A stretch of 64,000 nucleotides of DNA from Sphingopyxis sp. OAS728 (lineage in GTDB: Bacteria; Pseudomonadota; Alphaproteobacteria; Sphingomonadales; Sphingomonadaceae), in assembly GCF_014873485.1 (NCBI RefSeq), contig NZ_JADBDT010000001.1, positions 2,418,001-2,482,000 on the forward strand, read 5' to 3'. Position 1 is the first letter of the stretch. The number at the start of each line of letters is the position of its first letter. The position numbers and the translations under genes were made by a program. Of the stretch, positions 1 through 64,000 are shown one piece after another. The notes under the pieces are model-generated. The model had not been told where the DNA came from, ran no database searches, and saw only the letters and a program-made list of their open reading frames with translations.

Positions 1-258
1 AAAGCAGGCGGTTCTTCGCGCAACGGTCGCGACTCAGCCGGCCGCCGCCTTGGCGTGAAGAAGTTCGGCGGTCAGGAAGTGATCGGCGGCAACATTATCG
101 TGCGTCAGCGCGGCACCAAGGTTTACCCGGGTGTCAACGTTGGCATGGGCAAGGACCACACGCTGTTCGCAACCGCCGACGGCCAGGTCCGATTCCACGA
201 TGGCAAGCTTGGCCGCAAATATGTGTCGGTCGACGCCATGGCGGAAGCCGCCGAATAA
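1..258 (+). CDS. rpmA: 50S ribosomal protein L27 (5' end outside window)
   Basis: Large-subunit ribosomal protein L27, whose N-terminal tail reaches the peptidyl-transferase centre of the ribosome. The frame is open from base 1 and ends with TAA at 256-258. The visible 85 residues begin with [16 protein letters not shown], the almost invariant L27 N-terminus, so only about four residues (usually MAHK) lie outside the window. The rest ([29 protein letters not shown]) is conserved along the whole length and the C-terminus is complete. L21 normally lies just upstream, which cannot be seen here. A strong intrinsic terminator follows at 333-370, so this is the end of the ribosomal protein operon. 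Confidence 0.97.
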
Positions 259-332
259 GGACGATCTTCCAGGGTCGTCCACCAAGGGATGACCCGGAAC
301 GGTCCTTTCCGCATCAGCGGGAACAAAGTTCG

Positions 333-370
333 AAAAGAGGGAGACGGGTCACCCCCGTACTCCCTTTTTT
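333..370 (+). terminator. intrinsic terminator after rpmA
   Basis: Bases 338-348 (AGGGAGACGGG) pair with 354-365 (CCCGT, one bulged A, CTCCCT) around a 5-base loop, and the stem is extended by the A run at 333-336 pairing with the T run at 366-370. GC-rich stem followed by six T is the classic Rho-independent form. It lies 75 bases after the rpmA stop. Bases 371-497 before the next gene hold nothing that I recognise. Confidence 0.85.
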
Positions 371-497
371 CTTGTCCAGAATCCGTCACTTGTGACGAGC
401 GGACGCGAAAACGGGGCCGTCCATCTCCCTCCATATCGAATGTCGTCAAAGCGTCACCATCTGGCGCCAAGGCGACAGGCACTGGGAGTTAGAAGAC

Positions 498-1094
498 ATG
501 TTCGCGCGTACCGAAAGACTGTTGCTGCGGCCCGGCTGGCTGGAAGACGCCCCCGCGCTCGCCCGAGCGATCGGCGAAGAGGCGGTGGTCCGCAACCTCG
601 CGACCGCGCCCTGGCCCTATGGCGAGGCGCAGGCGCAGGAGTTTCTGAGCAAGCCGCTCGATCCCGACCAGCCGCGTTTCCTGATCTTTGCCCGCACCGG
701 CGGCGCGCCGCGCCTTGTCGGCGGCTGCGGCATTTCGCCGAGCCCCGAGGACGGGCTCGAGATGGGTTATTGGATCGCCCGCCCCTATTGGGGTCTCGGT
801 TTTGCCACCGAAGCGGGACGCCAACTGCTCCATATCGCGCGCGCGATGAACCTGCCGAAGCTTTCGGCGGGCCACTTCCTCGACAATCCGGCGTCGGGCA
901 CGGTGCTGCGCAAGCTCGGCTTCCGCCCGACCGGCAAGATCGCCCAGCGCTATAGCCTCGCGCGGGGCGGCGAAGCCGCGGTCGCGCTGTTCGAGGAAGG
1001 CGACGCCGCCTCGGACGGCACCGTCACCCCGATGCGAAGCCGCATCGGGGTGGACGAGGATTTTCGTGAGGAATTGCGCCTGATCGCGGCGTGA
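498..1094 (+). CDS. GNAT family N-acetyltransferase (RimJ/RimL-like)
   Basis: Acetyl-CoA-dependent N-acetyltransferase of 198 residues. It starts with the RTERLLLRP strand typical of the RimJ/RimL branch and has the GYWIARPYWGLGFATEA segment (about 90-106), which matches the beta4-alpha3 acetyl-CoA pyrophosphate loop, followed by the conserved N-P-A-S pattern (DNPASGTVLRKLGF) of motif B. The substrate is not predictable; family members acetylate ribosomal protein N-termini or small molecules. In many sphingomonads such a gene sits behind rpmA, as here. The chosen ATG at 498 directly precedes the conserved first strand. The last ~35 residues after the GNAT fold (ending EDFREELRLIAA) are extra and not recognised. 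Confidence 0.88.
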   Translation: MFARTERLLLRPGWLEDAPALARAIGEEAVVRNLATAPWPYGEAQAQEFLSKPLDPDQPRFLIFARTGGAPRLVGGCGISPSPEDGLEMGYWIARPYWGLGFATEAGRQLLHIARAMNLPKLSAGHFLDNPASGTVLRKLGFRPTGKIAQRYSLARGGEAAVALFEEGDAASDGTVTPMRSRIGVDEDFREELRLIAA

Positions 1095-1099
1095 AGGCT

Positions 1100-1121
1100 C
1101 CCCTCCCGCGTGCGGGAGGGG
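1100..1121. repeat. short GC hairpin CCCCTCCCGC/GCGGGAGGGG
   Basis: A perfect 10-base inverted repeat (1100-1109 with 1112-1121) with a 2-base loop, placed between the convergent GNAT and DUF937 genes. There is no T run on either side, so it is not a standard terminator, though it may stop or protect both transcripts. A near-identical palindrome (CCCCTCCC/GGGAGGGG) lies at 41920-41939 between atpD and atpC. Confidence 0.6.
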
Positions 1122-1127
1122 CGTCCC

Positions 1128-1721
1128 TTAGCCGCGCATCTTGTTGACCATGCCCATGATGTCGTCGAGCGGATTGCCGTCGCCGTCCATGTCGAGCATC
1201 TTTCCGAGGCCGCCCAAACCGCCCGCCGACGGCGCCGCGCCGCCGCCCATCGCGCCGCCGAGCACATTGCCGAGCAGACCGCCCAGACCGCCCGAAAGCC
1301 CGCCGCTTTCGCCGCCCTGCCCGCCCTGCTTCGCCATATAGCCCGCGGCCATCATCGCGAGGATCGGCAGCATCTGCTTGAGGATGCCCGAATCGATCCC
1401 GGTCTGTGCCGCGGCCTGTCCGGCAACGGTGCGGCTCACATCCTTCGATCCGAAAATCTGGCCGAGCACGTCATTGCCTTGCTCGACGGGGGTCGCCTGC
1501 GGCCCGAGCACCGAGTCGAGCAGCCCGCCACCGCCGAGTTGGCCGAGCAAACCGCCGAGTCCTTCAACTCCGCCGCCCGACTGCGCCTGTTTCTTGAAAC
1601 CGCCGAGAATTGCGGGAAGCAGCGCATCGGCGCCCTGCTTGGCCATCGCGGGCGGAATACCCAGCTGATTCGCCATCGATTCGATGCCGCCGGCCTGCGC
1701 CAAAATGTCGGTGAGATTCAT
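1128..1721 (-). CDS. DUF937 family protein
   Basis: A 197-residue protein of the DUF937 family (YidB-like), whose function is not established. The N-terminal half (MNLTDILAQAGGIESMANQL, then GADALLPAILGGFKK) shows the repeated short helices of this family; the C-terminal half is almost only Gly, Leu, Ala and Met with stretches such as GGLGGLLG, and ends with a DMDGDGNPLDDI segment that looks like a single EF-hand-like calcium loop. I chose the ATG at 1721 because it starts the conserved motif and has GGGAG about 6 bases upstream; longer frames to 1853 lack family similarity. It is transcribed divergently from the DUF3597 gene at 1901. The calcium-loop reading is inference. Confidence 0.75.
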   Translation of the reverse strand: MNLTDILAQAGGIESMANQLGIPPAMAKQGADALLPAILGGFKKQAQSGGGVEGLGGLLGQLGGGGLLDSVLGPQATPVEQGNDVLGQIFGSKDVSRTVAGQAAAQTGIDSGILKQMLPILAMMAAGYMAKQGGQGGESGGLSGGLGGLLGNVLGGAMGGGAAPSAGGLGGLGKMLDMDGDGNPLDDIMGMVNKMRG

Positions 1722-1900
1722 GGATCCATACTCCCGCTTCGGCACGGATCGGACGCCGCGCCGATACCGATGAGTATAGCAGCGCGCGGACGAAGGACGA
1801 GTCGGTCTTTTGACTGTCATTCTCAAATGCATAGTCCTAGCCTGCGGGTGCACGACTCGCCTTTTGGCGATGCGCCATGGTTTCTAGTGGGAGCTAAACA

Positions 1901-2299
1901 ATGAGCATTTTCGGCAAGATCAAGGACGCCATCTTCGGCAAGAAGGCCGTCGCCGCGGAACCCGCCGCCCCGGCCGCGCCCAGCCCCGTCGGCACCGCGC
2001 TCGACGCCGCAACGCAAGCCATGGCCGCCGCGGCTGCCGCTCCCGTCGATGTCGACGCGATCCTCACCGCCGAGGCCGCGAACGCCGGACAGGATCTCAA
2101 CTGGCGCACGTCGATCGTCGATCTGATGAAGCTGCTCGGCATCGATTCGAGCCTCGCCAACCGCAAGGAGCTGGCGCAGGAGCTTGGCTATACCGGCGAA
2201 CTCGATGGCAGCGCCGAAATGAACATCTGGCTGCACAAGGCGGTGATGCGCGAACTCGCCGCGAACGGCGGCAAGGTGCCCGCCGACCTTACCGACTGA
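1901..2299 (+). CDS. DUF3597 family protein
   Basis: A 132-residue protein of the DUF3597 family. It has three parts: a basic N-terminus (MSIFGKIKDAIFGKK), an Ala/Pro linker (about 17-48), and a C-terminal helical domain (about 50-130) with the family-typical stretch DLMKLLGIDSSLANRKELA followed by YTGELDGSAEMN. The last domain resembles a small peptidoglycan-associated or LysM-linked fold in annotation practice, but no biochemical function is known to me. GGGAG lies 8 bases before the ATG. A terminator follows at 2322-2357, so this is a single-gene transcript. There is no signal peptide, so it is probably cytoplasmic. Confidence 0.85.
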   Translation: MSIFGKIKDAIFGKKAVAAEPAAPAAPSPVGTALDAATQAMAAAAAAPVDVDAILTAEAANAGQDLNWRTSIVDLMKLLGIDSSLANRKELAQELGYTGELDGSAEMNIWLHKAVMRELAANGGKVPADLTD

Positions 2300-2321
2300 C
2301 GAACGTCCGATAAAATTCGAC

Positions 2322-2357
2322 GGGGGCGGGTAAGCATCGGCTTTCCCGCCCCCTTTT
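2322..2357 (+). terminator. intrinsic terminator after the DUF3597 gene
   Basis: GGGGGCGGG (2322-2330) pairs perfectly with CCCGCCCCC (2345-2353), followed by TTTT at 2354-2357. It starts 23 bases after the stop codon of the DUF3597 gene. Confidence 0.85.
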
Positions 2358-2422
2358 CGTTGACCCTCGCGCGGCGCTCCCTAGACAGGTTTCACAAGAA
2401 ACAAGTCGCCAGGGAGCCGCCC

Positions 2423-4267
2423 GTGTCCAATCCGCTTTCCACGCCCGTCAGCCGCCGCCAGACGCTCGCCACGCTCGGCGCCAGCACCGCAGGGCTTGCC
2501 CTCGCTGGCCCCGCATCGGCCTTGCAGGCCGCACCCAAGAGCGACGCGCAGAAGCTGCTCGACTCGATCGCCGACAATCTGATCGCGCTGTCGCCCGAAG
2601 GCGCCACCTCGCTCGGCATCGACACCGGCGCGCGCGCCGCCGAACGCGGCAAGCTCGGCGATCGGTCGGCGGCGGGGCAAAAGGCCGTCGCCGACACGCT
2701 GAAGGCCGACATCGCGCGCGTGCGCGCCTTCGACAAGGCCGGGCTCGACCACAAGACACGCACCAGCCTCGCCGTGGTCGAAAGCGCCTATGGCGTCGCG
2801 CTCGACGGCTTCGCCCTGCCCTATGGCGATGTCGCGGTCGGCGGCTGGCGCAACACGCCCTATGTCGTGATCCAGAATGTCGGCGCCTATCTCGACGTCC
2901 CCAAATTCCTCGACAGCGATCATCCGGTGAAAAATGCCGCCGACGCCGAAGCCTATCTCTCGCGCCTCAACGCCTTTCCGGGCGCGCTCGACGGCGAGAC
3001 CGACCGACTGAAGGCTGCGGGCGCCCAAGGACTGATCGCCCCCGCCTTCCTGATCGACAAGGCGGTGAAGCAGATGGAGGCGAGCCTCGCCGACGCCAAG
3101 GCGGGCGGATCGATGGTCGAAAGCCTCGTCCGCCGTACCGGCGAGGCGAAGATCGCGGGCGACTGGTCGGCGCGCTCGGCAAAGATCGTGCAGGGCCCCG
3201 TTGCCGCGGCGCTCGAACGCCAGCTTGCCGAGATGAAGGCGCAGCGCGCCAAGGCGACGATGGACGCCGGCATGTGGGCGCGCCCCGGCGGCGACGAATG
3301 GTATGCGTGGGGCCTCCGCGCCTCGACGACGACGCGCATGACCCCCGACGAGATCCACGAAATGGGCCGCTCGGAACTTGCCGAACTCCACGGCCGGATG
3401 GACCCGATCCTCAAGAAGCTCGGCTATACGCAAGGCTCGGTCGGCGACCGGATGAACGCGCTCGCGAAGGATCCGCGCTTCAAATTCCCCGACAATGACG
3501 CCGGCCGCGCCGAGATCCACGCCTATATCCAGACCTGGCTCGGCAAGATCCGTGCGCAATTGCCGCGCGCCTTCCGTACGTTGGTGAAGGGCAATGTCGA
3601 GGTGAAACGGCTCCCGCTCGCCGAAGAACCCGGCGCGCCCGCCGCCTATGGCGGCGCGGGGTCGATCGACGGCAGCGTTCCCGGCAAATTCTGGATCAAC
3701 CTGCGCACCACCGAACTCCACAGTAAATATTCGCTTCCCGATTTGACGATGCACGAGGCGATCCCCGGTCATGTCTGGCAGGGCGAATATGCGAACCAGA
3801 TGCCGCTCATTCGCACGATGCTGGCGTTCAACGCCTATTCGGAAGGATGGGCCCTGTACGCGGAACAACTTGCCGACGAACTCGGCCTCTATGACGATTT
3901 CGAGGTCGGGCGGTTGGGCTATCTCCAGTCGCTGGCGTTCCGCGCCTGCCGCCTCGTCGTCGACACCGGCCTCCATGCGAAACGCTGGACGCGCGAGCAG
4001 GGCGTCGACTTTTTCGTCAAGGAAAATGGCTCGAACCCGCTCGAGGTTGCGAGCGAGGTCGACCGCTATTGCAGCTGGGCGGGCCAAGCATGCGGCTACA
4101 AGGTCGGGCACAGCGAGATCGTCCGCCAGCGCGGGCTCGCGCAAAAGGCGCTCGGTGCGAAATATGACCTCCGCGATTTCGACGATGTCGTCGTCAAGGG
4201 GGGCAATGTCCCGCTCGACGTGCTCGCGCAGAATGTCGACGAATATGTGAAGGGCACAAAGGGCTGA
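2423..4267 (+). CDS. DUF885 family exported metallopeptidase-like protein
   Basis: A 614-residue protein of the DUF885 family. The N-terminus has a twin-arginine export signal: SRRQTLATLG followed by a hydrophobic stretch and ASA cleavage site near residue 33, so it should be folded in the cytoplasm and exported to the periplasm. The family signature HEAIPGH is intact at residues 444-450 and resembles the zinc site of M3/M32-like gluzincins; the glutamate-rich YSEGWALYAEQL segment (about 472-483) would supply the third ligand. Substrate unknown. I prefer the GTG at 2423: it has GGAG 7 bases upstream and gives a normal Tat signal, whereas an upstream start at 2360 adds an unrelated basic segment. 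The stop overlaps the next start by one base (TGATG), implying coupled translation with the second peptidase. Confidence 0.88.
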   Translation: MSNPLSTPVSRRQTLATLGASTAGLALAGPASALQAAPKSDAQKLLDSIADNLIALSPEGATSLGIDTGARAAERGKLGDRSAAGQKAVADTLKADIARVRAFDKAGLDHKTRTSLAVVESAYGVALDGFALPYGDVAVGGWRNTPYVVIQNVGAYLDVPKFLDSDHPVKNAADAEAYLSRLNAFPGALDGETDRLKAAGAQGLIAPAFLIDKAVKQMEASLADAKAGGSMVESLVRRTGEAKIAGDWSARSAKIVQGPVAAALERQLAEMKAQRAKATMDAGMWARPGGDEWYAWGLRASTTTRMTPDEIHEMGRSELAELHGRMDPILKKLGYTQGSVGDRMNALAKDPRFKFPDNDAGRAEIHAYIQTWLGKIRAQLPRAFRTLVKGNVEVKRLPLAEEPGAPAAYGGAGSIDGSVPGKFWINLRTTELHSKYSLPDLTMHEAIPGHVWQGEYANQMPLIRTMLAFNAYSEGWALYAEQLADELGLYDDFEVGRLGYLQSLAFRACRLVVDTGLHAKRWTREQGVDFFVKENGSNPLEVASEVDRYCSWAGQACGYKVGHSEIVRQRGLAQKALGAKYDLRDFDDVVVKGGNVPLDVLAQNVDEYVKGTKG

Positions 4268-5181
4268 TGCGGCGGATCGCGGCCGCGCTCGCGGCGCTTC
4301 TGCTCGGCGGGGCGAGCCACGCCGCCGAAGCGCCGCCGCGCGTTACGATCGTCACGTCCGACATCGACCGCTTCTTCGCGCTATACGGCGATCCCGTGCT
4401 GGTGGCGGCGCCCGACACGCTTGCGGCGCGCTATCTCGCCGACGCGTCGCCGGGCCTGCAGGAATTCATGGTCCTGCGCCGGATCACGCCCGAAAAGCTG
4501 GCGGCTGCGCTGCGCGCCAAGCCGCAACTCTTTGCCGATGCGCGCGGCTGCGCGGCCAAGCTCGGCAATGTCCGCACGCGGCTGGCCGCAGCGACCGACC
4601 GGCTCGCGGCGCTCTATCCCGCAGCCAAATTCCCACCGATCACCATCGCGATCGGGCGCGGGACAACCGCGGGCACGGCGAACGCCAAGGGGCTCTACAT
4701 CGGGCTCGAAACGCTCTGCATGGCAAAGTTTATCGAGGCCGACGACGAGGACCGCTTCGTCAACATCATCGCGCATGAATATGTTCACGCGCAGCAACCG
4801 CTCGCGCAGGTCGAGAGCGAGGACGACACCGTGCTTCATGCCGCGCTCGTCGAGGGCGCGGCCGAGTTCGTCGCCGAAAAGATCAGCGGCTCGGTCGGCT
4901 ATCCGCTGCTCCATCTATGGGCAAAGGGCCGCGAGGCCGAGCTGGAGACCGCCTTCCTTGCCGAGAAGGACGGCAAGGCGATCGGCTCGCGCTGGCTCTA
5001 CAACCAGCAGGGCAAGGACGGTTGGCCGGGTGACCTCGGCTATTGGGTCGGCTACCGCGTCGCGAAAAGCTATTACGACCGCGCACCCGACAAGGCCGCC
5101 GCGATCCGCGAGATCATCGAGATGCGCGACCCGGCCGCCTTCCTCGCGGAGAGCGGCTGGACGCCCGGCATGAAGCTCTAG
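4267..5181 (+). CDS. exported zinc peptidase-like protein (HExxH, DUF2268-like)
   Basis: A 304-residue protein with a cleavable signal peptide (MRRIAAALAALLLGGASHAA). The HEYVH motif at residues 170-174 is a standard HExxH zinc site, and EGAAEFVAE (196-204) supplies a glutamate at the distance expected for a gluzincin third ligand. The architecture resembles DUF2268 predicted Zn-dependent proteases, but I cannot confirm the family by eye. Its start overlaps the stop of the preceding DUF885 gene by one base, so the two exported peptidases are probably made together. It converges with the gene at 5178-5627, overlapping it by four bases. It may act on periplasmic peptides or cell-envelope proteins; no substrate can be read from the sequence. 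Confidence 0.72.
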   Translation: MRRIAAALAALLLGGASHAAEAPPRVTIVTSDIDRFFALYGDPVLVAAPDTLAARYLADASPGLQEFMVLRRITPEKLAAALRAKPQLFADARGCAAKLGNVRTRLAAATDRLAALYPAAKFPPITIAIGRGTTAGTANAKGLYIGLETLCMAKFIEADDEDRFVNIIAHEYVHAQQPLAQVESEDDTVLHAALVEGAAEFVAEKISGSVGYPLLHLWAKGREAELETAFLAEKDGKAIGSRWLYNQQGKDGWPGDLGYWVGYRVAKSYYDRAPDKAAAIREIIEMRDPAAFLAESGWTPGMKL

Positions 5182-5627
5182 GCGGGCAAGGGCGCAAGGT
5201 CGGGTTCTATGAACCCGCGCCGCGCCGAAACCGAGAAGAGCAGCTCGCGGCTGTAGAAGCGCAGCGGCCAGTCGCGGCGGCCGATGTCGGAGCGCAGCAG
5301 CGCGTTGACGCGCGCCGCGAGCCCGGTCTCCGCCGTCTCCGACAGGAACAGCCGCACCCCCGCGACATAGGCGCGCGTGATGCTGTCGTGATAGCCCTGC
5401 GTGTCGTCGTTCACGCCGCCGACACTCTCGTTGAACGTGCAGATGATGGTTGCGATCTCGGCATCGATATCGACATCGGGCCGTTCGGTCAGCAGCCAGA
5501 GGCAGGCGCCGAGATGCGCTTCATGCGTCCACGCCTCGCGCGGCAACGCGCACGCGAGCAGGCCTTCGCCAAGCGCGCGGATTTCATGGTCGCCTGCAAA
5601 CAGGCGCGGTTCATATTCGGTGGTCAT
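5178..5627 (-). CDS. conserved hypothetical protein, 149 aa
   Basis: A soluble protein of 149 residues that I cannot assign to a named family. Distinctive conserved-looking segments are WTHEAHLGACLWLL (about 33-46), ICTFNESVGGVNDDTQGYHD (about 62-81) and the aromatic end RDWPLRFYSRELLFS. The histidines and acidic residues could be a metal or active site but nothing proves it. No signal peptide or membrane segment. AAGGA lies 9 bases before the ATG at 5627, partly inside the stem-loop at 5638-5663. It is transcribed in the same direction as pckA, 50 bases downstream of it, and its end overlaps the convergent peptidase gene by four bases. Confidence 0.6.
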   Translation of the reverse strand: MTTEYEPRLFAGDHEIRALGEGLLACALPREAWTHEAHLGACLWLLTERPDVDIDAEIATIICTFNESVGGVNDDTQGYHDSITRAYVAGVRLFLSETAETGLAARVNALLRSDIGRRDWPLRFYSRELLFSVSARRGFIEPDLAPLPA

Positions 5628-5637
5628 TGGTCCGGTC

Positions 5638-5663
5638 CTTCCGGGTGATGTGCCACCCGGAAG
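5638..5663 (-). terminator. stem-loop after pckA, overlapping the next ribosome binding site
   Basis: Perfect 10-base inverted repeat CTTCCGGGTG/CACCCGGAAG with a 6-base loop, just after the pckA stop. There is no T run on the leftward strand, so it is a weak or Rho-dependent terminator at best. Its distal arm covers part of the AAGGA Shine-Dalgarno of the following gene (SD at 5636-5640), so it might also limit translation of that gene. Confidence 0.5.
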
Positions 5664-5676
5664 AGATCCGGGTCAA

Positions 5677-7278
<1,602 letters not shown>

Positions 7279-7311
7279 TGCCTTGCCTTTCACGCTTGGC
7301 GCCGCGGTCCA

Positions 7312-7327
7312 TTGCATAGGTATGCAA
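7312..7327. promoter_or_regulatory. palindromic operator candidate upstream of pckA
   Basis: TTGCATA-GG-TATGCAA, a perfect 7-2-7 palindrome, lies 34 bases upstream of the pckA start in the 245-base divergent region between pckA and chvI. Size and symmetry fit a site for a dimeric helix-turn-helix regulator. The regulator cannot be identified from the window. The rest of the region (7328-7523) shows no further clear signal to me. Confidence 0.5.
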
Positions 7328-7523
7328 AGACTGCCGAATAAAAGGGCAGGCCCGCATTCGCATGGGTGCCGACGTGACGCCGATTCCGTTGATTGGCGCC
7401 CGCGTTAGCGATGAAGCGAGATGAGGTCAAAAGATTCTGGCGGCCCGGCGCGGCCATCCGTGGCGGTTGTCGGTCGGGCCTGGATCGGCTAGCTCTGCAT
7501 CAAGCCTCGCCAACGGAAAGAGC

Positions 7524-8234
7524 ATGACGGCAACCATCGCGCTGGTCGACGACGACCGCAACATCCTGCAATCCCTGTCGATCGCGCTGCAGGCCGAGGG
7601 CTTTGTCACGCGCGTCTATTCGGACGGCGAGGCGGCGCTGAAGCCGCTTATCGACAATCCGCCCGACCTCGCGGTGTTCGACGTCAAAATGCCGCGCATG
7701 GACGGGCTCGAACTGCTGCGGCGCCTCCGCGAAAAAAGCCAGCTTCCGGTCATCTTCCTTACCAGCAAGGATGACGAGATCGACGAGGCGCTCGGTCTCG
7801 CCATGGGCGCCGACGACTATATCGCCAAGCCTTTCTCGCAGCGGCTGGTGATCGCGCGCATCCGCGCCATCCTGCGCCGCGTCGAGCTCAACAAAAATGC
7901 ACCGGGCGACGAGGACGAGCCCGTCGCCGACCCGATCACACGCGGGCGGCTCAGCATGGACCCCGCGCGGCACAAGGTCGAATGGGACGGCAAGGACGTG
8001 ACGCTGACCGTCACCGAATTCCTGATCCTCGAAACGCTGGCGAGCCGCCCCGGCATCGTGCGCAGCCGCAACCAGTTGATGGACGCCGCCTATCAGGACG
8101 ACGTCTATATCGACGACCGCACGATCGACAGCCACATCAAGCGGCTGCGCCGCAAGTTCCGCGAGGTCGATCCCGAATTCGACGCGATCGCCACCCTCTA
8201 TGGTGCGGGGTATCGCTTTGCCGATGAAAGCTGA
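7524..8234 (+). CDS. chvI: response regulator ChvI (OmpR family)
   Basis: Cytoplasmic DNA-binding response regulator of the ChvG-ChvI two-component system, which in alphaproteobacteria controls envelope and acid-stress genes. 236 residues: receiver domain about 4-118 with acidic pocket D9-D10, phospho-acceptor D53 in [11 protein letters not shown], conserved TS ([10 protein letters not shown]) and K of IAKPFS; then a winged-helix domain (about 140-235) with the [13 protein letters not shown] and [12 protein letters not shown] segments. The start at 7524 begins the conserved [10 protein letters not shown] and has GGAAAG about 5 bases upstream. The chvG gene starts inside its 3' end. Homologues link this regulator to HPr kinase and PTS, whose genes follow here. 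Confidence 0.93.
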
Positions 8235-9831
8235 GGCCCTGAAACCCGATGCGAGCATCGCCGAGCAGGAGGAATCGCCGCTCGTCTGGTCGGCGCGCTG
8301 GTCGCTGACGACGCGCATCCTCGCGGTCAACATCCTCGCCGTCGCGCTGCTCGCGGGCGGCTTTTATTATCTCGACACCTATCGCAGCCGCCTGGTCGAT
8401 ACGCGCATCGACGTGATGAAGGACCAGCTCGCGATGCTCGACAGCGCGCTCGAGGCGGCGCGCCCCGATCAGCGGACGCGCCTGATCGAGGAGTTCGCCG
8501 CCGCGACCGAATCGCGACTGCGCTTCTATGCCGCCGACGGCCATCGCATTTCCGACAGTTTCGAGACTGGTCCCCCGACCTATACGCTGCGCGACCCCGA
8601 CCTGCAGCCGTGGAAACGCGACGCCGCGCGCGCAATGGACCGCGGGATCGACTGGGTCGTCGGCGCGCCGACCTATCCCGAGTTCGAGGAGCCGCGCGTC
8701 GACAATGCGAAGGCGTGGCCCGAAGTCGTCGAGGCGCAAACCAGCGACGTGGCGGCCAGCCGCTTCCGCTACGCCCCCGAACGCACGCCGCTGCTCAGCG
8801 CAGCGCGCGTCGTCGACCTCGAAACGCCGCAAACGGTGCTGATGACGCTCAACGCGCGCGACATTACGCGCACGGTGCGCGCCGAGCGACTGCGCATCGC
8901 GATCGTCGTTGCGATGGTGTTGCTCGCCTCGACGCTATTGTCGCTCTTTCTCGCACGCACGATCGTTCGCCCCTTGCGGCGACTCGCGCGCGCCGCGGTT
9001 CGCGTCCGGCTGGGCCGCGCACGCGAGGTGGTCGTGCCGCGCCTGCCGAGCCGCCGCGACGAGATCGGGACGCTCGCACGCGCATTGAGCGACATGACGC
9101 AGGCGCTGCGCGAACGCATCGACGCGGGCGAGCATTTCGCCGCCGATGTGACGCATGAACTCAAAAATCCGATCGCGTCGGTGCGCTCGGCGATCGAGGG
9201 GCTCGGGCACGTCAAAAGCGACGAGCAGCGCGCGCAGCTTCTCGCAATTGCCGACGAGGATGTCCGCCGCCTCGACCGGCTGGTGAACGACATCAGCGAA
9301 GCGAGCCGCGTCGACGCGCAACTGTCGCGCACCCTGTTCGAACCGATCGACGTCGGCATCATGATCGAATCGATGCTCGCGTCGCGCGCGGCGCGCGTCG
9401 ATGCCGACACGCCGCATCCGCGCGTCGCCTTCGCGCGGCCGCGCAAGGGCACGACCGTCGTGATGGGCGACGGCCACCGGCTCGAACGCGCGATCGACAA
9501 TGTGATCGACAATGCGATCAGCTTCTCGCCCGCCACCGGGCTCGTCTGCATTTCGGCAACGCGGCTGGGCGACGAGGTCCATGTGAAGGTCGACGACGAC
9601 GGCCCCGGGATCGAACCCGAACAGCGCGACGCCATTTTCCGCCGTTTTCATAGCGAACGCCCCGCCGGCGAAGCCTTTGGCCGCCACAGCGGACTCGGCC
9701 TCGCGATCGCGCGAACGATCGTCGAGGGGCATAGCGGGACGATCAACGCCAAGGATCGCGACGACGGCAGAGCCGGCGCCAGCATGCTCATCACCCTTCC
9801 CGCGCGCGAGGGTACGACCGAAACCGGCTGA
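8224..9831 (+). CDS. chvG: sensor histidine kinase ChvG
   Basis: Inner-membrane sensor kinase that phosphorylates ChvI. 535 residues: cytoplasmic N-terminus, first membrane segment about 36-56 ([19 protein letters not shown]), periplasmic sensor about 57-220, second membrane segment ([20 protein letters not shown]) about 223-243, HAMP linker, HisKA with the phospho-acceptor His at about 311 in VTHELKNP, and HATPase with N box ([11 protein letters not shown]), G1 (DDDGPGI) and G2 (HSGLGLAIA). I use the ATG at 8224, overlapping chvI by 11 bases; an in-frame GTG at 8200 is also possible. It is followed after 54 bases by hprK on the same strand, consistent with one transcript from chvI to ptsH. 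Confidence 0.92.
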
Positions 9832-9885
9832 CGCGCTCATCCTATCGCCTTGCGGCACCGCACCGTCGCCGGTAAGCCATGCGCC

Positions 9886-10332
9886 ATGCTTCCGAGCCGG
9901 ACCAGAACCGATATCGTCAATATCCACGCCAGCTGCGTCGCGGCGGGCAATGGCGGCGTGCTGATCCTCGGCAATTCGGGACAGGGCAAATCGGACCTCG
10001 CGCTGCGGCTGATCGACCGCGGCGCCAAGCTGGTCGCCGACGACCGCTGCGACGTCTGGCATGACCGCGGCCGCCTGTGGTGCCGCCCGCCCGAAAATCT
10101 GGCGGGCAAGCTGGAGGTGCGCGGGATCGGGATCATCGAGCGCCCATGGACCGCACCCGTCCCGCTCGCGCTCGCGGTACGCCTCACCGACCGCTACGAC
10201 CGCATGCCCGCGATCAACCAGGTCGAGATGGTCGCGGGCCATCCGCTTCCCGCGCTCCTGCTCTCCGCATTCGAAGCGTCGGCGCCGATCAAGATCATGC
10301 TCGCGCTCGAACGGCTGGCGCCCGCCGCATGA
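9886..10332 (+). CDS. hprK: HPr kinase/phosphorylase, short alphaproteobacterial form
   Basis: Phosphorylates HPr on a regulatory serine. Only 148 residues: the N-terminal domain of the Gram-positive enzyme is missing and only the catalytic core remains, as is normal in alphaproteobacteria. Walker A GNSGQGKS is at 29-36 and the HPrK signature [12 protein letters not shown] at about 76-87; DDRCDVWH follows the pattern of the catalytic-site loop. ATG 9886 is preceded by GGTAAG; an alternative ATG at 9850 would add 12 residues without family similarity. Its target is the HPr encoded at 11721, which has a conserved serine at position 50. The gene lies directly between chvG and rapZ. Confidence 0.93.
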
Positions 10333-10342
10333 TGCACGATCG

Positions 10343-11281
10343 ATGAGTTCGGCGCCTGAATCGCGCCTGTTGCTGGTCACCGGCCTGTCGGGCGCGGGCA
10401 AATCGACCGTGCTCAAGGTGCTCGAGGACCTCGGCTGGGAGGTTGTCGATAACCTGCCGCTCGCGCTGCTCGAAGCGTTGATCGACGCGCCGGTGAAGCG
10501 CAGCGAGGCGGGGCGCCCGCTCGCGATCGGGATCGACAGCCGCAGCCGGGGATTCCGCCCGGCCTTGCTCGTGCGGCGGATCAAGGAGCTGCGCGAAGAC
10601 GGCGGCCGCGACATCCAGACGCTGTTCCTCGACTGCGCGGGTGCCGAGCTCGAGCGCCGCTTTTCCGAAACGCGCCGCCGCCATCCGATGGCCGAGGACC
10701 GCCCCGCCGCCGACGGGATCGCGCGCGAGCGCGAGATGATGGAACCGCTCCGCCGCTGGGCCGAGCATGTCGTCGACACGACCAATTACAGCAGCAACGA
10801 CCTGCAACAGGAAATCCGCCAGCGTTTCGGCGACGCCGAAGAGGGCGACCCGGTGCTCAATGTCCTGAGCTTCGGTTTCGCGCGCGGGCTGCCGCGCAAC
10901 GCCGACCTGGTGTTCGACATGCGTTATCTGCGTAACCCGCACTGGGATCCCAAGCTCAAGCCCGGCACCGGGCTCGATCCCGACGTCGCCGCCTATGTGA
11001 TGGCCGATCCGGCGTATGAAGACAGCGTCGGGCAGATCGAGAGGCTGATCCTGACCCTGCTGCCGCGCTACCGCGCCGAAGGCAAAAGCTATGTCACCAT
11101 CGCCTTTGGATGCACCGGCGGGCGGCACCGGTCGGTCCATGTCGCGGCGCGTGTTGCCCAAACGCTACGCGAATCCGGATATGAGCCAGTGCTGACCCAC
11201 CGCAATCTTGACTCTGCCCCGCAAGATGGGCTTGAGGGCAAGCCCCCGCCCGCGGCTTCCGCGCCCGGCGGCAAAAGATAA
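10343..11281 (+). CDS. rapZ: RNase adapter protein RapZ (P-loop, YvcJ family)
   Basis: P-loop protein of 312 residues, the full family length. In E. coli RapZ binds the small RNA GlmZ and delivers it to RNase E, so tuning glucosamine-6-phosphate synthase; in alphaproteobacteria the partner RNA is unknown. Walker A GLSGAGKS at 14-21, the DNLP motif (34-37), DTTNYSSNDL, and the highly conserved GCTGGRHRSV (about 256-265) near the C-terminus are all intact. The start ATG at 10343 immediately precedes the P-loop strand; upstream in-frame codons lie within hprK in another frame. It sits in the PTS group between hprK and the EIIA gene, as in many proteobacteria. Confidence 0.95.
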   Translation: MSSAPESRLLLVTGLSGAGKSTVLKVLEDLGWEVVDNLPLALLEALIDAPVKRSEAGRPLAIGIDSRSRGFRPALLVRRIKELREDGGRDIQTLFLDCAGAELERRFSETRRRHPMAEDRPAADGIAREREMMEPLRRWAEHVVDTTNYSSNDLQQEIRQRFGDAEEGDPVLNVLSFGFARGLPRNADLVFDMRYLRNPHWDPKLKPGTGLDPDVAAYVMADPAYEDSVGQIERLILTLLPRYRAEGKSYVTIAFGCTGGRHRSVHVAARVAQTLRESGYEPVLTHRNLDSAPQDGLEGKPPPAASAPGGKR

Positions 11282-11295
11282 GGGTCGACGACTGC

Positions 11296-11724
11296 ATGGC
11301 GAACGATAAGGCTCTGCCGCTTCTGGGAATGGTGCTCGTCACGCACGGCCGCCTTGCCGAGGAAATGGTGCGTGCGATGGAGCATGTCGTCGGTCCCCAG
11401 CGGGCGATCGCGACCGTCTGCATCGGCCCGAACGACAATATGGAAATGCGCCGCAAGGAAATCGCCGACGCGATTCGCAAGGTCGACGAAGGTCGCGGCG
11501 TCGTGATGCTGACCGACCTGTTCGGCGGCACCCCCTCGAACCTCGCGATCAGCCTGCTCGAGTCGGGGCGCACCGAGGTGATCGCGGGCGTCAACCTGCC
11601 GATGTTGATCCGCCTCGAAAGCGCGCGCAAGACGATGGAACTGCGTGCCGCGGTGATCGCGGCGAAGGAAGCCGGCCAGAAATATATTTCGGTCGCGTCG
11701 GAAATGTTGGGAGTGGGCCCTTGA
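11296..11724 (+). CDS. PTS EIIA component, mannose type (regulatory)
   Basis: A 142-residue EIIA(Man)-type protein. The phospho-acceptor is His17 in LVTHGRLA; the second conserved motif MLTDLFGGTPSNLA (about 74-87) is typical of the family (TDLxGGTP). No sugar-specific EIIB or EIIC gene is nearby, so this is the incomplete, regulatory PTS of alphaproteobacteria, where phosphate from EI(Ntr) passes through HPr to this protein as a signal rather than to a sugar. GGGTCG precedes the ATG. Its TGA stop overlaps the TTG start of the HPr gene, so the two are translated together. The EI gene (ptsP) is not in the window. Confidence 0.92.
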   Translation: MANDKALPLLGMVLVTHGRLAEEMVRAMEHVVGPQRAIATVCIGPNDNMEMRRKEIADAIRKVDEGRGVVMLTDLFGGTPSNLAISLLESGRTEVIAGVNLPMLIRLESARKTMELRAAVIAAKEAGQKYISVASEMLGVGP

Positions 11725-11999
11725 ACGAAAATTCCGAGACGGTCGAAATCACCAACCAGCGCGGCCTGCACGCGCGCGCGAGCGCCAAGTTCGTTACCTT
11801 CGTCAGCCGGCTGCCCGAAAGCGTCTCGGTCGAGGTCGAAAAGGGCGGATCGCGCGTCAACGGAACCTCGATCATGGGTCTGATGATGCTCGGCGCCGCC
11901 AAGGGCGATTCGATCACGATCCACACCAAGGGCGACGGCGCCGACGCGGCGCTGCTGAAGCTCGTCGGGCTGGTCAAGGACAGCTTCGGCGAGGATTGA
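11721..11999 (+). CDS. ptsH: phosphocarrier protein HPr
   Basis: HPr-like phosphocarrier of 92 residues. The EI-dependent phosphorylation site is His17 in RGLHARASAKF, and the HPr kinase site is Ser50 in NGTSIMGLMML, so both control inputs are present. The start is a TTG at 11721 that overlaps the TGA of the EIIA gene (TTGA), with GGGAG about 8 bases upstream inside EIIA; an ATG in frame is absent upstream. The stop is followed after four bases by the next gene. In this cluster HPr links carbon/nitrogen state (EI), HprK and the EIIA protein. No transport role is expected. Confidence 0.95.
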   Translation: MNENSETVEITNQRGLHARASAKFVTFVSRLPESVSVEVEKGGSRVNGTSIMGLMMLGAAKGDSITIHTKGDGADAALLKLVGLVKDSFGED

Positions 12000-12003
12000 C
12001 CGG

Positions 12004-12816
12004 ATGACCGGTCGCCGTTCCCAAATCGAGAGCCTGTCGAACCCGCTGGTCAAGCGGATGCGGCTGCTGCGCGAGAAGCGCCATCGCCGTGCCGAGGGGC
12101 TGTTCCTCGCCGAGGGTCTGCGCATCGCGACCGAGGCGCGCGAGGCGGGGGTGTTGCCGCAATGGCTGTTCCTCGGCCCCGAGGGCGATACGCACCCGCT
12201 CGCGGCGGCGCTGGTCGCCGATACGCTGGCGACGGGCGGCGAGGTCATCGACACAACCGGCGCGATCCTCTCGAAATTGTCGGGCAAGGATAATCCGCAG
12301 ACCGTCGTCGGAATCTATGCCGAGCCGCAAACGACACTCGCCGACCTCGACCGCGATGCCGCGCCGATCTGGCTCGTTGCCGAGCGGCTGCGCGATCCCG
12401 GCAATCTCGGCACGATGCTGCGCACCGGCGACGCCGTCGGCGCGGGCGGGCTGATCCTGCTCGACGAATCGACCGACCCCTATGCGGTCGAGGCCGTGCG
12501 CGCGAGCATGGGCGCGATCTTCACGCAGAAGCTGGTGGTGGCGCGGTGGGAGGAATTCCTGCCGTGGCTGCGGCAAGGTGCGGGACAGCTCGTCGCGACC
12601 TGGCTTGGCGACGACACCGAGGATTATCAGGCGGTGCGCTACACCGCGCCGACCTTCATCCTCACAGGCAATGAATCGCAGGGCATGCCGGGCGACTATG
12701 CCGCCGCCGCCGATGTGCGCGTCAAGATGCCGATGATGGGCAAGGCCGACAGCCTCAATGCCGCGGTCGCGACCGCGGTGATGGCCTATGAGGTGCTGAA
12801 CCAGCGGCGAAGTTGA
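12004..12816 (+). CDS. SpoU/TrmH family RNA methyltransferase
   Basis: S-adenosylmethionine-dependent 2'-O-ribose methyltransferase of the SPOUT class, 270 residues. N-terminal part (about 5-60) with SLSNPLVKRMRLLREKRHR and LFLAEGLRI matches the RNA-binding SpoU_sub-bind domain; the C-terminal SPOUT domain carries motif 1 (ERLRDPGNLGTMLRTGDAVG, about 126-145) with N133 and R140, motif 2 (FILTGNESQGMP) and motif 3 (KADSLNAAVATAVMAYE), which form the trefoil-knot cofactor site. The substrate (tRNA or 23S rRNA) is not decidable from sequence. It starts 4 bases after ptsH and is probably cotranscribed with it. Confidence 0.9.
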   Translation: MTGRRSQIESLSNPLVKRMRLLREKRHRRAEGLFLAEGLRIATEAREAGVLPQWLFLGPEGDTHPLAAALVADTLATGGEVIDTTGAILSKLSGKDNPQTVVGIYAEPQTTLADLDRDAAPIWLVAERLRDPGNLGTMLRTGDAVGAGGLILLDESTDPYAVEAVRASMGAIFTQKLVVARWEEFLPWLRQGAGQLVATWLGDDTEDYQAVRYTAPTFILTGNESQGMPGDYAAAADVRVKMPMMGKADSLNAAVATAVMAYEVLNQRRS

Positions 12817-12870
12817 GCCGCACGATCCATTCAGCACGCAGCCAGTGGCGTGCTACTATCTACCTCTTCC

Positions 12871-12951
12871 CCGTCCGCATCGAGCGAAGTCGAGATGCCC
12901 CTCGGCGTAGCACGACCCCGACGGGTGTCTCGACTTCGCTCGACACGAACG
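12871..12951 (+). repeat. palindromic repeat element, family 1, copy A
   Basis: Two 15-base arms, CGAGCGAAGTCGAGA (12881-12895) and TCTCGACTTCGCTCG (12928-12942), flanked by CCGT.C and GAACGG ends, with a 32-base centre. It is the mirror image of the element at 13691-13768 and ends 7 bases before the AAGGAGG ribosome binding site of the META lipoprotein gene. Such elements resemble the REP-like repeats that are dispersed in sphingomonad genomes. Confidence 0.8.
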
Positions 12952-12970
12952 GAAATCAAGGAGGTGTTCA

Positions 12971-13675
12971 ATGCCCAAGTTTGCGCCGCTTCTTGCTTCG
13001 CTCCTCGCCCTCGCCGCCTGCGCCCCCGCCGCCGAGGCACCGCCGCAAAGCCCCGGCGAACAGCCCGCCGCCTATATGGCGCTCGGCACCGAGCCCGGCT
13101 GGACGCTCGAAATCACGCCGTCGCGGCTCAATTTCGACGGCGACTATGGCGAGACCAAGATCATGGTGCCGAACCCCGGCGCGAAGCCGTCGTTCAACGG
13201 CGAGCGCTATGTCACCGGCCGGCTGACCGTCGACATCACGCACACCGAATGCAGCGACGGCATGAGCGACCGCCGCTATCGCGACACGGTGACCGTGACC
13301 GCCGACGGCAAGACGGTGAAGGGATGCGGCGGCAAGATCCTGCCGCCAACCGAGCTTGCGGGAACCAACTGGAGCTTCGTGTCGATCGGCGGCGTCGCTG
13401 TGACGGCGGATCGGCCGACGGCGCTGCAATTCGACGGCAACCGGATGAGCGGCAGCGCGGGCTGCAATCGCTTTTCGGGGACCTATTCGGTCGATGGCCG
13501 GACGCTCAAGGCCGGACCGCTGATGGCGACCGAAATGGCGTGTCCGGGCATGGAGCTGGAACAGGCCTTTTTCAAACTGATGGCGAGCCCGGTCAGCTTG
13601 ACCTTTGCCGACGACGGGACGCTGATCCTGACGGGCAGCGAAGGCCGGACGGCGGTGTTGAAGCGGGTGATTTAG
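12971..13675 (+). CDS. META domain lipoprotein
   Basis: A 234-residue lipoprotein. The signal ends in a lipobox (LLALAAC, Cys17), so the mature protein is lipid-anchored. After a Pro-rich linker comes a domain (about 36-120, ALGTEPGWTLEI to GCGGKILP) like the COG3650 predicted membrane protein domain, with two cysteines (in HTECSDG and KGCGGK) possibly bridged. The second domain (about 124-232) is META/HslJ: LAGTNWSFVSIGG, FDGNRMSGSAGCNRFSGTY, MACPGMELEQAF. HslJ homologues affect novobiocin resistance in E. coli; the exact role here is unknown. AAGGAGG sits 6 bases before the ATG. The gene is bounded on both sides by inverted copies of one palindromic element. Confidence 0.88.
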   Translation: MPKFAPLLASLLALAACAPAAEAPPQSPGEQPAAYMALGTEPGWTLEITPSRLNFDGDYGETKIMVPNPGAKPSFNGERYVTGRLTVDITHTECSDGMSDRRYRDTVTVTADGKTVKGCGGKILPPTELAGTNWSFVSIGGVAVTADRPTALQFDGNRMSGSAGCNRFSGTYSVDGRTLKAGPLMATEMACPGMELEQAFFKLMASPVSLTFADDGTLILTGSEGRTAVLKRVI

Positions 13676-13690
13676 ACCGCTCCGCTCCTC

Positions 13691-13768
13691 CGTTCGTGTC
13701 GAGCGAAGTCGAGACACCCATCGGTATGCCCAACCTCGCGGCATCTCGACTTCGCTCGATGCGAACGG
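13691..13768 (-). repeat. palindromic repeat element, family 1, copy B
   Basis: Same element as at 12871-12951 but in the opposite orientation: arms CGAGCGAAGTCGAGA (13700-13714) and TCTCGACTTCGCTCG (13744-13758), with CGTTCGTGT on the left and GCGAACGG on the right. The reverse complement reproduces copy A including the ATGC/TGTC distinction between the two arms. It lies between the convergent META and rmuC genes. Confidence 0.8.
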
Positions 13769-13790
13769 GATTTGAGGTTTGAGGATGGGG

Positions 13791-15143
13791 CTATTCGCCC
13801 GCGTCGTTGACCGCCGCAGGCGCCGCCGCGAGCTTCGCCAGCGGCCGCGCCGCCTGCTCCGCAACGGGGAGCGCCGGGATTTCCTTGTCGCCGGTTTCGA
13901 TATCGAGCGCCTCGAAGCGCTTCGCCTGCGTCAGCACTTGGCTTTCGAAACTGCCGACAAAGGCATTATACGCGCCCGTCGCCTGGTCGAGATTGCGCCC
14001 GACCTTGGCGATGTGCGAGCCCATCACCGACATGCGCGCATAAAGATCCTTGCCGAGCGCGGCGATCTCGCGCGCCTGATTGGCGAGCTTTTCCTGCCGC
14101 CACACCGCCGCGACGGTGCGCGCGATCGCGATGAGGTTGGTCGGGGTCGCGAGCAGCACCTTGCGCTCGAACGCATAGTCCCAGAGGCCCGCATCCTGAT
14201 CGAGTGCGGCAGCGAGGAAATGCTCGCCTGGCACGAACATCACGACGAAGTCGGGGGTGTCGTCGAACTGGTTCCAATAGGCCTTCGCGCCGAGTGTGTT
14301 CACATGCGCCTTCATCGCCGCGGCATGCGCGACCAGATGCGCCGCCTTCTCGCGCTCGTCGACCGCGCCGAACGCGTCCTGATAGGCGTTGAGCGAGACC
14401 TTGGCATCGATCACGAGATTCTGCCCGCCGGGTACGCGTACGACGACGTCGGGGCGAAGTCGCCCGCCGTCGCCCTCGACGCTCACCTCGGTCTGGAAAT
14501 CGGCATGTTCGGAAAGCCCGCAGCTTTCGAGCACGTTGCGCAATTGCTGCTCGCCCCAACGCCCCCGCGCCTTCGGTGCGTTGCGCAGCGCGTTGACGAG
14601 CTTCGCCGCCTCGCTCGACACGCGCTCGGTACCCTCGCGCATCGCCGCGATCTGGCCGTGGAGCAGCCCGAAGGCATCGCGCCGCTCGGCCTCGACCTTG
14701 CCGACCGCTTCCTCATATTTCTGCAATCGCTCGTGGACCGGATTCAGCAGCGCCTTCAGATTCTGCCCCGCGGTCTCTTCGCTCTGCCGAAAGCGTGCAT
14801 CGGCGCGTTCGAGAAAGGATTTTTGCGCCTCGCCGAGCATCGCCTGCCCCACCTCGCGGAACTGCGCCGTCAGCGCCGCCTGCGCGTCCTTCAATTGCGC
14901 GATCTGCGCATCATGCGCCTCGTCGCGCGCGCGCTGCTCGCTGAGCAAGGCGGCAAGCTGGATATCGGCCGTCTTGCGCGCCTCGGCCTCGGCAGCAAGA
15001 TCTGTTACGGCGCTCCTGAACCGCTCCGAAAGCCCGTCGCGTTCGGCCTTGAGCGCTCCCGATTGGCGGCCGGCGAAAAGCCAGCCGATCAGGCCGCCGA
15101 TGGCGAGGGCAACAAGGGCGACGACAAGCGAGCTTCCATCCAT
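13791..15143 (-). CDS. rmuC: DNA recombination protein RmuC
   Basis: A 450-residue RmuC-family protein. RmuC limits DNA inversion/rearrangement in E. coli; the biochemical activity is a predicted nuclease. Domain order: N-terminal membrane anchor (about 6-24, LVVALVALAIGGLIGWLFA), a long coiled coil (about 30-190, rich in A, E, R, Q), then the conserved endonuclease-like core: GRWGEQQLRNVLESCGL, RPDVVVRVPGGQNLVIDAKVSLNAY (Asp of RPDV and the D-x-K of IDAKV are nuclease-type residues), FVPGEHFLAAAL, and LLATPTNLIAIARTVA. The end carries an Ala-rich tail. Transcribed leftwards; 53 bases upstream lies the PH-domain gene on the same strand. Confidence 0.93.
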   Translation of the reverse strand: MDGSSLVVALVALAIGGLIGWLFAGRQSGALKAERDGLSERFRSAVTDLAAEAEARKTADIQLAALLSEQRARDEAHDAQIAQLKDAQAALTAQFREVGQAMLGEAQKSFLERADARFRQSEETAGQNLKALLNPVHERLQKYEEAVGKVEAERRDAFGLLHGQIAAMREGTERVSSEAAKLVNALRNAPKARGRWGEQQLRNVLESCGLSEHADFQTEVSVEGDGGRLRPDVVVRVPGGQNLVIDAKVSLNAYQDAFGAVDEREKAAHLVAHAAAMKAHVNTLGAKAYWNQFDDTPDFVVMFVPGEHFLAAALDQDAGLWDYAFERKVLLATPTNLIAIARTVAAVWRQEKLANQAREIAALGKDLYARMSVMGSHIAKVGRNLDQATGAYNAFVGSFESQVLTQAKRFEALDIETGDKEIPALPVAEQAARPLAKLAAAPAAVNDAGE

Positions 15144-15196
15144 AAGAGGAACATAGGACGAACGCCGTCCCTCTGGCTAGTCCGTAATTTGTCCGG

Positions 15197-15640
15197 TCAC
15201 AGCAATTCGCTCGACACATCGAGCTCGCGCACGCGGCGCTTCTGCCGCGCGGCGTCGACAAGGCGGCGCAGTTCCTCGCGCCGTTCGGCGGCACGTTCGA
15301 TATGAGGGATGACGAGCGCCCCGTCGCGCGTCGTCTCGTCGCTCGAATCGATCGCGATCGTGCCGATGCCCGCCCATTGATTGATCAGCGTGAAATCCAT
15401 CCGCACATCCTTGACGCGGTACAGCTCGATCTCGTCGATGCTTTTGACGAAGATGCCCTTGCGCAGGATCAGCCGGTCTTCGGTGAGTTCATAGGTGACA
15501 TCGAGAAAGCGGATCCACTGGATCAGCGCGATGACCAGCCCGACGCCGACGAGGCAAAGCAGGAGCGTCAGCCATCCGGCGAGCGTGCCGCGCAGCCAGC
15601 CCCAGGTCGAGGAACGAAAGCGGTCGAGGACTTCGGGCAT
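15197..15640 (-). CDS. membrane-anchored bacterial PH domain protein
   Basis: A 147-residue protein with a hydrophobic region (about 19-45, TLAGWLTLLLCLVGVGLVIALI) that can form one or two membrane passes, followed by a YdbS-like bacterial PH domain (bPH2) with the usual pattern YELTEDRLILRKGIF, IELYRVKDVRMDF and GTIAIDSSDE. PH proteins of this kind are small membrane-associated proteins of unknown function. GAAGGAG 6 bases before the ATG. It is the last gene of a tight leftward group that starts at the PCu(A)C gene at 17248; only 15 bases separate it from the membrane protein upstream. Confidence 0.82.
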   Translation of the reverse strand: MPEVLDRFRSSTWGWLRGTLAGWLTLLLCLVGVGLVIALIQWIRFLDVTYELTEDRLILRKGIFVKSIDEIELYRVKDVRMDFTLINQWAGIGTIAIDSSDETTRDGALVIPHIERAAERREELRRLVDAARQKRRVRELDVSSELL

Positions 15641-15655
15641 GAACGTCTCCTTCGG

Positions 15656-16228
15656 TCAGAGAAGATAGATGACGACGTAACGCGCGACCAGCGCCGCGAG
15701 GATCGCGATGCTCCAGCGGCGATCCTTCACCCACATCGCCGCGACCATCAGCGCGACCAGCACGATCGTCATAATCCATGCGACCGGGTGCGCCAATGCG
15801 GCCGCCAGCGCGGGCTGCGACGCATAATAGGCGAGCTGCGCCGCCAGGAGCGCAAGCAAAAGTCCGAGCACGACCCGGCGGACACGGAAATAATGGACGT
15901 CGAGGTTCGCGAAGCCCTCGGGATGCGACGGAAAGACCAGCCGCGCGGCGAGGAAATAGACACTCGCAAAAGCCGCGACACCGAGCAAGGCGGTGCTCGA
16001 CACCGCAATATCGCCGCGCGCGACCCATGCCGCGCTCCAGAAGGAAAGCAGGTCGAGCATCACGAAAATCGCGAGCAGCGGGGTCAGCCAACCGATCGCG
16101 AACGTCTCGCGCTCCGCCTCCGCCGCAAAGCGCGTCTCGATCGCGCGGCCGAGCCCGCCGAGCAATTCGACCATCGAGAGGCCGAGCAGCAGGCTGTAGA
16201 GCGCGAAGACGAACTCGAAATCGTCCAT
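15656..16228 (-). CDS. hypothetical membrane protein with six predicted segments
   Basis: A 190-residue integral membrane protein. Hydrophobic segments lie at about 5-25, 45-68, 75-97, 117-135, 146-165 and 172-190, with a short acidic N-terminus (MDDFEF) and a Lys/Arg-rich turn near 166-171 (VKDRRWS). I do not recognise the family. The ATG immediately follows the TAG stop of the upstream gene (TAGATG), and 15 bases separate it from the PH-domain gene downstream, so it belongs to the same operon. Nothing in it suggests a transporter motif or catalytic residue. Confidence 0.7.
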   Translation of the reverse strand: MDDFEFVFALYSLLLGLSMVELLGGLGRAIETRFAAEAERETFAIGWLTPLLAIFVMLDLLSFWSAAWVARGDIAVSSTALLGVAAFASVYFLAARLVFPSHPEGFANLDVHYFRVRRVVLGLLLALLAAQLAYYASQPALAAALAHPVAWIMTIVLVALMVAAMWVKDRRWSIAILAALVARYVVIYLL

Positions 16229-16705
16229 CTACGATATGTCCCACGATGACGGCAGGATCGCGCGATAGGCGTCGAGCCCCGGCGCGCCGCCGACGATCAT
16301 GCCCTGCGTGAGCAGCCAGTAATGGCGGACGATCTCGGCCTGTTGCTCGAGCCCGTACCGTTCGAGCAGCCAGCCGGGTTTAAGGCTGTAGCTGTACGTC
16401 GCGAAGGGATGGCGCATCAGCACCAGATACCAGCGCCCGCGCGTCTGCGCCTGCCAGACATGCGTCATTTCGTGGATGAACAGCCCCTGCAGCCGCTGCG
16501 ACGCGGTGCTGAAATCCTCGCAATAAAGCTCGCCATGCGGGTTGAAATGCAGGCTTCCCATCGGCGCCATGACGATGTGGCGTGGTTGGAAGAATATCCA
16601 TTTATGATTGTTCACGCGCACGCGGTCATAGGCGATCGCGTCGCCGAACACCGTCCTGGCGAGCGCGATTTCGCCGGTCGTCAGCGGTCGCGACGGACGC
16701 GGCAC
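16229..16705 (-). CDS. HExxH protein annotated elsewhere as vgr-related
   Basis: A 158-residue protein with a zinc-peptidase-like motif HEMTH at 78-82 in LFIHEMTHVWQAQ. The N-terminal half has aromatic and histidine residues (HKWIFF, RHIVMAP, LHFNPHGELYCEDF). Proteins like it are annotated as vgr-related in alphaproteobacteria, but there is no VgrG domain and no type VI secretion gene in the window, so I treat it as a small putative metallopeptidase of unknown role. It has no signal peptide. The start is a GTG at 16705, 6 bases after the PCu(A)C stop; its stop abuts the start of the next gene. Confidence 0.65.
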   Translation of the reverse strand: MPRPSRPLTTGEIALARTVFGDAIAYDRVRVNNHKWIFFQPRHIVMAPMGSLHFNPHGELYCEDFSTASQRLQGLFIHEMTHVWQAQTRGRWYLVLMRHPFATYSYSLKPGWLLERYGLEQQAEIVRHYWLLTQGMIVGGAPGLDAYRAILPSSWDIS

Positions 16706-16711
16706 CCGCGT

Positions 16712-17248
16712 TTATTTCTTCGCAGCGTCCGGGGCCGCCTTTTCGGTGCCCTTTTCCATCGCACCATGATCCATCGCGCCATGATCGGCGGCCGCCTCGG
16801 CGCCTTCGGCCGGCTTGATCACCATGTCGAACAGGATGCGCTCATTATTATTGTTGGTGAAGACGAACGCCATCGGCAACTTGCCCGCGCGCACCGCGGC
16901 GCCGTTGATCCCCCAGATCATCAGATGCTTGCCGCCCTGCTTGAACACCAGATCGCCCTTCGCGGGCACATCGGCGCGGAGCAGCGGCTTCATCGTCACG
17001 ACGCCATTCTCGCGCACGCTTTCGTGCATCTCGACGCGCTGCGCGAGGTCGGCGGTCACCGCGACGAGCTGGACCGGCTGCGGCCCGCCCTGGACACGGA
17101 AATAGCCGACCGCCGGACGGTCGGGCGTCGCCCCCATCACGATGTGGCCGCTGACGACGTTAAGCGGCTTGGCAGCGACCAGATTATCGCCGCAAGCCGT
17201 CAGGGCCAGCGCGGGCGCGGCGAGTGCAAGGATCGCAAAAGGTTTCAT
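16712..17248 (-). CDS. copper chaperone PCu(A)C lipoprotein
   Basis: Periplasmic Cu(I) chaperone of the PCu(A)C family, which delivers copper to the Cu(A)/Cu(B) sites of cytochrome oxidases. 178 residues with a lipobox ending at Cys19 (LALTAC), so membrane-anchored. The complete metal motif H-X10-M-X21-H-X-M is present: His75, Met86, His108 and Met110 (in VEMHESV, VVTMKPL and GKHLMIW). The C-terminal tail is unusual, with repeats of DHGAMDHGAMEKG that add further His/Met ligands. The ATG at 17248 has GGAG 10 bases upstream; a longer start to 17350 adds a basic non-signal segment that overlaps the dnaK promoter region. Head of the leftward operon. Confidence 0.9.
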   Translation of the reverse strand: MKPFAILALAAPALALTACGDNLVAAKPLNVVSGHIVMGATPDRPAVGYFRVQGGPQPVQLVAVTADLAQRVEMHESVRENGVVTMKPLLRADVPAKGDLVFKQGGKHLMIWGINGAAVRAGKLPMAFVFTNNNNERILFDMVIKPAEGAEAAADHGAMDHGAMEKGTEKAAPDAAKK

Positions 17249-17303
17249 TTTGGGAGGACTCCGTAAAAGCGCGTCGTTTCCCGCCCTCGATAAGCCCTGA
17301 AAG

Positions 17304-17333
17304 CCCTTGTGCCAAGGATTAGCGCACCTATAT
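17304..17333 (+). promoter_or_regulatory. sigma-32 (RpoH)-like heat-shock promoter of dnaK
   Basis: CCCTTGT at 17304-17310 and CCTATAT at 17327-17333, separated by 16 bases, match the alphaproteobacterial RpoH pattern (CTTG ... CYTATNT). The -10 element lies about 68 bases upstream of the dnaK start, so transcription would begin near 17341. This is the expected location for heat-inducible dnaK-dnaJ. Confidence 0.65.
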
Positions 17334-17401
17334 CGCCCCCATAAACCCATGGACGGCGTGCCTTTTCAGGGCGCCGGAGAAGCAACAAGGACTGAATACC
17401 A

Positions 17402-19312
<1,911 letters not shown>

Positions 19313-19323
19313 GAAACTCCCCT

Positions 19324-19350
19324 GCCGGATCCGTTTCATGCGGGTCCGGC
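19324..19350 (+). other. hairpin in the dnaK-dnaJ spacer
   Basis: GCCGGATCCG (19324-19333) pairs with CGGGTCCGGC (19341-19350) with one G-T pair and a 7-base loop, 11 bases after the dnaK stop. No T run follows, so transcription should pass into dnaJ; a partial stop or RNA-stabilising role that keeps DnaK in excess over DnaJ is inference. Confidence 0.45.
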
Positions 19351-19375
19351 GGGCCGGAGGGGGCCTGTTTGACCT

Positions 19376-20509
19376 ATGTCACTCGACATCGATTATTACG
19401 AACTGCTGGAAGTCGAGCGCACTGCCGACGACGCCGCGCTGAAGGCGAGCTACCGCAAGCTCGCGATGAAATATCACCCCGACAAGAATCCGGGGTGCGA
19501 TGACAGCGAAGCGCGCTTCAAGGCGATCAGCGAAGCCTATGACTGCCTGAAGGATCCGCAAAAACGCGCCGCCTACGACCGTTTCGGCAAGGCGGGCGTC
19601 AACGGCGGTGCGGGCGGCTTCGGCGGCGGCAATGGCGGCGACTTCGGCGACATCGGCGATATTTTCGAATCGATCTTCGGATCGGCATTCGGCGGCGGCG
19701 GGCGCCAGCAGCGCGGTCCCGCGCGCGGCGCGGACCTGCGCTATGACATGGAGATCAAGCTCGAGGATGCCTTTGCCGGCGTCACGCGCGAGATTCAGGT
19801 CGATGTCGCGGCACGCTGCGACACGTGCGACGGATCGGGCGCCAAGCCCGGCACCCAGACCAACCGCTGCACGACCTGCGCCGGCCACGGCAAGGTGCGC
19901 GCGCAGCAGGGTTTCTTCATGGTCGAGCGCACCTGTCCGGCCTGTCAGGGCGCGGGCGAAGTCATCGCCGATCCCTGCAACACATGCCATGGCGAGGGGC
20001 GCGTCGACCGGCGCAAGACGCTGACCGTCAACATCCCCGCGGGGGTCGACGAGGGCACGCGCATCCGCCTGTCGGGCGAAGGCGAGAGCGGCGCACGCGG
20101 TGCGGCGCCGGGCGACCTCTATATTTTCCTCCACATGGCGCGGCACAAGGTCTTCGAACGCGAGGGCACGACGTTGTTCACGCGCGCGCCGATCAGCTTC
20201 ACCACTGCCGCGCTCGGCGGCGAGATCAGCATCCCCGGGCTCGACGGCAAGAAGCACGACATCAATATTCCCGCAGGGATCCAGTCGGGCAAGCAGCTCC
20301 GCCAGCGCGGCGCCGGCATGCCGGTGCTCAACGGCCGCGGCCACGGCGACCTCGTTGTCCAGATCGACGTCGAGACGCCGACGAAGCTCACCGCGCGGCA
20401 GAAGGAACTGCTCTGCGAGTTCCGCGAGACCGAGACCGGTGAAGAATGTCCGGCGAGCCAGGGCTTCTTCGGCCGCATCAAGGAAATGTGGGACGATCTG
20501 ACCGACTGA
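19376..20509 (+). CDS. dnaJ: chaperone protein DnaJ (Hsp40)
   Basis: Co-chaperone that stimulates DnaK ATPase and presents substrates. 377 residues. J domain about 3-70 with the HPD triad (MKYHPDKNPG); Gly/Phe linker about 75-115; four zinc-finger repeats CDTCDGSGAK, CTTCAGHGKV, CPACQGAGEV and CNTCHGEGRV between about 146 and 215, binding two Zn; C-terminal substrate-binding domain with the IPAGVDEGTRIRL motif. All motifs of a class A DnaJ are intact. The ribosome binding site is a GGAGGGGG about 12 bases upstream, longer spacing than normal, and could depend on coupling with dnaK. Confidence 0.98.
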   Translation: MSLDIDYYELLEVERTADDAALKASYRKLAMKYHPDKNPGCDDSEARFKAISEAYDCLKDPQKRAAYDRFGKAGVNGGAGGFGGGNGGDFGDIGDIFESIFGSAFGGGGRQQRGPARGADLRYDMEIKLEDAFAGVTREIQVDVAARCDTCDGSGAKPGTQTNRCTTCAGHGKVRAQQGFFMVERTCPACQGAGEVIADPCNTCHGEGRVDRRKTLTVNIPAGVDEGTRIRLSGEGESGARGAAPGDLYIFLHMARHKVFEREGTTLFTRAPISFTTAALGGEISIPGLDGKKHDINIPAGIQSGKQLRQRGAGMPVLNGRGHGDLVVQIDVETPTKLTARQKELLCEFRETETGEECPASQGFFGRIKEMWDDLTD

Positions 20510-20566
20510 TCCGTCGCGATGCGGTGGATCGGCGTTCGGCAAGACTCGGTCGCTCCGGCATGATAG

Positions 20567-20582
20567 CCTCCCGCCCGGGAGG
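20567..20582 (+). promoter_or_regulatory. hairpin that includes the Shine-Dalgarno of the lysozyme-family gene
   Basis: CCTCCC (20567-20572) pairs with GGGAGG (20577-20582) around a 4-base loop. The right arm is also most of the strong ribosome binding site (GGGAGGAG at 20577-20584) of the gene that starts at 20592, so the site can be sequestered by its own upstream arm. Confidence 0.5.
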
Positions 20583-20591
20583 AGTGAGTCG

Positions 20592-21749
20592 ATGCCGATC
20601 ACCGAAATTCCCAGGCGCACCCTGCTCGGCTGGGGCGCCAGCCTGATCGCTCTTGCGGCGACGCGCGCGCACGCCGCCACGCAGCAGACAGACCTGTTCG
20701 GCCTCAAATTGCCCGGCGAAGTGAGCCGGCTGCTGCCGGGCGAGGCACTCCGCGCGGCCGAGATTGTCGACGCGCTGCGCCGGCTCGAACGCGACGCCGA
20801 CCGCGCCAAGCTTCCCGATACGCCGCTGCGCTTCGACGGCGACCTGTCGCCCGCCGATATTCCGGGGTCGCTCTATCGTCTGGCGATGCCGCGGCTCGTC
20901 GCGCTGATCGACCGCAGCGCAAGGGTCGACCCTGCGCTTGGCGAGCAGGCCGGCGCGCTCCTTGCCGAGTTGCACGGCGCCGAACATGAAATCCCCGACC
21001 TTCTTCGCGGCTTCACCTCGGGCAGCGATCGGCAGCTTGACTGGGACAATGACGGTCCTATCTCGCTCGCGCCCTTCATAATCGACACCTATCGGCGCGC
21101 CCCCGCCCGGCCTGTCCTGCTTGCCAGCGCGGCGCCTGCGGCCCCCAAGAAACCGGCCCCGCCGCCACTCAGCCGCGCGCGCAACTATGCGGCACTGAAG
21201 GACGAATATCGCCGCCTGTTCGATACGATGACGCTGCGCGACCGGTACAAGCCGTCGACCGATTGGTATTTGACGATGCTCAAGACGTCGCGCCCGACCT
21301 ATGACCGGGTCGCGCTCGACACCGGGGTTCCCTGGTATGTCATCGGCATCATCCACGGGCTCGAGGCGAGCTTCAACTTTCTCGCCCACCTGCACAATGG
21401 CGACCATCCGCTCACCGGACGGACGCGCAAGGTGCCGGCGGGCCGTCCGCTGGTTTGGGCGCCGCCGACCGATTGGGACTGGAGTGCGAAAGACGCGCTC
21501 AAGCTGCTGGGTTTCACCGGCAAGACCGACTGGAACCTCGAACGCATCCTGTTCCGCTTCGAGGCCTATAATGGTTTCGGCTATCGCGGCACTGCCGTGC
21601 CGACCCCCTATCTGTGGAGCTTTTCCAACCATTATGAGAGCGGCAAATATACCGCCGACGGGCGTTTCAACACCAAGGCCAAGTCGCAGCAATGCGGCGC
21701 GGCGGTCATGCTGAAGCTGCTCGTCGATGCAGGCGAAGTGACCGTCTGA
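20592..21749 (+). CDS. lysozyme family protein (COG5526-like), Tat-exported
   Basis: A 385-residue protein with a twin-arginine type signal (PRRTLLGWGASLIALAATRAHA). After an N-terminal region of unknown role (about 27-170) and a Pro/Ala linker (about 175-195), the C-terminal ~190 residues match the COG5526 lysozyme-family pattern: ALKDEYRRLFDTM, TGVPWYVIGIIHGLEASFNF with the likely catalytic Glu in HGLEAS, LHNGDHPLTGRTRKVPAGRP, and WSAKDALKLLG. Homologues are taken to hydrolyse peptidoglycan. Family members often lack the long N-terminal addition seen here. The strong ribosome site lies within a hairpin. It converges with the patatin gene, which ends 4 bases beyond it. Confidence 0.78.
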   Translation: MPITEIPRRTLLGWGASLIALAATRAHAATQQTDLFGLKLPGEVSRLLPGEALRAAEIVDALRRLERDADRAKLPDTPLRFDGDLSPADIPGSLYRLAMPRLVALIDRSARVDPALGEQAGALLAELHGAEHEIPDLLRGFTSGSDRQLDWDNDGPISLAPFIIDTYRRAPARPVLLASAAPAAPKKPAPPPLSRARNYAALKDEYRRLFDTMTLRDRYKPSTDWYLTMLKTSRPTYDRVALDTGVPWYVIGIIHGLEASFNFLAHLHNGDHPLTGRTRKVPAGRPLVWAPPTDWDWSAKDALKLLGFTGKTDWNLERILFRFEAYNGFGYRGTAVPTPYLWSFSNHYESGKYTADGRFNTKAKSQQCGAAVMLKLLVDAGEVTV

Positions 21750-21753
21750 GCTC

Positions 21754-24066
21754 TCAGCGCGCGCCGATCTCGCCGCGGAGTTCGTCGATCAGCGCCTTCA
21801 CCTTCGGCAACCGCCCCTCCTCTTCATCGAGGATCGCGTGGAAGGCGCGGCGTTTGATCGTCTTCAATTCGTCGGCGGGCACCGCGCCGTCGCCGTTCAC
21901 GCTGCTCGCGACGATGTCGATCAGCCGGTCGGCGCCGTGGAGCCGCCCCCACAGATAATCATTTTCGCGATACGCACGGCTGAAGAAGGCACCGAAGCTG
22001 TTGAATTCGACCCCCTTCAGCATCGCTGCCGCGCCGCCGGTGCGGATCGCGGTCGCATCCGAGGGCGAGATGCGGTCGATCTTGATCGGATCGAATTCGT
22101 CGAACCCCTCGCCTTGGAGCAGCGGCAGGGTCGCGATGTCGTAAAAGGGATAGCCGAGATAGGCGAAGAGCATCGTCCGCCGGTCGTCCTTGGGCAGCTT
22201 CGCAAGCGCCGCCGCGATCACCTCGTCGGTTTCGGCGTCGAGCGCGACGAGGTCGCGCCGCGCCGCGATCGCATCGATCCAATGGCCGGGTTCGGTATCG
22301 GCCGGCACATCGAGGTCGGCGAGCCAGGCGTCACCCTCACGCTCGAGATATTTGCCGAGCGCGGTGAAGATCGTCTCGCGCATCTCTTCGCAGTCCGGAT
22401 CGCGCTTTTCGCGTGCTGCCTCGACCGACGCATCAAGTTCGCGCGCGAGGAAGCGCAGGCGCCGGATGCGGAAACCCAGATCGTGGGTACGGAAAAACTC
22501 GATCGCCTCGCTGCTCGCGCCCGTGCCCCGCTTGCCCGAAATCCGGTCGAGCCCGCGCGCGCGCGCCTCGGTCCACATCGCGATGCGGCGGTTGATGACA
22601 TGCACCGGGCCCTCGGGCGGGACGAGGCGGTCGACGATATTCGCGAGTTCGTCGATCACCGCCGACAGCTTGAGATGACCGTAGGGCGCGTAAGCGAAGC
22701 CCGCGCGCACCGCCGCCTGATCCTGCGCCTTGGCACGCCATTTGGCGAGCCGCGCCGGGGTCGGCGTGTCGAGGAAGAAGGTTGTGCCGAACAGCGCCGC
22801 GACTTGCTCCTCGACCTCGACCTTCATCGCGTCGATAATGTGCTGCATCCGGCGGATGCGCCGCGACATGCCCTCGATCATCTCGATATTCTCGCGGATC
22901 GGCTGTTCGCGCGGGATCGCCGACAACGAGCCGAGAATCGTGGGCAGGAAACCCGGTAGCTGGCCCTGTTCACTGGCTTCGCCGGGTTTGCCGACGCTGA
23001 TCGCCTTATAATCGGGTTTAGGGTCGATATAGATGAAGCGACGGTCGATCTCGCGGCGCGCCGGGCGCTGTTTGAGCGCCGCGATCGCGGGGCGGAAGGG
23101 TGCATTCGCGAGCACCGCGCCGTCGATCAGCACGCGATCGGCGGGATCGCTGTCGGGCACGCGCGGCAGCTGTGCACGAATGAAGTCATCGCGCCCCGGC
23201 CATTCGACGCCGCGTTTTTCGAGCGCGGTGTCGAGCTCGCGCAAGGTGAAAGGCGGGAAGGCGCCCGGAAAACTTGCCGTCGCGCGCGCCGCCGCAACCA
23301 GTCCCGGCACGTCGTCGAGCCGCCGGCCCGCGCGGCCGTCGTGCCGGAAGTGCATCATCAACCGATGCTCCTGTTCGGTCACCCGCGGCGGGCTGTTGAG
23401 GATCAGTTGCTCCTTATGTCCGGCAAAATCGGTCACCGAGACGATCAGGTCGACCGGCTGCGCCGCGGGCACCAGCGGCGGCCCGTGCGGCCCTGCATCC
23501 ATCGCGTCGAAGGCATCGAGCAGCAGGTTCGAAAAGGTGACGCCGCCAAAGGGCGGCTCGAACCAGCGCGCGCGGACGAAGCGCGACAGCTTGGCGCGCA
23601 CTTCGTCCTGCGCATCTTCGCCGACGGTGCGGTCGATGGCATTGCCGCGGCGTTTCATCGCCCATCCCGCGATCGGCACCGCCCAGAATTTTGTCATGGC
23701 GGAGAGCGGGCGCGCATCGGGGTCGAGCAGGCTGTCGACGTCGGCATCGGTCAGCCACAGCTCGGTCAGCGGATCCAGCGACTTGCCCGTGGCGAGCGCG
23801 CGCGCGAGGAAGATGCCGTTGATCCCGCCCGCACTCGCCCCCGCGACGATATCGGGAAGGACGCGGAGCTTGACGCTGCCATGCTCGGCGATCGCCGCGA
23901 GCAGGTCGCGATACACCCCGCCCGAGCCCGTAATCCCGTCGCCGTCATGAAAGGCGCGTGACGCCGCGGCCAGCCGCCAGATCTCCTTGGTGATCCCATG
24001 CATATAGACGGCAAGGCTGATGCCGCCGTAGCAAATCAGGGCGAAGCGTAGTTCCTTTTCCCGCAT
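21754..24066 (-). CDS. patatin-related lipase-like protein (DUF3376/TIGR03607 type)
   Basis: A 770-residue protein whose N-terminal half is a patatin phospholipase: the nucleophile elbow GASAG at 76-80 (Ser78) in DIVAGASAGGINGIFLA, the LALAVY-like opening ICYGGISLAVYMHG with GG for the oxyanion hole at about 13-15, and the catalytic Asp of the DGA motif in LIDGAVLANAPFRPA (about 285). The C-terminal half has the long Leu/Arg-rich region of the patatin-related family TIGR03607 (DUF3376). Function unknown beyond predicted acyl hydrolase. No signal peptide, so cytoplasmic or membrane-associated. I start it at ATG 24066, which begins the conserved MREKELRFAL; the frame is open further but without similarity. 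Divergent to the TonB receptor at 24194. Confidence 0.87.
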   Translation of the reverse strand: MREKELRFALICYGGISLAVYMHGITKEIWRLAAASRAFHDGDGITGSGGVYRDLLAAIAEHGSVKLRVLPDIVAGASAGGINGIFLARALATGKSLDPLTELWLTDADVDSLLDPDARPLSAMTKFWAVPIAGWAMKRRGNAIDRTVGEDAQDEVRAKLSRFVRARWFEPPFGGVTFSNLLLDAFDAMDAGPHGPPLVPAAQPVDLIVSVTDFAGHKEQLILNSPPRVTEQEHRLMMHFRHDGRAGRRLDDVPGLVAAARATASFPGAFPPFTLRELDTALEKRGVEWPGRDDFIRAQLPRVPDSDPADRVLIDGAVLANAPFRPAIAALKQRPARREIDRRFIYIDPKPDYKAISVGKPGEASEQGQLPGFLPTILGSLSAIPREQPIRENIEMIEGMSRRIRRMQHIIDAMKVEVEEQVAALFGTTFFLDTPTPARLAKWRAKAQDQAAVRAGFAYAPYGHLKLSAVIDELANIVDRLVPPEGPVHVINRRIAMWTEARARGLDRISGKRGTGASSEAIEFFRTHDLGFRIRRLRFLARELDASVEAAREKRDPDCEEMRETIFTALGKYLEREGDAWLADLDVPADTEPGHWIDAIAARRDLVALDAETDEVIAAALAKLPKDDRRTMLFAYLGYPFYDIATLPLLQGEGFDEFDPIKIDRISPSDATAIRTGGAAAMLKGVEFNSFGAFFSRAYRENDYLWGRLHGADRLIDIVASSVNGDGAVPADELKTIKRRAFHAILDEEEGRLPKVKALIDELRGEIGAR

Positions 24067-24145
24067 TGCGAGGATGATAGCGCGCTTTGACCGGCCTGTC
24101 CCCCTCTCCCAAGGTCGAAGGAAAATTCGGCTTTCTTCTTGCTTT

Positions 24146-24160
24146 TGAGAATAGTTCGCA
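24146..24160. promoter_or_regulatory. Fur-type iron box upstream of the TonB receptor
   Basis: TGAGAAT-A-GTTCGCA is a 7-1-7 element that differs at only two positions from the symmetric pattern TGCGAAT-N-ATTCGCA used by alphaproteobacterial Fur-like regulators. It lies 34 bases before the receptor start and 80 bases upstream of the patatin start on the other strand. It would explain iron-dependent repression of the receptor/PepSY operon. Confidence 0.55.
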
Positions 24161-24193
24161 CTAGCGCGCGCTCCGAAAACAGGAGCTTTCCCC

Positions 24194-26338
24194 ATGAATC
24201 GCAAATTCGTCTTCGTCGCGCTCGCTTGCACGGCGCTTTCCTCGCCCGCTTTCGCGCAGGATACCATGCCGGTCGCCGATGGTGACGAGAGCGAGGGCAC
24301 GATTGTCGTCACCGCGGCGCGCACGACCCTGCCGCCGAACGCGCTGCCGCTGACGATCGATGTCATTTCCAAGGACAGCCTGGATCAGCAGGTCGCGGTC
24401 GCGGGGTCGGTCATCGATGCGGTCGCAAACCTGACACCCAGCTTCTCCCCGACGCGCCAGAAACTCTCGGGCTCCGGCGAAACGCTGCGCGGCCGCTCGC
24501 CGCTCTACGCGATCAACGGCATCCCGCAATCGACCCCGATCCGCGACGGATCGCGCGACGGCTATACGATCGATCCCTTTTTCCTCGATCGCGTCGAATT
24601 GATCTATGGATCGAACGCCTTGCAGGGAATTGGCGCGACCGGCGGTGTGGTCAATCAGGTGGTGATCAAGGCGCCGCACGAAGACGGCCTCTCCGGCCGC
24701 GCGCTGGTGCAGGGATCGACGGGCAATTTTGAAGACAACAGCTTTGGCGGCAAGCTCGGCGGACTGCTCGCCTATCGCCAGGGCAGTTTCGATGTGACCG
24801 GCGGCGTCGCCTATGAAACGCGCGGCCTCTATTATGATGGCGCGGGTCGCCGCGTGGGCATCGACAATACGCAGGGCGATGTGCAGGACAGCAAGAGCCT
24901 CAGCTTCTTTGCGCGCCTCGGGTACGACCTGTCCTCGACCGCCCGCATCGAACTGTTCGCCACGCGCTTCAACCTCGAGGGCAATGGCGACTGGATACAG
25001 GTCGCGGGCAACCGGGCGACCGGCCTTCCCACCAGCTCGCAGCGGGGCGACATAGAGGGCGAAGCCGCCTCCAATCGCGTCGAAACGGTCAATCTGACGC
25101 TGACCGATACCGATCTTGGCGGCGGAAACCTGGTCTTCCAGGCCTTCTTCAACCGGTCGCGCGATATTTTCGGTGGCGATGTGAGCGCGACCTTCCAGGA
25201 CGCCAGCATCGCCCCCATCGGCACCCTGTTCGACCAGTCGGCGAACCGCTCGCGCAAGCTCGGCGCGCGCGTCAGCTATGAACGGCAGTTTTTCGACGCG
25301 CTCAACATCACGCTCGGGTTCGACTCGATGTGGGACAAGACCCAGCAAGGTTTGCTCGCGACAGGACGTTATTGGGTCCCGCCCACGACCTTCCGCACCC
25401 TTGCCCCCTTCGGCCAGGCGAATCTCAAACTGTTCGACGGCGCAGTACGCGTAGCGGGCGGCGCGCGCTGGGAGAATGGGCAGCTCAAGGTCGACGATTA
25501 TGTGACGCTGGCCTCGTATAATTCGGCCCGTGTCAGCGGCGGCACGCGCAATTTCGACGATCTGCTGATCAACGGCGGCCTGATCGTCGAGCCTGTGCAG
25601 GGCATCCGGGCCTACGCCAGCTATGCCGAAGGCTATTCGATCGCCGACGTCGGCCGCATCTTGCGGGCGGTCAACGGCGCGACCCAGCCGAATTTCCGCA
25701 TCGAGGATGTCAACGTCACCCCCGTCATTTCCAACAACCGCGAGATCGGCATCGAGATCAAGCGCGGCCCGCTGGATGCCAGCGCGTCCTATTTCTGGTC
25801 GACATCAAAAGACGGCGGCCTGTTGGTCCTGAACAGCGGGGGCGTCTATGACGTCCAGCGCCAGCGCATCGAAATCGAGGGTTTCGAAATCAATCTCGCG
25901 GTCGAGCTTCCGCTGGACGGGCTGAAGCTTGGCACCGGCTACGCCCATCTGTCCGGCCGCACCGACAGCAACAAGGACGACAAGGTCGATATCGACCTCG
26001 ACGGTGCGAACATCTCGCCCGACCGCGTCAATTTCTGGGCCAGCTACAACAGCGGGCCGGTGTCCGCGCGCGTGCAGGCGGGCCTTTATCTCGACCGCCG
26101 GTTCGACGGTGCGCCGGCCAATACCGCCTTTTCGGGCTACACACTGACAGATGCGGTACTGCGCTATGACTTGCCGCGCCTCGGCGGGATCACGCTGGCG
26201 GCTTCGAACCTGTTCGATGTCGACTATGTCACCTATAACAGCCAGACGATCCGCTCGACCGTGGCGGCGACCGACAATGCCCGCTTCTTTACCGGACGCG
26301 GACGGACGTTCACGCTCGGCTGGGACTATCGTTTCTAG
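24194..26338 (+). CDS. TonB-dependent siderophore receptor
   Basis: Outer-membrane receptor of 714 residues that would import a ferric siderophore using TonB energy. Signal peptide about 1-22 (MNRKFVFVALACTALSSPAFAQ); the TonB-box-like EGTIVVTAAR follows near 34-43; plug domain about 44-160 with the siderophore-type pattern YAINGIPQSTPIRDG...YTIDPFFLDRVELIYGSNALQG; 22-strand barrel for the rest, ending in Phe (DYRF). A Fur-like box precedes the gene and the PepSY-family membrane protein follows after 17 bases. Ligand identity cannot be told from the sequence. AGGAG lies about 8 bases before the ATG. Confidence 0.9.
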   Translation: MNRKFVFVALACTALSSPAFAQDTMPVADGDESEGTIVVTAARTTLPPNALPLTIDVISKDSLDQQVAVAGSVIDAVANLTPSFSPTRQKLSGSGETLRGRSPLYAINGIPQSTPIRDGSRDGYTIDPFFLDRVELIYGSNALQGIGATGGVVNQVVIKAPHEDGLSGRALVQGSTGNFEDNSFGGKLGGLLAYRQGSFDVTGGVAYETRGLYYDGAGRRVGIDNTQGDVQDSKSLSFFARLGYDLSSTARIELFATRFNLEGNGDWIQVAGNRATGLPTSSQRGDIEGEAASNRVETVNLTLTDTDLGGGNLVFQAFFNRSRDIFGGDVSATFQDASIAPIGTLFDQSANRSRKLGARVSYERQFFDALNITLGFDSMWDKTQQGLLATGRYWVPPTTFRTLAPFGQANLKLFDGAVRVAGGARWENGQLKVDDYVTLASYNSARVSGGTRNFDDLLINGGLIVEPVQGIRAYASYAEGYSIADVGRILRAVNGATQPNFRIEDVNVTPVISNNREIGIEIKRGPLDASASYFWSTSKDGGLLVLNSGGVYDVQRQRIEIEGFEINLAVELPLDGLKLGTGYAHLSGRTDSNKDDKVDIDLDGANISPDRVNFWASYNSGPVSARVQAGLYLDRRFDGAPANTAFSGYTLTDAVLRYDLPRLGGITLAASNLFDVDYVTYNSQTIRSTVAATDNARFFTGRGRTFTLGWDYRF

Positions 26339-26355
26339 GATCTGGTACTTCCGAC

Positions 26356-27444
26356 ATGATGAAATTGCTCGACACGCTCCACCGCTGGACCGGCGGCCTG
26401 ATCGGCCTCGTGCTCGCGCTGCTCGGCCTGTCGGGCACGATCCTGCTCTATGACTATCTGTGGATCGGATTTCCGGGGACCGGCGATCCGCTGCGCGGCG
26501 ACCTGACGACGGTCGCCGCGACCACCGAGCGGCTGATGGCAACACCTGGCGCGCAGGGCATCATCTATGCCGACGAACGTTTCGGGCTGCACCAACTCCG
26601 CCTCGGCAAGGAAGCCGGCGCCTATGCGAACCAGTCGGGCGAGATTGTCACGCGCTGGGCGAGCCAGTGGGAGCGGCCCGAACTCTGGATCTTCGACTTC
26701 CATCACCATCTGTTCGCCGGCGACAATGGCGAATGGGTGATCGGGATCGCGGGACTGTGCGGTCTCTTCTTCATCATCTCGGGCGTCATCCTCTGGTGGC
26801 GCACGCGCAAGACCTTCCAGCTCCGCCTGTGGCCGAAACGCATGTCGCGCCCGTCGATCGTCATGCACCACCGCGACCTCGGCATCGTCGTCGCACCCCT
26901 GCTGCTGATCTCGATCGTCACCGGCACGATGATGATCTTCCGCCCCTTCGCCTTGGGAGTGGTCGCGCCCTTCGGCCCGATCGCCGAGACCGCAAAGGCG
27001 CTCGATCCGCCAAAATACAAGGGAGGCCCGCTTGCCGGAAAGCCCGATTACACCGCGATGCTGACCGAAGCGCGGCGCCGTTTCCCCGACGCCGAATTCC
27101 GCATCCTCAGCCTGCCGCGCAAGCCCGGCGACCCGATCAGCCTGCGCATGAAACAGCCCGCCGAATGGCTCCCCAACGGCCGCTCGACACTGGCGTTCGA
27201 CGCCGCGACGGGCGAACTGCTCGGCGCGCGCGACGCGCTGAAGCTCGCCCCCGGCGCGCAGGCGTTCAACATGGCCTTCCCGATCCACGCGTCGAAGGTC
27301 GGCGGCTGGACGTGGCGCATCCTGCTGACGATCTCGGGGCTCGCGCTGACGATGCTCGGCAGCCTCGCCGTATGGACCTTCTGGTTCAAGCGGCCGAAAC
27401 CAGTGAAGCGTAAGGTGAAGAAGGCGGATTTGGCTTCGACATAG
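26356..27444 (+). CDS. PepSY-associated TM protein (siderophore reduction type)
   Basis: Inner-membrane protein of 362 residues of the PepSY-associated TM family (PiuB/FegB-like); such proteins are linked to reduction or handling of siderophore iron after uptake. Membrane segments at about 14-36 (WTGGLIGLVLALLGLSGTILLYDYL), 134-155 (VIGIAGLCGLFFIISGVILWW), 185-205 (LGIVVAPLLLISIVTGTMMIF) and about 322-346 (ILLTISGLALTMLGSLAVWTFWF). Conserved histidines (LHRW, DFHHHLF, VMHHRDLG) may bind haem. The distance of 17 bases to the receptor gene shows one operon under the same iron box. Confidence 0.86.
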   Translation: MMKLLDTLHRWTGGLIGLVLALLGLSGTILLYDYLWIGFPGTGDPLRGDLTTVAATTERLMATPGAQGIIYADERFGLHQLRLGKEAGAYANQSGEIVTRWASQWERPELWIFDFHHHLFAGDNGEWVIGIAGLCGLFFIISGVILWWRTRKTFQLRLWPKRMSRPSIVMHHRDLGIVVAPLLLISIVTGTMMIFRPFALGVVAPFGPIAETAKALDPPKYKGGPLAGKPDYTAMLTEARRRFPDAEFRILSLPRKPGDPISLRMKQPAEWLPNGRSTLAFDAATGELLGARDALKLAPGAQAFNMAFPIHASKVGGWTWRILLTISGLALTMLGSLAVWTFWFKRPKPVKRKVKKADLAST

Positions 27445-27485
27445 CCGTCGGCGGACGTCTGCTTGGGGGTGGTGGGCTGCCCTAT

Positions 27486-27572
27486 GTGAACCCCGGCGAA
27501 AGCCGGGGCCCAGTGCGGAAAAGCGCAAGGTTAGCGTCGGAATTCTGGGCCCCGGCTTTCGCCGGGGTTCAC
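27486..27572. repeat. palindromic repeat element, family 2 (27-base perfect arms)
   Basis: Arms at 27486-27512 and 27546-27572 are perfect reverse complements over 27 bases (core CCCCGGCGAAAGCCGGGG / CCCCGGCTTTCGCCGGGG), and each arm is itself a near palindrome, with a 33-base centre. It fills most of the 217-base gap between the PepSY gene and priA. The remaining bases (27573-27661) show no other feature to me. Confidence 0.85.
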
Positions 27573-27661
27573 GCGTCTATCGGCCACAACCGGTCGTCAC
27601 CGGCCATCGTCAACCACACCGCTTTCCTATTTTACCCGCCGCCCTATATCCTCTCCCATCC

Positions 27662-29830
27662 ATGACCCGCGCCCGCGTCCTTCTCCTCACCGCCGCCCTC
27701 GGCCCACTCGACTATCGCGTCCCGCGCGAGAGCGAGGCGCCGCTCGGCAGCGTCGTCATTGCGCCGCTCGGCCCGCGGCGCCTCGGCGGCGTGGTGTGGG
27801 AGGATGCCAGCTTCGGCGCGCCCGAGGCGGTCGGCGACAACCGCCTGCGCAACCTCTACGAGGTCGTGCCCGTCCCGCCGATCGCGGCGCCGCTCCGCCG
27901 TCTCGTCGAATGGACGAGCGACTATTATCTCGCGCCGCCGGGCGCGGTGCTGCGCATGGTGCTCCCCGGGGTCGCCTTTGCCGACGCGCGGCGCCCGATC
28001 GTCGAATATCGCGCCACGGGCGAACTCCCGGCGCGGATGACACCGCAGCGCACGGTGGCACTGGAACAGATTGGCGAGCGGCAGGGCATGGTGCGCGAAC
28101 TCGCCGCGCTCGCCGAGGTCAGCGACGCGGTGATCCGCGGGCTGATCAACACCGGCGCGCTCGAAGCCGTCACCGTCTCGGCCGACGTGCCCTATCCCGA
28201 ACCCGACAGCGGCTTTGCCCCGCCCGACCTGTCCGACGAACAGACCGCCGCCGCCGGGCAGCTCCGCGACGCGGTACATGCCGGGAAATTCGACACGCTT
28301 CTGCTCGACGGCGTCACCGGGTCGGGCAAGACCGAAGTCTATATGGAGGCGATTGCGGCGGCGATCGACGCGGGCCAGCAGGCGCTCGTCCTGCTCCCCG
28401 AAATCGCGCTCACCGAACCGATGCTGACGCGCTTTACCGCGCGCTTCGGCTGCGAGCCCGTCGCATGGCATTCGGGGCTGCGCTCGGCCGAACGCCGCCG
28501 CGCCTGGCACAGCATTGCCGCAGGCGAAGCGAAGATCGTCATCGGCGCGCGTTCTGCGCTGTTCTTGCCCTATGCCAATCTCGGCGTGATCGTCGTCGAC
28601 GAGGCACATGAGACGAGCTTCAAGCAGGAGGATGGCGTCCATTATCACGCGCGCGACGTCGCGGTGATGCGCGGGCATTTCGAAGGGCTGCCGGTCATCC
28701 TCGCGAGCGCGACCCCCGCGCTCGAAAGCCTCGCGATGGTCGAGGCGGGGCGCTATCGCCACATCCAGCTCCCCGCGCGCTTCGGCGGCGCGACGCTGCC
28801 CGACCTCGCGGCGATCGACATGCGGCAGGACCCGCCCGACCGCGGCCGCTGGCTCGCACCGCCGCTCGTCGACGCACTCGCCGACCGATTGCAAAAGGGC
28901 GAGCAGAGCCTGCTGTTCCTCAACCGCCGCGGCTTCGCGCCGCTCACGCTCTGCCGCACCTGCGGTCACCGCATCCAGTGCCCGAACTGCACCGCATGGA
29001 TGGTCGAGCACCGCCTCGTCCACCGTCTCGCCTGCCATCATTGCGGCCATGTCATGCCGCCGCCGCGGCTCTGCCCCGAGTGCGAGGATGAGGACAGCCT
29101 TGTCGCCTGCGGCCCCGGGGTCGAGCGCGTCGCCGACGAGGTCGCGCTGCGTTTCCCTGAGGCGCGCGTCGCCATCGTCACCAGCGACACCTTATGGTCG
29201 CCCGCCAAGGCCGCCGAGTTCGTCGACAATGTCGAGGGCGGCCTCGTCGATATCATCATCGGCACGCAGCTCGTGACCAAGGGCTATCATTTCCCGAACC
29301 TCACGCTCGTCGGGGTCGTCGACGCCGACCTCGGCCTCGATGGCGGCGACCTCCGCGCCTCCGAGCGCACCTTCCAACAGATCGCGCAGGTCGCGGGACG
29401 CGCGGGACGCGGGGTGAAGCCCGGCGAGGTGCTGATCCAGACGCGCGTGCCCGAGGCGCCGGTGATGGCCGCGCTCGTCGCGAACGACCGCGACGGCTTC
29501 TACTCGGCCGAGGCCGCAGCGCGCAAATTCGCCGGCGCGCCGCCCTATGGCCGCTTCGCCGCACTCGTCATATCGTCGGAGGATATCGAGGTCGCGCGCG
29601 GCGTCGCGCAGCGGCTGGGGCAAAAGGCGCCGGTCGCCGAGGGCCTTGCGGTCTATGGCCCCGCCCCTGCCCCGCTCGCGATGTTGCGCGGCCGACATCG
29701 CTTCCGCCTGTTGCTCCACGCGCCGAGAAGCTTCGACCTGCAAGGGACGATCCGCGACTGGGTCGGCCGCATCGACTGGCCCACGAAAGCGCGCCTCGCG
29801 ATCGACATCGATCCTTATAGCTTTGTTTAG
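27662..29830 (+). CDS. priA: primosomal protein N' (replication restart helicase)
   Basis: Superfamily 2 DNA helicase that reloads the replisome at stalled forks. 722 residues. N-terminal DNA-binding domain about 1-190; helicase motif I GVTGSGKTEVY about 217-227; DEAH box (IVVDEAHETSFKQ); motif III region ASATPALES; the zinc-binding region between the helicase lobes is complete, with Cys pairs in LCRTCGHRIQCPNCTAW, ACHHCGHV and LCPECEDED (eight cysteines); motif V (IGTQLVTKG) and motif VI (QVAGRAGRG). The ATG is the conserved N-terminus. It is the only replication gene in the window. It is preceded by a repeat element and not by another gene close enough for an operon. Confidence 0.97.
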   Translation: MTRARVLLLTAALGPLDYRVPRESEAPLGSVVIAPLGPRRLGGVVWEDASFGAPEAVGDNRLRNLYEVVPVPPIAAPLRRLVEWTSDYYLAPPGAVLRMVLPGVAFADARRPIVEYRATGELPARMTPQRTVALEQIGERQGMVRELAALAEVSDAVIRGLINTGALEAVTVSADVPYPEPDSGFAPPDLSDEQTAAAGQLRDAVHAGKFDTLLLDGVTGSGKTEVYMEAIAAAIDAGQQALVLLPEIALTEPMLTRFTARFGCEPVAWHSGLRSAERRRAWHSIAAGEAKIVIGARSALFLPYANLGVIVVDEAHETSFKQEDGVHYHARDVAVMRGHFEGLPVILASATPALESLAMVEAGRYRHIQLPARFGGATLPDLAAIDMRQDPPDRGRWLAPPLVDALADRLQKGEQSLLFLNRRGFAPLTLCRTCGHRIQCPNCTAWMVEHRLVHRLACHHCGHVMPPPRLCPECEDEDSLVACGPGVERVADEVALRFPEARVAIVTSDTLWSPAKAAEFVDNVEGGLVDIIIGTQLVTKGYHFPNLTLVGVVDADLGLDGGDLRASERTFQQIAQVAGRAGRGVKPGEVLIQTRVPEAPVMAALVANDRDGFYSAEAAARKFAGAPPYGRFAALVISSEDIEVARGVAQRLGQKAPVAEGLAVYGPAPAPLAMLRGRHRFRLLLHAPRSFDLQGTIRDWVGRIDWPTKARLAIDIDPYSFV

Positions 29831-29898
29831 GCGAAACAGAGCTTTACTGTAACAACAAGCGCTGGCAGCATCGCATGACTTATATGCGGGGGCGCAGA

Positions 29899-31443
29899 AT
29901 GAACAAGATTGCCTTGGCCTGCCTGGCCGGGATCGCGATGGTCGCCAAGACGGGGCCGGCCGAGGCGAAATGGCTGCGCGCCGACACCGACAGCTTCATC
30001 ATCTATAGCGAGAGCAACGAGAAGTCGCTGCGCGAGTTCGCGCAGAATCTGCAGCGGTTCGACACGACGTTGCGCCTGCTCTTCAAGGTTGAAGCCCCCG
30101 GCGAGGAAAGCAAGCTGCCGATCTACCTGGTACCCGCCATGGGCGATGTCGCAGAATTGGCAACCGGGTCGAGCCGCGCGTCGATCGCGGGCTTCTACCG
30201 GCAGGACCGCGACGGCAGCTTCGCCATGTCCTTTCGCCAGAACAACCCCAGCGCCGTCATCGGCACATCGGCATCGCAGCAGGTGCTGTTTCACGAATAT
30301 AGCCACCATTTCATGAAGCGGCACCTGCGCGCGGCGTTCCCCGCCTGGCTCATCGAGGGCTTCGCCGAATATTATTCGACCGTCGATTTCGACAAGCAGG
30401 GCCGGGCGATGGTCGGGCAACCAGTCTATCGCCGCGCCTACGGCCTGTTGCAGATGCCGAAAATACCGGCGGACAGGCTGTTGCTCGAACAACCGCGCAC
30501 CATGCGCAGCAGCGGGCAAATCGACGTCTATTACGGGCGCGCCTGGGTGCTGACCCACATGCTCTTCCAAAGCGCCGCGCGGAAAGACCAGATCAACACC
30601 TATACCAATGCGATCAACGCGGGCACCGAACCCAGGCAGGCGGCGACCGACGCCTTCGGGGACCTTGCGGCGCTCGACCAGGACCTGAATCGCTATATCC
30701 AGGGCAAACTCAGCTACAACACCACGCGCGATGCGATCCCCGTCTCGACCAATATCAGGATCACGTCGCTGTCGGCCGACGAGGACGCCGTCGTCATGCT
30801 GCGGCTCGAACGGCTGAATGCGCGGAGCGATGCCGCGCGGCTGACGAAAGCGCGGGACGCGCTGCGCGAGCTTGCCGCCGAACAGCCCGCCAACGCCGAC
30901 GTCCAGTTCGAACTCGCGGCGGCCGAATGGGATATGGACAGGGACAAGCGCGACCTTGCGGCGATGCAGGCCGCGCTCGACAAGGTGCTCGCGGCCCGGC
31001 CCGACCATGTTCGCGCCAATGTGCTGCTGGGACGGCTCAAGCTGCATCAGCTGCGCGAGAAGGGCGAGGACGACCCCGCCGCCTGGCGCGAGGCGCGCCG
31101 ACCGATCCAGCTCGCCAACCGCACCGATCCCGACGACGCCGTACCGCTCTACGCCTATTTCGACAGCTTTCGGGCCGAGGGCAAACGGCCGAGCGACATG
31201 GCGATCAAGGCGCTCGAACGCGCCTTCACCCTGACGCCGGAGAATATCGAAATGCGCGTCGCCTATGCCTTCGCCCTCGCCGACCGGGGCGAATTCGACC
31301 CGGCGCTGCGGCTGGCGAAAAGCGTCGCCTTCGATCCGCACGACAATGGCCGGGGCGACGCGATGCTCGCGCGGCTCGAGGCGATGCGCGATCGGCGCGC
31401 CAGCGGCAAGGGCGACCCTGCCGCCGCCGATGCCGCCGACTGA
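29899..31443 (+). CDS. secreted gluzincin-like protein with TPR repeats
   Basis: A 514-residue protein with a signal peptide (MNKIALACLAGIAMVAKTGPAEA). The first half is a DUF1570-like peptidase domain: HEYSH at 132-136 (FHEYSHHFMKR) followed by EGFAEYYST (about 153-161), the third zinc ligand at the gluzincin distance. The second half (about 300-510) is helical with a repeating length of about 34 residues (e.g. AEQPANADVQFELAAAEWDM, FTLTPENIEMRVAYAFALADRG), so several tetratricopeptide repeats that could bind partner proteins. GGGGGCG precedes the start at 29899; an upstream start would break the signal peptide. Function unknown; likely periplasmic or outer-membrane associated. Confidence 0.75.
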   Translation: MNKIALACLAGIAMVAKTGPAEAKWLRADTDSFIIYSESNEKSLREFAQNLQRFDTTLRLLFKVEAPGEESKLPIYLVPAMGDVAELATGSSRASIAGFYRQDRDGSFAMSFRQNNPSAVIGTSASQQVLFHEYSHHFMKRHLRAAFPAWLIEGFAEYYSTVDFDKQGRAMVGQPVYRRAYGLLQMPKIPADRLLLEQPRTMRSSGQIDVYYGRAWVLTHMLFQSAARKDQINTYTNAINAGTEPRQAATDAFGDLAALDQDLNRYIQGKLSYNTTRDAIPVSTNIRITSLSADEDAVVMLRLERLNARSDAARLTKARDALRELAAEQPANADVQFELAAAEWDMDRDKRDLAAMQAALDKVLAARPDHVRANVLLGRLKLHQLREKGEDDPAAWREARRPIQLANRTDPDDAVPLYAYFDSFRAEGKRPSDMAIKALERAFTLTPENIEMRVAYAFALADRGEFDPALRLAKSVAFDPHDNGRGDAMLARLEAMRDRRASGKGDPAAADAAD

Positions 31444-31446
31444 CCG

Positions 31447-32205
31447 TCAATAATCGGGTTCGGCACCGCCCATCACCTGGCCTGCCTGCGCGGCCAGCCA
31501 CGCCATTGCCGCCGCCCAGGGCTGGTGCCCGTGGCTGATCCGCGCGACGCCGAGCGCGGCGAGTTCCTTGTGCGTCGGCCCGCCCTTGCCGCGCAGGATA
31601 TTGACCGGCAGCGGCGAGGCCTCGCAGATCGCGCCGATGCATTTCGGGTCGAGCAGGAAAGGCACGAAGAGCGATCCGGCGCCCGCGTCGGCGTAAGCGC
31701 GCGCGCGTTCGAGCGTCGCGGCGACGAGCGCGTCGCCGTCCTTCGCCGCATCGGCTCCACGGAAGGTATCGCAGCGCGCGTTGATGAAGATGCCGGTGTC
31801 GGCGGCTGCACGATAGCGTGCGACCGCCTCGGCCACGGGCAGCAGGTCGGTCGCGCCGGGTAGGCGGTCCTCCATATTGATCCCCGCGGCGCCGGCCGCC
31901 TTGGCGCGGCCGACCGAGACGCCGACCGCCGCCGGATCGGCGCCATAACCCGCCTCCATGTCGATCGTGACCGGCAGGTCGGTGACCGACAGGATGCGTT
32001 CCAGATTTTCGAGCGCGTCATCGAGCGGGAAATCCTCGCCGTCGGCGCGGCCCTGCGCGCCGGCGACCCCGAAGCTGCCCGTCGCGATCGCCTTGGCCCC
32101 GGCGCCTACGACCGCTCTCGCACTCCCCGCGTCCCAGATGTTGATCAGGATCAGCGGATTGCCCGGAACGTGCAGCGCGCGGAACTCGGCAATTTTATCG
32201 GACAT
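31447..32205 (-). CDS. isocitrate lyase/PEP mutase family protein
   Basis: A 252-residue TIM-barrel protein of the isocitrate lyase/phosphoenolpyruvate mutase superfamily (COG2513-like). It keeps the family features NIWDAGSARAV, IDMEAGYGADP with the metal-binding Asp and Glu, and INMEDRLPG. The usual active-site loop K-C motif of isocitrate lyase is not obvious, so the reaction could be oxaloacetate or 2-methylisocitrate-like cleavage, or another; I do not assign one. Start ATG 32205 overlaps the ada stop by one base (TGATG) and GGAG lies 7-8 bases upstream. Third gene of the leftward DUF1203-ada operon; in several alphaproteobacteria such a protein follows ada. Confidence 0.82.
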   Translation of the reverse strand: MSDKIAEFRALHVPGNPLILINIWDAGSARAVVGAGAKAIATGSFGVAGAQGRADGEDFPLDDALENLERILSVTDLPVTIDMEAGYGADPAAVGVSVGRAKAAGAAGINMEDRLPGATDLLPVAEAVARYRAAADTGIFINARCDTFRGADAAKDGDALVAATLERARAYADAGAGSLFVPFLLDPKCIGAICEASPLPVNILRGKGGPTHKELAALGVARISHGHQPWAAAMAWLAAQAGQVMGGAEPDY

Positions 32206-33239
32206 CAAAAACTCTCCCTCTTGAGCAATTCTTCCTTGATCGGCAGGCCGTAGGCATAGCCGCCAAGCGACCCGTCGCTCCGTACCACACGGTGGCACGG
32301 GATCAGCACCGCAACATTGTTCGCGCCATTCGCGCTTCCCGCCGCGCGCACCGCCTTGGGCTTGCCGACCGCGGCGGCGATGTCGGCATAGCTGCGCGTC
32401 TCGCCCCCCGGAATTTTCCGAAGTTCGCGCCACACGGCTTCCTGAAAGGCGGTGCCCTTCACGTCGATCGGGATATGGTCGAAGCCGTTCACCGGCGCCT
32501 CGACCGCCTCGACGACCTGTTTGAGCAAGGCCGCAAATTCCTCGCCGCCCTCGACCAGTTCGGCGGCGGGAAAACGTTCTTCCAGTGCCTCGCGCCCTTC
32601 GTCGAAGCTCAGGCGGCACACGCCCTTGTCGGTCGCCGCGACGAGCATATCGCCAAGGCTGGTCGGCACGACCGCCCAATGGATCGTCGCGCCCTTGCCG
32701 CCATTGACCCACGCCGACGCGGTCATGCCCATGCGCCCTTCCATATTCTGATAGAAGCGCGACGGCCCCGAAAAGCCCGCATCGTAAATCGCGTCGGTCA
32801 CCCGGCGTCCGTCGCTCAGCGCCTGCCGCGCGCGTTCGTCACGCAGCGCGCGGGCATAGGCGGCGGGCGACAGCCCGGTGTGGCGCGTGAAGACGCGCTG
32901 GAAATGCGTCGGCGAATAGCCGGTGCGCGCGGCGAGGTCGGCGAGCGCCAGCGGTTCCTCGCTGCCCTTGATCGCGGCGATCGCCTTGATCACCGCGCTG
33001 TCGTCGCGCGCGACATCGTCGGGCAGGCAGCGCTTGCACGGGCGGAGGCCTGCCCTGCGCGCCGCATCGCCGTCGGCGAAGAAGCGGACATTCTGGCGCA
33101 ACGGGTGGCGCGCGGCGCAGCTTGGCCGGCAATAGATGCCGGTGGTCAGCACCCCGGTGACGAAACGGCCGTCCTGCGCCTTGTCGCGCGCCTGCACCGC
33201 TTCCCAACGCTCGTCGTCGGTCATGGCCCCGAAGTCCAT
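32205..33239 (-). CDS. ada: bifunctional Ada: DNA-alkylation regulator and methyltransferase
   Basis: Ada removes methyl groups from phosphotriesters and from O6-methylguanine and, when methylated on its N-terminal cysteine, activates its own operon. 344 residues with all three domains: Ada Zn domain with methyl-acceptor Cys37 in GIYCRPSCAARHP and the KRC motif (CKRCLP), AraC-type HTH about 88-180 (LAARTGYSPTHFQRVF), and the methyltransferase with catalytic Cys315 in LIPCHRVV. I start at ATG 33239, where AGAGGA lies 7 bases upstream; a TTG at 33245 is 6 bases further up. The start is 2 bases from the DUF1203 stop and its stop overlaps the next start, so it is the middle gene of the operon. 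Confidence 0.95.
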   Translation of the reverse strand: MDFGAMTDDERWEAVQARDKAQDGRFVTGVLTTGIYCRPSCAARHPLRQNVRFFADGDAARRAGLRPCKRCLPDDVARDDSAVIKAIAAIKGSEEPLALADLAARTGYSPTHFQRVFTRHTGLSPAAYARALRDERARQALSDGRRVTDAIYDAGFSGPSRFYQNMEGRMGMTASAWVNGGKGATIHWAVVPTSLGDMLVAATDKGVCRLSFDEGREALEERFPAAELVEGGEEFAALLKQVVEAVEAPVNGFDHIPIDVKGTAFQEAVWRELRKIPGGETRSYADIAAAVGKPKAVRAAGSANGANNVAVLIPCHRVVRSDGSLGGYAYGLPIKEELLKRESF

Positions 33240-33241
33240 GG

Positions 33242-33706
33242 TCAATTCCTCTCGATCCGCGCGGCGAAACAGCCATGCGCGGCGTTGTGGGCATCGATAT
33301 AGGAAATGCCGGTGTCGGCGAACAGGTCGCGGATCGCGGCGTCGGCCTCACCCGGTCCGGCGAGCCGCGCGGTCTGCAGCATGCCCCCGACATCGAAGGC
33401 GCGGAGCGCCAGCGGGCGCCCCTCGAACACCGGCGGCAGTTCGTCGCAGTAGCTCGCCGCCTCGACGCCCGGCCGCACATAGATCGCATAGGCGCTGCGA
33501 TACGGCGTTTCGACGTCGTGGCTGGTGTGATGGAGCAGGATCAGTTCCTCGCCCGCCTTTGCATCTGCAAGGCTGACGCGGCACGGAAAGCCGCGATCGG
33601 CCGTCGCGGTGACGCGGCGCGCGTTGATCGCCGCAAGCGCCGCATCGTCGAGCGCGAAGAGCGGAGCGAAGGGTTCGGGGCTGAGTCCCCGGATCGAATA
33701 GGTCAT
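33242..33706 (-). CDS. DUF1203 family protein
   Basis: A 154-residue DUF1203 protein. Conserved features: FPCRVSLADAKAGEELILLHH near 45-65 and the end segment YIDAHNAAHGCFAARI. The function is unknown, but the family is often next to ada in proteobacteria. It is the first gene of the leftward DUF1203-ada-lyase operon, with an AGGA about 7 bases before the ATG 33706. The strong C-x-H spacing and the repeated His suggest a metal site, which is inference. Overlap is absent but only 2 bases lie before ada. Confidence 0.82.
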   Translation of the reverse strand: MTYSIRGLSPEPFAPLFALDDAALAAINARRVTATADRGFPCRVSLADAKAGEELILLHHTSHDVETPYRSAYAIYVRPGVEAASYCDELPPVFEGRPLALRAFDVGGMLQTARLAGPGEADAAIRDLFADTGISYIDAHNAAHGCFAARIERN

Positions 33707-33807
33707 CGGAACATCCTTTCTCGACTGTTGGACCTTCAATGCCACGACCCGATTCACGCCGCGTCCCGATGCTTGCGTTCAAAGTTTGGACGGCTAGTGT
33801 GCGCGCC

Positions 33808-35358
33808 ATGACCCGCCTCCTCGCGCTGCTGCTCGCCCTCGTCACCCTCTCGCTGCCCCTGTCGATTCCGGCGCGCGCCGCCGACGATATCAGCGCCGCG
33901 TCGCGCAGCGTCGTGCGCGTCGTCACCGTCGCGATGGTCGATGGCGAGGTCGTCGGTTTCGGCCACGGCAGCGGCATCGCAATCTCGCCGACGCGCATCG
34001 TCACCAACGCGCATGTCGTCGAATCGGCCGCCAAATATCCCGACAATGTCGCATTGGGCGTCGTCCCGTCGGAGGGGCAGAAGAGCTTTGCCGGCAAGCT
34101 GATCGCGATCGACACGGCGCGCGACCTCGCGCTGGTCGAGATTACCGAGGGCCGCCTGCCCGCAGCCGCGATCTATACCGGCCCGCTCGATTCGGGCGCC
34201 GATGTCGTCGCCTTGGGCTATCCCGGTAACGTCGACCTCGCGACCGCGCGCAGCGCCAACGACTATATCACCCCGCGCACCCCGACGCGCAGCGAAGGCA
34301 ATATGTCGAACATGCAGTCGGTCGACGGCGTCGCGATGCTGATCCACACCGCGAAGATTTCGCGCGGCAATTCGGGCGGTCCCCTCGTCGACCAATGCGG
34401 CCGCATCACCGGGATCAACACCGCGATCACCCGCGCCGACGACGGCGATTCGCCCTTCGCCTTCGCCATCGCCGGGCGCGAGCTGCTGCGCTTCCTCGCC
34501 GATGCGGACCAGCAATATACCAGCGTCGGCACCCCCTGCCTGTCGCTCGCCGAGGCCGACGCGCGCGACCGCGCCGCGATCGACGCCGAATCGCGCGCAA
34601 GCGCCGAAGCCAATGCCGCGAAGGACGCCGCCGCCAAGCTCGACCGCGACCTCAAGCAGGCGCGCGCCGAAGAAGAGGCGCTGGCGTCGCGCGAAAATCG
34701 CATCGCGCTCGCGGGCGTCTTGTTCGTGATCGGCGCGCTCGCTGCCGGCGCCGGCCTGCTCTTCTACAATCAGAAGAATCTGCGCAACGCGAAGATCGCG
34801 GGCGGCGCGGGCGCGGTGCTGATCCTTGGCGCTGCGGTCCTGTTCGCCACGCGTCCCGACGCGCACGCCGAAATCGCCGAGGAAGCGGCGACCGCCGCCG
34901 TCACCGAGGCGCCCAAACTCGCACAGGGCAATCTGCTCTGCACGATCCGCCCCGACCGCAGCCGCATCACCGTATCGGCGACGACCGACGTGCCGATCAG
35001 CATCGGCAAGGGCGGCTGCGTCAACGGCCGCACCCAATATACGCAGGCGTCGGACGACCGTTGGCAGCGCATTCTCGTGCCGAACGAGGAAGCGACCGTC
35101 ACCGTTGCGTCGATCGATTCGGCGGGACGCGACTATCGCGTCGAACGCTATCTGCTCGATGCCGAGACGATGGCGAAGGCGCGCGAGACGCGCGCGGCGA
35201 TCACGCTCAAGAGCTGCACCGCCAATCCCGACGAACTTGCCGGCCTCGCGGCGCAGCAGGATGCGATCCGCAGCGCGCTTCCCGCGACTCCCAACGAACG
35301 GCTCGTCTATCGCTGCCAGCCTGCGGCGGGGGCGGCTGCGGCTTCAACCGGAAACTGA
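33808..35358 (+). CDS. membrane-anchored trypsin-like serine protease
   Basis: A 516-residue exported protein. Signal peptide about 1-24 (MTRLLALLLALVTL...ARA); trypsin-like protease domain about 30-250 with the complete triad: His69 in TNAHVVES, Asp106 in TARDLALVE, Ser189 in SRGNSGGPLV. There is no PDZ domain. A charged coiled coil (about 265-310) leads to two hydrophobic segments (about 312-332 and 343-360), and the last ~150 residues (from about 365) form a separate domain with four cysteines (NLLCTI, KGGCVN, KSCTAN, VYRCQP). Unlike DegP it should sit in the inner membrane with protease and tail on the periplasmic side. I start it at ATG 33808, which begins a good signal peptide; a longer frame from 33739 does not. 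Its end overlaps the convergent ATPase gene by 15 bases. Confidence 0.85.
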   Translation: MTRLLALLLALVTLSLPLSIPARAADDISAASRSVVRVVTVAMVDGEVVGFGHGSGIAISPTRIVTNAHVVESAAKYPDNVALGVVPSEGQKSFAGKLIAIDTARDLALVEITEGRLPAAAIYTGPLDSGADVVALGYPGNVDLATARSANDYITPRTPTRSEGNMSNMQSVDGVAMLIHTAKISRGNSGGPLVDQCGRITGINTAITRADDGDSPFAFAIAGRELLRFLADADQQYTSVGTPCLSLAEADARDRAAIDAESRASAEANAAKDAAAKLDRDLKQARAEEEALASRENRIALAGVLFVIGALAAGAGLLFYNQKNLRNAKIAGGAGAVLILGAAVLFATRPDAHAEIAEEAATAAVTEAPKLAQGNLLCTIRPDRSRITVSATTDVPISIGKGGCVNGRTQYTQASDDRWQRILVPNEEATVTVASIDSAGRDYRVERYLLDAETMAKARETRAAITLKSCTANPDELAGLAAQQDAIRSALPATPNERLVYRCQPAAGAAAASTGN

Positions 35359-35895
35359 CGGGTCCGGGTAAAGGCCAAGCGCGTCGGCAATATGCGCGGC
35401 TGCATCGGCCGGCGACAACATGCCGCTGTCGATGTCGACCGCGGCCGGCGGCAGCGGCGGGTAGGCAAAGGCACCCTGCGCTTCCAGTTCGCGGAGCAGC
35501 GCCAGCGACGACAATTTGCCGCAGGCCTGCCGCGACGGCGCCGCGACCCGCGCTTCGATCACGTCGGGCGCACAATGCAGCGCGACGAAGTCGACCGTCC
35601 CGCCCGCCGCCTCGACAATGGACACGGCGCGCGCCGGGAAATCGGGAGCGACGCTCGCTTCGGGATGAAAGGTGAAGATGAGCGAGCGCCCTTCGGCGGC
35701 GGCAGCGCGAAACACATCCATCCACATCCGCTCGCGCAGCTCGACAAAGGCCGGGCTGCCGAACGGGAAAACCGCGAGCAGCGCATCGACGACGAGATGA
35801 TTGTGGAACAGCGACAGCCCGGTGCGCGCGGCAAGTTCGCGGGCGACGGTCAGCTTGCCGCTCGCAGCAGGGCCATGGATGAAGACAAGCTTCAC
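35344..35895 (-). CDS. P-loop nucleotide kinase-like protein
   Basis: A 183-residue protein with a Walker A motif near its N-terminus (HGPAASGKLTVAREL) and an N-terminal VKLVFI strand, as in adenylate- or shikimate-kinase-like P-loop proteins. Further conserved parts are FHNHLVVDALLAVFPFG and FTFHPEASVAP. The substrate cannot be assigned. It starts with a GTG at 35895 that overlaps the stop of the upstream gene (GTGA), with GGAG 6 bases upstream inside that gene, so translation is coupled to it. The alternative ATG at 35907 would place the start 12 bases earlier with the same frame. The 3' end overlaps the protease gene. Confidence 0.75.
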   Translation of the reverse strand: MKLVFIHGPAASGKLTVARELAARTGLSLFHNHLVVDALLAVFPFGSPAFVELRERMWMDVFRAAAAEGRSLIFTFHPEASVAPDFPARAVSIVEAAGGTVDFVALHCAPDVIEARVAAPSRQACGKLSSLALLRELEAQGAFAYPPLPPAAVDIDSGMLSPADAAAHIADALGLYPDPSVSG

Positions 35896-36368
35896 GCCGC
35901 TCTCCATACCGGAAAGGTCGCGACGAGGAACGTCAGGAGCAGCGCTGCCATGCCGAGATCGGAGATCATCGCGACATTCTCCGAAAATTCGCGGCTCTTG
36001 TTCGTGACGTGGAGCGCACCCGCCATCGCATAGAAAAGCATCCCCGCGATCGCCATCGGCACCACCCAGTCGGGACGTTTGATCGACGCGATCGCGATCA
36101 GCCCGACCGTGAGGTTCCAGAACCCCAGTTCCTGCGCGAGCGGAAAGGCCGCCTTGTCGGTCACGCCGAAAATGCCCGTCGCGGTCAGCTCGGGTTTCAC
36201 GATCTGCCTTGCTCCCGCGATCAACAGCCGCACGCCGACGCCCCAGAAGACGAACCATTTGCCGACAAGCTGCCATAGCGGCGCGGTCCCCGCCCCGGTC
36301 CAGCGTTCGATCAATACCGACGCCGCCGGCAGGACCAGCATGGTCAGCAAAACAACCGTCAGATGCAT
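35892..36368 (-). CDS. small membrane protein, DUF6790-like
   Basis: A 158-residue protein with hydrophobic segments at about 3-20, 28-48 (LWQLVGKWFVFWGVGVRLLI), 82-96, 101-115 and 135-152. The WFVFWGVGVRL and GFWNLTVG segments resemble the DUF6790 family of small membrane proteins, but I could not confirm the match. GGAGGGC lies 5-6 bases before the ATG. It is between the dienelactone hydrolase gene (22 bases upstream) and the kinase-like gene (overlapping by four bases), so all three are one leftward operon. No function is suggested by the sequence. Confidence 0.65.
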   Translation of the reverse strand: MHLTVVLLTMLVLPAASVLIERWTGAGTAPLWQLVGKWFVFWGVGVRLLIAGARQIVKPELTATGIFGVTDKAAFPLAQELGFWNLTVGLIAIASIKRPDWVVPMAIAGMLFYAMAGALHVTNKSREFSENVAMISDLGMAALLLTFLVATFPVWRAA

Positions 36369-36390
36369 GGCGCCCTCCCCTGCGCTGGGC

Positions 36391-37068
36391 TTATCCCCCG
36401 CACGCCCTGAACAGCATCAGCGTCCGTTCGCGCGCCAGATCGGCGCTCGCCTCGTGATAATCCTTGCGCCGGTCGCTGTTGAACCCGTGCCCCGCTTCAT
36501 AAACGAAAATCTGCGCAGTCGGATGATCCTTCGCGATCAGCGCCTCGACGCCCTCCATCGGGATGCCGTCGTCGTAACGGCCAAAATGGGCGATCGCGGC
36601 GCAGGCGGGCGCCTCGTCCTTGAACATCGTGGGCACGAGGCTGCCGTAAAAGGCCGAAGATGCGGCGAGGTCGGGGCTGATCTGCGCCATCCGCCACGCG
36701 ACCGAGCCGCCATAGCAATAGCCGGTAATGAACACCGGGCCCTTTCCTTTGAGCGCGTCGATGCACGTCTGCGCATCCTTCAGGCTCTGCTCGAACGGAT
36801 GGAGCTCGCGCGCGAGCTCAACCGCGCGCTGGAACTGCGGGCCCGAATAGTCGCTCTCGAACCCCGGATGCTCGCGGTCGAAGAGCGCGGGGCTCAGCAC
36901 CTCATAGCCCTCGGCGGCAAAATCGTCGCACATCTCGCGGATATGGTCGGTGACCCCGAAGATTTCCTGGATCAGGACCAGCCCGCCCCGACGCTCGCCC
37001 ACAGGTGCCGCATGATAGACAGCGATCTCGGCGCCATCGTCCATCGTCATCCGGATCATCTCGCCCAT
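36391..37068 (-). CDS. dienelactone hydrolase family protein
   Basis: Alpha/beta hydrolase of 225 residues of the dienelactone hydrolase family, which in other species opens the lactone ring in chlorocatechol degradation. Conserved elements: VLIQEIFGVTDHIRE with the family Glu, the nucleophile elbow GYCYGG (Cys in place of Ser, typical of the family), the Asp in FGRYDDGIP and the His in YEAGHGFN. No other aromatic-degradation gene is near, so a general hydrolase role is likely. Start: ATG 37068 lies 5 bases after GAGGGA; a second ATG three bases upstream is nearly equal. First gene of the leftward operon; it is separated from the ATP synthase operon by a repeat element. Confidence 0.9.
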   Translation of the reverse strand: MGEMIRMTMDDGAEIAVYHAAPVGERRGGLVLIQEIFGVTDHIREMCDDFAAEGYEVLSPALFDREHPGFESDYSGPQFQRAVELARELHPFEQSLKDAQTCIDALKGKGPVFITGYCYGGSVAWRMAQISPDLAASSAFYGSLVPTMFKDEAPACAAIAHFGRYDDGIPMEGVEALIAKDHPTAQIFVYEAGHGFNSDRRKDYHEASADLARERTLMLFRACGG

Positions 37069-37083
37069 CATCGTCCCTCTCAT

Positions 37084-37171
37084 CCGTTCGGACTGAGCTT
37101 GTCGAAGTCCCGTCCTTCTTTGCGGAACTTTTGAAGAAAGAACGGCCCTTCGACAAGCTCAGGGCGAACGG
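37084..37171. repeat. palindromic repeat element, family 3
   Basis: CCGTTCG-GACTGAGCTTGTCGAAG (from 37084) mirrors CTTCGACAAGCTCAG-GGCGAACGG (to 37171), with an A-rich centre that forms a second smaller hairpin. It is the third class of dispersed palindrome in the window and lies between the dienelactone hydrolase gene and the ATP synthase operon. The rest of the gap, 37172-37327, contains the expected atp promoter; TTGCAT (37208) with CTAGGC 16 bases on is a weak candidate. Confidence 0.75.
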
Positions 37172-37327
37172 CTTTGGGGGTGAGCCTTGATTAGCCCCAC
37201 CCCCGCCTTGCATTGCAGCAAAATCGTTGCTAGGCGCGCCGCGACTTCGCGTGGGGGGCATTCGTCGAATATCCCCGAAAAGAGCGCGACCCATCCCCCA
37301 CGGGATCGTAGAAAAGGACTTTCACGC

Positions 37328-37894
37328 GTGGAGAATTCCGGCGGCATTCAAGGCAACATCACGGCGGGCCTCGCGGGCCGTTATGCGGTCGCTTTGTTCG
37401 ATCTGGCGCGCGAATCGAACGCGATTGACGCGGTGGCCAAGAGCCTCGCGACGCTCAAGACCGGCCTCGCCGATTCGGCAGACCTGTCGGCGCTGATCGC
37501 CAGCCCGGTCGTCGGCCGTACCGACGCCGCCAAGGCGATCGCTGCGGTCGCCAAGTCGCTGAAGCTCGATTCGCTGACCGCGAAATTCCTCGGCGTGCTC
37601 GCCGAGAACCGCCGCCTCGCCGATCTGCCGAAAATGATCGACGCCTTCGGCGCGATCGTCGCCGATCACCGCGGCGAAGTGACCGCCAAGGTCACCAGCG
37701 CACATCCGCTTTCGGCCGCGCAGCTCAAGGAGCTGACCGCGAACCTCAAATCCCGTGTCGGGCGCGACGTCACCGTCGACACGACCGTCGATCCCGCCAT
37801 CCTCGGCGGCCTCGTCGTCCAGCTGGGCAGCCAGCTGATCGACGGCAGCATCCGTACCCGTCTCAATAGCTTCGCACAGGCGATGAAAGGCTAA
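37328..37894 (+). CDS. atpH: F1F0 ATP synthase subunit delta
   Basis: Delta subunit (OSCP), which joins the F1 head to the peripheral stalk. 188 residues, usual length. It begins after a GTG start at 37328, with AAGGA 9 bases upstream, and shows the family pattern GLAGRYAVALFDLARE at the N-terminus and AHPLSAAQLKELTANL plus the C-terminal GGLVVQLGSQLIDGSIRTRL (the OSCP signature). An upstream in-frame ATG at 37187 would add 47 unrelated residues. First gene of the operon atpHAGDC; the F0 genes are elsewhere, as is usual in alphaproteobacteria. Confidence 0.96.
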   Translation: MENSGGIQGNITAGLAGRYAVALFDLARESNAIDAVAKSLATLKTGLADSADLSALIASPVVGRTDAAKAIAAVAKSLKLDSLTAKFLGVLAENRRLADLPKMIDAFGAIVADHRGEVTAKVTSAHPLSAAQLKELTANLKSRVGRDVTVDTTVDPAILGGLVVQLGSQLIDGSIRTRLNSFAQAMKG

Positions 37895-39427
<1,533 letters not shown>

Positions 39428-39473
39428 TCGCTTTCCGCATCCCGGCCCGGCCGGGACGCAAAGAGGGGCTTAA

Positions 39474-40349
39474 ATGGCTTCGTTGAAGGAACTCAAAGGG
39501 CGCATCGTCTCGGTCAAATCGACCCAGAAGATCACCAAGGCCAAGAAAATGGTCGCGGCCGCCAAGCTTCGCAAGGCGCAGGCCGCGGCCGAGGCCGCGC
39601 GCCCCTATGCCGAGCGTCTCGAAGGCGTCGTCGCGAGCCTCGCGTCGAAGGTCGGCGCGTCGGATTCGGCGCCGCAGCTGCTCGCCGGCACCGGCAAGAG
39701 CGACACGCACCTGCTCGTCGTGCTCAACAGCGACCGCGGCCTTGCGGGCGCGTTCAACTCGAACATTGTCAAGGCCGCGCGCGACAAGGCGCTCGAGCTG
39801 CAGGCGCAGGGCAAGAAGGTTCTCTTCTATCTGATCGGCCGCAAGGGCCGCCCGGTGATCGCACGCCTGTTCGCGGGCCAGATTACCGAGCTTTACGAGA
39901 CGACCGGCATCCGCGACATCGGCTTCGACCAGGCGCACGAGATTTCGGCGAAGGTCATGGAGATGTACGAAGCGGGCGTCTTCGACGTCGCGCATCTCTT
40001 CTATTCGAAGTTCCGTTCGGCGCTCCTTCAGGAAGCGACCGGCCAGCAGCTGATCCCCGTTCCCGCCCCGGTCGACGTTCCGGCATCGAGCGGCGCCGCG
40101 GTCGAATATGAGCCCGACGAGGAAGCGATCCTCGCCGACCTCTTGCCGCGCAACATCACGATCCAGATCTTCAAGGGCCTCCTTGAAAACGCCGCGTCCG
40201 AACAGGGTGCGTCGATGACCGCGATGGACAATGCGACGCGCAACGCGGGCGACCTGATCAACAAGCTGACCATCGTTTACAACCGCACGCGTCAGGCGGC
40301 GATCACGACCGAACTCATCGAAATTATCGCGGGCGCCGAAGCGCTCTAA
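39474..40349 (+). CDS. atpG: F1F0 ATP synthase subunit gamma
   Basis: Central rotor shaft of F1, 291 residues. N-terminal helix [31 protein letters not shown] and C-terminal [15 protein letters not shown] are the two antiparallel helices inserted in the alpha3beta3 ring; the middle Rossmann-like part contains the [15 protein letters not shown] signature. It is 46 bases after atpA with GAGGGG upstream of the ATG and 24 bases before atpD. Typical length and sequence. Confidence 0.98.
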
Positions 40350-41909
<1,560 letters not shown>

Positions 41910-41919
41910 CAAAATTGAG

Positions 41920-41939
41920 CCCCTCCCACGCGGGAGGGG
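41920..41939 (+). other. hairpin between atpD and atpC
   Basis: CCCCTCCC (41920-41927) pairs perfectly with GGGAGGGG (41932-41939) around ACGC, then TTT and AAGGA, the ribosome site of atpC. It is close to an intrinsic terminator in form but with only three T, so it may reduce read-through or stabilise the 3' end of the upstream message. Same palindrome as at 1100-1121. Confidence 0.6.
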
Positions 41940-41953
41940 TTTAAGGACATATC

Positions 41954-42211
41954 ATGGCTCTGAAGTTCGAACTCGTCACCCCCGCCCGCCTCGAGCGGAC
42001 CGCCGACGTCCATATGGTCACCGTCCCGGGGACCGAAGGCGATTTTTCGGTGCTCGAAGGGCATGCGCCTTTCATGGCGACGCTGCGCAACGGGCCGCTG
42101 ACCATCTATGCGACCGCGGGCGCCGCGCCCGAAGTGATCGAGGTCGAGGGCGGCTTTGCCGAGGTTAACGAGGCAGGCCTCACGGTCCTGGCCGAGCATG
42201 TCGCAAGCTGA
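41954..42211 (+). CDS. atpC: F1F0 ATP synthase subunit epsilon, minimal form
   Basis: Epsilon subunit of 85 residues. The N-terminal beta-sandwich domain is complete ([60 protein letters not shown]) but the C-terminal two-helix hairpin found in most bacteria (total about 130-140 residues) is absent. In bacteria with the full protein, that domain inhibits ATP hydrolysis, so this enzyme should rely on another inhibitor, e.g. the alphaproteobacterial zeta subunit, if present. AAGGA lies 7 bases before the ATG. Last gene of the operon; a strong terminator follows at 42236. Confidence 0.95.
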
Positions 42212-42235
42212 TTGCTTCCGCCGTCCACGGCGATC

Positions 42236-42271
42236 AAAAGCCCGCATCCCTATCGGATGCGGGCTTTTTTT
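42236..42271 (+). terminator. intrinsic terminator of the ATP synthase operon
   Basis: GCCCGCATCC (42240-42249) pairs with GGATGCGGGC (42255-42264) around a 5-base loop, flanked by AAAA on the left and seven T on the right (42265-42271). It ends the transcript 25 bases after atpC. Bases 42272-42397 up to cpaF show no clear promoter. Confidence 0.9.
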
Positions 42272-42397
42272 ATGCCCGCGCGCAAATGCTTGGCGCATTA
42301 GGACAATGTCAAAGTTTCCGGTTTATTCACCGTGTCGGATGGGGGTTCGCCTGCATAGGCAGCGACGCTCCCGAAGATATGGAAGCAGGATAAACCG

Positions 42398-43891
42398 ATG
42401 AGTGCATTCGGACGCCGACCCGGAACCGCTGGCCGCCCCGCCTTTGGCGTCGCGAAGCCGATGCAGGGTGGCGCCGGTGTACCCGGCGGCAGCCAGTTCC
42501 CCGCGATCGAGACGCCGCCCGTCGAAATCCCGCAGATGCCGTCGAACATGACGCCCGAAGAAGAGGCGATGGAGCGGCTCAACCAGCGCTCGACCGCCGA
42601 GTCGATGGAGCCCGAAAAGGCGCAAGGGTTTGAAGCGAGCGTCCACAAGATCAAGGAACAGGTGCTGCCGCGCCTGCTCGAACGCGTCGATCCCGAGGCG
42701 GCCGCGACGCTCAACAAGGATGAGCTGACCGAGGAATTCCGTCCGATCATCCTCGAAGTGCTCGCCGAGCTGCGAATCACCCTGAACCGCCGCGAACAGT
42801 TCGCGCTCGAAAAGGTGCTCGTCGACGAACTGCTCGGATTCGGCCCGCTCGAAGAGCTGCTTGCCGATCCCGACATCAGCGACATCATGGTTAACGGCCC
42901 GTACCAGACCTATATCGAACGCAAGGGCCAGCTGGTCATCGCGCCGATCCAGTTCCGCGACGAACAACATCTGTTCCAGATCGCGCAGCGCATATGCAAC
43001 CTCGTCGGCCGCCGCGTCGACCAGACCACGCCGCTCGCCGACGCCCGTCTCAAGGACGGCAGCCGCGTCAACGTGATCGTGCCCCCGCTCTCGCTGCGCG
43101 GCACCGCGATCTCGATTCGTAAATTCTCGGCCAAGCCGATCACGCTCGACATGCTCTGCCAATGGGGCGCGATGAGCCAGAAGATGTGCACCGCGCTGAA
43201 GATTGCGGGCGCCAGCCGTTTCAACATCGTCATCTCGGGCGGTACCGGTTCGGGTAAGACGACGATGCTCAACGCGCTGTCGAAGATGATCGACCCCGGC
43301 GAGCGCGTGCTGACGATCGAGGACGCCGCCGAACTTCGCCTGCAGCAACCGCACTGGCTGCCGCTCGAAACGCGCCCCGCGAACCTCGAGGGCAATGGCG
43401 CGATCCACATGGGCGATCTCGTCAAGAACGCGCTGCGTATGCGTCCCGACCGCATCATCATGGGCGAAGTCCGCGGCGCGGAGTGTTTCGACCTCCTCGC
43501 CGCGATGAACACGGGTCACGACGGGTCGATGTGTACGCTCCACAGCAACAGCCCGCGCGAATGCCTCGGCCGTATGGAAAATATGGTGCTGATGGGCGAC
43601 ATCAAGATCCCGAAGGAAGCAATCTCCAAGCAGATCGCCGACTCGGTCGACCTGATCGTCCAGATCAAGCGCCTGCGCGACGGCTCGCGCCGCGTTACCA
43701 ACGTCACCGAAGTTATCGGCATGGAAGGCGACGTCATCGTCACCCAGGAACTGTTCAAGTTCGAATATCTCGACGAGGACAAGGACGGCAAGATCGTCGG
43801 CGAATATCGCGCAATGGGCCTTCGCCCCTATACGCTCGAAAAGGCACGCCAGTACGGCTTCGACCAACCCTATCTCGAGGCCTGCCTCTAA
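42398..43891 (+). CDS. cpaF: CpaF/TadA family secretion ATPase
   Basis: Type II/IV-secretion ATPase of the CpaF (TadA) type, 497 residues, which powers Tad/Flp pilus assembly. N-terminal ~80 residues are linker-like; the conserved region starts about 85. P-loop GGTGSGKTT at 281-289; the Asp box (VLTIEDAAELRL) and the Walker B-like MRPDRIIMGEVRGAE; the His box TGHDGSMCTLHSNSP. All catalytic motifs are intact. It is not next to other cpa/tad genes here; the neighbours are the ATP synthase operon and a COQ7-type gene, so pilus genes would be elsewhere or this copy is stand-alone. AGGA lies 7 bases before the ATG. Confidence 0.93.
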   Translation: MSAFGRRPGTAGRPAFGVAKPMQGGAGVPGGSQFPAIETPPVEIPQMPSNMTPEEEAMERLNQRSTAESMEPEKAQGFEASVHKIKEQVLPRLLERVDPEAAATLNKDELTEEFRPIILEVLAELRITLNRREQFALEKVLVDELLGFGPLEELLADPDISDIMVNGPYQTYIERKGQLVIAPIQFRDEQHLFQIAQRICNLVGRRVDQTTPLADARLKDGSRVNVIVPPLSLRGTAISIRKFSAKPITLDMLCQWGAMSQKMCTALKIAGASRFNIVISGGTGSGKTTMLNALSKMIDPGERVLTIEDAAELRLQQPHWLPLETRPANLEGNGAIHMGDLVKNALRMRPDRIIMGEVRGAECFDLLAAMNTGHDGSMCTLHSNSPRECLGRMENMVLMGDIKIPKEAISKQIADSVDLIVQIKRLRDGSRRVTNVTEVIGMEGDVIVTQELFKFEYLDEDKDGKIVGEYRAMGLRPYTLEKARQYGFDQPYLEACL

Positions 43892-43895
43892 CGGT

Positions 43896-44456
43896 CTAGA
43901 GCCGCATCCCCAACCAGATCACCGCTTCGGTCGACACGGACACGACCGGATCGAGCAGACGCTGCCAAAAGCCCGCCGATGGCAGGCGTGCGGCCGACAG
44001 ATCATGATGTTCCTGTTCTTCGGCGATGATGATCGTCAACGTTCGGACCGCCGGGTCGTCGACACCCCGCAACGCCACAATCTGTTCGTGCATGTGGCGC
44101 AACACGACGCGCTCGATCGCGACCGTCGTCGCGGCGATCGCGCCGCGTCCCGCGATCCCGGTGATCGTGCCGAGTATCAGGCCGCCAACGCCGCACCAGA
44201 AATAGCTGCGGCAGCGACCGCGCCCGCGACGCCGCAATTCCGCGGCGAAAAGCGCGCGATGGCCGCGTTCATGCGCCAGGAAGGCGTCGAGCTCGTCCAC
44301 CATGTCGGGCGCCCGCAGGCGTGCAAACCAGCGTTGCGCACTATAGATGCAGACGGCGCCATGCTCGCCCGCATGGTCGACCTTCATTACGCGGTCACCG
44401 AGGGTTTCGCCCGATTTCAGCCTTGCGATCAGCCTCATGCCGGGCGCGGCATCCAT
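43896..44456 (-). CDS. COQ7-type demethoxyubiquinone hydroxylase family protein
   Basis: Membrane-bound di-iron monooxygenase family that hydroxylates demethoxyubiquinone, a late step of ubiquinone synthesis. 186 residues, ferritin-like. Iron-binding residues of the COQ7 type are present: DHAGEHGAV, AHERGHRAL and the second pair in RHMHEQIV and AEEQEHHDL, i.e. Glu and E-x-x-H motifs for two irons. Two hydrophobic helices (FWCGVGGLILGTITG and the C-terminal end) fit membrane attachment. The start ATG 44456 lies 1 base after the upstream small membrane protein stop. Its 3' end converges with cpaF, leaving 4 bases. Confidence 0.86.
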   Translation of the reverse strand: MDAAPGMRLIARLKSGETLGDRVMKVDHAGEHGAVCIYSAQRWFARLRAPDMVDELDAFLAHERGHRALFAAELRRRGRGRCRSYFWCGVGGLILGTITGIAGRGAIAATTVAIERVVLRHMHEQIVALRGVDDPAVRTLTIIIAEEQEHHDLSAARLPSAGFWQRLLDPVVSVSTEAVIWLGMRL

Positions 44457-44457
44457 A

Positions 44458-44646
44458 TTATCTGCCGCTCAACCAGTATGCCGTCGCGAACAGCGCTACA
44501 GCGGCAGACGCGAGCGCGATCCCGCGCCAGGGCATGAAGCCGACCTGTTCGACATCGCGCCGGTTGTTGCGGCGCCAGCTTGCGACCTCGGCGACGCCGA
44601 ACAGCGTCGCCGCCGCAATCGCCACCGACAGCATCGACACTTGCAT
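44458..44646 (-). CDS. small two-pass membrane protein, 62 aa
   Basis: Small protein with two hydrophobic segments, about 2-18 (QVSMLSVAIAAATLFGV) and 42-58 (ALASAAVALFATAYWL), separated by a basic turn (SWRRNNRRDVEQ). Family not recognised. The ATG 44646 has AGGGA about 9 bases upstream; an upstream in-frame ATG at 44724 would add 26 residues that do not resemble a signal and would run into the divergent methyltransferase start. One base separates it from the COQ7-type gene, so both are one transcript. Confidence 0.6.
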   Translation of the reverse strand: MQVSMLSVAIAAATLFGVAEVASWRRNNRRDVEQVGFMPWRGIALASAAVALFATAYWLSGR

Positions 44647-44724
44647 TGCCGCGCATCCCTTCGCAAACAGGGCCTTCCCCAGTCTCCGCAAAGGAGACAA
44701 ATCCCTGCGGAGAGAGGTGCCCAT

Positions 44725-45546
44725 ATGCGTTCCCTGTTACTGGTTGCAAGTGCCGTCGCCCTGATCGCCGTCCCCGCTGCTGCGATGCAGCATGACGCGC
44801 ACGCCAACCACAAGGCGCACGACGCGATCGCCGCCGCCGTCGCCGCGCCGACCCGCACGGCGACGAACACGCCGCGCGACGCATATCGCCACCCCGCCGA
44901 AACGCTCGCCTTCTTTGGCGTGAAGCCCGGCGACACTGTCGTCGAGCTGTGGCCCGGCGGCGGCTGGTACACCGAAATCCTCGCGCCGCTCGCCAAGGCC
45001 GGCGGCGGCACGCTCTATGTCGCGGCGCCGTGGGACCGCGGGCTCAACCGCGTCAAGGCCAAGCAGGCCGAGAATACCGACGTCTATGGCGCGATGAAGC
45101 TCGCCGAATTCCCGAACGCGGGCACCAACCCCAAGGTCCCCGACGGCAGCGCCGACGTCGTCCTCACCTTCCGCAACGTCCACAACTGGCGCTTCGATGG
45201 CACCGATAATACCGCCAACGCTTTCAAGCAGATTTTCGCGATGCTCAAACCCGGCGGCACGCTCGGCGTCGTCGAGCACCGGCTCAACGAAAGCGACGAC
45301 AGCGCGAAGGAAGAAAAGTCGGGCTATATGAAGAAAAGCTCGGTGGTCGCCTTTGCCGAAGCCGCGGGCTTCAAGCTCGCAGGCGAGAGCGAGATCAACG
45401 CCAATCCCAAGGATACCAAGGATTATCCCAAGGGCGTCTGGACGCTGCCGCCGAACCTCACCGAGGGCGAAACCGACCGCGCAAAATATATCGCGATCGG
45501 CGAATCGGACCGCATGACGCTGAAATTCGTGAAGCCCGCGTCCTGA
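44725..45546 (+). CDS. exported class I SAM-dependent methyltransferase-like protein
   Basis: A 273-residue protein with a signal peptide (MRSLLLVASAVALIAVPAAA) and a His-rich stretch after it (QHDAHANHKAHD). The rest is a Rossmann-type methyltransferase fold like COG4798: motif I TVVELWPGGGWYTEILAP (about 71-88), motif post-II YVAAPWDRG, and DVVLTFRNVHNWRFDG. The glycine-rich motif I is intact. Export of a SAM enzyme is odd because SAM is not known outside the cytoplasm, but the family is normally predicted to be secreted. AGAGGT lies about 7 bases before the ATG 44725. Its stop overlaps the probable start of aat. Confidence 0.82.
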   Translation: MRSLLLVASAVALIAVPAAAMQHDAHANHKAHDAIAAAVAAPTRTATNTPRDAYRHPAETLAFFGVKPGDTVVELWPGGGWYTEILAPLAKAGGGTLYVAAPWDRGLNRVKAKQAENTDVYGAMKLAEFPNAGTNPKVPDGSADVVLTFRNVHNWRFDGTDNTANAFKQIFAMLKPGGTLGVVEHRLNESDDSAKEEKSGYMKKSSVVAFAEAAGFKLAGESEINANPKDTKDYPKGVWTLPPNLTEGETDRAKYIAIGESDRMTLKFVKPAS

Positions 45547-46343
45547 AGCACTTCGATTCCATCGACCCGGCGCTGCTGCTCAGCGCCTATGCGCAGGGCA
45601 TTTTTCCGATGGCCGACGGGGCGGACGACCCGTCGGTCCATTGGGTCGAACCGCGGCTGCGCGCGATTCTGCCGCTCGATGGCTTTCACCTGTCGCACAG
45701 CCTGAAGAAAGTCATCGTCTCCGACCGTTTTCGCGTCACCACCGACACCGCCTTCGCCGACATGGTCGCGCTGTGCGCCGAGCCGGCGGGCGACCGGCCG
45801 ACGACGTGGATCAATCCCGTGATCAAGGCGAGTTACGACCGGCTGTTCCAAATCGGCCACGCGCACAGCGTCGAATGCTGGCTGGGCGACGAGCTCGCGG
45901 GGGGGCTCTACGGCGTCTCACTCGGCCGGGCGTTTTTCGGCGAATCGATGGTCAGCCGCGCGCGCGACGCTTCGAAGGTCGCGCTCGCGCACCTCGTCGC
46001 GCGGCTCATCGCGGGCGGCTGGAAATTGCTCGACTGCCAGTTCATCACCGCGCACCTCGCCAGCCTCGGCGCGATCGAAATCCGCCAGGCCGACTATCTC
46101 GCGCGGCTCTATTCGGTGTTGGCGGGGGGCGACGGCGCCGCCTTCGGTGCGGGGGCCGGCGCAGGGGCCGGAACGACCGGCGGGGCGACGGGCGTCGCCG
46201 TCCCTTCGCCGCCATTCGTCGCGGGCGACTGGGGCGCACTCGACGCCTTGGGTGCGGCTGCGGCACCCGATTTCGGGGCCGAGCGTGCGACCGGCTCGCC
46301 GCCCGGATATGTCATCGCGCAGCTTTTGACGAAGACGTCATAA
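45543..46343 (+). CDS. aat: leucyl/phenylalanyl-tRNA--protein transferase (N-end rule)
   Basis: Adds Leu or Phe from tRNA to proteins with N-terminal Lys or Arg, marking them for ClpS/ClpAP. The family core is clear: ALLLSAYAQGIFPMAD at the N-terminus, WVEPRLRAILPLDGFH, TWINPVIKASYDRLFQIGHAHSVECW and GESMVSRARDASKVALAHL, DCQFITAHLASLGA. No ATG, GTG or TTG starts the complete domain: the first in-frame ATG (45609) would lose ~22 conserved residues, so I place the start at a CTG (45543) overlapping the upstream stop (CTGA), without proof. After the core the protein has a Gly/Ala run (about 195-218) and then a tail that is antisense to the DUF2155 gene by 235 bases. Confidence 0.88.
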   Translation: MKHFDSIDPALLLSAYAQGIFPMADGADDPSVHWVEPRLRAILPLDGFHLSHSLKKVIVSDRFRVTTDTAFADMVALCAEPAGDRPTTWINPVIKASYDRLFQIGHAHSVECWLGDELAGGLYGVSLGRAFFGESMVSRARDASKVALAHLVARLIAGGWKLLDCQFITAHLASLGAIEIRQADYLARLYSVLAGGDGAAFGAGAGAGAGTTGGATGVAVPSPPFVAGDWGALDALGAAAAPDFGAERATGSPPGYVIAQLLTKTS

Positions 46344-46792
46344 ATCGGGTGCTGGATGATATTGCGGTCGGGCCGCTCGCGGAAGATCCAGCCAGAAAAG
46401 ACGCGGCGCCATTTGTCGTCGCGCTGATCCTGCACCGTCAGCTGGACAAACGCACCCGTTTCGGGCGGATCTTCCCACGGCGCGGTCTGCTCGCACGCGC
46501 GCAGCCGCACGATCGCGCGGCCGACCCGCGCGACATCGCCGGGCTTCATCTCGAGATCGCGGACCAACCCGTTGCGCTTGTTGAGCAGGCCGACGACGGC
46601 GACACGGTCGGCCATCGGGGTCGCGCCCTCGATGCCGCCGACTTCTTGCGGCACACGTTCGGATTTGGCGATGGTCGGGACGGTGGCGCTGCCTCCCGCT
46701 TTCGAGGGTGTCCGGTCGCAGGCGGTCAGCGCGGTCGCAGCCAGAAGCGCGATCAGCGCGGTCGAAATCTGGCGCGGCACGCTGGGCTTCAC
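46109..46792 (-). CDS. DUF2155 lipoprotein with proline-rich tail
   Basis: A 227-residue protein with a lipobox ending at Cys25 (ALTACD). The DUF2155 domain (about 55-150) contains AVVGLLNKRNGLVRDLEMKPGD, the cysteine in RLRACEQTAPWEDPPETGAF and the end segment HPIYDVFVKSC; DUF2155 genes in alphaproteobacteria often lie between aat and NDUFA12, as here. The last ~75 residues are an Ala/Pro-rich low-complexity tail (APVVPAPAPAPAPK), encoded antisense to the Gly/Ala run of aat. Family function unknown. Start ATG overlaps the NDUFA12 stop by four bases. The 3' 235 bases are shared with the aat gene on the opposite strand. Confidence 0.82.
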   Translation of the reverse strand: MKPSVPRQISTALIALLAATALTACDRTPSKAGGSATVPTIAKSERVPQEVGGIEGATPMADRVAVVGLLNKRNGLVRDLEMKPGDVARVGRAIVRLRACEQTAPWEDPPETGAFVQLTVQDQRDDKWRRVFSGWIFRERPDRNIIQHPIYDVFVKSCAMTYPGGEPVARSAPKSGAAAAPKASSAPQSPATNGGEGTATPVAPPVVPAPAPAPAPKAAPSPPANTE

Positions 46793-47175
46793 TCGGCGCC
46801 GGGCCGCCAGGCCTCATAATCGCCGGTCGCAGCGGCGCGCTGGCCGCCGCGTTCGAGCGCGCCGGCGGGGCGATAGGCGCCCGTGCTGCCGGTCAGGTTC
46901 GCGGTCGGCTCTTTTTCCCACGCGCGCGGCGCGGGAAGGATGTCGGCCGGGAGTTCGTCGAAGGTGCCGTGGAGCCAGCCGTGCCATTCGGGCGGCACGC
47001 GGCTCGCATCGTTCGATCCATTATAGATCACCCAGCGGCGGCCGCCCTTCTTGGCACGGAAATAACGGTTGCCGAGGCTGTCCTCGCCCACCTTCTCGCC
47101 GGTGCTCCAGCTGTTCAGCAGGGTGCCGACGGTCGCACCGTCCCACCAGGTAAAAATCTTGCCCAAGATGCTCAT
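46789..47175 (-). CDS. NADH:ubiquinone oxidoreductase accessory subunit, NDUFA12 family
   Basis: A 128-residue member of the NDUFA12 (B17.2) family, an accessory subunit of respiratory complex I found in mitochondria and alphaproteobacteria. Conserved: IFTWWDGATVGTLLNSW, VGEDSLGNRYFRAKKG, RRWVIYNGSNDASRVPPEWHGWLHGTFDELP, which is close to the mitochondrial consensus. The C-terminal part is Ala/Gly-rich and variable. Its ATG is at 47175. It overlaps the DUF2155 gene by four bases and is 60 bases from the DUF192 gene. Structural complex I genes (nuo) are not in the window. Confidence 0.93.
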   Translation of the reverse strand: MSILGKIFTWWDGATVGTLLNSWSTGEKVGEDSLGNRYFRAKKGGRRWVIYNGSNDASRVPPEWHGWLHGTFDELPADILPAPRAWEKEPTANLTGSTGAYRPAGALERGGQRAAATGDYEAWRPGAE

Positions 47176-47235
47176 GGCGTGGCGTTTACAGCCAAGGCGG
47201 CGCGGTCCGCAAGCCGCAAACCACGCGGCGCACCG

Positions 47236-47697
47236 CTATTTCGTATCTTTCCAGGTAATCTTCGCCGTCTCGTCTATCCCGAGCTTCGCCGCAGTCCCGC
47301 CCGCAAGTTCGAGCACCGCCGATACCTCGCCGCCGCTGACCACGGGCTCAAGCGATTCGGGGATGGTGTTTTCGGCGATCCGGTCGATGCTGCCGTCGGC
47401 GCGGATGAAGAACATATCGAGCGGGATCAGCGTGTTCTTCATCCAGAAACTGCCGATTCGCGGCTTCGCGAACGGAAAGATCATCCCGCCGTCGGCGGGC
47501 AGGCTGGTGCGGAACATCAGCCCGCGATCCTGCTCTTCATCGGTACGCGCCACTTCGACGTTGAAGACATGCGGCTGCCCCTTTGACGTGATCGTCACCG
47601 GGATTGTCGCCGCAGCCGCCTCCTCGCTGGCATCCCGGCCGCATCCCGCCATCGGCAGCGCGAGCGAGAGGGCAAGGGCAGTCAATATGGCGCGCAT
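47236..47697 (-). CDS. DUF192 family lipoprotein
   Basis: A 153-residue DUF192 protein with a lipobox at Cys19 (LPMAGCG). The DUF192 domain (about 30-150) has VEVARTDEEQDRGLMFRTSLP, MIFPFAKPRIGSFWMKNTLIPLDMFFI and the end EVSAVLELAGGTAAKLGI. The fold is known as a small beta-barrel; its role is unknown though a link with stress or metal is often assumed. RBS not strong. It is on the same strand as recX (35 bases upstream) and NDUFA12, possibly one transcript. Confidence 0.86.
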   Translation of the reverse strand: MRAILTALALSLALPMAGCGRDASEEAAAATIPVTITSKGQPHVFNVEVARTDEEQDRGLMFRTSLPADGGMIFPFAKPRIGSFWMKNTLIPLDMFFIRADGSIDRIAENTIPESLEPVVSGGEVSAVLELAGGTAAKLGIDETAKITWKDTK

Positions 47698-47731
47698 CGG
47701 CAGATCCTATCCCGAATGAATTTCGCTCGAC

Positions 47732-48304
47732 CTAATCGAGCACCGCTTCATCGTCCAGCATCGCCAGCGCCGTCTCGTCTCCCGGCGGGACGGCAAGGAT
47801 GCGGCGCGCAATCGCCATGCTGTGTCCCGCGCGCAAAAAGGCGGCAATCTGCCGCTCGCGCAGCTTCGGATCGTCCGTCGCGCTAACCGCAAAGGGCCCG
47901 AACCGCCGGCGCCGCGCAAATCCGACCGCCGCCGTCATCGCGGCGCCCTCGGCCGTCTCGATCGCCTCGCCGCTGTCCGCTTCGGCAATTCCGTCGACGT
48001 AAAGCTGCGCCTTGACGCGCCGGACGCCGAGCCCACGCCGCGTCATCGCGCCCGCGCGCATCGCGGCATATTGGCGGTCGTCGAGGTAGCGCAAACGCTC
48101 CATCCGGTCGGCCACCGCTTCGCACGCCGTCATGGCGTCAATTTCATCTATCCATTCGGATTCGCGGACTTTTCTGGAAAGATAGCGCGTCAGCTTCGCC
48201 CGGCTCGTCGCGAATCGGGCGACATAAGCGAGCGCCAATTCGTCAAGCTTGGCTGCGCCGAGAGGCCTATTCGAACGGTCGGACGGGGCGCGGCGGTTGG
48301 CCAT
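47732..48304 (-). CDS. recX: regulatory protein RecX
   Basis: RecX binds RecA filaments and inhibits recombination. 190 residues with the three-helix repeats of the family: YLSRKVRESEW-like first repeat, RYLDDRQYAAMRAGAMTRRGLGVRRVKAQLYVDGI in the second, and the C-terminal LRERQIAAFLRAGHSMAIARRIL. I start at ATG 48304, where the family sequence begins; a longer frame to 48367 adds a segment with no similarity. Divergent to the fatty acyl-AMP ligase, 117 bases apart. RecA itself is not in the window. Confidence 0.9.
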   Translation of the reverse strand: MANRRAPSDRSNRPLGAAKLDELALAYVARFATSRAKLTRYLSRKVRESEWIDEIDAMTACEAVADRMERLRYLDDRQYAAMRAGAMTRRGLGVRRVKAQLYVDGIAEADSGEAIETAEGAAMTAAVGFARRRRFGPFAVSATDDPKLRERQIAAFLRAGHSMAIARRILAVPPGDETALAMLDDEAVLD

Positions 48305-48421
48305 ATGCCATGTTTGTGCCACAGTCGGGCCCGATTGAGAACGATCAACACCGCCATATCGGGCCATAACGCCCGGAAATGGGCGATTGTTCTAAACAAC
48401 ACAGGGCTCGCGCACGGTACT

Positions 48422-50236
48422 ATGGCTTCAAAAGATGACATGCTTGTTGCCGCGCGGCCCGTTTCACGGGATGTCGCACCCCCTATGACCCAGATCATCG
48501 ACACGCAGGCCGACGAACTGACGTCGACGCCGACCTTCTGCGCCCAGCCGCGCCGCTTTTCGGACTTTGCCACCGTCGGCGAAGCGCTCGACTATGCCGC
48601 TGCCGGCACGCGCGGACTCAATTTCCACGATCCGCGCGGAAAGCTCGTGCGCCCCTATCCGTACAGCGAGCTCAAGGCCGATTCGCTTGCCACCGCTTAC
48701 CGGCTGATCGCGGCTGGCGTGAAGCCCGGCGACCGCATCGCGCTGATCGCCGAAACGGGCGCCGAATTCGCCGCGCTCTTTTTCGGGACGATCTACGCCG
48801 GTGCCTGGCCGGTGCCGCTGCCGCTGCCGACCAGCTTCGGCGGCCGCGATAGCTATGTCGGCCAGCTCGTCGTTCAGCTTTCGAGCTGCGACCCGACGAT
48901 GCTCTTCTTCCCGCCCGAAATCGCCGCAATGGCGGTCGAGGCCGCCGAGAAGGAAGGCGTCGCACCGATGGACTGGAGCGACTTCGCCGCGCGTCCCGCG
49001 TCCGTCGCCGAACTTCCAGAGCAAAAATCGGACGAGACCTGCTACCTCCAGTACAGCAGCGGTTCGACACGCTTCCCGCACGGCGTCGCGGTCACGCACG
49101 CCGCGCTGCTCAACAATCTCGCCGCGCACAGCCATGGCATGGAGCTTCAGGACAGCGACCGCTGCATTTCGTGGCTGCCATGGTATCACGACATGGGCCT
49201 CGTCGGCTGCCTGCTCTCGCCCGTCGCGAACCAGGTGTCGGTCGATTATCTGAAAACCGAGGATTTCGCGCGCCGTCCGCTCGCGTGGCTCGACCTGATC
49301 AGCCGCAACGAGGGCACGACGCTCAGCTATTCGCCGACCTTCGGCTACGACATCTGTTCGCGCCGCGTGTCGAGCCAGACGCATGTCGCCGACCGCTTCG
49401 ACCTGTCGCGCTGGCGCGTCGCGGGCAATGGCGCCGACATGATCCGCCCCGACGTGATGCAGCATTTCGTCGACGCCTTCGCCGACGCGGGTTTCAAGGC
49501 GAGCGCCTTCCTGCCGAGCTACGGCCTGGCCGAGGCAACGCTCGCGGTCAGCATCATGCCGCCGGGCGAAGGCATTGTTGTCGAACTCGTCGAGGAAACC
49601 GAGCTGTCGGGCGCCGCGAACGATTCGGGCCGTCCGACGCGCTACCGCGCGATCGTCAATTGCGGCAAGGCTGCGCGCGACATGGTGATCGAGGTCCGCG
49701 ACGAGGCAGGAAACGCGCTGCCCGACCAGACCGTCGGCAAGGTGTGGTGCACCGGCCCGTCGCTGATGACCGGCTATTTCCGCGACCCCGAATCGACCGC
49801 CGCCTGCATGAAGGACGGCTGGCTCGACACGGGCGATATGGGTTATTTGTCAGACGGTTACATCTATATCGTCGGCCGCGCCAAGGACATGATCATCATC
49901 AACGGCAAGAATCACTGGCCGCAGGATATCGAATGGGCGGTCGAGCAGCTGCCGGGCTTCAAATCGGGCGACATCGCGGCCTTCGCGATCACCGCGCCGG
50001 GCGGCGAAGAAACCCCCGCGGTGCTCGTCCAGTGCCGCACCAGCGACGATGCCGAACGGCTCGCGCTGCGCGAGACGATTCGCGAGCGCGTGCGCGCGAT
50101 CACCGGCATGAACTGCCTGATCGAACTGATCCCGCCGCGCACGCTGCCGCGCACCAGTTCGGGCAAACTCAGCCGGTCGAAGGCGCGCGCGCAATATCTG
50201 GCCGGGGAAATCCAGCCTTTCGCGATGGCGGCCTGA
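48422..50236 (+). CDS. fatty acyl-AMP ligase (FAAL), stand-alone
   Basis: A 604-residue adenylate-forming enzyme of the FAAL group, which activates long-chain fatty acids as acyl-adenylates for transfer to a carrier protein instead of CoA. The AMP-binding motif YSSGSTRFPHGV (about 209-220), the LPWYHDMGLVG motif typical of FAALs, the PSYGLAEATLAV motif and the C-terminal GRAKDMIIINGKNHWPQDIE and RTSSGKLSRSKAR are intact. No carrier protein, polyketide or lipid synthesis gene is next to it. I start at ATG 48422; ATG 48443 and 48485 are also possible and no ribosome site is clear. The upstream 117 bases, divergent to recX, hold no obvious promoter. Confidence 0.9.
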   Translation: MASKDDMLVAARPVSRDVAPPMTQIIDTQADELTSTPTFCAQPRRFSDFATVGEALDYAAAGTRGLNFHDPRGKLVRPYPYSELKADSLATAYRLIAAGVKPGDRIALIAETGAEFAALFFGTIYAGAWPVPLPLPTSFGGRDSYVGQLVVQLSSCDPTMLFFPPEIAAMAVEAAEKEGVAPMDWSDFAARPASVAELPEQKSDETCYLQYSSGSTRFPHGVAVTHAALLNNLAAHSHGMELQDSDRCISWLPWYHDMGLVGCLLSPVANQVSVDYLKTEDFARRPLAWLDLISRNEGTTLSYSPTFGYDICSRRVSSQTHVADRFDLSRWRVAGNGADMIRPDVMQHFVDAFADAGFKASAFLPSYGLAEATLAVSIMPPGEGIVVELVEETELSGAANDSGRPTRYRAIVNCGKAARDMVIEVRDEAGNALPDQTVGKVWCTGPSLMTGYFRDPESTAACMKDGWLDTGDMGYLSDGYIYIVGRAKDMIIINGKNHWPQDIEWAVEQLPGFKSGDIAAFAITAPGGEETPAVLVQCRTSDDAERLALRETIRERVRAITGMNCLIELIPPRTLPRTSSGKLSRSKARAQYLAGEIQPFAMAA

Positions 50237-50344
50237 TCAACACACTGAGCGACCACGTTTTTCCAGTCCCGACTAAGGACAAAAAAGCGCTGGGCCGAGG
50301 CCGATAGTTACCTTCGGGTAACACCCGCGCGCTAAATAGGCCGC

Positions 50345-52699
50345 GTGAAAAGCCTGCTGACCGATCCTGTCGATGCCGAAGTCATTCCTGCGCGGACCCT
50401 GTTGGGGCTGGGACCGCGAAATCAGGACATCGGCAACCTCCGCCAGCTCCAGCTCGCGCCGCTTCGCGGCCGCGGGTCGCTGCGCCTGTTCATGGGCATG
50501 GGGATGGCGCTGGTCGCAGCCTTTACGATGATCCTCAGCGTGCCGCTGCCCGTCGCCGCCGGCTGGCTCGGCGCCGCGCTGGTCTTCGGCCTGTGGTCGT
50601 ATAACCAGTTTCGCCATATGCCGTTCGGCGACCCGAAGCTTTCGGGGGTAGCCGAACATCGGCTGTGCACGCGCCATGCGCTCTATTCGGCCGTGCTCTG
50701 GGGCTCGCCCTTCTGGTTGCAGGGGCTGTCGCCGACGCTCGACCATGTGCTGTCGATGTGGACGATCGCGGTGCTGATGATGGTGACGCTGGCAATCGTC
50801 GCGCACAGCGTGCCGCTCGCCTGCACGCTGTTCATCGCCCCCGTCACCCTGTCGGCGGCGGTCGCGCTCGTGCGCGCCGGGGCGCCGCAACTCGCGGGCG
50901 TTGCGCTCGTCGCGGGGCTGCTGCTCTGCGCCTTCTGCGTCCGCTTTGCGCAAAGCCATATCCGCTTCCGCCGCGCCGAAGAGACGCTCCACGAAAAGAC
51001 CGAGACGGTCAGCCTGCTGCTCCGCGAATTCGAGGAAACCTCGGCCGACTGGCTGTGGCAAACCGACAACAGCCGCCGCCTCATCCATGTCTCGCCGCGC
51101 CTTGCCTATGCGCTCGGCGGCACCGCCGAACGGCTCGAGGGCATCCCCCTGCTCCAGGCGCTGTCGGGCGATGCCTGGGAAACCGGCCTCTTCCCCAAAA
51201 GCCTGCACGACATGGCCGAACGGATGAAGCGGCGCGAAAGCTTTTCGAACCTGATCGTGCCGGTAACGATCGGCGGCATGCCGCGCTGGTGGGAGCTCTC
51301 CGCCTCGCCGCGCCTCGACGAAGCCGGCAAGTTCCTCGGCTTTCGCGGCGTCGGTTCGGACGTCACCGAAAAGCGCGCAACCGCCGAACAGATCGCCAAG
51401 ATGGCGCGCTTCGACAATCTGACCGGCCTGCCCAACCGCCTCAGCCTCAACGAAGACCTCTCGCGCGCGCTCGCCCACGCGCTCGACGCCAAGTCGCGCT
51501 GCGCGCTGCTGATGATCGACCTCGACCGGTTCAAGGCGGTCAACGATACGCTCGGCCACCCCGTCGGCGACAAATTGCTCGCGCAGGTCGCCGCGCGGCT
51601 CAAAGGCCTGATGGAACGCGGGATGACGTGCGGGCGCCTCGGCGGCGACGAATTCGCCGTGGTCCTCCACAATGTCGCGTCGGCCGATGCCGCCGAAGAG
51701 CTCGCGCAGCGCCTGATCACGACGATCAGCCGGCCCTATGTGGTCGACAACCACCAGCTGTTCGTCGGCGCCAGCATCGGTTTCGCGATGGGGCCGCAGG
51801 ACGGCGCGACGGTCGAAACGCTCACGCGCAACGCCGACCTTGCGCTCTACAAATCCAAGGACAAGGGCGGCAATGTCGTCGCCGCCTACGTCGCCTCGCT
51901 CCACGCGCAGGCCGAGGAACGGCGCGTGATGGAGCAGGAGCTGCGCGGTGCGCTCGAACGCGGCGAATTCGAACTTTATTACCAGCCGGTGGTCGCTGCG
52001 GTCGACGGCACGCTCAACGGCTTCGAGGCGCTGATCCGCTGGAACAACAAGAAGCTCGGCAATGTCTCGCCCGGCCGCTTCATCCCGCTTGCCGAGGATG
52101 CGCGCCTGATCTCGCCGATCGGCGAATGGGTTCTCCGCACCGCGTGCCACGAGGCGATGAAATGGCCGTCGAACCTGAAGGTCGCGATCAACGTCTCGGC
52201 CGACCAGCTCACCGACCCCAGCTTCGCCTCGGTCGTCGTCTCGGCGCTCGCGCAGAGCGGGCTCCCGCCGCAGCGGCTCGAGATCGAGGTCACCGAAAGC
52301 GTGTTCCTGCGCGATGGCGGCGGCGCAGCGCAGCTGCTCGATCAGCTGATCGGGCTTGGGATCCGGCTCAGCCTCGACGATTTCGGTACCGGCTATTCGT
52401 CGCTCGGCTATCTGCGCAAGACGCAATTTTCGACGATCAAGGTCGATCGCAGCTTCGTCGTCGGCGCGGCGAAGGGCAGCATCGAATCGATCGCGATCAT
52501 CCGCGCCGTCGTCGCGCTCGCCGACAGCCTCGGCATGCAGACGACCGCCGAGGGCGCCGAAACCGAGCTCGAGGTCGAGACGCTCCGCGGCTTTGGCTGC
52601 AGCAACATCCAGGGCTATTATTACGGGCGGCCGATGCCGGCGGCCGACGTGCTAACCCTGTTCCGCGCGCCCGAAGCGGCGGACAGCGCGGCCGCCTGA
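50345..52699 (+). CDS. PAS-GGDEF-EAL cyclic-di-GMP enzyme with membrane region
   Basis: A 784-residue inner-membrane protein. N-terminal hydrophobic region with five to six segments (about 48-200; e.g. LFMGMGMALVAAFTMIL), then a PAS-like sensor domain (about 220-335, WLWQTDNSRRLIHVSPRLAY), GGDEF domain with intact GGDEF at 433-437 (LGGDEFAVVL) and EAL domain with EAL at 561-563 (GFEALIRW), plus the catalytic DDFGTGYSSL near 677-686. Both cyclase and phosphodiesterase sites look complete, so the direction of activity is not decidable. It starts at GTG 50345, with ATAGG upstream. It follows the FAAL gene by 108 bases on the same strand, so both could be cotranscribed. Confidence 0.9.
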   Translation: MKSLLTDPVDAEVIPARTLLGLGPRNQDIGNLRQLQLAPLRGRGSLRLFMGMGMALVAAFTMILSVPLPVAAGWLGAALVFGLWSYNQFRHMPFGDPKLSGVAEHRLCTRHALYSAVLWGSPFWLQGLSPTLDHVLSMWTIAVLMMVTLAIVAHSVPLACTLFIAPVTLSAAVALVRAGAPQLAGVALVAGLLLCAFCVRFAQSHIRFRRAEETLHEKTETVSLLLREFEETSADWLWQTDNSRRLIHVSPRLAYALGGTAERLEGIPLLQALSGDAWETGLFPKSLHDMAERMKRRESFSNLIVPVTIGGMPRWWELSASPRLDEAGKFLGFRGVGSDVTEKRATAEQIAKMARFDNLTGLPNRLSLNEDLSRALAHALDAKSRCALLMIDLDRFKAVNDTLGHPVGDKLLAQVAARLKGLMERGMTCGRLGGDEFAVVLHNVASADAAEELAQRLITTISRPYVVDNHQLFVGASIGFAMGPQDGATVETLTRNADLALYKSKDKGGNVVAAYVASLHAQAEERRVMEQELRGALERGEFELYYQPVVAAVDGTLNGFEALIRWNNKKLGNVSPGRFIPLAEDARLISPIGEWVLRTACHEAMKWPSNLKVAINVSADQLTDPSFASVVVSALAQSGLPPQRLEIEVTESVFLRDGGGAAQLLDQLIGLGIRLSLDDFGTGYSSLGYLRKTQFSTIKVDRSFVVGAAKGSIESIAIIRAVVALADSLGMQTTAEGAETELEVETLRGFGCSNIQGYYYGRPMPAADVLTLFRAPEAADSAAA

Positions 52700-52829
52700 C
52701 GGCGACGCGATCAGAAGGACGCCGCCTGACGGCGGCAGGCCGAACCGCCCGCACGACGAATTGAACCTCTTAACAAAAGGTTCCCCCATCCACCGCATCG
52801 ACGGCGCGACTCGTCGCTATCCGGGTGGT

Positions 52830-52843
52830 GTACCGCGCGGTAC
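52830..52843. promoter_or_regulatory. 14-base palindrome upstream of the CHAP gene
   Basis: GTACCGCGCGGTAC is a perfect 14-base palindrome located 53 bases before the CHAP gene start. It is likely an operator or transcription-related site; its binding protein is unknown. The gap 52700-52895 also has GAACCT(N9)AGGTTC at about 52765-52785, a short hairpin. Confidence 0.45.
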
Positions 52844-52895
52844 GTGGCAAAGACGCTCCAACGCTTGAAGACAAGCCATCGGGGGGTCGCTTTCC

Positions 52896-53480
52896 ATGCT
52901 TATTCGTCGTTACCTGGCAGCCGGCATGGCGTCTGTGATGATGATCACCGGCCTGCTCGCCAGCGCCCCCGCCGCTGCGCGCGACTATCTGCAGTGCGTC
53001 CCCTTTGCCCGCGCCGAATCGGGCGTCGAAATCCGTGGCAATGCGAAGACCTGGTGGGCGCAGGCCGCCGGCACCTATGCCCGCGGCGACGAGCCGCGCG
53101 CGGGCGCCGTCATGGCGTTTGCCGGCACCGGCGGCATGCCGATGGGCCACGTCGCCGTCGTCAAGAAGATCGTCAGCGACCGCGAAATCCTGATCGACCA
53201 TGCGAACTGGTCGCCGATCAACGGCCGCCGTGGCCAGATCGAGCGCAACGTTCGCGTCGTCGACGTCAGCGATGCCGGCGACTGGAGCATGGTCCGCGTA
53301 TGGTACGCCCCGATCGGCGACCTTGGCCTCCGCGCCAACCCGGTGCAGGGCTTCATCTATGCCGACGGCGAAGAGGGCGCACCGAACAAGGCGCCGAGCT
53401 TCAAGGCGCCGGTATGGGCCCAGAACGACTGGAAGCCGGGCAACGGCCTCGAAACCGTCGCCGCCTCGCTCGGCCAGTAA
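52896..53480 (+). CDS. CHAP domain peptidoglycan amidase/endopeptidase
   Basis: A secreted 194-residue protein (signal peptide about 1-29, ending APAAARDYLQ). The CHAP domain (cysteine, histidine-dependent) hydrolyses peptidoglycan peptide bonds: catalytic Cys34 in LQCVPFAR, His85 in MGHVAVV and a third polar residue in IDHANWSP (Asn104). It is likely a cell-wall remodelling enzyme. There is no cell-wall binding domain. GGGGGG lies about 11 bases before the ATG. A strong bidirectional terminator follows. The upstream region has a 14-base palindrome and no cotranscribed neighbour, so the gene is monocistronic. Confidence 0.88.
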   Translation: MLIRRYLAAGMASVMMITGLLASAPAAARDYLQCVPFARAESGVEIRGNAKTWWAQAAGTYARGDEPRAGAVMAFAGTGGMPMGHVAVVKKIVSDREILIDHANWSPINGRRGQIERNVRVVDVSDAGDWSMVRVWYAPIGDLGLRANPVQGFIYADGEEGAPNKAPSFKAPVWAQNDWKPGNGLETVAASLGQ

Positions 53481-53500
53481 GCCAAAATACAAACGCACAA

Positions 53501-53535
53501 AGAAAAGCCCCGGATCGCTCCGGGGCTTTCTTTTT
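53501..53535. terminator. bidirectional intrinsic terminator
   Basis: AAGCCCCGG (53505-53513) pairs with CCGGGGCTT (53520-53528), with an A-rich left flank and TTTCTTTTT on the right; the outer AGAAA/TTTCT also pair. It ends the CHAP transcript and, on the other strand, the DUF3297 transcript (stop at 53554). Confidence 0.85.
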
Positions 53536-53553
53536 GCGCTGGCGCGTCAGTGA

Positions 53554-53835
53554 TTAGGCGTCATCGCCTTCGCTGGCCGCGGTGTCTTCGCCTACGGCAC
53601 TATCTTCGAACCAGGCCTCGACCTCGCCCGACAGCTTGATCGTCATCGGCTGGCCGAAGCGGTCCTTCGACTTGCCCGCAGCAACGCGGATCCAGCCTTC
53701 GGAGATCGAATATTCCTCGACGTCGGTGCGCTCCTTGCCCTTGAAGCGGATTCCGATGCCGCGCTGGAGCACCTCCATATCGAAATGGGGCGAGCGCGGA
53801 TTGGTCGACATGCGGTCGGGGGGCGTATCGGTCAT
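53554..53835 (-). CDS. DUF3297 family protein
   Basis: A 93-residue DUF3297 protein (family of small conserved proteins in Sphingomonadales and others). Sequence features: PPDRMSTNPRSPHFDMEVLQRGIGIRFKGKER, YSISEGWIRVAAGKSKDRFGQPMTIKLSG, then an acidic tail. Function unknown. Start ATG 53835 with GGGA about 9 bases upstream; an upstream in-frame ATG at 53850 is less likely. On the opposite side, the hairpin at 53849-53888 separates it from the TonB receptor that is transcribed in the same direction. Confidence 0.88.
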   Translation of the reverse strand: MTDTPPDRMSTNPRSPHFDMEVLQRGIGIRFKGKERTDVEEYSISEGWIRVAAGKSKDRFGQPMTIKLSGEVEAWFEDSAVGEDTAASEGDDA

Positions 53836-53848
53836 GACTGTAATTCCC

Positions 53849-53888
53849 AAAAAATGATGGCGCGGCCCTAGCGGGACCGCGCCATCAT
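53849..53888 (-). terminator. intrinsic terminator of the second TonB receptor
   Basis: On the leftward strand, a stem of about 15 base pairs (53854-53868 with 53873-53888, one bulge) around a 4-base loop is followed by six T (complement of 53849-53854). It lies about 50 bases after the receptor stop at 53939. A second small hairpin (GCGGCACC/GGTGCCGC, 53905-53928) precedes it. Confidence 0.85.
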
Positions 53889-53938
53889 CGTCAATCGTTG
53901 AGACGCGGCACCGAGGGACCGGTGCCGCAAGCTCAAGT

Positions 53939-56272
53939 CTAGAACCCGGCTTTCAGTGTGACGAAGAACTGCTGCGGCGCGCCCGCCAGCAGCGTCTGGC
54001 TGTCGCCGCGGTTTGCGAAGCCGTTCGTGCCGATCGTCGACACATATTCCTTATCGAACAGGTTCGTCGCATTCGCCTGGATCGAGATGCGGTCGTTGAG
54101 CCGATAGCCGATGCTGGCGTCGACGATCACGAAGCCGCCGACCTCGGCGTCATTCTCGTACGAATAATAGCGTTTCGACGTGTAATTGGCCCCGATGCGC
54201 ACGAAGAAGCTGCCATTGTCCCAGGTGATTTCGCCCTTGCCGAGATGCTTGGGCGAATTGACCACCGTCTTGCCCGCGGTCGCCGCAACCACCGCGCCCG
54301 CCGCAGTCACGACATCGTCCTGATATTCGGAGTCGTTATACGCGTATGAAGCGAAGAGCGAGAGTTCGGGGGTCACGCGGAACGTCCCCGCCGCCTCGAC
54401 GCCCCACGAGCGCACGTCGCCGACGTTGCTGAGGATCGCGGGGTTGCCCTGGATGCCCGACCCATTGGCGAACGCGATGATGCGATCCTTGAAGTCGACA
54501 TAATAGCCCGCGATCACGCCCTGGAAACGCGACGACTTGGTCCGGAACCCCAGCTCGTAGGTCGTCGAGGTTTCGGGTTTCAGGTCGAGCGCGTCGAAGC
54601 CCGCCTGCGTCGTCGCGAAGGGACCGCCCGTCGCCGACGATTCATAGGCGCGGATATTTTCGGTGTAGCTCGCGAACAGCTCATTATCGCTGTTCAGGCG
54701 ATAGAGCAGGCCCGCCTGCGGCAGGAACCAATCCTTCGCCTCGGTCGCCCCCGACGCGAGACCGCCGCTGACGACCGGGGTCGCGCGGTTGGTGACGCGC
54801 AGCCCCTTCCAGCCCGCATTGATCTGGAAACTGCCTAGGTCGAGCGTGTCCTGCACATGATATTGCAGCGTCTGGGTGTTGAAATCGAACTCCCACTGGG
54901 TCGCGAGCGGGTCCTTCGGGAATTTCAGGCTGCCGCGGCTCGGCGCGCCGGTGGTGTCGGCAAGACCATAGAAGCGCCGCGCCTGATTGAATTCATTATC
55001 CTCGTACCACATGCCGATTTCGAACTTGTTATCACCGACCTCGAACAGGCTGGAGGTGACGATGCCATAGCGTTCGATGTCATATTCGGTGGTGCGGATC
55101 GTCATCGGCGCGCCGCCCGGCGTGGTCACATAGGGCGTGAACCACAGGCCGCGGCCCTTGTTGCCATGATAATAGCCCATCGCCTTCAGCGTCCAATATT
55201 CGCCGAGCGGTGCCTCGACCCCGACGCCGGCGAGCCAGTCCTTGCGCAGGCCCGCGGCGTCATAATAGGCGTCGTCGACCGTCCCGACGGGCGCCGGGAA
55301 CGCCTGACCGACACCGGCGTAGGGCGCGGTGAAGGGCGTGCCGAGCGGCAGGCTGCCATTCGCGACCGCCGTGTCGTAAGCCGCGCGCGCGACCTGATTC
55401 TGATAGACTTTGGCGACCTGAACCGCGAGGTCCCAATTCTTTGCGAAGTTATCCCACTGATAGCCGAGGCGGCCGATCATGTCGGCGCTCAAATCCTGAT
55501 AGTCATTCTCGCGACGGTTCGAATAGTTGACGAACCCGAAGAACTGGCCGTCGCCGACCGGCTGGACGACGCGGAAATTGACCTGGTCCTGACGCTGGAC
55601 CCCATTGCCCTTCCATTTGTCGGCATCCTGCCAGGCATAGCTCAGCGACAGGCGCGGACCGCCGGGCGCGATCTCGCCGCTGTCGATGCGCGCGAAAAGG
55701 CGCTTGGTTTCGTCGCTGCCATAGGTGCCCGACACTTCGACGCCGAGTTCTTCGGACGGCTCGCGTGAGAAGAATTCGATCGTGCCGCCAAGATTGCTCG
55801 TCGATGCCGCCGCGAGCGAGCCCGCGCCCTGCGCGACTTCGACGCGGCCGACATTCTCGCTGATGATCGCGCGGCTGATGTGCAGGCCATTGTGGTTGCC
55901 ATAATTCATGTCGCCGAGCGGAACGCCGTCGAGCGTGAAGCCGAGCTGGTTCTGACTGAACCCGCGGATCGAGATGCGCGCCGACCATTCATAGGCGCCG
56001 AACGGATCGGCCGCCTGGAAATTGACCCCCGGCAGCTTGTCGATGGCTTTCAGCGGGCTGATCCCCGACACTTCGAGCGCGATGTCGGCGGCGCCGAGTT
56101 CCTGCACCTGACGTGCCTGGCCCTGGCCGAGCACGACGATCTCGTCGACATCGCCGCCGTCGGTGGCAGCATCGACCGCGGCTTCCTCGGCATAAGCCGG
56201 CGTTGCGGCCAGCATGACAAGCGCAGCGAGCGCGGCCCCGGCCCGCAGGCGGTTCCTGAACTGAATGGTCAT
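53939..56272 (-). CDS. TonB-dependent receptor
   Basis: Outer-membrane receptor of 777 residues. Signal peptide about 1-28 (TIQFRNRLRAGAALAALVMLAATPAYA), TonB box-like DEIVVLGQG near 42-50, plug about 55-165 (INIRGFSQN-like ISIRGFSQNQLGFTLDGVPLGD), barrel to the C-terminal Phe (LKAGF). Substrate unknown; ring, nutrient or metallophore receptors all have this form, and there is no neighbouring uptake gene. Start ATG 56272 has GGGGATC about 4 bases upstream. It is monocistronic, with its own terminator at 53849-53888, and is divergent to the collagen-like lipoprotein across the AT-rich gap. Confidence 0.9.
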   Translation of the reverse strand: MTIQFRNRLRAGAALAALVMLAATPAYAEEAAVDAATDGGDVDEIVVLGQGQARQVQELGAADIALEVSGISPLKAIDKLPGVNFQAADPFGAYEWSARISIRGFSQNQLGFTLDGVPLGDMNYGNHNGLHISRAIISENVGRVEVAQGAGSLAAASTSNLGGTIEFFSREPSEELGVEVSGTYGSDETKRLFARIDSGEIAPGGPRLSLSYAWQDADKWKGNGVQRQDQVNFRVVQPVGDGQFFGFVNYSNRRENDYQDLSADMIGRLGYQWDNFAKNWDLAVQVAKVYQNQVARAAYDTAVANGSLPLGTPFTAPYAGVGQAFPAPVGTVDDAYYDAAGLRKDWLAGVGVEAPLGEYWTLKAMGYYHGNKGRGLWFTPYVTTPGGAPMTIRTTEYDIERYGIVTSSLFEVGDNKFEIGMWYEDNEFNQARRFYGLADTTGAPSRGSLKFPKDPLATQWEFDFNTQTLQYHVQDTLDLGSFQINAGWKGLRVTNRATPVVSGGLASGATEAKDWFLPQAGLLYRLNSDNELFASYTENIRAYESSATGGPFATTQAGFDALDLKPETSTTYELGFRTKSSRFQGVIAGYYVDFKDRIIAFANGSGIQGNPAILSNVGDVRSWGVEAAGTFRVTPELSLFASYAYNDSEYQDDVVTAAGAVVAATAGKTVVNSPKHLGKGEITWDNGSFFVRIGANYTSKRYYSYENDAEVGGFVIVDASIGYRLNDRISIQANATNLFDKEYVSTIGTNGFANRGDSQTLLAGAPQQFFVTLKAGF

Positions 56273-56681
56273 CGATGATCCCCTTTTCCCGGTCGCGAAA
56301 TGGCGCCTGGGTCGCGGGGGCATTAGGCGGGCGATATTGCGGCGCTGCGGCGAAGGCGTGACAGGGCGATGACGGAATGAAGAAGGATCAGCGGCAACCG
56401 CGCCGCGCGATCGGCGGGAACCTATTAACATAAATCAGTTTGTGAAATCCTGTCTCCAGATGGAGCATTTTTCGAACACATCAAGTCGAGTTAAAGAAAC
56501 GCCTACAGAAAAATTTTAGTTAACATATCCGCCACCTCTGAAAGGAAATCCGTAGTGATCGGCTGAGTTACTAGTTTACATATCCGGTTAATAACAATTA
56601 ATTTCAACAACAAAGGGAACTTTGTCGCAAGTTCGAGACTCTCAGCGTTGGGACCATACAATGTACGGAAGGGGATATCTC
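56273..56681. promoter_or_regulatory. AT-rich divergent control region
   Basis: 409 bases without a gene between the receptor and the lipoprotein. Bases from about 56420 to 56620 are much richer in A and T than anything else in the window. They hold a direct repeat ACATATCCG (56523-56531 and 56578-56586, each preceded by GTTA/GTTT-like bases), a palindrome CTCCA-GA-TGGAG (56454-56465) and a second, GAACTT-TGTCGC-AAGTTC (56617-56634). Promoters for both divergent genes are expected here. The lipoprotein ribosome site (AAGGGGAT) is at about 56668-56675. Confidence 0.6.
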
Positions 56682-57638
56682 ATGCCTTTGTCCTGTCTTG
56701 AATTCCGCCCAGCCCATCTCATCCTGATCCCGGCCTGCCTTGCGCTCGCCGCGTGCGAATCGTCGGGCAGTTACCGCGTCGGCAGCGTCGGCAGCGGCGG
56801 TGCGACCGGCACCGTCGGTCCGACGGGTGCCACCGGCCCCGCGGGTGCGACCGGCGCCACCGGCCCGGCCGGTCCCGCTGGCCCCGCCGGCAGCGGCCTC
56901 GGCCTTGGCGACGCCGGCGCGCTCGCGGTCGGCGGCCTCGTCGGGCCCAGCGGCGTCGCGGGCACCGGCCTCCTCGCCAACACCGGCGATCCCGCCGCGA
57001 CCAATCCGGTGATCGGCAATGTGCTCGTGAAGACGGGCGGGCTCGTCAATGTTATCGCCGACAAGGGCCTGCTGCTCGCCAGCGCGGTCGACGGCAAGGT
57101 TCCCGGCAACACCAATCTCGTTGGCACCGTCATCGGCGTCGTCAAAAGCACCGGCGTCGCGCTCGTCCAGACCGGCGAGGGCAAGCAATATCTGGTCGAC
57201 GGCCTCGCCGCCGCCCCCGGCCAGCTGGTCACCGCGACGATCGGCAAGGCGACCGCGATCGGCAGCCCGAACGCCTCGCCGCTGATCGGCGCGAGCATCC
57301 TCTCGCCCGGCCAGCAGAACGGCAGCCTGCTGACCGTCGGCGTCGGGTCTAGCGGCCAGCTCGTCACGCTCCAGCCCGGCACCGGCGGCAACCTGCTCGG
57401 CGGCGTCACCGGCGGCCTGACCGGCGGCACGACGGGCGGCACCGTCGGATCGCCCGTCACATTGGTCAGCAACGTGGTCACCACCGCGACCGGCGCACTC
57501 GGTCAGGTCACGAACGGCCTGACCGGCGGCACGACCGACGGCGGCACGGCGGTCGATCCCGTCACCGGCCTCGTTACCGGGGTCACCGGAACCGTCGGGG
57601 GCGTCCTCGGCGGGCTGAAACCGAAAAGCGGCAACTGA
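56682..57638 (+). CDS. collagen-like repeat lipoprotein
   Basis: A 318-residue lipoprotein: signal with lipobox at Cys25 (LALAAC). Residues 40-72 are a run of 11 Gly-X-Y triplets (GATGTVGPTGATGPAG, then GPAGPAGPAG), a collagen-like triple-helix tract. The remaining ~240 residues are low in charge, rich in Gly, Val, Thr and Leu, and contain repeats such as GGVTGGLTGGTTGG, ending VTGTVGGVLGGLKPK. No known enzyme domain. I start it at ATG 56682 with a good AAGGGGAT 6 bases upstream; an upstream TTG (56622) adds a segment that would destroy the lipoprotein signal. It is 11 bases from a TpsB-type transporter gene, so the protein is a candidate cargo or surface partner of it. Confidence 0.75.
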   Translation: MPLSCLEFRPAHLILIPACLALAACESSGSYRVGSVGSGGATGTVGPTGATGPAGATGATGPAGPAGPAGSGLGLGDAGALAVGGLVGPSGVAGTGLLANTGDPAATNPVIGNVLVKTGGLVNVIADKGLLLASAVDGKVPGNTNLVGTVIGVVKSTGVALVQTGEGKQYLVDGLAAAPGQLVTATIGKATAIGSPNASPLIGASILSPGQQNGSLLTVGVGSSGQLVTLQPGTGGNLLGGVTGGLTGGTTGGTVGSPVTLVSNVVTTATGALGQVTNGLTGGTTDGGTAVDPVTGLVTGVTGTVGGVLGGLKPKSGN

Positions 57639-57649
57639 AGCCGCACCCG

Positions 57650-59284
57650 ATGCGCCCATTGCGCAACGCCTGCATCGCGGCGGTGGCGGGAGCCCTGCTC
57701 CTCCCCGCCGCGGCGCTCGCGGCCCAACCGGCGGCGACGCCGCTCGACGGCCGCCCGCCCCTCGCCCCCGATCGCAGTCGCGACCCGCTTCCCGATCCCG
57801 AGGCCAAACCCCTCTCGCTCGGCAAGGTCGAACTTGGCGCACGGCCCGACGTCACCATCCGCGAAATCCGCTTCGTCGGCGCGGGCGTCCCCGCCAATGT
57901 CGGCCGCGCGGCCCAGCGCTTCGTCGGCAAGCCCGCGTCGGCGGGCAATCTCGCGAAGCTCGCCGCCGCGATGACGCGCGCCTATAATCGCTCGAGCGTC
58001 GCGCTTTTCACGCTCGTCATTCCCGAACAGGATTTGTCGGGCGGTGTCGTCACCGTCGCGTCGGCCGAGGGCTATATCGGATCGGTGACGCTGAGCGGCG
58101 AACGCGAGAGCGGCCCCGCCCCCCTCGTCGGCAAGATGGCCCGCAACCTCGTCGGCCAGCGCCCGCTGCCGCGCGCACGCTTCGAACGCACGCTCGGCAA
58201 TATCGCCGACATTCCGGGGGTCACCGTCACCCCGTCGCTCGCGCTCGGCGGCGAGCAGGGCGCGGTCGCGCTCGACCTCGCGCTCGATGCGAAGAAACCC
58301 ACCGTCGGGCTCGGCTTCACCACCCGCACCAGCCAGTTCGTCAATGACGGGATCGTCGAAGCCAACGCGCGCGGCACCAGCCTGCTGCGCAGCGGCGACG
58401 AAACACGGCTAACCGGCGCCGCCGCGGTCAACCTCAAATCCTTGCTCTACATGGCCGCCAGCCACTCGACCCCGCTCGGCGCCGGCGGCACGCGCGCCGA
58501 AATCTCGGCTGCGGCGCTGCGCACGCGTCCCAAAGGGCTCGCGATCGACGGCAAGGCGTGGAGCGCGGGCTTCGGTGTCACCCACCCGCTGATCCGCGCG
58601 ACGCGGCGCAACCTGCTCGCTTCGGTCCGGCTCGACTATCTCGATTCGAAAAATGCGCTCTTCGGCTCGACGATCGCCGCCGAAAAGACATGGACCGCGA
58701 GCGGCAGCCTCGCCTTCCGCCTCAGCGAGGACCGCACGGTGATCGGCGCACGCCTCGGCGGTGCCAAGGGGCTCGATTTCGCCGGCGCACGTGTCGATCC
58801 GGGCGTCGGCGAGGTCGGCTTTGCCTATGCCGACGCGAGCATCGAGGCCAACCAGGCGATCGGCAAGGCGCTGGTCGTCCGCGCCGCCGCGACGGGGCGC
58901 TGGACGCGCGACCGTCTGCCCGCGGCGCAGCGTTTCAGCGTCGGCGGCGCAACCTTCGGCCGCGCCTTCGACGACGGATTGGTCAACGGCGACCGCGGCT
59001 ATGCGACGTTCGGCGAATTTGCGGTGCGCCCCTTGCGCGCCGGCAGGCTGGCGAAGAGCGAGATCTACAGCTTCGTCGATTATGCCGATGTCACCCTGCT
59101 CGCGCGCACCGCGATCCCGAAAACCAATTTCCGGCTCGGCAGCTGGGGCGGCGGGGTGCGGCTATCCTATTCCGAAAATGCGACGATCGGCCTCGAACTC
59201 GCCGACGCGTGGAACCAGTCGGTGCCGGGTTACGATCAGGACTGGCGCGTAGCGCTCAGCTGGAAATTGTCGCTTCGTCCGTGA
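57650..59284 (+). CDS. ShlB/FhaC/HecB-type (TpsB) outer-membrane transporter
   Basis: A 544-residue protein of the two-partner-secretion transporter family: signal peptide about 1-25, short N-terminal Pro-rich linker (26-67), two POTRA domains about 68-143 (VTIREIRFVGAG, AMTRAYNRSSVALFTLVIPEQ) and 144-215, then a 16-strand barrel with the loop-6-like motif NGDRGYATFGEF (family VRGY) and the end WKLSLRP. In known systems it moves an exoprotein TpsA across the outer membrane. No large TpsA gene is in the window; the only candidate cargo is the lipoprotein 11 bases upstream, an unusual combination. It overlaps the hemerythrin gene by 29 bases at its end. Confidence 0.82.
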   Translation: MRPLRNACIAAVAGALLLPAAALAAQPAATPLDGRPPLAPDRSRDPLPDPEAKPLSLGKVELGARPDVTIREIRFVGAGVPANVGRAAQRFVGKPASAGNLAKLAAAMTRAYNRSSVALFTLVIPEQDLSGGVVTVASAEGYIGSVTLSGERESGPAPLVGKMARNLVGQRPLPRARFERTLGNIADIPGVTVTPSLALGGEQGAVALDLALDAKKPTVGLGFTTRTSQFVNDGIVEANARGTSLLRSGDETRLTGAAAVNLKSLLYMAASHSTPLGAGGTRAEISAAALRTRPKGLAIDGKAWSAGFGVTHPLIRATRRNLLASVRLDYLDSKNALFGSTIAAEKTWTASGSLAFRLSEDRTVIGARLGGAKGLDFAGARVDPGVGEVGFAYADASIEANQAIGKALVVRAAATGRWTRDRLPAAQRFSVGGATFGRAFDDGLVNGDRGYATFGEFAVRPLRAGRLAKSEIYSFVDYADVTLLARTAIPKTNFRLGSWGGGVRLSYSENATIGLELADAWNQSVPGYDQDWRVALSWKLSLRP

Positions 59285-59732
59285 TCGCCGGGCCGAGCGC
59301 CGAAGCGGCGACATAAAGCTTGTCGGCGAGCGGATAGAGTTCGCGCTCCTCGCGTTCGACCCGCGTCGCAAGCACGCCGAAGATTTCTATCGTGTCACGG
59401 CTGAATTCGGTCCATTTCGCCGCGACACGCTCGGCGGTCCATTTATCGTCATAAGCGACATATTCGGCCGCCAGATCGCCCATCTCCAGTTCGAATTCGT
59501 GCGTGATATGCATCAGCTCCGCGTCGCCGGTCGCGCGCAGGCGCGGATAGAGGATCCAGTCCTCGCATTTTAGATGGCGCACCAATGTCTCGCGAAGCCG
59601 CGCGCGCGCCGACGCCAGTTCGCTCAGCCGCGCCGGGCCCGGCGCCTGGAGCAATTCGGTCACGATCCGCGCCAGCGCGATCAGCGCCGCATGTTCGGCG
59701 CGCAGTCGCTCAATTTCGCGGCTCAGGGGCAT
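59256..59732 (-). CDS. hemerythrin domain protein
   Basis: A 158-residue four-helix bundle of the hemerythrin HHE type, which can bind a di-iron site used in oxygen or NO sensing. His and Glu at helix positions: LRAEHAALIALA, RHLKCEDWILYPRL, HITHEFELEMGDL and EREERELYPLADKL supply a pattern of H, H-x3-E, H-x3-E and E-x3 type ligands, though I could not confirm each residue. Start ATG 59732 has GGAGGT 4-5 bases upstream; an ATG at 59771 would add 13 residues with weak similarity. It converges on the TpsB gene with a 29-base overlap. No regulator next to it. Confidence 0.8.
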   Translation of the reverse strand: MPLSREIERLRAEHAALIALARIVTELLQAPGPARLSELASARARLRETLVRHLKCEDWILYPRLRATGDAELMHITHEFELEMGDLAAEYVAYDDKWTAERVAAKWTEFSRDTIEIFGVLATRVEREERELYPLADKLYVAASALGPAITDEATISS

Positions 59733-59858
59733 GACACCTCCAGCGATCGAGCGGTCCCTCGTGGCCATCATAAGCAGCTCGCCGTGAAAGGAAAGTGAAA
59801 CGGCGCCACGGAACGCACGGGGATCGCGCCGATCTCCATGCGTTCCGGAAAAAGGGCG

Positions 59859-60386
59859 TCAGGCGTGCCGCACGATCCGGGCCTGCACAGCAGAGGCGAG
59901 CCAAGCCGCGAGCGACCCGACGGCCGACGCGCCGCCCAGTTCGGCAAAGGCCGCGAGCGTCGGCGCCGCATGGGCCGCGAACACGCTTACCACCCCGAGG
60001 AAATAGCTGGGAATATTGCTCAGCGCGGGCAGGATCCGCGCCGACACGACCAATATGGCCACCGCGAACACGACGAACGGCAGCGCAAATACGCCGAGTG
60101 CCGGCGCGAGCAGCCCGAGCAGCGCCGTCGCGCCGAACCCGATTCCGATCCCGAGGGCGAGACAAATCCAGTTGATCAGCCCGTCGCGCGCCGAATGGCC
60201 GCGCGTGAACCAGGCGATCCATCCCATGAACATCGCCCACACCGGCACTGCGGCGAGCGTGCTGACGTGCGCCGCCGCGGCTGCGACCACGCCGGCGGCC
60301 GCGCCAAAGGCAAGAAACCGGCCGAGCGCGGACAGGCTGCGCGGGTGGGTGGGAGCGGCAACAGCCGCGAGCATTTCGTTGAACAT
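59859..60386 (-). CDS. DUF1097 family membrane protein
   Basis: A 175-residue integral membrane protein of the DUF1097 family (small putative transporters or permease-like proteins). Hydrophobic segments at about 17-37, 41-62, 70-93, 99-122 and 130-155. Start ATG 60386 has AAGGAGA about 7 bases upstream; a longer frame to 60470 adds a non-membrane segment. It is the last gene of the leftward SDR-SDR-DoxX-DUF1097 group that runs from 62618, with 37 bases from DoxX. Confidence 0.75.
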   Translation of the reverse strand: MFNEMLAAVAAPTHPRSLSALGRFLAFGAAAGVVAAAAAHVSTLAAVPVWAMFMGWIAWFTRGHSARDGLINWICLALGIGIGFGATALLGLLAPALGVFALPFVVFAVAILVVSARILPALSNIPSYFLGVVSVFAAHAAPTLAAFAELGGASAVGSLAAWLASAVQARIVRHA

Positions 60387-60423
60387 CCTTCTTCTCCTTA
60401 TTTCGTGTTGGGCCACCCTGTGT

Positions 60424-60891
60424 TCAGAGCTCGCGGCCGACGCGGCGGTCGACCGACAGCGCACCGCCACCCTCGATCGCGATCAGCAATGCAATGAAAC
60501 CGAGTATCAACGGATATTCGAAACCCCGGTCGATCCAGGGATAGGTCGGCCCGAGCGCGAGGCAGATGAAAAGCATCTGGACCGCGAACATCGGCGCGAA
60601 CAGTCGTGTGGCAAGGCCCGCGGCGACCGCGAGGCCGCCGAAGGTTTCGAGCAGCGCGACGAGAACCGCGATCTGCGGAGCGAACGGCAGGTGCAGCACA
60701 TTGGCGATCAAATTGGTCGAGCCCGCCAGCGGGTCCGCCATCGACCCATGCGCCGACCCGGTCAGCTTCGGTAGGCCGTGGGTCATGATGGTCAGCCCGA
60801 AGGCCAGGCGGAGCGCCGCGCGCGATAGCGGCGCGGCGGAACGATAGAAGCCTTCGAGCCGCGGGAAAATGAGACGGGTTTCGTTGGACAT
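60424..60891 (-). CDS. DoxX family membrane protein
   Basis: A 155-residue DoxX-type protein with four hydrophobic helices (about 23-42, 65-85, 88-112 and 122-142). DoxX members are quinone- or thiol-related redox membrane proteins; function here not settled. Typical sequence features: ALRLAFGLTIMTHGLPKL, LVALLETFGGLAVAAGLATR and LFAPMFAVQMLF. AGGAG about 6 bases before the ATG 60891. Flanked by the DUF1097 gene and a short-chain dehydrogenase on the same strand, so part of one operon controlled by LysR at 62740. Confidence 0.85.
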   Translation of the reverse strand: MSNETRLIFPRLEGFYRSAAPLSRAALRLAFGLTIMTHGLPKLTGSAHGSMADPLAGSTNLIANVLHLPFAPQIAVLVALLETFGGLAVAAGLATRLFAPMFAVQMLFICLALGPTYPWIDRGFEYPLILGFIALLIAIEGGGALSVDRRVGREL

Positions 60892-60952
60892 GACAAACTC
60901 CTGATGAAGAAGGGGGACCCGCGTTGGTCGCGGGCCCCCGCTGGGTCGGCGA

Positions 60953-61846
60953 TCAGGCGAGCTTGGCGGGCGCCAGCAGCTCGGACATGCCGACGCGGTG
61001 CAGCATTTCGGCGCGCACGCGGTCGAGCACTGCGAAGCCGACGTTCGCGCCGTCCTCGCTCGGATCGTAATGGAAACGGAACGGGCGGGTGCCGAACTCC
61101 ATGCCCACGACCTCGACGATCCGTTCGGCGACGCCCGCCGGGTCGGCATCGTCGGGGACGATCGCGGCGAACGCCTGCTGGATCCGGTCGCCGAACCCGG
61201 CATAAGGCCCCGCTTCATAGTCTGCGGCGCGCGCTTCGTCGGCGGGGCGCCCCGAATGCGCGAAATGATTGGTGCCCTTGGTAAAGGCGCCGGGGACGAC
61301 GATCGACGTCTCGATGCCCCAGAGCGCAAGCTCGCGCGCATATTGCACCGCCAGCGCGTCCATCGCCGCCTTCGCCGCGAAATAGGGCGAGAGATAGGGC
61401 GGCGTGCCGCCCGCCGAGCTCGAACTCGACACCCAGAGCAGCAGCCCTTGTTTCGCCGCGCGCATGTGCGGCAGCACCGCGCGGTTCACGCGCTGCGTGC
61501 CGAGCACATTGACATCATATTGCTGCGCAAACTGGTCGGGGGTGAAGCTTTCGGCGGGGCCGAACATCATATGCCCGGCGTTGTGGACGAGCACATCGAT
61601 GCGGCCCGCCTCGGCGATGATCTTTTCGACCGCCGCGTCGGCCGAGGCCTCCGACTGGACGTCGAGTTCGATCGGCCGCAAGTCGCTGCCGACGATCGCC
61701 CTGAGCTCGGCCGCATTCGCCGCATTGCGCCCCGCTACGTCGCGCATCGAGGCATAGACGGTGTGACCGGCGCGCGCGAGCGCCTCGGCGGTCAGGCGGC
61801 CGAAACCGCTGGAGGCGCCGGTGATGAGGATGATCTTCTTTTCCAT
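60953..61846 (-). CDS. short-chain dehydrogenase/reductase (SDR)
   Basis: A 297-residue classical SDR. NAD(P) motif TGASSGFG at 9-16, structural NAG at 89-91 (VLVHNAGHMMFG), catalytic Ser in VSSSSSAGG (about 139-145) and Tyr155-x3-Lys159 (SPYFAAK). The C-terminal part is longer than in the 250-residue classical form and is variable (typical of SDRs of unknown substrate). Substrate unknown. Start ATG 61846 with AAGGAAA about 8 bases upstream. It is 31 bases after the second SDR and precedes DoxX. Confidence 0.92.
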   Translation of the reverse strand: MEKKIILITGASSGFGRLTAEALARAGHTVYASMRDVAGRNAANAAELRAIVGSDLRPIELDVQSEASADAAVEKIIAEAGRIDVLVHNAGHMMFGPAESFTPDQFAQQYDVNVLGTQRVNRAVLPHMRAAKQGLLLWVSSSSSAGGTPPYLSPYFAAKAAMDALAVQYARELALWGIETSIVVPGAFTKGTNHFAHSGRPADEARAADYEAGPYAGFGDRIQQAFAAIVPDDADPAGVAERIVEVVGMEFGTRPFRFHYDPSEDGANVGFAVLDRVRAEMLHRVGMSELLAPAKLA

Positions 61847-61877
61847 GATGATTTCCTTTCGGAGAATGGGGGGATGT

Positions 61878-62618
61878 TCAGATGATGCCGCCGTTGGCGC
61901 GGAGGATCTGGCCGTTGATCCAGCCACCGTCGGGGCCGGCGAGGAAGGCGACGGCGTTCGCGATGTCCTCGGGCTGGCCGAGCCGTTCGAGTGGCGCCGC
62001 CTTGGTCAGCGTGTCGATCACCGCCTGCGGCTTGCCGTCGAGGAACAGCGCGGTCGCGGTCGGTCCGGGGGCGATGGCGTTCACCGTGATGTTCCGGCCG
62101 CGCAATTCCTTGGTCAGGATATGCGTCATCGCCTCGACGCCCGCCTTGGTCGCGGCATAGACGCCATAGGTCGCGGGCGAGAGGCCAACGACGCTCGACG
62201 ACAGGTTGATGATCCGTCCGCCTTCGCGCAGCCGCTTCGCCGCCTCGCGCAGCGTGTTGAAGCTGCCCTTCAAATTGATCGCGACCTGGCTGTCGAACAG
62301 CGCATCGTCGCTGTCAGCGAGGCTCGCGAGCTTCATGATGCCGGCGTTGTTCACCAGCACATCGATGCCGCCGAATGCCGCCTGCGCCGCGTCGAAAATC
62401 CGCGCCACCGCGGCCGGATCGCTGACGTCGGCCTGTGCGGGGATCGCAGTGCCGCCCGCGGTTTCGATCTCGGCGACCAGCGCCTCGGCCTCGGCCGCCT
62501 TGCCGGCATAGTTGACGACGACGGTGAAGCCGTCGGCCGCCAGCCGCCGCGCGATCGCCGCGCCGATGCCGCGCGAGGCACCGGTGACGATCGCGACCTT
62601 GTTTCCATCCTTACGCAT
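61878..62618 (-). CDS. short-chain dehydrogenase/reductase (SDR)
   Basis: A 246-residue classical SDR: TGASRGIG at 12-19, NNAG at 90-93, catalytic Ser about 140 (INLSSSVVG) and Tyr154-x3-Lys158 (YAATK), and the C-terminal PGPTATALF and GWINGQILRANGG segments. Length is standard. It is the first gene of the leftward operon and lies next to the divergent LysR gene (121 bases). AAGGAGA lies 4-5 bases before the ATG at 62618. It may act on a ketone or hydroxyl substrate of the LysR-controlled pathway. Confidence 0.93.
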   Translation of the reverse strand: MRKDGNKVAIVTGASRGIGAAIARRLAADGFTVVVNYAGKAAEAEALVAEIETAGGTAIPAQADVSDPAAVARIFDAAQAAFGGIDVLVNNAGIMKLASLADSDDALFDSQVAINLKGSFNTLREAAKRLREGGRIINLSSSVVGLSPATYGVYAATKAGVEAMTHILTKELRGRNITVNAIAPGPTATALFLDGKPQAVIDTLTKAAPLERLGQPEDIANAVAFLAGPDGGWINGQILRANGGII

Positions 62619-62714
62619 ATGTTTCTCCTTTGCTGTGGCCGTTCCGGCGGGAGCGGCTGCAGCGGGAGATGCCACCTCGACGGCTTCAGATAATCAGCCT
62701 AAAAACAGCAATAC

Positions 62715-62733
62715 TGTTCGGATAAATGGAACA
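62715..62733. promoter_or_regulatory. LysR-type operator candidate (TGTTC-N9-GAACA)
   Basis: The inverted repeat TGTTC(N9)GAACA contains a T-N11-A core (62718 and 62730), the standard LysR-type box, and lies 7-25 bases upstream of the LysR start and about 100 bases from the divergent SDR start. Flanking TA/TA bases extend the symmetry. It would allow autoregulation and control of the SDR operon. Confidence 0.5.
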
Positions 62734-62739
62734 ATAACG

Positions 62740-63648
62740 ATGGACCGGCTCGACGCGATGCGGCTCTTCACCCGGGTGGTCGACCGGCGTAGTTTCACGC
62801 AGGCGGCGCACGACCTCGACCTGCCCCGCTCGACCGCGACACAGGTGATCCAGCAGCTCGAGACGCGGCTCGGCGTCCGGCTGCTCCAGCGCACGACGCG
62901 CACCGTCCGCCCGACGCTCGATGGCGAGGCCTATTATCGGCGCTGTCTCGCGATCCTCGACGATGTCGCCGACGCCGAGGGCGCATTTCGCGGCGCGGTG
63001 CCGAAGGGCATGCTGCGCATCGAGGTGCAGGGCACGATCGCGCGCCACTTCCTGATCCCCGGCCTCCCCGACTTCATGCACCGCTACCCCGAAATCGAGA
63101 TTGCACTCAGCGAAAGCGACCGCTGGGTCGATGTGGTGCGCGAGGGCGTCGACTGCGTGCTGCGCTACGGCGCGCTCCCCGACAGCGACCTTGTCGCGCG
63201 GCAGGTCACGACGCTTGAGCGGATCACGGTTGCCGCGCCCGCCTATCTCGCGCGCCGCGGTGCGCCCGCGACCCCGGCCGATCTGGCAGGCCACCGCACG
63301 GTCGGCATCCGCCTCGTCAGCACCGGCGCGTTGACCCCGATCGAATTTGTCGAGGGCGGCGCGCCGTTTCGCGTCGATGTACCTGCACCGCTGTCGGTCA
63401 CAGGTACCGAGAGCTTCCGCGACTGCGTGCTCCTCGGACTCGGCCTTGCGCAGATGCCGCTGTTCCACATCGCGGACGATCTCGCCGAAGGCCGGCTCGT
63501 TCGCATCCTCGATGATCATCCCGTCTCGTCCGCGCCGGTGTCGATCCTCTATCCGCGCAGCCGCCAGCTTTCGACGCGCGTTCGGCTGTTCATCGACTGG
63601 GCGGTGGAACGCTTTGCGGTGGGCGCGCGGGTCCGGCCGGAGCCCTGA
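62740..63648 (+). CDS. LysR family transcriptional regulator
   Basis: DNA-binding regulator of 302 residues. N-terminal winged helix-turn-helix (about 1-60; FTQAAHDLDLPRSTATQVIQQLETRLGVRLL) and a periplasmic-binding-protein-like effector domain (about 85-300). It belongs to the CrgA-like branch that often controls divergent oxidoreductases. The first gene in the opposite direction is an SDR, with the operator between them. Start ATG 62740 begins the HTH. The effector cannot be identified. Stop at 63648. Confidence 0.93.
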   Translation: MDRLDAMRLFTRVVDRRSFTQAAHDLDLPRSTATQVIQQLETRLGVRLLQRTTRTVRPTLDGEAYYRRCLAILDDVADAEGAFRGAVPKGMLRIEVQGTIARHFLIPGLPDFMHRYPEIEIALSESDRWVDVVREGVDCVLRYGALPDSDLVARQVTTLERITVAAPAYLARRGAPATPADLAGHRTVGIRLVSTGALTPIEFVEGGAPFRVDVPAPLSVTGTESFRDCVLLGLGLAQMPLFHIADDLAEGRLVRILDDHPVSSAPVSILYPRSRQLSTRVRLFIDWAVERFAVGARVRPEP

Positions 63649-63776
63649 CTGGCCCGATCTATGGCATAGCCGGCCCGAACGATGGGGTCCGGGACGCAAA
63701 GGCGGTTGTCAATCGCGGGGGCAGGCCATAGGGCATTATTGATTATTCCTCGCAATAGCAGTAGTTTTCCCGCACC

Positions 63777-64000
63777 ATGCAACGGTCGACCATCCGCACG
63801 TGGTTCCTGATCCACAAATGGACGAGCATCGTCTGCACGGCCTTTTTGCTGATGCTGTGCGTGACCGGCCTGCCGCTGATCTTTCATCATGAAATCGACG
63901 AACTGACCGAAGAGGCGCCGAACTATGGCATGCCCGGGGTCGGATCGTCGGGCGAAGCACCGGGCCTGAAGCCGCTCGATGAAATGCTCGCGAAAGCGCT
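63777..64000 (+). CDS. PepSY-associated TM protein (3' end outside window)
   Basis: Starts at ATG 63777 and continues past the window end (74 visible codons). The sequence TWFLIHKWTSIVCTAFLLMLCVTGLPLIFHHEIDELTEEAP is the typical first membrane helix and His motif of PepSY-associated TM proteins, which serve siderophore or haem iron uptake; a receptor gene may follow. No Shine-Dalgarno is clear. The 128 bases upstream include an AT-rich stretch from about 63735 but no convincing iron box. Confidence 0.8.
   Translation, partial: MQRSTIRTWFLIHKWTSIVCTAFLLMLCVTGLPLIFHHEIDELTEEAPNYGMPGVGSSGEAPGLKPLDEMLAKA

Follow-up and report, generated by a model that had tools for sequence, protein, structure and literature searches.

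The stretch of DNA considered here (hereafter the window) comprises 64,000 nucleotides of the genome of Sphingopyxis sp. OAS728, which amounts to 4.92 Mb in a single contig. A lipoprotein gene (56682..57638, + strand; 318 aa, predicted mature form 294 aa), delimited from the list of open reading frames and from homologues, is followed on the same strand, 11 bp after its stop codon, by the gene of a TpsB-type outer-membrane transporter of 544 aa (57650..59284, +). This arrangement had been noted in the original prediction, and the open reading frames, the Pfam matches and the predicted structure of the transporter all agree with it.

The unusual AT-rich control region that had been proposed to precede the pair is also present (56420..56681, +), as judged by GC content and by alignment of the upstream regions of relatives. 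Segment 56432-56640 has 37.8% GC against 65.9% for the window, and among 210-bp stretches taken at steps of 10 just 0.05% have so low a GC content. Of 22 upstream regions compared, from relatives and the window, all contain the block GGAAC (56616-56620) and 19 contain GGGACCA (56650-56656), which is missing in L038, L040 and L047; the blocks are about 30 nt apart, both 5' of the ribosome-binding site, and both are invariant in a 14-row alignment from which these three loci were left out. No consensus RNA structure was supported in this region with 14 of the 22 rows, nor was there any credible Rfam match. Further upstream than the two blocks, TAGTTAA-like elements are repeated, which we take to be reminiscent of CtrA half-sites.

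The signal peptide of the lipoprotein (56682..56753, +), read from the sequence and aligned in homologues, ends with the lipobox LAA/C (L22-A23-A24-C25). The predicted lipid-acceptor Cys25 opens a tether motif, CESSGxxRVASVG (56754..56792, +), in which C25 is invariant and S27, G29, R32 and G37 are nearly so (at least 90%) in an alignment of 20 diverse sequences; the window's lipoprotein reads CESSGSYRVGSVG here, and the greatest departure, in L093, is CAGDSHLAYGSVG. Residues 34-72 (56781..56897, +) form a Gly-X-X run of 13 triplets in register, a collagen-like stalk, within which the 11 predicted Gly-X-Y triplets fall. Shuffling the same protein 20,000 times never produced a run of 13, the shuffle maximum being 10, and the stalk measures 9-15 triplets in 18 members of the Sphingopyxis group. 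The description of the protein as collagen-like therefore stands in so far as the run exceeds chance, and fails as a defining feature: several genera carry the same lipoprotein with a Gly-rich, non-collagen stalk of plain Gly-Ser/Thr/Asn, and the Pfam Collagen model scores the window's protein at 10.2 bits, far under its cut-off of 27.2. Judging from the alignments, collagen is not the conserved part of this lipoprotein; what is conserved is the tether and a small OB-like core.

Behind the Gly-X-Y run the homologues share a conserved linker, LGxAGALAVGGLVGPxGVAGTGLLANTGDP. The core follows at residues about 131-195 (to ~230; 57072..57266, +), where AlphaFold2 predicts a small 5-strand barrel of the OB/SH3-like type, with block means of pLDDT of 76-91 over residues 131-190 and 63 over 191-200; its fold matches are weak. 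A further segment, PLIGASxLSPxQxxGxLLTVGVxSxGxLV (57279..57371, +), aligns with the lipoproteins of a sister clade in profile-profile comparison, and the remainder (57372..57635, +) is a Gly/Val/Thr-rich low-complexity part modelled with low confidence, the length of which varies among homologues. No beta-barrel is predicted in the lipoprotein (AlphaFold2, of low confidence outside the core), no beta-helix is predicted either, and Pfam finds no TPS domain in it.

In the transporter, Pfam ShlB is matched at 51.9 bits (cut-off 22.7) and POTRA_2 passes narrowly at 24.6 (cut-off 24); a Pfam scan at E up to 1 yields these two families and no DUF560. Among PDB entries, the family profile matches CdiB (8e-23) and FhaC. 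The AlphaFold2 model, built from 44 sequences with a mean pLDDT of 81, comprises POTRA 1 (residues 65-140; 57842..58069, +; also supported by Pfam), POTRA 2 (residues 142-214; 58073..58291, +; from the secondary structure of the model) and a predicted 16-strand beta-barrel (residues 218-542; 58301..59275, +), in which 16 long strands were counted. Its best structural match is CdiB (TM-score 0.68, 17% identity), followed by FhaC (0.60), with TamA and BamA ranking just below. The motif GRAF (58958..58969, +), with R438 and F440 invariant in 17 sequences, was aligned by eye with what is presumably the position of the L6 VRG[F/Y] motif of FhaC. Residues 1-60 have pLDDT below 50 and no helix is drawn there, so that an N-terminal plug helix H1 of the FhaC type is not visible. 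By its modelled POTRAs and barrel and its Pfam matches, the protein is a genuine member of the TpsB family.

The close homologues of the pair carry Sphingopyxis names, and 60 genomes of the genus were searched with both the transporter and the lipoprotein profiles, the specific transporter being taken at E<1e-200. It is present in 29 of them; the lipoprotein is present in the identical 29 and in no others, and neither gene is intact in the remaining 31. Throughout the 29, the lipoprotein, or its last part at contig breaks, lies directly upstream of the transporter, or of its first part, on the same strand, with 20-98 nt between the profile matches; in four of these genomes (G025, G045, G048 and G058) a gene is broken over contigs. 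Genome G016 (L086, near 9480-9776) retains the last 99 transporter profile positions only, with an internal TAG, in a neighbourhood with a TonB receptor and a hemerythrin-like frame resembling the flanks of the window's pair, and this 3' remnant is a scar of the loss of the pair. In an rpoB phylogeny covering 54 of the 60 genomes (five of the six dropped had no match at the threshold and one had a short piece; three of the six bear the pair), the pair changes state 11 times, eight of these changes being forced by well-supported branches of a tree whose bootstrap values are not fully settled. A sign test on eight independent pairs of genomes gave 8/8 (p 0.0078), with a single presence label standing for the two genes, since they occur in exactly the same genomes of this set. 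A single deletion removes linked genes together, and joint inheritance alone therefore does not prove function.

The linkage is maintained beyond the genus. Among 396 Sphingomonadales genomes, in which subfamily TpsB places were accepted at E<=1e-140 with at most three candidates scored per genome, there are at least 24 transporter places, 18 in what we call clade I, to which the window's pair belongs, and six in the sister clade (clade II). The lipoprotein is directly upstream in 17 of the 18 clade-I places; in the eighteenth, in G274, only 179 bp separate the profile match from the end of the contig, and another contig of the same genome ends in a fragment of the lipoprotein that has the tether motif. 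A broader lipoprotein profile finds matches in 16 of 298 Sphingomonadaceae genomes, 13 of them with an adjoining TpsB and one being the contig-end fragment of G274, while G296 and G863 match through Gly-X-Y repeats only and have no transporter in the stretch examined. In titled genome records, transporter sequence adjoins the lipoprotein in 22 of 22 loci, which are mostly from Sphingopyxis, some probably from the same genomes as the set of 60, with one from a Parvularculaceae genome and one from Sphingosinicella; the transporter is cut by a contig end in L033 and split into two frames in L039, and the lipoprotein is cut in L044. Sphingobium sp. TomTYG65 also has the pair, with both genes annotated as hypothetical. 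A class-level search of 385 genomes, with up to five candidates scored in each, returned the window's own genome as its sole match.

The flanks of the pair differ by locus (TonB receptor/hemerythrin, groESL/SppA-like, HtpG). In L053, L082, L083 and L084 the pair adjoins groES/groEL-like genes, with an SppA-like frame in L082-L084, as read by eye; these surroundings are unlike those in the window, yet recurrent. In L094 the shortest lipoprotein (~204 aa) and its transporter are followed by genes for a subtilase-family protein and a further protein rich in Gly. Co-occurrence of the two genes in Sphingomonadales is thus upheld by their identical presence in the 60 Sphingopyxis genomes and by 17 of 18 clade-I loci, and the frequent separation in relatives that would have spoken against it was looked for and not found. 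That the two genes act together, as had been supposed, is strongly supported by the sequence comparisons, namely the identical presence, the repeated gain and loss and the adjacency in other genera.

All six clade-II loci (L095-L100) carry, after the TpsB, a frame from one family of 2OG-Fe(II) oxygenases (PF13640 over the cut-off in the two tested, the other four assigned by eye), for which the nearest sequences in the PDB belong to PKHD-type hydroxylases, PiuC for example (E 2e-6); no such oxygenase was seen beside the window's pair. Downstream on the same strand, all six also have a frame that starts in a lipobox-like way and contains 14-35 Gly-X-Y triplets, for the most part GPS, GPT or GPG. 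Its distance from the TpsB is ~0.9 kb in four loci, ~2.7 kb in L098 and ~3.6 kb in L100; in L098 and L099 this frame is cut by a contig end. The C-terminal segments of these proteins and of the window's lipoprotein are related (profile-profile probability 97.8%, E 9.5e-13, with 56 columns aligned and three rows only in one of the profiles), although the order differs, the lipoprotein being upstream of TpsB in clade I and downstream in clade II. In a 48-row transporter tree made by a quick method, in which the deep placement of long branches is unsure, the two clades form one branch (SH-aLRT 99) that excludes all six sampled TpsBs with a large adjacent open frame.

These six (L081, L101, L102, L179, L191 and L192) are among 23 other TpsB loci sampled. 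One of them is the locus of the second TpsB of the window's own genome (L081, G000:C1:3883000-3902000), which is 28% identical to the transporter of the pair over part of its length and is followed after 5 bp by a frame of 2608 aa; this frame has no Pfam match, TPS included, at E<=0.1. The other 17 loci were labelled as having no adjacent TpsA, including L177, where an adjoining frame of 1087 aa was judged antisense, and therefore the lack of such a neighbour is not unique to the clade. Five of the loci (L178, L185, L186, L188 and L195) belong to a distinct TpsB group of sphingomonads, beside which no TpsA was seen on either strand, and their neighbours look by eye like FecR-like proteins and CHASE2-type sensor proteins.

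The original prediction had also stated that no TpsA is encoded in the window, and this holds over the whole genome as far as the TPS-domain model PF05860 can tell, since no match was found at E<=0.001; the test is weak, since PF05860 misses the exoprotein next to the second TpsB. Over the genus, PF05860 has matches in 15 of 60 genomes, with eight places over the cut-off in five genomes, and, by the same weak test, none beside the pair in any of the 60. Three of the five bear the pair (G039, G045 and G057), and there the TPS match is near another TpsB match. In G007, another pair-bearing genome, a weak TPS match (E 9e-4, in a 534-aa frame) is beside no TpsB found. A search of the window's genome with the N-terminal 400 aa of the exoprotein of the second TpsB matches that exoprotein itself only.

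The accepted role of TpsB transporters is to carry large proteins with a TPS domain. In the best reading of the present data, which draws on gene order and homology, the TpsB of the pair would serve a lipoprotein rather than a TPS-domain exoprotein, and the lipoprotein is probably exported by its adjacent transporter, in the place that a TPS-domain TpsA would otherwise take. The two genes would then constitute a dedicated secretion pair. The lipoprotein would cross the inner membrane by Sec, be lipidated on Cys25 and travel to the outer membrane by the Lol route, where the adjacent TpsB may recognise it, probably through its POTRA domains, by the CESSGxxRVASVG tether and/or the OB-like core. 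The barrel would thread the unfolded Gly-rich chain through itself, and the result would be a lipid-tethered fibre, collagen-like or Gly-rich, on the cell surface; we infer from this scheme the direction of transport and the leaflet that holds the lipid. In its widest form, to which we give an even chance, the proposal is that this TpsB branch is a lipoprotein exporter, a route besides Slam and the lipidated autotransporters, whose cargo would be a short lipid-anchored Gly-rich fibre with a new signal (the tether or the OB-like core) replacing the TPS domain; the cargo of the sister clade would be a long collagen-like fibre that the co-encoded 2OG-Fe(II), prolyl-hydroxylase-like, enzyme modifies.

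Export is favoured by the joint inheritance and the adjacency described above, by the common branch of the two clades in the transporter tree and by the second TpsB of the same genome, which has its own adjacent frame of 2608 aa. Several observations count against it: the OB-like core is predicted to be folded, which poses a difficulty for passage through a pore; the plug helix of FhaC is not seen in the transporter model; in clade II the lipoprotein is downstream and in two loci 2.7-3.6 kb away; and 17 of the 23 other sampled TpsB loci were likewise labelled as having no adjacent TpsA. The failure of PF05860 on the exoprotein of the second TpsB leaves room for an unlinked, diverged substrate, and this, together with the solitary weak TPS match in G007, speaks both against export of the lipoprotein and for its serving, in the periplasm or on the inner leaflet, as an accessory (receptor, plug or chaperone) to a TpsB that exports a different, unlinked exoprotein. 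We regard such a role as unlikely, and it is the main rival because Omp85 relatives use lipoprotein partners and because the searches for a different substrate have little power. BamA, a related Omp85 protein, usually has lipoproteins as partners, according to the available part of PMC2635482, and the lipoprotein of the pair could act as BamB-E do for BamA, with the predicted OB-like core as a binding domain. However, no third gene travelling with the pair was seen in the loci read by eye, the flanks differ, the query with the other exoprotein found itself only, and an accessory would, we infer, have no obvious need for long stalks, whether collagen or Gly-Ser, that change in composition.

It is more improbable still that the TpsB acts like an Omp85 insertase and builds the lipoprotein into a multimeric structure of the outer membrane, or that it retains the lipoprotein at the membrane and does not export it. 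The fold common to TpsB and Omp85 proteins, the place of TamA and BamA in the structure ranking and the Gly/Val/Thr-rich C-terminal part of the lipoprotein, which has no confident structure, are compatible with that role, whereas the closest structures are the translocases CdiB and FhaC, the model consists of two POTRAs and a barrel, and no barrel is predicted in the lipoprotein (at low confidence outside its core). As to the two genes being chance neighbours that hitchhike as an operon, a single deletion can indeed remove linked genes together, as in G016, where only the 3' transporter remnant is left. We nevertheless consider this highly implausible, and the genomes searched already contradict it: the two genes stay side by side in several genera and in a Parvularculaceae genome, amid differing neighbours, and the sister clade of transporters retains a related lipoprotein at a different place in the locus.

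With two-partner secretion (type Vb: FhaC/FHA, CdiB/CdiA, HMW1B/HMW1) the pair shares the two-gene unit, two POTRAs and a predicted 16-strand barrel, but the partner here is a lipoprotein of 318 aa with neither a detectable TPS domain nor a predicted beta-helix, and the pair is not a standard system of this kind because no TPS-domain partner was found. In autotransporters of the NalP/SphB1 type the passenger and the barrel are on one polypeptide, unlike in the two-gene pair. Even the 96-kDa HxuA is called 'relatively small' among TpsAs in the accessible portion of PMC5422565. The lipidated autotransporters NalP and SphB1 (type Va) indicate that lipobox-bearing passengers of type V systems exist, the final place of the lipid being undetermined in what is available of PMC8151025. 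In Slam (type XI) systems a dedicated outer-membrane protein brings lipoproteins to the surface (PMC5472700, as seen in part), and the pair may work likewise; it is not a Slam because the transporter has no DUF560 match, and Slam cargo was compared with the lipoprotein through Pfam and PDB sequence searches only. Collagen-like lipoproteins of the Burkholderia cepacia complex likewise combine a lipobox with a collagen-like part, but they carry Pfam PF15984, which has no match in the window's lipoprotein, and no TpsB neighbour is named for them in the portion of PMC10224339 that was available.

No description of a TpsB with a lipoprotein partner appeared among the matches listed from the open-access literature, seen in part, most subscription papers being outside it. 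The pairing may indicate a route by which lipoproteins reach the cell surface that has not been described before. As a small two-gene system in an environmental genus, it would allow direct tests of whether a TpsB can transport a lipidated chain, of the signal that takes the place of the TPS domain and of how collagen-like fibres reach the Gram-negative surface. Two-partner systems with a third partner, HMW1C, also include a modifying enzyme, in that case a glycosyltransferase (according to the available part of PMC3983070), whereas the enzyme of the sister clade is a 2OG-Fe(II) oxygenase nearest to PKHD-type hydroxylases. With this co-encoded hydroxylase-like enzyme, clade II would be a natural place to look for a possible modified bacterial collagen with its own exporter. 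In one of its loci (L096) the clade-II genes are followed by an EAL protein.
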